DNA from: a virus
Direction: 5' to 3' (one strand)
IMG/VR virus record: IMGVR_UViG_3300023278_000894
Span: 1-26,017 of that record
DNA length: 26,017 nt
Part shown: piece after piece, positions 1 through 26,017 of the stretch
Numbering within the stretch: the first letter of the stretch is position 1
Layout: each line of letters starts with the position of its first letter
Position numbers and translations under genes: made by a program
The notes under the pieces: generated by a model
Seen by the model: the letters and a program-made list of their open reading frames with translations, nothing else
The model's database searches: none
Told to the model about the DNA's origin: nothing

Positions 1-926
1 AAATCTCCAACGGCTCTACAGTACGTATGGGTTCTGTAAATCAGGTAGACTCTTGTGTTGGTCGTTCTTACGATCTAATTATCTTCGATGAGGCAGCACT
101 AGCAGACGGCAAAGATGCTTTCAACGTAGCACTACGACCTACTCTCGATAAGCCAAACTCAAAGGCAATCTTTATCTCCACGCCACGGGGTCGCAATAAC
201 TGGTTCTCTGAGTTCTATCATAGAGGCTACTCAGACGAGTTCCCCGAGTGGGTCTCTATCCGCGCTACTTACAAAGACAACCCCCGAATGTCTCAATCAG
301 ATATTGATGAAGCTCGTAAGTCTATGTCAGACGCTGAATTTAAGCAGGAGTATGAGGCTGATTTTAACACTTACGAAGGGCAGGTATGGAACTTCAACTT
401 TGAGACTCAAGTACAAGATCTATCTCAATTTGACACTAAGAGAATGGATGTATTTGCGGGACTCGATGTCGGTTTCCGAGACCCTACCGCAATGTGTGTA
501 ATTGCCTATGACTGGGACACAGAAAAGTTTTATTTACTGGATGAATATTTAAACAATGAAAGGACAACGGACCAACATGCAGAACAGATTCAAATACTCA
601 TTGATAAGTGGGATATTGATTATATCTATATTGACTCAGCTGCTCAGCAAACAAGGTTCGATTTCGCGCAGAACTATGGAATATCAACTATTAACGCGAA
701 GAAATCTGTCCTCGATGGAATTGGCCATGTTGCAACCATTATCGACCAGGACCAACTCTTTGTGGATCAGCAAGCAAAAGAATCTTTGAGCTGTGTAGAT
801 GCTTATCAATGGGACCCAAATCCGAATCTAGTAAGGGAAAAGCCAAAACACAATTATGCCTCGCATATGGCCGATGCACTTCGTTACGCACTTTATTCAT
901 TTATTACTGCAAACGTTACCTTCTAG
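1..926 (+). CDS. Terminase large subunit, 3' part (5' end outside window)
   Basis: This is the DNA-packaging motor and head-filling nuclease, cut by the window edge; the reading frame is open from base 3, so the ATG at 27 is internal. The visible part holds the end of the ATPase domain, with a Walker B-type string of hydrophobic residues followed by D-E (FDEAA, codons at 87-92). The C-terminal RNase H-like nuclease follows. Its three expected acidic positions are visible: D in GLDVGF (465), D in YIDSAA (633) and D in MADALRY (873). The nuclease cuts concatemeric DNA and the ATPase drives it through the portal encoded downstream. The gene order TerL, HNH, portal is usual for HK97-type phages. 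The small terminase subunit is not in the window. The family assignment is firm; the packaging type (cos or pac) cannot be read from this fragment. Confidence 0.95.
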   Translation, partial: ISNGSTVRMGSVNQVDSCVGRSYDLIIFDEAALADGKDAFNVALRPTLDKPNSKAIFISTPRGRNNWFSEFYHRGYSDEFPEWVSIRATYKDNPRMSQSDIDEARKSMSDAEFKQEYEADFNTYEGQVWNFNFETQVQDLSQFDTKRMDVFAGLDVGFRDPTAMCVIAYDWDTEKFYLLDEYLNNERTTDQHAEQIQILIDKWDIDYIYIDSAAQQTRFDFAQNYGISTINAKKSVLDGIGHVATIIDQDQLFVDQQAKESLSCVDAYQWDPNPNLVREKPKHNYASHMADALRYALYSFITANVTF

Positions 927-936
927 CGATACCTGG

Positions 937-978
937 TTAAAAATAGTTATTGACAACCTACCTTAAACTCGATATAAT
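937..978 (+). promoter_or_regulatory. Sigma70-type promoter P1 with A-rich upstream element
   Basis: A perfect TTGACA (950-955) is followed after exactly 17 bases by a perfect TATAAT (973-978). An A-rich 13-base element, TTAAAAATAGTTA (937-949), directly precedes the -35 box. The same arrangement recurs at 9541, 10910 and 24952. Transcription should start near 985 and read the HNH gene and then the portal. It lies in the 85-base gap after the terminase stop codon. Confidence 0.9.
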
Positions 979-1011
979 TCTTCTATTGAAAAATCAAGAA
1001 CCGGAACCAAA

Positions 1012-1377
1012 ATGCCTAAGTTAAAACGTGATGTAGTAAAGTATGTACGAGATAAAGCAAAGTCCAAGTATGACAAAGGCACCTCTTGTCAGATATGCGG
1101 CGAAACAGAACAACTTGATTTTCACCATTTTTATAGTTTGACACCACTACTTAACCAGTGGTTATTAAAGAACAAACACAATCCTGAGTATATAATGGCA
1201 CTCAGAGATGACTTTATAGAAGAGCACCATGCTGAGCTATATGACCACACAGTAACACTGTGTCATACACACCACTTAAGCCTTCACAAAATATATGGCA
1301 AAGACCCTGCGCTAGGGACTGCAAAGAAACAAATGCGCTGGGTAGAGATTCAAAGAGAAAAACATGGCTTGGTATAA
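1012..1377 (+). CDS. HNH endonuclease
   Basis: A 121-residue HNH nuclease. A zinc-type CxxC pair (C26, C29) precedes the LDFHH motif (H38-H39), and the second half carries LCHTHH (C84-H88) and H92 in LHKIYG. This is the layout of a beta-beta-alpha-metal nuclease with a structural zinc site. In cos phages such as HK97, a small HNH protein beside the terminase is known to assist genome cleavage during packaging, and the location here suggests the same role. The alternative is a free-standing homing-type nuclease, which its private promoter (P1) could support. The Shine-Dalgarno site is weak (GGAA about 8 bases upstream). The 3' end overlaps the portal start by 14 bases, so the two are probably co-translated. 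The nuclease call is firm; the biological role is inferred. Confidence 0.88.
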   Translation: MPKLKRDVVKYVRDKAKSKYDKGTSCQICGETEQLDFHHFYSLTPLLNQWLLKNKHNPEYIMALRDDFIEEHHAELYDHTVTLCHTHHLSLHKIYGKDPALGTAKKQMRWVEIQREKHGLV

Positions 1378-2557
1378 CCCTTTTGAAAAGACAGCAGCAC
1401 CTACGGATACAGTTGAAAAGCTTAATCCTGGGCAGCAATATATCGGCAATCGTACAGAGTCTTCTAGAGAGTTTACCCAAAGCTACGAAGCTTACTACGA
1501 ACAACTAGAGGTTGTTAATCGCGCCATAAATATGGTAGTAGACGACACTGCCGCAATTAGTACTATTGTTAAGCCTACTGGATTCCCCGGTGTAGTAAAA
1601 GGCGTAAAAAGATCAAAAGTAGAGACTTTACTTACTCAACAACCCAACCTATTTCAAGACATCAATACTTTCCGAAGAAACTTAATTACTGATTTTATGC
1701 TAAACGGTAATATGTTTCTCTACTTTGATGGCGCTCACTTGTACCATCTGCCCGCTGACAGAGTAACTATCCACGGAGATAAAAGAACCTACATTGAAAA
1801 GTATAGCTATCATGATGTTGATTACTCACCGAGTGAGATTATCCATGTTAAAGAAAACTCTTTTCGTGATACTTACAGAGGAGTCTCCCGCTTAAGACCT
1901 GCAGTAAGAACAATGCAGCTAATGGCAAGAATGAGAGACTTCCAAGACAACTTCTTCAAGAATGGAGCTGTTCCCGGTCTTGTACTAAAGTCGCCTAATA
2001 CCTTATCTGATAAAATCAAAGAACGTATGATGGTATCTTGGCAGAACCGTTATCGTCCAGACAGTGGCGGACGTCGCCCTCTTATTCTTGATGGTGGACT
2101 AGACTTAGACAAGATCTCAAATGTAAACTTTAAAGATCTAGACTTCCAGGCTTCGATCGCAGACAATGAGAAGATTATTCTAAAAGCAGTAGGAGTACCA
2201 CCAATTCTACTAGACTCAGGTAACAACGCTAATATTCGTCCGAATATGCGTTTATACTACCTTGAGACAATACTGCCTATAGTTATTAAACTAAACTCAG
2301 CTCTATCTCGCCACTTTGGATTTGAGATAACAGAAGACGTAACAAACGTACCTGCCTTACAGCCTGAACTACGAGATAGTGCAGCGTATTATACCTCACT
2401 AGTAAATGGTGGTATTATTAGCCCGAACGAGGCTCGTGAAGCATTGGGATATGAAACTAGAGAAGAGGCAGAAGACATCAGAGTACCAGCAAATATAGCA
2501 GGCTCTGCATCAAACCCAGACGAAGGCGGCAGACCGCCACAGGATGAAGAGATCTAA
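1364..2557 (+). CDS. Portal protein, HK97 type
   Basis: A 397-residue protein of normal length for the HK97-like portal family. It would form the dodecameric ring at one head vertex through which DNA enters and to which the tail attaches. Family-typical strings include YRGVSRLRPA (171-180), FFKNGAVPG (197-205), the glycine-rich segment leading to the stem helix, and VGVPPILLD (277-284) followed by a polar loop and the wing/crown helices. The start at 1364 lies inside the end of the HNH gene (14-base overlap, different frame). The C-terminal tail (about 375-397) is acidic and proline/glycine-rich and probably disordered. Position after terminase/HNH and before the protease-capsid gene agrees with the call. 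Confidence 0.93.
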   Translation: MAWYNPFEKTAAPTDTVEKLNPGQQYIGNRTESSREFTQSYEAYYEQLEVVNRAINMVVDDTAAISTIVKPTGFPGVVKGVKRSKVETLLTQQPNLFQDINTFRRNLITDFMLNGNMFLYFDGAHLYHLPADRVTIHGDKRTYIEKYSYHDVDYSPSEIIHVKENSFRDTYRGVSRLRPAVRTMQLMARMRDFQDNFFKNGAVPGLVLKSPNTLSDKIKERMMVSWQNRYRPDSGGRRPLILDGGLDLDKISNVNFKDLDFQASIADNEKIILKAVGVPPILLDSGNNANIRPNMRLYYLETILPIVIKLNSALSRHFGFEITEDVTNVPALQPELRDSAAYYTSLVNGGIISPNEAREALGYETREEAEDIRVPANIAGSASNPDEGGRPPQDEEI

Positions 2558-2559
2558 TT

Positions 2560-2883
2560 ATGACTAAAAAAATACAAAGAAAGAAACTCAAAAAGCAACT
2601 TGCTGCTTATTTTATTAAGCAAGGCAAGTTCTATAATAGTACGGAATACACAGCCTTAGGTGATGCAATGCCTATACCTGGTAGTTCCATACGAAGAATT
2701 TACGGACGTTACGCCGGACTAGAAGCAGAGCTTAGAGCCGACGAAACCCTGGTGGCTTTAGTAGAGCAATCAGCAGCGCTTCAAGCGCCTGTTAAACCAG
2801 TGACTGCTCCGGCACCAAAAGTTAAGCCAGTAACAAAGGCTAAACCCGCTTCAAAATTTGGGGCAAGTACTGTAGAGAAATAA
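2560..2883 (+). CDS. Small basic protein with HTH-like segment, function unknown
   Basis: A 107-residue protein that I cannot assign to a named family. It begins two bases after the portal stop and ends one base before the protease-capsid start, so it belongs to the head operon. The first 12 residues are strongly basic. Residues about 12-58 have a helix pattern with a GK(x)nEY stretch and then PGSSIRRIYGRYAGLEAEL; this resembles the small DNA-binding repeat often found with HNH nucleases (P-S-x-x-I-x-R-x-F-G-x-W-x-x-A). Residues about 74-100 are rich in Pro, Ala, Lys and Val and look disordered. A role in DNA binding, packaging or as an internal head protein is possible, but none is demonstrated by the sequence. 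Confidence 0.75.
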   Translation: MTKKIQRKKLKKQLAAYFIKQGKFYNSTEYTALGDAMPIPGSSIRRIYGRYAGLEAELRADETLVALVEQSAALQAPVKPVTAPAPKVKPVTKAKPASKFGASTVEK

Positions 2884-2884
2884 T

Positions 2885-4921
2885 ATGAATAAGATTTTCA
2901 ATCTAACATCTACTTTTAAAGCCGCAGAAGCAGACGACGGGTCAGTAATGATTCGTGGTATGGCTAGTACAGCAGACTTTGATCGCGCAGGCGATACAAT
3001 CTCAGCTGAAGCGTGGACAAAAGGTGGACTACAAAACTTTGAGAAAAATCCAATTATTCTGTTTAATCATGACTATGACAGACCAATTGGTCGAGCCACG
3101 GGTATGAAAGCAGGGCCTAATGGTTTGGAACTCGAATGTAAGATCAGCAAAAATGCCCCTGGCAATGTTGCTGAGCTTGTTAAAGACGGTGTCCTTGGAG
3201 CCTTTTCCGTCGGTTTCAAAGTCAAGGACGCAGATTACATCAAGGAAACTGATGGACTAATGATTAAGGACGCTGAGTTGTTTGAGGTATCGGTTGTTTC
3301 CGTGCCCTGCAATCAGTCAGCTACTTTTTCGCTCGCGAAGTCTTTTGACTCAACTAATGAGTACGAAGAATTCAAAAAAACTTTCACTAATCGTGTAGAT
3401 CTAGCCGGTCAGTCTCTGGCTAAGGACGAAGATACTTCTTCAAATATAGCTAGTGACCACACACCGAAAAGCGCGGAACTTATTTCCGCAGATCAGGAGA
3501 TCAAAATGGACAATCAAAACATCGACTTGGAAGCTTTTGCAAAGAAGGTAGCTGAAGACACAGCCGCTAAGATTGCTATGAAGCTAGCCGAGCAAAAAGC
3601 AGCTGACGAAGCAGTAGCTAAAGCAGCTCAAGAAGCCGAAGTTGCTAAAGCAGCTGAAGGCGCACAAATTAAATCAGTAATCGAAAGCGGAATCGCCACT
3701 GGCGTTGAAGCTCTAGAAGCTGATATGACAAAAGCTTTTGAAGCCGCTAAAGGCGACGAAATCAGCGCTCTAGTTAAGAAGTACGAAGCCCAGGTTGCTG
3801 AGAAAAGTGCAGAGCTAGAATCTATGCGTAACAGCAAAATGGAATTCGCTAAGTCTGGCGGCCAGAAGAGCATGTCTGATTTTGGTCAGGACTACTTGAA
3901 TGCTGAAATCTTAGGTAAAATCACTGGTAAAGGTTGGGATACTGACTATGCCAAAGACGTAATGGCAAAAACTGCAGCTGTTGTTCCTTCAGCTCTGAAC
4001 GTTACTACTGTTGATTTCTCTCTAGCATATACTGATGCCTTCGAGCAAGCAGTAGGTCTGGAAACTAAAGTAGGCGGTCTCTTCCGTGAAGTTGAAATGC
4101 AGTCTAACTCTTTAGTAATTCCTTTCTTGGGTGAAGTAAACCCAGCTACTTTCAGCACTAATACTGGTCTGTTGGCTTCTGCTAACTCACTAGAACTGAC
4201 TGGCATTAGTGATGACGATTTCGACGTCTCTAACAAGATCCTTATCGCTGAGCGTTTAGTTGCTGGTACTTACATCGACAACAACATCGACGAAGGTCAA
4301 ATCATCAGCTTCCTGCCTATGATCAACGCTGCTATCGCACGTGCTCACGGTCAGGCTATTGATACTGCTATCCTTTATGGTACTGCTGGTTCAACTGCCG
4401 GTCTTCTTGATGCTGGTGGCGATAAAGATACTGCTGTTGGTTCATACGACGGTTCTGGTACTAAGCTTGTTATGACTGGTGCTCAGGCTGACGGCTCTAC
4501 AGCATTGACTGCTGCAGAACTTAACGTAGCTCGCGGAAGCATGGGCGTTCACGGTATCGATCCTAACAAACTGGCTTATGTTATCAACTCTGATGCATAC
4601 TACGATCTGTTGTTAGATGGCGAATTCCAAGACGTTACTGACGTTGGTGGTCTTGCTACTAAAGTAACTGGTCAAGTTGGTATGTTGTTCGGCTCTCCAG
4701 TTATCGTTAGTGATCAGATCCCTAATGGTGCTGATGCTAAGTCGTTTGGCGTTATCGTTAATACTGACTCTGCACTTATCGGTCGTCTACGTGGCGTTAG
4801 CCTTGAGACTGAGTACAAGCCTTCAGAGCAGCGTACTGCAATCATTGCAAGTCAATCTCTTGGATTCAAGACTATCCAAGGCGCGACTTCTTCAATTGGT
4901 CTGCATTACCTCGCAAACTAA
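2885..4921 (+). CDS. Prohead protease - scaffold - major capsid protein fusion
   Basis: A single 678-residue frame joins functions that HK97 splits over two genes. Residues about 15-150 are the prohead serine protease (S78-like): conserved MASTxDFDRAGD, a probable catalytic His in FNHDYD (H62), Ser in GAFSVGF (S108), and the ELFEVSVVSVPCN strand (131-143) with the acidic partner. Residues about 155-208 form a poorly ordered linker. Residues about 209-318 are Ala/Lys/Glu-rich coiled coil, like the HK97 delta (scaffold) domain. Residues about 330-678 are the HK97-fold major capsid protein, ending in a typical capsid tail. The Shine-Dalgarno site for this start is weak (GAGA). A much stronger one (AGGAGA) sits before in-frame Met208 at 3506, so capsid plus scaffold is probably also made alone. 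Protease autocleavage would release mature capsid. The fusion is seen in sequence; the dual start is inferred. Confidence 0.93.
   Translation: MNKIFNLTSTFKAAEADDGSVMIRGMASTADFDRAGDTISAEAWTKGGLQNFEKNPIILFNHDYDRPIGRATGMKAGPNGLELECKISKNAPGNVAELVKDGVLGAFSVGFKVKDADYIKETDGLMIKDAELFEVSVVSVPCNQSATFSLAKSFDSTNEYEEFKKTFTNRVDLAGQSLAKDEDTSSNIASDHTPKSAELISADQEIKMDNQNIDLEAFAKKVAEDTAAKIAMKLAEQKAADEAVAKAAQEAEVAKAAEGAQIKSVIESGIATGVEALEADMTKAFEAAKGDEISALVKKYEAQVAEKSAELESMRNSKMEFAKSGGQKSMSDFGQDYLNAEILGKITGKGWDTDYAKDVMAKTAAVVPSALNVTTVDFSLAYTDAFEQAVGLETKVGGLFREVEMQSNSLVIPFLGEVNPATFSTNTGLLASANSLELTGISDDDFDVSNKILIAERLVAGTYIDNNIDEGQIISFLPMINAAIARAHGQAIDTAILYGTAGSTAGLLDAGGDKDTAVGSYDGSGTKLVMTGAQADGSTALTAAELNVARGSMGVHGIDPNKLAYVINSDAYYDLLLDGEFQDVTDVGGLATKVTGQVGMLFGSPVIVSDQIPNGADAKSFGVIVNTDSALIGRLRGVSLETEYKPSEQRTAIIASQSLGFKTIQGATSSIGLHYLAN
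3473..3508 (+). promoter_or_regulatory. Internal ribosome binding site and start for the capsid part, with upstream hairpin
   Basis: AGGAGA (3495-3500) is spaced ideally from an in-frame ATG at 3506 (Met208 of the fusion). It is preceded by an inverted repeat GCGGAA-CTTAT-TTCCGC (3473-3489). Initiation here would give a 471-residue scaffold-plus-capsid protein lacking the protease. The site falls exactly at the boundary between the protease linker and the scaffold coiled coil, which supports function. Confidence 0.75.
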
Positions 4922-4942
4922 GAGCAAAAAGAGTAAGAAACG

Positions 4943-4969
4943 AGGGGGAGTTCGCTCCCCTAAGTTTTT
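4943..4969 (+). terminator. Rho-independent terminator after the capsid gene
   Basis: A GC-rich hairpin (GGGGAG, loop TTCG, CTCCCC) lies at about 4945-4960 and is followed by TAAGTTTTTA. It begins 22 bases after the capsid stop. It probably limits, rather than abolishes, transcription into the head-tail connector genes, because no promoter is visible between it and 4989. Confidence 0.8.
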
Positions 4970-4988
4970 ACTAATGGACTTATAGAAC

Positions 4989-5573
4989 ATGGCAAACTTA
5001 ATAACTTTAGATGACTACAAAACAGCGAAAAAGATCACCGGCTTCGGTGATGATGCTCGTCTAGAGGAATTGGTTACTTCCGTGAGTCAATTAGTAAAAA
5101 CTTATTGTAACAACTCTTTCATAGACCACAATAGTAGCGCAAAAACGGAAATCTTCGATATAACGTATAATGAGTCTTTCGTACATCTTTCAGAAAGCCC
5201 TATCATCGCGGTTACTTCTGTATCAGAAAGGTCAAACCCAACTGATGCGTATACTGTTCTAACAAATAATAGTGACTACTATATAGACACTAAAACGGAC
5301 TCTATCTACAGAGTAGCTGGACCCGTAGACAAAGCGTTTAAACCTGGTAGAGGGTCAGTAAAAGTCGTTTATACAGGTGGCTACGCTACTTTCCCTGCTG
5401 ATCTCAAGTTAGCAGTAATTGACTTAATTTCCTACTACCATAAAGATGAGCATAAACAGCGTCAAACTTTATCAGGCGCAAGCATCCAGAATCAAGGTAC
5501 GTCTGGGCAGTCTGGTAATGTAGGCTTCCCTGATCATATCAAACGTATTCTGGATATGTATAAGAACTTCTAA
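4989..5573 (+). CDS. Head-tail connector (adaptor), HK97 gp6-like
   Basis: A 194-residue protein with the pattern of the gp6-like adaptor that forms a ring under the portal. The N-terminal helices start with LITLDDYKTAKKI, then a helical pair leading to LVKTYCNNSF (35-44). A beta insert follows with PIIAVTSVSE, and the C-terminal part has VKVVYTGGYATFPADLKLAVIDLI, a very typical end-domain string for this family (only partly quoted here). Its position after the capsid gene and before neck proteins fits. The gene starts 67 bases after the capsid stop, downstream of the terminator, with a poor Shine-Dalgarno site, which suggests modest expression as expected for a 12-copy ring. The last 25 residues are Gly/Ser/Gln-rich and then helical. 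Confidence 0.85.
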   Translation: MANLITLDDYKTAKKITGFGDDARLEELVTSVSQLVKTYCNNSFIDHNSSAKTEIFDITYNESFVHLSESPIIAVTSVSERSNPTDAYTVLTNNSDYYIDTKTDSIYRVAGPVDKAFKPGRGSVKVVYTGGYATFPADLKLAVIDLISYYHKDEHKQRQTLSGASIQNQGTSGQSGNVGFPDHIKRILDMYKNF

Positions 5574-6995
5574 GTGAGTAATGCCTCCGTCAAGAAACGG
5601 ATGTCTGATCAGATACTAAAGGCTGCTACTAAAAAAGAAGCCGAACTTATGAGAGCTTCTGCTCAAACGAGGAGACCTCAGGTTGTATATTTACAGGATT
5701 TAAAATGGTTAGACGACATTATTCTTGAGATGATGGATAGAGGTCGTATGCCCAAAAACCGTTTTAAAAGGTACAATACGCCAAAAAACTTACAAAAAGC
5801 TAGAGCCCTTGCACGTACAAAGCAAGCTACTTATCTGAAGAATAACAAGTTAAATGGTTCCCAGCCCGCAAGTGTGTTAAATACTGTTCCTGGCACTAAG
5901 CTCGCTGGTGATGCTCCTGAAATTTTTGCACTATTACAAAAGGGAGAGGCATTTCTTGTAGGTTCATTTTCTACTGCGGGTGAGTTAAAGAAAGACATAA
6001 TCGAAGCTATTGTTACTCAAAAAGCTCGTAAGGATTTTGTAGACTCAATTAAAGGCAGTGTAGATAGAGGACACGGGGCCGGTACAGGCACTCCAATATC
6101 TGGTTTAAGTATAAACCAAGCCTCTCAAGGCATACATGATCTTCTTACTCCCGAACAACAGGGAGAGTTTAATGCTTATGTTCGGAAAGAGGCAGACGGA
6201 CTTTTAAAATCCGGACAAATTGATAACTTAGCGCACTCTATGATAGTAGGTTGTACAGTAGACTATCAGACAACTATAGATAACAAAGGGCGCTTGCGCG
6301 CAGACTATGTTCCTGTTTTACAATATCAAGATAAGTATGCGAATCAGGCAACAGATGGAGTATATGAGAAACTTGCAAAGCAGTCCGCTATGGATATCTT
6401 TAATAGTTTCACAGAAGAAGAGTTCTTAAATTTAGAAGGCTCAGACAGCTTAAAGACTCTAGCAACAAAAGCAATCGTTAATCCTTTAGTAAAAAGTTCA
6501 GGAAAGAATAAATCTTTAAAAGTACAACTAGATAGTAAATTAAAAGGATCTTACAAAGCGGGCAAAGGCAAGGCTAGATCTACAAGTAAAGTCAAAGGTC
6601 GCAGCACTGTTAAACAAAATAAGAAAGGCACTGCACCAAGACTATCAAAAACAAGAGCAAAGAAGAGCTTCACTAGCAACCCTCTGCATATGATTGCTAT
6701 GTTAAATAAAGATTTGCCTGATACAGTAAGAAAGAATATGCAAGCACCCGCGCTCGTAAATCGCACAGGCAGATTTTCAGAAAGTGTCAAAGTGTTAGAA
6801 GTTACAGAGACTGCAAAAGGTTTCCCGAGCTTCGGGTATACTTATGATAAAGAGCCTTATGGCGTTTTCGAGATGGGGATGGGAGCAGCTCCTTGGGCAA
6901 CTCCCGAAAGAGATCCAAGACCTTTAATTGATAAATCTATACGAGAAGTAGCACAACAAATGGCAATAGGAAGGTTCTACACTAGGAGAATGTAA
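5574..6995 (+). CDS. Neck/minor head protein with C-terminal HK97 gp10-like domain
   Basis: A 473-residue protein starting with GTG directly after the preceding TAA, so probably translated by coupling; no good Shine-Dalgarno site is visible and Met10 (5601) is an alternative start. Residues about 375-473 match the gp10-like neck/tail-completion pattern: a helix with DLPDTVRKNMQ, NRTGRFSESV (like the family's DTGRLRxSI), PYGVFEMG (like YAPYVEFG), and RDPRPLIDKSI near the end. Typical family members are only about 130-160 residues, so more than 300 residues are added at the N terminus. This extension is basic and helical at first, and has a Lys/Arg/Ser-rich low-complexity stretch at about 318-370. 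I do not recognise the extension. It may contribute a second neck function or contact DNA. The C-terminal call is good; the rest is unknown. Confidence 0.7.
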   Translation: MSNASVKKRMSDQILKAATKKEAELMRASAQTRRPQVVYLQDLKWLDDIILEMMDRGRMPKNRFKRYNTPKNLQKARALARTKQATYLKNNKLNGSQPASVLNTVPGTKLAGDAPEIFALLQKGEAFLVGSFSTAGELKKDIIEAIVTQKARKDFVDSIKGSVDRGHGAGTGTPISGLSINQASQGIHDLLTPEQQGEFNAYVRKEADGLLKSGQIDNLAHSMIVGCTVDYQTTIDNKGRLRADYVPVLQYQDKYANQATDGVYEKLAKQSAMDIFNSFTEEEFLNLEGSDSLKTLATKAIVNPLVKSSGKNKSLKVQLDSKLKGSYKAGKGKARSTSKVKGRSTVKQNKKGTAPRLSKTRAKKSFTSNPLHMIAMLNKDLPDTVRKNMQAPALVNRTGRFSESVKVLEVTETAKGFPSFGYTYDKEPYGVFEMGMGAAPWATPERDPRPLIDKSIREVAQQMAIGRFYTRRM

Positions 6996-7447
6996 TGGCA
7001 GCACGAGGTTATACAACAAGACGACTGGGCATTGTGAATGCTATTGTCGAAAAGCTCAAAGATATTAACGGCTCAGGCGGTTATCTTTCTGACTTAAATG
7101 AGAATATCTCACCTCGACTCAAGTTCTGGGACGAGGTAGAAGAGTTTCCCGCAGTGCATTTAAATGCAGGAGGAGAAACTAGAGAATACCAAGGTGGAGG
7201 CTACAAGGATAGGTTTCTTTCTGTAACTTTACGTTGTTATGTACAAGATGAAGATTCTGTCAGAGCTCTGGACGAGCTTTTAGAGGATGTAGAGACCGTC
7301 CTTGAAGAGAACTCAAGATTATCGTATACTGACAGGCAAGGTAAAACTCAGTATACTCAACAAATCACTATAGTTAGTATTGATACTGACGAAGGTGTGC
7401 TCGAACCTCTAGGTGTTGGTGAGATGCTTATAGAGGTAAGATACTAG
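6995..7447 (+). CDS. Probable tail terminator / tail completion protein
   Basis: A 150-residue protein overlapping the previous stop by one base (TAATG) with a good AGGAG site. The layout matches the tail terminator group (lambda gpU, HK97 gp10-neighbour type): N-terminal helix (RRLGIVNAIVEKLKDI), then FPAVHLNAGGETREYQ, a beta strand FLSVTLRCYV, a second helix SVRALDELLEDVETVL and a final strand GVGEMLIEVRY. Such proteins cap the tube and join tail to head. The position immediately before the tail tube genes is the usual one. The call rests on secondary-structure pattern and position rather than an exact signature. Confidence 0.7.
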   Translation: MAARGYTTRRLGIVNAIVEKLKDINGSGGYLSDLNENISPRLKFWDEVEEFPAVHLNAGGETREYQGGGYKDRFLSVTLRCYVQDEDSVRALDELLEDVETVLEENSRLSYTDRQGKTQYTQQITIVSIDTDEGVLEPLGVGEMLIEVRY

Positions 7448-7452
7448 AAAAT

Positions 7453-7493
7453 ACTGGTATAAGTAAATACTTAAATTCCAGTCTTTTCAAGAC
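7453..7493 (+). other. Leader stem-loops before the first tail tube gene
   Basis: Two overlapping inverted repeats lie in the 63-base gap. The first pairs ACTGG (7453-7457) with CCAGT (7478-7482) around AAGTA-AA-TACTT. The second is GTCTT-TTC-AAGAC (7481-7493). CTTTTCAAGA plus the AGGAGA site recurs before the second tube gene (9612 onward), so gene and leader were duplicated together. No U tract follows, so an RNA stability or translation role is likelier than termination. Confidence 0.5.
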
Positions 7494-7510
7494 AATATAG
7501 GAGAAAAATT

Positions 7511-9544
7511 ATGTCTGAAAATCTATTTTTCAGCAGAGATACAAAAGTCTTTGTAGGGCTTGATAAAATTAAAACACTTCGCATCCAAACTAAAGGGGTG
7601 GGATACACTGAGCCGCCTACTCTTGGTTTCTCTGGTGGCGGAGGTACTGGTGCAGCAGCTACGTGTGTTATCGGAGTTGCTACCGTAGCCGTGTCAAACG
7701 GCGGAAGTGGGTATAGTAGTGCTCCTACTGTAACTGTTAGTGGCGGTGGTGGTTCTGGAGCGGTATTGACTGCTGTGGTTGATGGCGGTGCAATAACGGA
7801 GTTTACTATCGATAATGCAGGTAGTGGATATACTAGTGTTCCTACTGTAGGTGTTTCTGGTGGTGGAGGCTCAAGTGGTGCTGGTACAATAGTTCTAGGT
7901 GTAGTGGATACAACTGTAACAAGTGAAGGGTCTGGATATACGTCCACCCCTACTGTAACTGTTTCTGGTGGCGGCAGTCCTTCAACTGCTGCAGTGATAA
8001 GAGCAGGAGCAGGTATCTGGGAAATTCCAGTACTGGACGGTTTCTCAGTTTCTCAAGGTACTAATACATCAGAGATCACTTTAAATGAAGCGTCCGATAC
8101 TAGCGGTAATAGCCTTCGTGGTCGTCAAATGTTTACGGACTCATATGCTCCGGCAGAGTGGAGCTTTTCCACCTATGCAAGACCTTTCATAGGTAGCGGT
8201 ACTGTTGCTGGCGGCGGCGCAGACAATGTAGCTCGCCATCACGCAGTTGAAGAAGTACTGTGGGCACTTATGTCAGGTAATGCAGGGTATATTGGCCCTG
8301 TTGAAGGCAATCAGAATACTGTTTGGGACGAAGGATTGCATAATACTTTAGCCTCTCCGAACGATAATGTGCAGTTTATTGATTTTGTGGACACAAATAA
8401 AACAGATCTAGGCACCTGTCAAATATACTTTAATTTAGGCGAATCAAGTACCGAAAATAAAATAATGGCACTGCCAACTTTCTCCGCATCAGACCAACTT
8501 ACCACAGGTGATACACTCGTCGGCAGTTCCGTTATTACCATTTTAACTCTGGGAACTACTACACAGGCTGCCCTTAGAACTTTGTTTGGTGAAAGTGATG
8601 GCAGCGTAACTTATGTTGCAGGGGAAAAAGTAACTAATGCATCTGGTGATCGTACGATTCCTGCAGGAGATGTTACAGTTGCACTATCTGAGGGTGGGTC
8701 CAACGCTCGATTATTTCTTCCGGATGTGACCGGTATCGAAGTAGGGGATATAATTACTTTTGCTCATAATGCTGCTGAGCGAACAGTACTTGAGATTGAT
8801 CCCGATAATGACGGCGGTATAAATGATTTTCAGTTTGTACAAATGAGCGCAGCTTTGGTAGTGCCAGATGAGACGGTAGTTACCTTTAGCCGTAGAATAA
8901 CATATAAAGTCGAAGAGTGTTGTGTGAATGAAGCCAGCATTGATTTTGATATTGATGGTATCGCTACTGTCAACTGGTCAGGCTTAGGTAAGCTAATTAC
9001 TGAGGCTGCAACGCCTACTGCTACAGTATACGAAGGCACTACCTCTACAAGTAATATGATACGTAATCGACTAACTTCTATGACTCTAGCTGCTGCAGAT
9101 CATACAACTTTCCCAGGAGATAGCGATGGAGATGGCACTTACAACTTGGTTCTTACTGGAGGTAATGTTACTATTAGCAATAATATGACATATCTTACTC
9201 CAGAAACTACTGGTATAGTAAATCAGCCTTTAGAACATGTCACAGGTACTAGAAGTATTTCGGGCAGCTTTACTACTTATTTAGATAAGACAGTAGGCGG
9301 TTCAGCAGATCTATTTGAGGATATTATTGAAGCAACCTCAAGTGTAACCAATAGCTTTGCTTCAACCTTCCATATTGGTGGAGTGGACGCAGCTCCTGGA
9401 ATTAAATTAACAATGGCAAACTGCCACTTAGAAGTACCAACACACTCTTTAGACGATGTAATCGGCATGGAAGTCAACTTCCACGCTCTTCCTTCTACTA
9501 TAAGTGGTACTGATGAACTAACTGTCGCCTACAAAGGTGCTTAA
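7511..9544 (+). CDS. Tail tube-like protein A with GxGYT repeat insert
   Basis: A 677-residue tail-tube-type protein with a good AGGAG site. Its backbone matches the 420-residue gene at 9640: the same start (FSRxTKV), [22 protein letters not shown] (about 172-193), [20 protein letters not shown] (204-222), [22 protein letters not shown] (470-491), IRNRLTS (517-523) and a C-terminal [25 protein letters not shown]. Two extra blocks are absent from the paralog. Residues about 25-165 hold four GxGYT..PTVxVSGGGG beta repeats. Residues about 316-463 hold a Ser/Thr/Gly-rich block ending in [15 protein letters not shown] and a VxFSRR strand. The protein would form or decorate the tail tube, with inserts displayed outside, as lambda gpV displays an Ig domain. 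Structure is inferred; the insertions are seen directly by comparison. Confidence 0.82.
7595..7993 (+). repeat. Four in-frame GxGYT..PTVxVSGGGG repeats
   Basis: The tyrosine positions are residues 32, 68, 107 and 143 of protein A, a period of 36-39 residues. Each unit reads roughly GxGY(T/S)xxPT(V/L)xxSGGGG followed by a short hydrophobic strand. The repeat is visible in DNA as TCCTACTGTA or close variants. It is a coding repeat, likely a small beta-solenoid or beta-sandwich array. Confidence 0.85.
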
Positions 9545-9582
9545 AAAAAGTTCTTGACAATTCCTGAGTATTGCACTATAAT
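9541..9582 (+). promoter_or_regulatory. Sigma70-type promoter P2
   Basis: TTGACA (9554-9559), 17-base spacer, TATAAT (9577-9582), both perfect. The A-rich element TTAAAAAAAGTTC (9541-9553) precedes it and contains the stop codon of protein A. Transcription should start near 9589 and read tail tube gene B. Confidence 0.9.
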
Positions 9583-9590
9583 GATGTTTA

Positions 9591-9617
9591 GAAAAGTGGA
9601 ATACTCTAGGACTTTTC
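9591..9617 (+). other. 5'-end stem-loop of the P2 transcript
   Basis: GAAAAGT (9591-9597) is perfectly complementary to ACTTTTC (9611-9617). The stem would lie at the very 5' end of the RNA from P2, upstream of the AGGAGA site at about 9627. A stabilising 5' hairpin for a highly expressed structural mRNA is a plausible role. Confidence 0.5.
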
Positions 9618-9639
9618 AAGATGCATAGGAGATAAAACT

Positions 9640-10902
9640 ATGGCAAATTTACAATTTAGTAGAAATACAAAAGTCTATATTACTAACGTGGCTAACCAGC
9701 CGAGCTATGTTTGGAACATCCCCGTTCTTGATGGCTTTTCTTTCTCACAAGGTACAAACTCTTCAGAAATTACCCTAAACGAAATGGCTGACGCAAGCGG
9801 TAATAGCCGTCGCGGTCGTCAAATGTTTAATGACTCATATGCTCCTGCAGAATGGAGCTTCTCTACATACATCCGTCCTTTCGTTTCAGCGGGTACTACT
9901 CAAGCTTTGACTAATGGTAGTGCGGCAAACAGTGCTGTTACTTGTGCGGTTGAAGAAATATTATGGGCACAAATGATCGGTACGGGCGCTTATACAGCAC
10001 CTAACTTCGCCAACCTTACAAAAGCTAATGCAGCTACAGGACTTGACATCAGTTTTGCAAACTCTAACAAAGTAACTCTTGGTACTTTTGATTTGCTATT
10101 CTCACTTGGTGAAGAGGCCACTTCTCCTGTTTACAAGATCGAAGGCTGTTGCATAAATGAAGCCGGTATTGATTTTGATATTGATGGTATCGCTACTATC
10201 AACTGGTCAGGCATGGGCAAGATCGTTAAAGAACTAGAGTCTCCTGAAGTAATTAGACAAGCCTCAGCGCCTACTGCTAGTGCTATTGGCCAGCTTTGGT
10301 TTGATAGTGACGCAACAGGCTACCCTCTCTACATAGCTCAAGCAACTGGCTCAAGCAACTGGAAGCAAGAGATTAACGAAGGCGCAGGCGATACTGATAC
10401 TGGTAACTTTATTCGTAACCGTTTGACTTCTTTAACTATGACAGCCGCTGATACTACTCTGTATCCAGGAGCCTCTAGTAATGGTGTTTATAACACTGTT
10501 ATCACGGGCGGTAGTGTCACTATTAGTAATAACATGACCTTCTTAACTCCGGAAACTCTTGGTATCGTAAACCAGCCTCTTGGGCATGTTACAGGCACTA
10601 GATCAGTCGGTGGCAGCTTTACCTGTTATTTGAACATGGATACTGGCTCTTCTGCAGACTTGTTTGAAGATATTATCGAAAACACTGCAGATGTTACTAA
10701 CAGCTTTGATCTTACCTTTGGTATTGGTGGAACAACTTCTAGTACTTCACGAGTTGAGCTGCACATGGAAACATGTCACTTAGAGGTTCCTACCCACTCA
10801 ATGGATGATGTAATCTCTTTAGAAGTCAACTTCCATGCTCTACCTAGCACTATTGGCGGAGTTAATGAGCTGAATGTTAAATACTTTGGTACCACTCTGT
10901 AA
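9640..10902 (+). CDS. Tail tube-like protein B
   Basis: A 420-residue paralog of the protein at 7511 with the most compact backbone, driven by its own promoter and a strong AGGAGA site. It is therefore the best candidate for the main tail tube subunit. Backbone blocks run [14 protein letters not shown] (27-40), [20 protein letters not shown] (58-77), the paired cysteines in [17 protein letters not shown] (169-185), IRNRLTS (258-264) and LEVPTHSMDDV (381-391). One private insert lies at about 201-253, with APTASAIGQLWFDSDATGYP and SSNWKQ. This resembles the short beta modules (GxLWFD...W) found in many phage tail and fibre proteins. The segment around 10168-10197 is identical in 30 of 30 bases to the first paralog, so the duplication is recent or kept similar by conversion. 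The tube role is inferred from copy arrangement and position before chaperones and tape measure. Confidence 0.82.
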   Translation: MANLQFSRNTKVYITNVANQPSYVWNIPVLDGFSFSQGTNSSEITLNEMADASGNSRRGRQMFNDSYAPAEWSFSTYIRPFVSAGTTQALTNGSAANSAVTCAVEEILWAQMIGTGAYTAPNFANLTKANAATGLDISFANSNKVTLGTFDLLFSLGEEATSPVYKIEGCCINEAGIDFDIDGIATINWSGMGKIVKELESPEVIRQASAPTASAIGQLWFDSDATGYPLYIAQATGSSNWKQEINEGAGDTDTGNFIRNRLTSLTMTAADTTLYPGASSNGVYNTVITGGSVTISNNMTFLTPETLGIVNQPLGHVTGTRSVGGSFTCYLNMDTGSSADLFEDIIENTADVTNSFDLTFGIGGTTSSTSRVELHMETCHLEVPTHSMDDVISLEVNFHALPSTIGGVNELNVKYFGTTL

Positions 10903-10909
10903 TAGGTAC

Positions 10910-10951
10910 TCAAAAATAATTCTTGACATTTATGGTTGTTTCAACTATACT
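10910..10951 (+). promoter_or_regulatory. Sigma70-type promoter P3
   Basis: TTGACA (10923-10928), 17-base spacer, TATACT (10946-10951; one change from consensus). The A-rich element TCAAAAATAATTC (10910-10922) precedes it. The predicted start near 10958 reads the LamG-containing gene. Confidence 0.88.
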
Positions 10952-10968
10952 ATGTGTAAGAAAAAAGT

Positions 10969-10991
10969 AAGGGGCTCTTTTCGAGCCCTTT
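10969..10991 (+). other. GC-rich stem-loop in the P3 leader
   Basis: AAGGGGCTC, loop TTTTC, GAGCCCTTT form a 9-bp stem with one G-U pair. It lies about 11 bases after the predicted start of the P3 RNA and about 10 bases before the GGAG ribosome site. Only three T residues follow, so full termination is doubtful; RNA protection or attenuation are both possible. Confidence 0.55.
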
Positions 10992-11009
10992 ATGCTATCC
11001 GGAGAAATA

Positions 11010-12671
11010 ATGGCTAATTTTAACTTTTTAAAACAGGCAAAAGTCAAGTTGGTTACAGGTTTAACCCCCTCAGCCGCTGTAGACTACCCTGTGCTTGGAT
11101 TAAAACATAGTTTTAGTTTGTCTAACTTAACAGACGGAGTAGTAGATCGCATAGAAGGAAAAGTAGGTGTCGTTACAGAAACAACAGGTACTGAGGCCAC
11201 TGTAGCGTACTCTGGTAGTGACAGCCCTACGGGGTTGGGCGCTTTGACTTTTGATGGAGAAGACGAGACAAACGGTGGTAGAGGCATAACTCTTTTAAGC
11301 GAAGCCGATGCAGACACCTGGGAAGATGTAACAGGAGACTGGACATTTGCTGTTTGGATACGCTCAGAGATAACAGGCAACGGCACCACTGATACTGTCA
11401 GTAACCAAGCTCGTGTAGTAAGTAGAGACTTCAGCGATGGTTTTGGTATTAAACTAAATCAGTTCGCCAGCAGCGGCGACCAAGATATTCAAATATACGG
11501 AGAGCCAGGCTCTTTTAATATAACTGCCTCTAACCTGAATACTAATCAGTGGTACCACTTATGTTTAGTATGTGAAGACGATGGAGGCGCTGCCCCTTCT
11601 AAAAATCTTACGTTTTTTCTAGACGGTGTTTTACAGACTGGTACTACTACTTATACTCGATCAGCAACACCTTCGCCTCTTACTTTAGCCTCGGGTGTAG
11701 AGCGTACCGAATTTGACGGTTCAACAGCAAGAGCAGCCAACGGCTTCACAGGAAGTATGGCAGATGTGCGTTTATTTACAAAAGCTTTAAGTGCCTTAGA
11801 GATAAATGCATTGATAAGCGGTAAGGCCGCAGCTATTCACACTTTAGAAGTAGACCCAGATCTTACTTTTAGTCAAACCTTTACAGAAGATAGCTTTAGT
11901 ACAAAGACTATCCACACTGATGATTTTTTTGAATCCTCTACAATAACGAAAGCTAACCAAGCAAACTTTGGGTTTACTGTACCGGCACTAAAAGAGACCG
12001 ATTTTGATATACTTAAAGATAAGTTAGTAGACTGTTCTACGTTTGACTTATATATAGAAACAGAATTAGATGTTTTCAAACTAGAAACCGCAGTATTTAC
12101 AGGTGGAACGTTTGAGATCGAGAGAGAAAAACCTCTGACTTTAGCTCTAGAGGGCGAAGCATCAAAACTAACTTTAGCAGGTGCAGCTACTACTTATGCA
12201 GTACCAGGCTTGCCTGTTGCTCAGAGCGTTCGCACTCACTTAATGAACAAAGAGCTTACAGTAACACTTAATAGTGCAGACATTAGCTCTAATATCTACT
12301 CTATAAAAGCAGAATTACAAAACGACATTAACTGGGTAGGCTATCAAACTGTGAACGCAGGACTCGACGTAACAAATGCGTCTAATGCGATGTACCCTAC
12401 CGAGTTTACTATAGACAAGAAGACCTTATCAGGAAGTATAGGTCAGTATATAACTGATACTACTTCTTCAGACTTACAGAATTTTACCACTGGAGAGTCT
12501 CTCAGAATAAAAGCAGGAGAAACCATATCAAGCGCGTTCTGCGGCTTTGACCTAAATATGGCTTCTTGTAGCTTTACAAATCGCGCCAACGTAGCTGAAG
12601 TGTTTACACAAAACTATGACTGGCGCTCTACCGATAACTCGACAGCTTTGTCGAGTATAATAACCATCTAA
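11010..12671 (+). CDS. Tail tube-like protein C with LamG-type domain
   Basis: The start at 11010 is chosen because GGAG (11001-11004) is well spaced and because MANFNFLKQAKVKL mirrors the start of paralog B; an upstream ATG at 10992 falls in the leader hairpin. The product is 553 residues. Residues about 30-275 form a concanavalin/LamG-type lectin-like fold: LTFDGEDE, WTFAVWIRS (111-119), WYHLCLVCE (181-189), LTFFLDGVLQTG (200-211) and FTGSMADVRLFTKALSALEI (246-265). The remainder (about 276-553) follows the order of segments in A and B at low identity: LTFSQTF, FGFTVPAL, FDLYIETELDVFKLE, a beta pair like the FDIDGIA region, and VRTHLMNKELTVTL. It may be a minor tube subunit that displays a glycan-binding domain along or at the end of the tail. 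The LamG call is good; the third-paralog call is moderate. Confidence 0.78.
   Translation: MANFNFLKQAKVKLVTGLTPSAAVDYPVLGLKHSFSLSNLTDGVVDRIEGKVGVVTETTGTEATVAYSGSDSPTGLGALTFDGEDETNGGRGITLLSEADADTWEDVTGDWTFAVWIRSEITGNGTTDTVSNQARVVSRDFSDGFGIKLNQFASSGDQDIQIYGEPGSFNITASNLNTNQWYHLCLVCEDDGGAAPSKNLTFFLDGVLQTGTTTYTRSATPSPLTLASGVERTEFDGSTARAANGFTGSMADVRLFTKALSALEINALISGKAAAIHTLEVDPDLTFSQTFTEDSFSTKTIHTDDFFESSTITKANQANFGFTVPALKETDFDILKDKLVDCSTFDLYIETELDVFKLETAVFTGGTFEIEREKPLTLALEGEASKLTLAGAATTYAVPGLPVAQSVRTHLMNKELTVTLNSADISSNIYSIKAELQNDINWVGYQTVNAGLDVTNASNAMYPTEFTIDKKTLSGSIGQYITDTTSSDLQNFTTGESLRIKAGETISSAFCGFDLNMASCSFTNRANVAEVFTQNYDWRSTDNSTALSSIITI
12637..12656 (+). repeat. Perfect 8-bp inverted repeat at end of protein C gene
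   Basis: ACTCGACA (12637-12644), loop GCTT, TGTCGAGT (12649-12656) sit inside the last codons of the LamG gene, 40 bases before the chaperone start. No T tract follows. It could be an RNA processing or partial termination point between abundant tube mRNA and the less abundant chaperone/tape measure mRNA. Confidence 0.55.
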
Positions 12672-12695
12672 AATAATATAACAGGAGTATGTAAT

Positions 12696-13127
12696 ATGGA
12701 CCTAAAGAAGTTAATGGTCGACACCAAAGCCGTATGGGTAGATTTCCCAGGCTTGAGCGGATTTTCCGTAGAAGTAGCAAATCTTTCACGTAAAGAGTTA
12801 AACGGTTTACGTAAGCGTTGTACAGGACAGAAGTTTGATCGTAAAACTCGTGCAGTAGTAGAGACTTTAGACGAAGATAAGTTCGTAACTGAGTTTAGCG
12901 CCGCAGTACTTAAAGACTGGAAGGGGCTGACAATGGCACACCTTGAAACTTTACTACTAGTAGACTATGGTAGTGTAGACCCAGAGCAAGAGCTGCCTTT
13001 TACAGCAGACAATGCAGAGACCTTGGTAAGTTCATCAACTGAATTTGACACTTGGCTCAACGAGGTAGTCTTCGATCTAGATAACTTTCGTTCAGGACCA
13101 AAGAGAGGAACTACTGAAGAGGCTTGA
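12696..13127 (+). CDS. Tail assembly chaperone, upstream frame (lambda gpG-like)
   Basis: A 143-residue protein with AGGAG 8 bases before the ATG. It has the small alpha/beta layout of upstream tail chaperones: an N-terminal strand region (VWVDFPGLSGFSVEVANLSR), a helix with KELNGLRKRC, a FDRKTRAVVETLDEDKF turn, a helix KFVTEFSAAVLKDWKGL, and a C-terminal region with FTADNAETLVSSSTEFDTWLNEVV. These are common in siphophage chaperones that coat the tape measure protein while the tube assembles. The position between tube genes and tape measure is canonical. In lambda and most relatives the frame is extended by ribosomal slippage into the next frame; here the downstream frame is open from 13081, overlapping the last 47 bases. 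Confidence 0.82.
   Translation: MDLKKLMVDTKAVWVDFPGLSGFSVEVANLSRKELNGLRKRCTGQKFDRKTRAVVETLDEDKFVTEFSAAVLKDWKGLTMAHLETLLLVDYGSVDPEQELPFTADNAETLVSSSTEFDTWLNEVVFDLDNFRSGPKRGTTEEA
13081..13127 (+). other. Probable programmed frameshift region (+1 or -2) joining the chaperone frames
   Basis: The downstream chaperone frame is open from 13081 and overlaps the upstream gene to its TGA at 13125. It is in the +1 (equivalently -2) frame, not the common -1. Two slippery candidates are seen. AGAGA at 13102-13106 lets an Arg AGA tRNA slip back two bases onto another AGA. TTTC at 13086-13089 lets a Phe tRNA move from TTT to TTC. A weak stem (GCTTGA pairing with TTAAGC, 13122-13141) lies downstream. Either site gives a fusion of about 260 residues. 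Confidence 0.6.
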
Positions 13128-13155
13128 GAGATATTTTAAGCAAGTAAACAGCAAG

Positions 13156-13476
13156 ATGACTCGGGATCGCTATCTTGAGATGTGCGATCAGTTAGGAAAG
13201 GAGCCAGTTGAGAGTGAGATACCTCCCGACTGGCAAGACTTTCCAGAAACAGCAGTAAATGCAATGAACACTTTTAATATGCTCGGAGACAGACTACTCC
13301 CCGACATAGGATATATAGGAAAAGACTATACTAATCTTTCCTACTATTTAGAAATATATAATGTTGAAGATAAAGAATTCTTCCTAGAGCTTCTAACCTG
13401 GTTAGACTCAAGAGCTGTTCAAACCTCGCAAGAGCAAATGAAGCGAGAGCAAGATAAGCTAAAGAGAAAAAAATAG
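13156..13476 (+). CDS. Tail assembly chaperone, downstream frame (gpT-like)
   Basis: From the first ATG the frame gives 106 residues, but no Shine-Dalgarno site precedes it (GCAAG only). The same frame continues upstream to 13081 with protein-like sequence (LLKRLERYFKQVNSK), so the natural product is probably a frameshifted extension of the preceding chaperone. The domain has MTRDRYLEMCDQLGKEPVE (1-19), an IPPDWQDFP segment, mostly helical middle sequence and a Lys/Glu/Gln-rich C-terminal helix. Helical extensions of this type recruit tail tube subunits to the chaperone-coated tape measure in lambda. The gene ends one base into the tape measure GTG start, indicating coupling. Confidence 0.75.
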   Translation: MTRDRYLEMCDQLGKEPVESEIPPDWQDFPETAVNAMNTFNMLGDRLLPDIGYIGKDYTNLSYYLEIYNVEDKEFFLELLTWLDSRAVQTSQEQMKREQDKLKRKK

Positions 13477-16400
13477 TGGCCAATACAGTAACCATGCGGT
13501 TCAGAGTCCTTGAAGATGGAAGTCTTCAGCAAATAGCAAATCAGGCAACCCAAGCAGCTGCGGGCATAGATAGAGCTTCAGACGCCAATACTCGTTTGCA
13601 TAGAACTACCCGCGGTGCTTCAAATATGCAGGGTAATCAGACACGCGCCTTTGCTGCTACAGCAAACAGTGCTGGTGGTCTTGTTGCTGCCTACGCTACT
13701 TTAATGGCACACACGTTTGCTCTTACTGCCGCTTTTGGTGCTCTCCAAAGAGCTTCCGCTCTTGATCAACTCGAACAAGGTTTGATCGCTGTAGGTAATG
13801 CCGCAGGTCAAAATCTTCCTTATGTTGCATCAGAGCTTCAAAATATAACTGATGGCGCTATTACTCTGAAAGAGGCAATGGAAGCAACTGCACTCGCAAC
13901 AAGTGCGGGGTTCAGTACTAGTCAATTAGAAGGTTTAACAAGAGTCGCAAAAGGTGCATCTCTTGCTCTCGGAAGGGACATGGGAGATGCACTTACTCGT
14001 CTTGTAAAAGGTACTGCAAAACTTGAACCTGAAATTCTTGATGAATTGGGTATCATGGTACGCCTTGATGAAGCCGCACAAAAATATGCTGATAGTCTCG
14101 GTGTTGTGGTAGGTGATTTATCCCGTTTTCAAAAGCAGCAAGCATTTCTAAATGCTACTCTTGAACAAGGCGAGAAAAAATTCGCAATGATTTTTGATAA
14201 CGTAGATGCAGAACCTTTTGCTCAGTTATCCGCTCAATTTAGAGACATGGTAAAAGAGATTACTACCTTCATAAATATAGCAGCAATCCCCCTTGTCAAC
14301 TTTTTATCCAGCTTCCCTACTGCAATGGTCGGAGGGCTTTTGCTTCTTGCAAGCTCTGTTACAAAGAAAATATTGCCCGCACTTGGAGAGCTCTCTGCAA
14401 CTAATAGAGCGACGGCGGCTGTTGCAGCTACATCGGCCAGAAATGCAAGTAGAGCAATATCAACCCAATATACAACTGCAGTTGCAGAAGTAAATGCTGC
14501 TTTCAGAACAGTACCACAAAGTGTTCGTGCGGTTGAAGCTGGGTTTCGTTCAGGCTCTCTAAGTCTGGCTGAGTATAGAGCACACCTGGTGACCTTACAA
14601 AGATCAGAGGCTCAGAGAACGGCACGACTTAACACAGGAAACGATGCCACACGGGCACAAAGACAGATAGAGCTTAACCAGATAAGAGAGTTGAGAATTG
14701 CTACCGAGCAGTTAATCGCTACAGAAGGCCGAAGAGGGCAGATAAGTTCCGCAGGTTCTAGAGCACGCTCCACTTCTCACATCGCTCGGAGACAGAGTGT
14801 TGCTCAAGATATGATTGGGCAATCCGGCCCAGCAGAAGGCTTCCGAGTCGCCGCCAGAGCAGCTAGAGGTCATATGGCTACTGTAGGCAGAACTGCAGGC
14901 CCTCTTAATGCTTTGCGTGTAGGCTTCCAGGCTGCTGGTGCTAGTGCTGCTCTCTTCGGTTCTGCATTGCTAAACATCGTCCCTATTATTGGGCAAGTAC
15001 TTTTCTTTGGATCCCTTCTTCTTCCTTTGTTTGGAGGCTTGTTCAAGAAAAGCGGGTTGGCAAAGGCCACGGATGAGGTAGTTAACTCCTTTTCTAGTTT
15101 TGCAAAAATTAGCGCACAGCTAGCTGAGCACTTGAGATCTGTAAAAACTGCAGAAGAAGCCTTCGCTTCAACACTAGCTGTTCGTGTAGGTATTACTCAG
15201 CAGGTTACTGCAGGCATTGCTAAAATGATAGCGGCCAAAGATAAGGATGACATCGACGCTGAGGCAAAAGCTCTTACTCTACTGGCCGCAAGACAGACCA
15301 GCTTGGCAAAAGCCCAAGCTACTGTAGCAAAGCAAACGAGGGACAATGGCACAGTCACGAAGGATGCAAGACAGGCTCTGAGCATGTCTACCCGTAACGC
15401 GGCCGCTGCCGAAGAGACGTATAATAGCATAGTAGCGGATAATAATAGTGTAAGTAAAGAAAGCATTAGGTCACTTTTAGCAGAGGCAAAAGCAAAAGCA
15501 AAAGCTAGCGGTATGACAGAGGCTCTTTCGATTGAGATAGACAAGTACAATGCTTTAGTAAAGAGCGGTGTTCTGAGTGGTGATGGCAATATAAGCACTA
15601 CAGCCCTTACAACAGCTCTCGAAGGTGTAAGCAAACCTCTGTCCGCTCTTCAGCAAGAAACAGCTGGAGTAACTGAACTTACGACTAAAATGGCTAATGA
15701 AACTACTAAAGCTACTAATGAACAAGCAGGAAAGTATGGAGAAGTTTTTGACTCTGTAAATGGTCTACGAACAGGCCTGATAAACGTAGCCCTCGAAGCA
15801 AAGAAAGCTGGAGAGACAGAAGTACGCCCTGTACCTAAAGATACTATAGAGCAAGTTGAGAGATTACAGAAGGCCCTAAAGCTGAACGGTAAGGCTCTTA
15901 CAGGAAGCTATGTCGATCAGTTACAGGTCATTCAAGATAAAATAGCTGCAAATAATGTTCTTATAGCAACTTCTGCGATAGAGAGCAGGAAGTTGACCGA
16001 CACAGCCAAAGAGTTTGGTCAAATTTCCTCGAACAACGCATCTGCAAAAGAAAAAGAATTGGACTACGCTAAGCAATCCCTCGAAGCTACTAAAGCAGGC
16101 GCGCAAGCTAACTATGATAATCTAGCAGCATTAACCGATGGCACGGCTGTAACCAATGATATGCTCAAGGTTCAGGCGGAGATAGACAGAATTACTCGTC
16201 AAATTGCAGCAACAGCTAACGATAGTTTAATAGTAGACATTGCAAAAGTAGAGCAGGCTAACAGATTGGGAGCACTAAACCAGAAAATACTAGCCTCTGA
16301 GAAGGCAATAAATGCCGCCAAGCTAAAAAGCATAGCAGATCAGGCAGTTATTGATAGCACAGCATCTAAGAGAGCTGGAAAGAAACAAACTCCTGCACAA

Positions 16401-17795
16401 GATGCGTTCGCTCGATATATCACTCAAGAAAGAGCTATTAAACAAGAGATGATTAACTCTGAGTTTACAATGAAGGTAAACAGTATCAATATGGAGTACG
16501 ATCTTCTCACAGCAAAGCTAGCCTTAGAGAAAGCTATTGCAAAAAGACTAGGCGAAGATACTAAAATATATGATACCCTTGGAAAAACTATGGGAGCCGC
16601 AAAGGACAGCGCGCAGATTGCCGCGGCCGATGAGTTCCTAGCCTCCACTAAAGGACTACAAAAAGAGGGCGTAGTTCTTGCAGATAAAGCACGTACTGAA
16701 CAACAGAGTATCAACGTCTCTACTGCCTCAAGAGCTTTCGGGGATACTACCGGCATGGTAGACTCAGGACAAAGGCTGGGCGACAGTATGGAAACAATTA
16801 AAGCTGGAGGCTCCGAAGGTATTTTAGCTTTGAACGAGGCAATGACTCCTATGTTAGACAGCCTTGCACAGCTTAGTCCTGAAGGCGAGCTGATATCTTC
16901 AATCGCTACGGGTGCGTTCAATATGATGGAAGGATTTACCTCTGCATTTGAAGGTATCGAGGCTGGTGGCTCTAAAGCCCAAGGCGGCGTACAGATGGCT
17001 CAAGCAGCTCTCCAAGGATTATCAAGCATAATGGCTGCAACGAACAAGCAGAAGATTGCTGGTTTTGATGCTGAGATAGCTGCGGAGAAGAGAAAGGATG
17101 GACAGTCTGCAGCAAGTGTTGCAAAACTTAAAGCACTAGAAGCTAAGAAAGAAGCCTTTAAGCGAAAAGCTTTCGAGAAAGACAAAAAGATGAAGATGGC
17201 TATGGTTATATCTTCTACGGCCTTGGCTATCATGAAAGAATCTGAGAAAGGCTTCCCAGCAGCGATACCAGGTATTGCAATTATGGCTGCCATGGGTGTT
17301 GCTCAATTAGCCGCTATTTCTAGTACTTCTTACCAGGGTGGAGGTGGTGGAGCCAGTGCACCATCTGCTCCTTCCGCTCTGTCAGTAGGACAGAAAGAGA
17401 ATAACGTAGACTTTGCAAAAACTAAGGGTGCTACCGGAGAGCTTGGGTACATGAGAGGCGGGAAAGGTATCGGCAATGCTAATAGCTTCCAGCCTGCTTT
17501 CACAGGATACAAAAATAGAGCTGCAGGAGGACCTGCGGGGTTTGTTGTAGGAGAGCAGGGTCCTGAACTGTTCGTACCTCAGATGGCAGGTAGTATCACA
17601 CCAGCGGGCGAAACAGCGGATGCACAAGGGGCACCTTCAAATGTAAACTTTACTATTCAGGCTGTTGATGCAGCAGGTGTAGAAGAACTACTAATTAACC
17701 AACGCGCTAATATAATCTCAATGATAAGAGATGCCGCAAATGAACAAGGCCAGCTCTTCCTAGAAGGGATTGACGCAGGGCCAATGGGAGCATAG
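13476..17795 (+). CDS. Tape measure protein
   Basis: A 1439-residue protein, the longest but one in the window. It starts with GTG overlapping the previous stop by one base. It has long Ala/Gln/Lys-rich helices through most of its length. There is a conserved-looking N-terminal region (ASALDQLEQGLIAVG, then LTRVAKGASLALGRDMGDALTRL). Three hydrophobic stretches lie at about 265-295, 488-523 and 1240-1286, which in this family help pass DNA through the host membrane. The Gly-rich C-terminal region ends in VVGEQGPELFVPQMAG (about 1355-1370), a very common tape measure ending. Length sets tail length: at the usual 1.5 angstrom per residue the tail would be a little over 200 nm. I see no embedded peptidase or lysozyme motif. 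The position after the chaperones is canonical. Confidence 0.95.
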   Translation: MANTVTMRFRVLEDGSLQQIANQATQAAAGIDRASDANTRLHRTTRGASNMQGNQTRAFAATANSAGGLVAAYATLMAHTFALTAAFGALQRASALDQLEQGLIAVGNAAGQNLPYVASELQNITDGAITLKEAMEATALATSAGFSTSQLEGLTRVAKGASLALGRDMGDALTRLVKGTAKLEPEILDELGIMVRLDEAAQKYADSLGVVVGDLSRFQKQQAFLNATLEQGEKKFAMIFDNVDAEPFAQLSAQFRDMVKEITTFINIAAIPLVNFLSSFPTAMVGGLLLLASSVTKKILPALGELSATNRATAAVAATSARNASRAISTQYTTAVAEVNAAFRTVPQSVRAVEAGFRSGSLSLAEYRAHLVTLQRSEAQRTARLNTGNDATRAQRQIELNQIRELRIATEQLIATEGRRGQISSAGSRARSTSHIARRQSVAQDMIGQSGPAEGFRVAARAARGHMATVGRTAGPLNALRVGFQAAGASAALFGSALLNIVPIIGQVLFFGSLLLPLFGGLFKKSGLAKATDEVVNSFSSFAKISAQLAEHLRSVKTAEEAFASTLAVRVGITQQVTAGIAKMIAAKDKDDIDAEAKALTLLAARQTSLAKAQATVAKQTRDNGTVTKDARQALSMSTRNAAAAEETYNSIVADNNSVSKESIRSLLAEAKAKAKASGMTEALSIEIDKYNALVKSGVLSGDGNISTTALTTALEGVSKPLSALQQETAGVTELTTKMANETTKATNEQAGKYGEVFDSVNGLRTGLINVALEAKKAGETEVRPVPKDTIEQVERLQKALKLNGKALTGSYVDQLQVIQDKIAANNVLIATSAIESRKLTDTAKEFGQISSNNASAKEKELDYAKQSLEATKAGAQANYDNLAALTDGTAVTNDMLKVQAEIDRITRQIAATANDSLIVDIAKVEQANRLGALNQKILASEKAINAAKLKSIADQAVIDSTASKRAGKKQTPAQDAFARYITQERAIKQEMINSEFTMKVNSINMEYDLLTAKLALEKAIAKRLGEDTKIYDTLGKTMGAAKDSAQIAAADEFLASTKGLQKEGVVLADKARTEQQSINVSTASRAFGDTTGMVDSGQRLGDSMETIKAGGSEGILALNEAMTPMLDSLAQLSPEGELISSIATGAFNMMEGFTSAFEGIEAGGSKAQGGVQMAQAALQGLSSIMAATNKQKIAGFDAEIAAEKRKDGQSAASVAKLKALEAKKEAFKRKAFEKDKKMKMAMVISSTALAIMKESEKGFPAAIPGIAIMAAMGVAQLAAISSTSYQGGGGGASAPSAPSALSVGQKENNVDFAKTKGATGELGYMRGGKGIGNANSFQPAFTGYKNRAAGGPAGFVVGEQGPELFVPQMAGSITPAGETADAQGAPSNVNFTIQAVDAAGVEELLINQRANIISMIRDAANEQGQLFLEGIDAGPMGA

Positions 17796-17797
17796 AG

Positions 17798-18547
17798 ATG
17801 GGAACCATTACATTTTCAGATGTACTACCAGATCCTAGTAATCTACTAGGTGATGGTGGGCAGACGGGAGAAGGATCAGCAGGTCCAGGATTTAAAACAG
17901 TACAACTTGAGTCAAAGACTCCTGTAATGAGAACACGTACTAACTCAGGCAGTGTAATTAGCCGTAGTCGTGCTTCTCATACTTGGACTGTTAATATCAC
18001 TTACAACCCGCTTACACGAGCCGCTTTCGAGCCTGTGTCCAACTTTCTCTTACAGAGACAGACTTCTTTGAAGCACTTTTTAATATCTTTACCTCAGAAT
18101 AAAGTCCCTCAAGATAGTACATTTGCAGCATATCTTTTGACTACAGATACTACTATAGTTCCTACAGCAGATTTAACCTCTGGAGTAACACAGATGACTA
18201 TAACAAATAGTGGAGGTACTGCGTATAACTCTACTACTAAAGGCACGTGTAAGCCCGGAGATATGTTTACAATAACAGACACAAGTAATGTAAATCATAC
18301 TAAAATGTATAAAGTTACTCGTGTAGAGACAAACGCAAAGTATGAAGGATCAACACAGCCTACTACTGCGCAACAGAGAATTCATTTCATACCACCTCTT
18401 GCAAAGAGCGTGGATGCATCAGAAACAACACTTAGATTAAACAACCCTTTCATGAGAGTAATTATGAAAGATGATGTACAGTCTTATAACTTAGACTCAA
18501 AGGGATTATATAAATTCTCTTTGAAGGTTGAGGAGGCACAACCATAA
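17798..18547 (+). CDS. Minor tail protein near the tail tip (lambda gpM position)
   Basis: A 249-residue, beta-rich protein starting two bases after the tape measure stop, with GGGAG about 8 bases upstream. The N-terminal part contains VQLESKTPVMRTRTNSGS and the strand HTWTVNITYNPLTRAAFEPV; it reads like the small tail-tip and tube-cap proteins whose SxSxHxWxVxxxYxPLT pattern recurs in siphophages. Residues about 115-205 look like an inserted beta module (TTDTTIVPTADLTSGVTQMT, GTCKPGDMFTIT, YKVTRVET). The C-terminal strand FSLKVEEAQ ends the fold. It probably forms a distal ring that links the tube to the tip protein encoded next. The exact equivalent in lambda is uncertain. Confidence 0.6.
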   Translation: MGTITFSDVLPDPSNLLGDGGQTGEGSAGPGFKTVQLESKTPVMRTRTNSGSVISRSRASHTWTVNITYNPLTRAAFEPVSNFLLQRQTSLKHFLISLPQNKVPQDSTFAAYLLTTDTTIVPTADLTSGVTQMTITNSGGTAYNSTTKGTCKPGDMFTITDTSNVNHTKMYKVTRVETNAKYEGSTQPTTAQQRIHFIPPLAKSVDASETTLRLNNPFMRVIMKDDVQSYNLDSKGLYKFSLKVEEAQP

Positions 18548-21500
18548 TGACAGAACGTAGCTTACACGCAGACCTAAGAACCTCATTATTAAACAATGAC
18601 GCTTTTAACTATGCACATCTTATAAAGTTCGAGAGACCTAGTATTACTGAAGGAGTTGAAGGACTGCCCCATAGTTTTACGTATTTGACGGATGCCGCGT
18701 ATAATATATCATACGATGATGGGACACAGACTCCAGCAGGAGCAGATATTCCCGCACAGACTTATATAGCGAATAAGGTATTAACAATAGGTTCCATTAG
18801 CGAATCAATTGTACCTAAAATAGGCTCTATGACCCTAACGCTAGACTCTAGTACTTTAGGCACAGCCGTGGCAATATCTGCTACAATCGACGCTACTGCC
18901 AAAACTATAGTTACTGATGTAGATCTCTCTTTGTTTTATCAGGAAGGAGATAAAGTTATTATTACTGGGGCGGGAGGCAATAATAATTTATCTTTTATTA
19001 TAAAGCTATTTGGCGCTTCAAATACAGTTACCTATACGGATGTAACAGACTTAGCAGGTGCTGGAGCTTTAGTAAATGCTTCAAGTGTATCATACGCTTC
19101 ATCTATAGCCTCTGAAGAGTTAATAACACTTCTTCAAGCTAAGGATGCTACTTATACGGGCTATCTAAATAGGCGTGTAACTATTTATCGTGCACATATT
19201 AACCCAGAGACTGGGGCAATAATAGGCGAGCCTTACTTATTTTTTAAAGGTCTTATATCGAAGGGCGATATTAAAGAAGATGTAAATAAGTCCTCTTCTA
19301 TCAAATGGACTCTCACTAGCCATTGGGGAGACTTTCAAAGAGTTGGAGGAAGGTACACCAACGATGATGCGCATAGAGCTTTAGACGAGCTGGGGAATCC
19401 TGATGTCTCGGCAGCAATGCGACCAGAGTATGCGGCCGACAGAGGTTTTGCACACGCAGAAACTGCAATTAACTTAAACAGTACCTATACAACTTTTGAA
19501 ACAAGAAGTTACTATACGGAAGATCAAAGCTTTTGGGGTGGAGGTACTGGAGCAAATGTTGAGTATCAAGAACCTGTGCAGAGACAGGTTGAGCTAGCTT
19601 TTAATCTATCTGCAAAATATCTTCCTGTAGTATATGGCGTACAAAAAGTAAAAGGTAATCCTATCTTTGTAGATACCGACGCTAGTGATTCCTCTAAAGT
19701 AACTCTTGTCCACGCACTCTGTGAAGGCCCTATCGGAGGTGTATTAGATGTACATGTAGATGGCAACCCCTTTCTTTGCGTAGATCAAGCCGATTTAGAG
19801 TTACGCGGCGTAACATCAGAGATGACTGATAGTGAACGAGAAGGTAAAACTTGCTATGGCCGAGCGGATGCTGGGGGCACTTTATTAGGTTATCCGAACA
19901 GAAGCGATTCAATTGCTTATAATGCTTTAAACCCGGAAATTAGTATTAACACCAATGGCGGAAACTCGGAGCTGATCATTAGCGGCGACTTCTTTGACGA
20001 AGAATTTACCTTTGCAGAGGATTTTACTCTCCCTAGCGCAGGCGCTTTAGCGGACTCGGCAAACACGTTCGGCACTAAAGTTGATGTTAAAAACGAATTC
20101 GCTAGCTGGACACACGAAGAGTATTGGACAAGCACGCACCCTATGAATATGACATTACAGTTGCATACGGGCAAACCTTTTCAGAGGGCAAATGCAGACT
20201 TAGTAGCTAAAAGTGCTGGACGTAATTTTCACGTACAAAAATACGCAGAAAGACCCGACTTATATTGGACCCAAGACCACAGGCTCCTAGACACAGCATA
20301 TATTGTAGGAGATTATACTATTGCTGCAGGCGAGACCACAATACCTGAGTTAGAATATGTGGTTCAGGGCAGACCTGTAGAGTGTCATAACTATGATGGT
20401 ATATTTAATACTAAAGCTGATACGGGTCATGCAACTAAACTTAACATCTTTAACGTAGGAGATACTGTACAAATAAAAGGTACTGACTATACTCAAACTG
20501 TAATAATTACGGATAGAACTAGAAACCAGTTTGGTGCTATTCATTTTCTAACGTATGACCTACCTACGGATGTTTATAGCTTTAAGTTTTCGGAAGAATT
20601 AACTTTAGTAGATACAGGTGGTGGTACTGTTATAGACTTCTTTATGGAACGTACTGTTGCAAAAGCAACCGATGCCGCTGCCAGTGCCGGTTCAAGCAAC
20701 AGAACCATTCCCTTAGCTAGTACCTCTGGACTGGAGGTTGGTATGGTAGTTACAAGTGCTACTGATGCATCTAACATTACCTCGGATAGTAAGATTGCGT
20801 CTATAATTGCTGGCGTCAGTATTACTTTAGATAAAGATATAGCCGAGAATATTGGTTCGGGTGACACTATAAACTTTACTTCTACATGGGGTTTAGCGCC
20901 TCGTGCAGATCTTTCACAAACCGGAACTGTTCCTAATCGTCTAGGAGCTACCCTAGACTATACCAATGGTGCTACTGGAACAGACGGAACAAATAGAGGC
21001 ATAAAACTAGGGGTTACGAGTGCTAATACTGGCTTTAATACTTTAACACAAGAGGTTTCAGTACTTTTTACTAAAAATCTTGTCAACAATCAAACTGTTG
21101 GAAGAAGGATCTCAGCAATAAGAGGCAGTAGTGATGCGCTTTTAGATAACGTCAATATTGAAAGCCTCGCTTCTTCTTTAGGATATACTCATGTGTTTTG
21201 TACAGATGCATTATATCTAGGCTCAGGGACGTATACCGTCGTTCCTGGTGACATTATAACTGTAAAGACACCTAGTTCCAACCCTTTTCTTCCCCGCATG
21301 TTGAAGCAGGTACGACGAGTCAAAGCATACAATAGTACATCTAAAGTTGTTTTAGTGGACCAGCCTTTTGCCCCCAATCTCCTTCCTAAGTCAGGCGATA
21401 CATGGGAAATTATAAGCTCTTCCTCTGATAGTGTTGTATCCGATACTCGTCAAAGCATAAATCCAGCACTTCACTTATTAGACTATCTAACTAACGAGAG

Positions 21501-24500
21501 ATTCGGAGCAGGTTTAGACATAGATACCGAAATAGACTTGGATAGCTTTAAAGCATCGGCTCTTAAATGTGACGATAGAGGTACTATAAAAGTTGCTTCA
21601 ACTAGCGCGCCTACTGTCGGACATGTATATACTTATCCTGATACTAATGATAATTACACTTCAGGAGACTTAATATGGAGAGGTACAGTTTCCTCTGTTT
21701 CTTCTGCTAAAACCGTAGAAGGGCTTACACTGTTTGAGGTTGAGTTTAAAGATAACTATGGTGAGCTGGTAACAAGAATGACCGAGTTCAGTCCTGTAAA
21801 ACCAAATAAGCTAATGTACTCTACAGGAGATATCTACCCACAAGGCACAATTGTAAAGGCCACGGGAACCACTGTTAGTATTGTACCTGTAAACTCAAGA
21901 GGAACTACAGCGAATGAGGAATTAGTAGGAGATACAGTAATAGTTTATGACGCAGGTACTGCTGACTTCACCTGCCACGGAGCCGCAAACAATACACTAG
22001 GAACTAGCTTTACCTTTGCAAGCCCGGTAGCGGCTCCTACTGCCGGTCTTGTAGTCAACTACGACGCCGATGGAAATTTTGCCGATACTTCGATAGAGTT
22101 CGGAGCTTTTGAGTTTATCTCCGGACAAGAGTATATTATTGTAAAAACTAAAGGGATTAGTGTTGGCGCAGACAATGCCGACTTTACACAGGCAGGGGCT
22201 GCAAATAATAATATAGGTACTGTATTTACTGCTAATGCAACTACGTGCGACGGAACAGGAGAAGCTGTACGCACTTCTCTATGTAAGTCCTCCTCAGACA
22301 CCCTCGTAGTAGGGGCAAAATATAGAGTAGTAAAAGAAGGCGTATCTATCGGAGGAGCTCTGGACACAACATTTATAGCAGCGGCCACCTCCTTTACAGG
22401 TGATGGTCTCGTAGTATCTGATGGAATCGGAAAAATACAGAAAGGCACCACGGATGGTATATTTACAGTGAGTACTGTAGACATCTATAGAGAGGGTACA
22501 TCAAGCTCAATAGCTCTTAATACAGGTAGAGCGGCCGATGCAGGAGATATTAAAGACTCTCTGCTGGGACATGCTGCAAATCCTATTGTAAAAAGTCTTA
22601 ATTCTGCAGAAGATAGGTTTTCTGACTCGGGGTATACTTTGTATGATGCTACTCAGGTTAAATATTGGAAATTATTAGGCTGGGCGGAACCCGTTCAATC
22701 GAATGCTACTCGACACCAGTGCAACCAAGTAATAGATACTTCCAAGCCTATATTTAATAATATTACTTCTATGTTATCTCAGTTCAATGGTATGTTAAAG
22801 TATAGTAACGGTAAGTATGTTTTGGACGTAAAATCCAAGCATGGAATCGCTACTGCCGCAGAGCAGCTTAATGAAGATGATATTATAGGAAGCATCACAG
22901 TTAAAGATAGCGGACAAAAGGGTAAGTTTAATTCAATTTCTGCTAATATTATTGATCCTCAGTTAAAGTTTGGGTCAAGGCAGGTAACGTTCTCTAACTC
23001 TACCTACTTGAAGGAAGATAGAGGTATACCGAAAAAAGGTAATTATTCCTCTCCTTCAATAACTAATTATTTTAACGCCAGATATAATATTAAACAAAAA
23101 CTTGATGAAAGCCGATCCTCTTTCGTAGTGTCCTTTACTATAGGGCCTAAAGGTTTGTTGCTAATACCTGGTAGTATTATTGAACTGACTTATCCGCGTT
23201 TTAATTGGTCATCTAAGCTGCTAAGAATTACCGATTTGAAAATGTCAGAAGATGGTAATGTAAGTGTTACCGCCTCAGAACACGATGATGCTGCCTATCT
23301 TATTCCTGAGTCTAAAGAAACGCTGATGAGAACTATTAAGGCTCCTAGCGCATCGGATTTAATAACTCCTCCTGCCGTAAGCAACTTTGCTGTTACTGCG
23401 ACTCGCGGAGGCTCTGTACTAACTTGGACTCTGCCTGAGAGTTTTGATCCGATTAAACAGAATGTCCAAGTATTAAAAAGTGCTTCAAATAGCGTAACTA
23501 CAGCTTCGGTAATTGCTGAGGTTAAGACAGATACTTACACTGATTCTGTCTTGAATACGGCCGATGAAACCGTACACTACTGGGCACAAATAGCATCACC
23601 TGTTGTTCAACCTAGTAAAAATAACTCAATCGCTGCTATTATAAAGACAGGCCCTGCAACAGGCAACTCTGTTACAGGAACAGGCACCACGGCCAACATT
23701 AAAGCAGGCAGAGTCCCCGGTAACTTTGTTTACCAGGTAAGTGCACTTACTGATGCAGACACTTCAGCAGAGATTGAAGCGTTATTTAATGGGTCAAACG
23801 CGCCTCTACCTACTGGTGCAATTCAAGGTGATGTGGTTAGTTTTTATACTGGCACACAGGCCGTCCCTACGAGTGCGGCTGCCTACGAAAGAGGTTCTTC
23901 TACTTGGGCGCCTCTAACTACTGTAACTGCAGCTGCAGGTGTGTTCGGTACTCTAGTCGCAGATAACTTTGCAGCGAATACTATCACTGTAGGTAAGCTA
24001 TCTGGCGACGTAAACGAAGAGTATTCAACACAGTTTAGAGCCGTAGCTTCAGGGGACCATGAACTTGCAAGTACATTAGGTACTTACACAACTATTCAGG
24101 AATTTAGTATTCCTGCACCGGAAAGTGTGGCGAAAGCTATTAAAGTCAGTGGAACTTTATCTACACAAGTGGTCAATACTACAGGCAGTACTCAAAGCAC
24201 AGAGTATTCTATACACTTGGAAATGAAAGCAAAAGGTACCGCATCCACAAATATAGGTACCGCAGTTGCAGATGCGACTGGAGCTGGCACATCAGCGGAA
24301 AGTGTTTATGTCTCAGGGAACAAGCTAAAAGAGTTTGGTTCTGCGGGCAGTGTTAGCGCAGCGGCAGATGGAAGCAGTGGACAAGGTAATATAATTGGAG
24401 TATTTTATGATTCTCCAAACAATAGAACATATATCGAGTACATAGATGCAAGTGTTAGTTTTGACTTGGGAGATACGATTTATTACAGTGCGGAAAACTT

Positions 24501-24741
24501 TACTTCGGCAGGCGGATTTGTTCAAATTCAATCAGGTTTTGATGACACTACTGATAGGCAAAGTGTTATTGCGTTACCAGACAATGAAACTTTCTTTGAT
24601 AAGACATATATATCTGCTTCCCTCCCAAAGACAACAAGTGCAACGGAGTTTAGGCTTCGAGCCAGAAATAGAAAAGTATTGCCGACTGATTTAGTCGTAA
24701 CGTTCCCAACAGGGGCATTCAAATTGGAGCATATAGTATAA
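18547..24741 (+). CDS. Large tail tip / host-specificity protein, J-like, multi-domain
   Basis: A 2064-residue protein overlapping the previous stop by one base, preceded by AGGAGG (18531-18536). Residues about 1-310 resemble a gpL/hub-type subunit, with LFFKGLISKG, IKWTLTSHWGDFQRVGGRYT and the RGFAHA turn, interrupted by an insert at about 105-180. Residues about 355-410 enter the J-type core (YLPVVYGVQKVKGNP, HALCEGPIGGVLDVHVDG). The core continues at about 972-990 with NPALHLLDYLTNERFGAG, and at about 1390-1600 with MLSQFNGMLKYSNGKYVL and IPGSIIELTYP. A fibronectin III-like domain covers about 1607-1686 (PPAVSNFAVTATRGGSVLTW). The end (about 1820-2064) is beta-rich and variable-looking, and would hold the receptor-binding part. 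Extra modules interrupt the core at about 690-780 and about 1130-1300. It appears to combine roles split between gpL and gpJ in lambda; no NlpC/P60 peptidase was seen. Confidence 0.88.
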   Translation: MTERSLHADLRTSLLNNDAFNYAHLIKFERPSITEGVEGLPHSFTYLTDAAYNISYDDGTQTPAGADIPAQTYIANKVLTIGSISESIVPKIGSMTLTLDSSTLGTAVAISATIDATAKTIVTDVDLSLFYQEGDKVIITGAGGNNNLSFIIKLFGASNTVTYTDVTDLAGAGALVNASSVSYASSIASEELITLLQAKDATYTGYLNRRVTIYRAHINPETGAIIGEPYLFFKGLISKGDIKEDVNKSSSIKWTLTSHWGDFQRVGGRYTNDDAHRALDELGNPDVSAAMRPEYAADRGFAHAETAINLNSTYTTFETRSYYTEDQSFWGGGTGANVEYQEPVQRQVELAFNLSAKYLPVVYGVQKVKGNPIFVDTDASDSSKVTLVHALCEGPIGGVLDVHVDGNPFLCVDQADLELRGVTSEMTDSEREGKTCYGRADAGGTLLGYPNRSDSIAYNALNPEISINTNGGNSELIISGDFFDEEFTFAEDFTLPSAGALADSANTFGTKVDVKNEFASWTHEEYWTSTHPMNMTLQLHTGKPFQRANADLVAKSAGRNFHVQKYAERPDLYWTQDHRLLDTAYIVGDYTIAAGETTIPELEYVVQGRPVECHNYDGIFNTKADTGHATKLNIFNVGDTVQIKGTDYTQTVIITDRTRNQFGAIHFLTYDLPTDVYSFKFSEELTLVDTGGGTVIDFFMERTVAKATDAAASAGSSNRTIPLASTSGLEVGMVVTSATDASNITSDSKIASIIAGVSITLDKDIAENIGSGDTINFTSTWGLAPRADLSQTGTVPNRLGATLDYTNGATGTDGTNRGIKLGVTSANTGFNTLTQEVSVLFTKNLVNNQTVGRRISAIRGSSDALLDNVNIESLASSLGYTHVFCTDALYLGSGTYTVVPGDIITVKTPSSNPFLPRMLKQVRRVKAYNSTSKVVLVDQPFAPNLLPKSGDTWEIISSSSDSVVSDTRQSINPALHLLDYLTNERFGAGLDIDTEIDLDSFKASALKCDDRGTIKVASTSAPTVGHVYTYPDTNDNYTSGDLIWRGTVSSVSSAKTVEGLTLFEVEFKDNYGELVTRMTEFSPVKPNKLMYSTGDIYPQGTIVKATGTTVSIVPVNSRGTTANEELVGDTVIVYDAGTADFTCHGAANNTLGTSFTFASPVAAPTAGLVVNYDADGNFADTSIEFGAFEFISGQEYIIVKTKGISVGADNADFTQAGAANNNIGTVFTANATTCDGTGEAVRTSLCKSSSDTLVVGAKYRVVKEGVSIGGALDTTFIAAATSFTGDGLVVSDGIGKIQKGTTDGIFTVSTVDIYREGTSSSIALNTGRAADAGDIKDSLLGHAANPIVKSLNSAEDRFSDSGYTLYDATQVKYWKLLGWAEPVQSNATRHQCNQVIDTSKPIFNNITSMLSQFNGMLKYSNGKYVLDVKSKHGIATAAEQLNEDDIIGSITVKDSGQKGKFNSISANIIDPQLKFGSRQVTFSNSTYLKEDRGIPKKGNYSSPSITNYFNARYNIKQKLDESRSSFVVSFTIGPKGLLLIPGSIIELTYPRFNWSSKLLRITDLKMSEDGNVSVTASEHDDAAYLIPESKETLMRTIKAPSASDLITPPAVSNFAVTATRGGSVLTWTLPESFDPIKQNVQVLKSASNSVTTASVIAEVKTDTYTDSVLNTADETVHYWAQIASPVVQPSKNNSIAAIIKTGPATGNSVTGTGTTANIKAGRVPGNFVYQVSALTDADTSAEIEALFNGSNAPLPTGAIQGDVVSFYTGTQAVPTSAAAYERGSSTWAPLTTVTAAAGVFGTLVADNFAANTITVGKLSGDVNEEYSTQFRAVASGDHELASTLGTYTTIQEFSIPAPESVAKAIKVSGTLSTQVVNTTGSTQSTEYSIHLEMKAKGTASTNIGTAVADATGAGTSAESVYVSGNKLKEFGSAGSVSAAADGSSGQGNIIGVFYDSPNNRTYIEYIDASVSFDLGDTIYYSAENFTSAGGFVQIQSGFDDTTDRQSVIALPDNETFFDKTYISASLPKTTSATEFRLRARNRKVLPTDLVVTFPTGAFKLEHIV
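21949..22430 (+). repeat. Three divergent DFTxxGAANNxxGTxFTA-type coding repeats
   Basis: Within the tip protein, ADFTCHGAANNTLGTSFTF (about residue 1139), ADFTQAGAANNNIGTVFTA (about 1210) and the weaker DTTFIAAATSFTGDGLVV (about 1272) are related units. The later two are each led by a YxIVKxxGxS-like strand. They form an inserted array in the J core. Confidence 0.7.
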
Positions 24742-24941
24742 TGATTAAAATAGGCTATACAACATCAGAAGGTGTAGACACAATTCATGCAATAGTATCA
24801 GTCGGAGGGCAACCTGCGGCTGATACTGCTATTCTGGCGCTTCAACAAAGTAAAGCGACACAAGATGACATACTTTACTTTTTTCTAGCGTATGAACACG
24901 AGGGCGAAAATGTGCAATACTTATGGCTAGACCCACTCTAA
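24741..24941 (+). CDS. Small unknown tail-module protein
   Basis: A 66-residue frame starting in a one-base overlap with the tip protein stop (TAATG). I do not recognise it. It begins MIKIGYTTSEGVDTIHAIVSV, has a short helix (AADTAILALQQSKATQDDIL) and ends with an aromatic stretch (YFFLAYEHEGENVQYLWL). There is no signal peptide or clear membrane helix. The tight coupling and normal codon use support a real gene, probably a small tail accessory or assembly protein. Confidence 0.65.
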   Translation: MIKIGYTTSEGVDTIHAIVSVGGQPAADTAILALQQSKATQDDILYFFLAYEHEGENVQYLWLDPL

Positions 24942-24951
24942 CCATACCACC

Positions 24952-24993
24952 TTAAAAATAAAACTTGACATAGAATGTCAACTTAGTTATAAT
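24952..24993 (+). promoter_or_regulatory. Sigma70-type promoter P4
   Basis: TTGACA (24965-24970), 17-base spacer, TATAAT (24988-24993), both perfect, preceded by TTAAAAATAAAAC (24952-24964). The predicted start near 25000 gives a leader of only about 14 bases before the ATG at 25014, containing most of the GGAGG ribosome site. Confidence 0.9.
24965..24981 (+). promoter_or_regulatory. Palindrome over the P4 -35 box, possible operator
   Basis: TTGACA-TAGAA-TGTCAA is a perfect 6-bp inverted repeat whose left arm is the -35 element itself. The other three promoters lack it. It could bind a dimeric regulator, or be chance. Confidence 0.35.
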
Positions 24994-25013
24994 TCTGTAA
25001 TGGAGGAAATCAT

Positions 25014-25349
25014 ATGAGCGCAGCACGCTATAACCTAATCATCGACCAAGGGACCGACTTTGCCCTGGAATTCATCGTAAAGGAGTCAGGAACAGCCAAG
25101 AGTCTTTCCGGGGATACTGCGCGAGCGCAACTTAGACCGACTAAAGATTCTTCCACACTTACAGAAACTTTCACTTGCCTAGTAGAAGACGGTAGTGTCA
25201 CAGGAAAAATCACAGCTAAGTTATCCAACAGCGAAACCTCTGCAATTGCAGCAGGACGCTACTACTATGACTTGGAGCTTGTAGATTCGGGTATAGTAAC
25301 TCGCCTTCTTGAAGGCACTGTTACTGTTACGCAGGAGGTTACTCGTTAA
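25014..25349 (+). CDS. Small beta-rich tail-associated protein
   Basis: A 111-residue protein under P4 with a strong GGAGG site. It has the pattern of small Ig-like or baseplate-associated phage proteins: YNLIIDQGTDFALEFIVK (6-23), a GDTARAQLRPTKDSS strand, GKITAKLSNSETSAI, AGRYYYDLELVDSG and the very characteristic ending LLEGTVTVTQEVTR. Such proteins commonly sit just before tail fibre genes and are thought to attach fibres to the tip. It overlaps the next gene by one base. Role is inferred from pattern and position. Confidence 0.75.
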   Translation: MSAARYNLIIDQGTDFALEFIVKESGTAKSLSGDTARAQLRPTKDSSTLTETFTCLVEDGSVTGKITAKLSNSETSAIAAGRYYYDLELVDSGIVTRLLEGTVTVTQEVTR

Positions 25350-26017
25350 TGTCAAAGATTACTTTAGAAATTACAAACACTCCTATCACCCTCGTAGGTG
25401 ATACTCTTTCTGCGGCTGCTTCAACTTCTGCGACAGGTGTAACTTTTACTCCTACTGGAGACATTGGTGCTACTAATGTACAGACTGCCTTGGCAGAGCT
25501 TGACACAGAAAAGCTAAGCCTGTCTGGTGGTACTATAGATGGGGATGTTACTCTAACAGGTACGGGTCTTGGAAAAACTGTATTCTTTGATAAAAGCGAG
25601 AACCTACTGAAAGTTGCCGATGGGATTACTTTTGGTTTCGGCAGTGGTAATGCAGTAGAGGACATTGATTTAGAGATCTTCCATGTAAGCAATGAAAGCT
25701 ATATTCGAGATACGGGTGCAGGCACTCTCTTTATTCAGACTGACGGCCCAGGTATCACGCTTGGGGGCACTACTAATAACAATATAGTATCTGGTACGTT
25801 TATACCAGGTGCTGAAGTTACTCTTTATCATAACTCAAACGCTAAGATTACCACTACTGCGAATGGTGTTGACGTAACTGGCAGTATAACAACTACTACT
25901 GGTGTTGTGTTTGGTGATGCAGGTGCTACTGGCACAGCAAGTGCTAACACGCTTGACGCATACGAGGAAGGTACGTGGACTCCTGTTATACGTGACGCAA
26001 CCACTGGGGGCAACGCA
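25349..26017 (+). CDS. Tail fibre protein, N-terminal part (3' end outside window)
   Basis: The ATG overlaps the preceding stop by one base (TAATG), with AGGAGG about 9 bases upstream; 223 codons are open to the window edge. The N-terminal region (MSKITLEITNTPITLVGDTL) is followed by a fibre-type linker GVTFTPTGDIGATNVQTALAEL, in which quoted residues match a segment frequent in tail fibres. Next come SLSGGTIDGDVTLTGTG and short beta repeats of GxITxG type. Residues about 202-215 contain NTLDAYEEGTWTPV, a motif often seen before the receptor-binding or chaperone end of marine phage fibres. The receptor-binding end lies outside the window, so its type (for example an S74 peptidase chaperone) cannot be judged. 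Confidence 0.85.
   Translation, partial: MSKITLEITNTPITLVGDTLSAAASTSATGVTFTPTGDIGATNVQTALAELDTEKLSLSGGTIDGDVTLTGTGLGKTVFFDKSENLLKVADGITFGFGSGNAVEDIDLEIFHVSNESYIRDTGAGTLFIQTDGPGITLGGTTNNNIVSGTFIPGAEVTLYHNSNAKITTTANGVDVTGSITTTTGVVFGDAGATGTASANTLDAYEEGTWTPVIRDATTGGNA

Follow-up and report, generated by a model that had tools for sequence, protein, structure and literature searches.

T5 is the model for siphophages with trimer-ring tails. Its shaft protein, pb6, is the product of a single tube gene and consists of a duplicated tube domain with an Ig domain as a C-terminal extension. Between the last pb6 ring of the shaft and the distal tail protein pb9, p140 forms one trimeric ring that is undecorated, is encircled by the p132 collar and is thought to stem from a duplicated, specialised tube gene (PMC10038345).

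Tubes that combine plain and decorated subunits have been described in other phages. The SPP1 tube contains a plain and a decorated major tail protein, gp17.1 and gp17.1*, in a ratio of 3:1 (PMC8718954), and the decorated tube form TpeX of lactococcal 936 phages binds host cells (PMC6669499). In both systems a single gene is used and a translational frameshift adds a C-terminal domain. Two major tail proteins are annotated in several actinobacteriophage clusters (PMC11080557, PMC10652937), and at least two such genes are present in the Microbacterium phages Damascus and Camille and in Gordonia cluster DJ. The Camille genes gp17, gp19 and gp20 are tandem paralogs of 286, 410 and 255 aa, all belonging to phrog_2645; gp19 matches this family over its first 214 aa only, its extra part being C-terminal. 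For T5-like phages, a search of open-licence papers brought up no account of tandem pb6-type genes.

Here we analyse a 26 kb virus record, the whole 26,017 nucleotides of which we call the window, from a marine T5-like siphophage, with a fragment of its tail module. The head-to-tail module comprises terminase, portal, a prohead protease fused to the capsid protein (a fusion also found in the actinobacteriophages, PMC11080557) and connector genes, together with a tail terminator, three genes that we call A, B and C, two tail assembly chaperones, the tape measure, the distal tail protein and a large central-fibre protein. All features given below are on the + strand. The tail terminator (TrP, 6995..7447, phrog_3907 E 1e-31) is the 5' neighbour of A (7511..9544, 677 aa), which is followed by B (9640..10902, 420 aa) and C (11010..12671, 553 aa). 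C probably starts at the ATG at 11010, which is preceded by CGGAG, while the mechanically longest ORF begins at the ATG at 10992. Further downstream, the gene at 25014..25349 encodes a probable p132-like collar or L-shaped fibre assembly protein (phrog_3304 E 1.3e-14); its match to PF23926 (E 0.007) is under that family's own cut-off. The phage carrying these genes is uncultured.

The window and T5 share protein families, the duplicated tube domain, the p132-like collar gene and the gene order terminator, tube, p140, chaperones, tape measure, distal tail protein. One difference is that T5 has one tube gene and the window two. The same holds in a comparison with the T5-like isolate Escherichia phage SuperGirl, which has a single tube gene: from the terminator to the distal tail protein, the extra tube gene is the only difference in order.

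An initial annotation, made from the letters alone, had described A, B and C as three tandem tail-tube paralogs with different inserted domains, and its three ORFs were found where it placed them. A and B are indeed tail-tube proteins of the T5 pb6 type, as judged by sequence for both and additionally by a structural model for A. Both match phrog_3575 (E 2e-47 for A and 8e-53 for B), and a phmmer comparison with pb6 itself gives E 1e-31 and 1.4e-37 respectively, in each case with two matched stretches that cover both tube domains; A also matches the DT57C homolog of pb6 (E 3.7e-33). The AlphaFold model of A superposes on T5 pb6 (9iny_A) with Z 36.8 and rmsd 4.1 over 340 aligned residues, the tube core being well predicted and the inserts poorly (pLDDT under 50). 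The duplicated tube fold is thus seen in the model of A and, for B, is read from the sequence. The common backbone blocks that the initial annotation had noticed correspond to cores that are 63.9 % identical over 355 codons, and DNA repeats D1-D3 recover the same A/B blocks at 72-82 %. Both genes lie where pb6-type genes are expected, between the terminator and the p140-type gene. Each is a complete, separate ORF that has its own start, and they are not two forms made by a frameshift as in SPP1 and the 936 phages. We observed no similarity between A or B and Camille gp19, the one Camille paralog compared, which belongs to a different tube-protein family.

C is a different kind of tube protein. 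Sequence, modelling and gene order identify it as the ortholog of T5 p140, with a tube fold and a remote homology to A and B. It matches PF23779 with 32.3 bits, above the curated cut-off of 27, and so do all 36 of 36 relatives of C. A profile of the C family matches p140 only among PDB sequences, and the best Foldseek match of the C model is the p140 chain 7qg9_G. Against the p140 chain of the T5 tail tip (9ioz_A) the model gives a VIA Z of 22.9 (rmsd 3.6, 267 aligned), tied with the 22.7 obtained against pb6, so that the fold alone cannot part p140 from pb6 and the distinction comes from profile and gene order. The gene lies between the tube gene and the tail chaperone, and the genome also contains the p132-like collar gene, as expected for p140. 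Direct tblastn of C against isolates gave no match, so its membership of the p140 family relies on profile, fold and synteny. A profile-profile comparison between the A/B and C families is colinear (probability 97.5 %, E 7e-12), which bears out the earlier reading that C follows the segment order of A and B at low identity. Structure prediction gave a tube fold for C as it did for A.

The inserts proved to be as different as first described. A carries two large ones. The first (7562..8011, aa 18-167) lies in the beta1-beta2 hairpin of tube domain 1 and contains four GxGYT repeat units at 7616-7981, spaced by 108, 117 and 108 nt; the second (8465..8875, about aa 319-455) is a low-pLDDT region with no assigned fold. 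A Pfam search with the A inserts gave no match, and in PHROG the GxGYT part matches other structural proteins, which gives no clue to a function. A PDB sequence match to BurrH (4cj9, E 4e-6) was read as low-complexity similarity. B is lightly decorated, with a GQLWFDS-type insert of about 30 aa (10252..10380) in the linker between the two tube domains. Neither protein has an extension at the C-terminus where pb6 has its Ig domain, the inserts being in loops instead. In C, a LamG/ConA-like domain (11058..11822, PF13385 E 3e-14) occupies the beta1-beta2 hairpin of tube domain 1, and in insert-free relatives this hairpin is intact exactly at the position of the LamG domain. The T5 p140 ring is undecorated (PMC10038345), whereas the p140 of the window carries this lectin-like insert.

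Across 71 tube proteins, we found large inserts confined to a small number of fixed loops. An insert is present in the beta1-beta2 hairpin in A copies only, the loop after A residue 266 in nine relatives, the loop after about residue 318-327 in A copies and in copy 2 of locus L016, and the interdomain linker in B and several other tube proteins. Since the GxGYT repeats and the LamG domain are both in the beta1-beta2 hairpin, the shaft protein A and the baseplate ring protein C are decorated at one and the same hairpin. The inserts diverge faster than the cores: between A and its counterpart in L138 the core is 93.6 % identical, the inserts 79.3 % and 78.4 %. The C insert is similar to ConA-like domains that bind carbohydrates, with Z 19-21 to the lectin domains of AbnA and trans-sialidase, and we infer a putative carbohydrate-binding role. 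The suggestion of the initial annotation that the tail surface binds glycans thus has fold-level support for C and none for the inserts of A or B. C also has Foldseek matches among clostridial toxin binding domains, but these stem solely from the ConA-like lectin fold that the insert shares with them and are no evidence for a toxin.

How would two pb6-type proteins be used in one tail? We consider it probable, though by no means certain, that the shaft is a mosaic encoded by two genes, in which A and B co-assemble, and that it ends in a decorated p140-type tip ring. A and B most likely enter the same T5-like tube of trimer rings, built on a single tape measure. B, lightly decorated and with a consensus promoter of its own, would probably be the bulk subunit, and A, with no promoter of its own, the rarer and heavily decorated one, with its GxGYT and other domains exposed on the outer face of the shaft; C would form the p140-type ring at the baseplate and display its lectin-like domain there. 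By analogy, such paired and differently decorated subunits would be similar to the outcome of the SPP1 and 936 frameshifts and to the Camille paralogs. The difference from SPP1 and 936 is that the window uses two genes with internal inserts, and that we infer the mixing.

The stacking surfaces are compatible with co-assembly. In T5, deletion of the ring-stacking loops impaired tube formation (PMC5717097). The segments of A and B that match the T5 ring-stacking loops are 79-81 % alike, as compared with 80 % between A orthologs and 53 % for the rest of the core; this likeness is no proof of mixing because the loops are conserved across the whole family. One alternative is that A or B is found only in one or a few specialised end rings, beside the terminator or p140, while the other copy builds the whole shaft, in parallel with p140 in T5 and gp54 in T4. 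That A and B are stable and distinct paralogs agrees with such zoning, for which the supposed origin of T5 p140 itself offers a precedent (PMC10038345). However, the closeness of A and B in their stacking segments argues against it, the neck or collar would have to make room for large inserts if these were on a terminal ring, and a second lineage (below) keeps two tube copies without p140 in its sampled loci. We regard this arrangement as unlikely.

The regulatory sequences around the two genes may bear on their relative use. As the initial annotation had proposed, B and C appear to have promoters of their own, with strong conservation across the clade. The predicted promoter 5' of B (9554..9582, TTGACA-17-TATAAT) matches the sigma-70 consensus at 12/12 positions, a score reached in 0 of 4000 shuffles of the gap, and that 5' of C (10923..10951, TTGACA-17-TATACT) matches at 11/12, reached in 15 of 4000. 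A terminator-like hairpin (10967..10993) lies between this second promoter and C and is present in most p140-bearing relatives. A has no promoter of its own, unlike B and C, and in 91 gaps before a first tube gene the best promoter score never reaches 10/12. The motif is instead characteristic of gaps after a tube gene, being present in 35/37 gaps between tube gene and p140 and in 55/78 between tube gene and chaperone. The amount of protein is not set by promoter strength, and transcription of late genes may depend on other factors.

Alternatively, A and B might each be used with a given host or at a given stage of infection, making the tail surface switchable. A conserved inverted repeat (9566..9606, z -3.67), whose arms co-vary between the window and L139, lies over the -10 of the B promoter and may be an operator or an mRNA hairpin; as a possible operator, together with the B promoter itself, it would fit such use. 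Against this, no long inverted repeats or signs of an invertible element were seen in 6900-13500, and A and B run in the same direction and are both under purifying selection. An invertible or phase-variable switch was rejected, as no inverted repeats flank the genes, and we find alternative tubes in general quite improbable. Of the heteromeric or switchable tail surface first proposed, the A/B heteromer therefore remains plausible, and the switch finds no support: long flanking inverted repeats are absent and both copies are intact across lineages.

To estimate how common tandem tube genes are, we compiled 161 complete related modules after removal of duplicates, from searches that favour relatives of the window; 153 have one tube gene and 8 have two. 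A terminator-anchored sample, with no selection for tube copies, gave two tube genes in 5 of 51. Partial contigs added further tandem pairs (L049, L035 and L030). The pairs fall into two stable lineages plus L035 and L030: the group of the window, which has p140, and a second lineage without it (L004, L005, L187, L016 and L023). Among T5-like isolates, A as query found 902 places in 902 records and B 904 places in 903; one isolate record had two places with B, and the other isolates searched show one tube copy each.

The A-B gap holds the promoter usual after a tube gene, followed by a leader motif usual before one. This motif, CTTTTCA[AG]GA, is found in 55/93 gaps before a tube gene and in 3/4 gaps of the A-B type, and in 0/115 gaps after a tube gene. 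Because the gap joins a downstream promoter to an upstream leader, the unit that gave rise to the tandem pair was probably a tail-tube gene with its leader in front and its promoter behind; the layout is compatible with duplication or with unequal recombination of that unit. In the tree, copies from four contigs separate into an A clade (98) and a B clade (91). The AU test of A and B as one clade gives p 0.55 (0.22 for the second lineage), so that sisterhood is neither supported nor rejected and recombination, in place of duplication, may be the source of A. In the second lineage there is almost no gap between the tube copies, so its origin is unlike that of the window group.

Both tube copies are under purifying selection. 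Within the window group dN/dS is 0.17-0.24 for the A core and 0.09-0.14 for the B core, and in the second lineage it is 0.15-0.29, these ratios being rough since synonymous divergence exceeds 1 in many comparisons. This selection weighs against a passing duplication, in which the extra copy would be the by-product of a recombination hot spot and add nothing lasting. Tandem pairs are rare and divergence jumps between adjacent genes (L049 and L047 are 95.8 % identical in B and 64.5 % in C; the window and L047 97.3 % in TrP and 68.9 % in the A core), as a passing duplication would have it, but two lineages keep both copies over large synonymous divergence, and we think this explanation very improbable. 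The initial idea of a three-subunit shaft of A, B and C is hardly tenable: C has the tube fold and remote homology to A and B, but is rejected as a third shaft paralog by its p140-family sequence, fold and position, p140 being a single ring in T5 (PMC10038345).

Returning to the mosaic shaft, we suggest more tentatively that duplication of the leader-tube gene-promoter unit gave one paralog a promoter of its own, setting the ratio of plain to heavily decorated subunits, and that one hairpin of the tube fold is the display site in shaft and ring alike. One shaft gene is what essentially every T5-like isolate searched shows; in a related marine clade two are kept, and their inserts are at different loops. 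A large lectin-like insert is tolerated here by the p140 ring, for which freedom from decoration was described as a requirement in T5, and the shared beta1-beta2 hairpin is a natural candidate for testing what the tube fold accepts. If A and B mix in one tail, the shaft would become a surface for display, open to evolutionary change in composition through added subunits and not through the rebuilding of one.

We compared the region spanning the tail terminator protein gene and the three tube-type genes (6995-12671) with L047, a related locus, and observed that identity falls from 97 % for the terminator protein (6995-7447) to 69 % for the core of A, a pb6-type tail tube protein (7511-9544). 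A similarly sharp step between adjacent genes separates L047 from L049, where B is 96 % and C 65 % identical. Because divergence shifts so abruptly from one gene to the next, these sequence comparisons point to recombination at the tube genes.

Upstream of B (9640-10902), an inverted repeat (9566-9606) overlaps the -10 of the promoter, and its two arms covary between the window and the related locus L139 (GAGTATT/AATACTC and GGGGTATT/AATACCCC). In the stretch immediately 5' of C, the p140-type baseplate tube gene (11010-12671), a terminator-like hairpin lies no more than about 20 bases downstream of a consensus promoter (10923-10993 for the two together). Most p140-bearing relatives have this arrangement, and the pair may possibly, judging from sequence, specify a short RNA or an attenuator.

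While an insert-free p140 has about 300 aa, the p140-type proteins of L202, L160, L161 and L162 reach 756-878 aa through large inserts, for which no Pfam match was found. L129 carries a tandem p140-type pair (321 and 317 aa; 9054-11108 in L129 coordinates) downstream of a single tube gene.

In the window, prohead protease and major capsid protein are fused in a single ORF of 678 aa (2885-4921; phrog_80 and phrog_267), a fusion likewise reported in actinobacteriophages with several tail-tube genes (PMC11080557).

Among those of the L001-L307 loci that have a complete tape measure gene, p140 and a pb9-like distal tail protein are present jointly (25 loci) or jointly absent (70), apart from one locus with p140 alone. 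One common tube-protein family seems to be mounted on two different tip modules.
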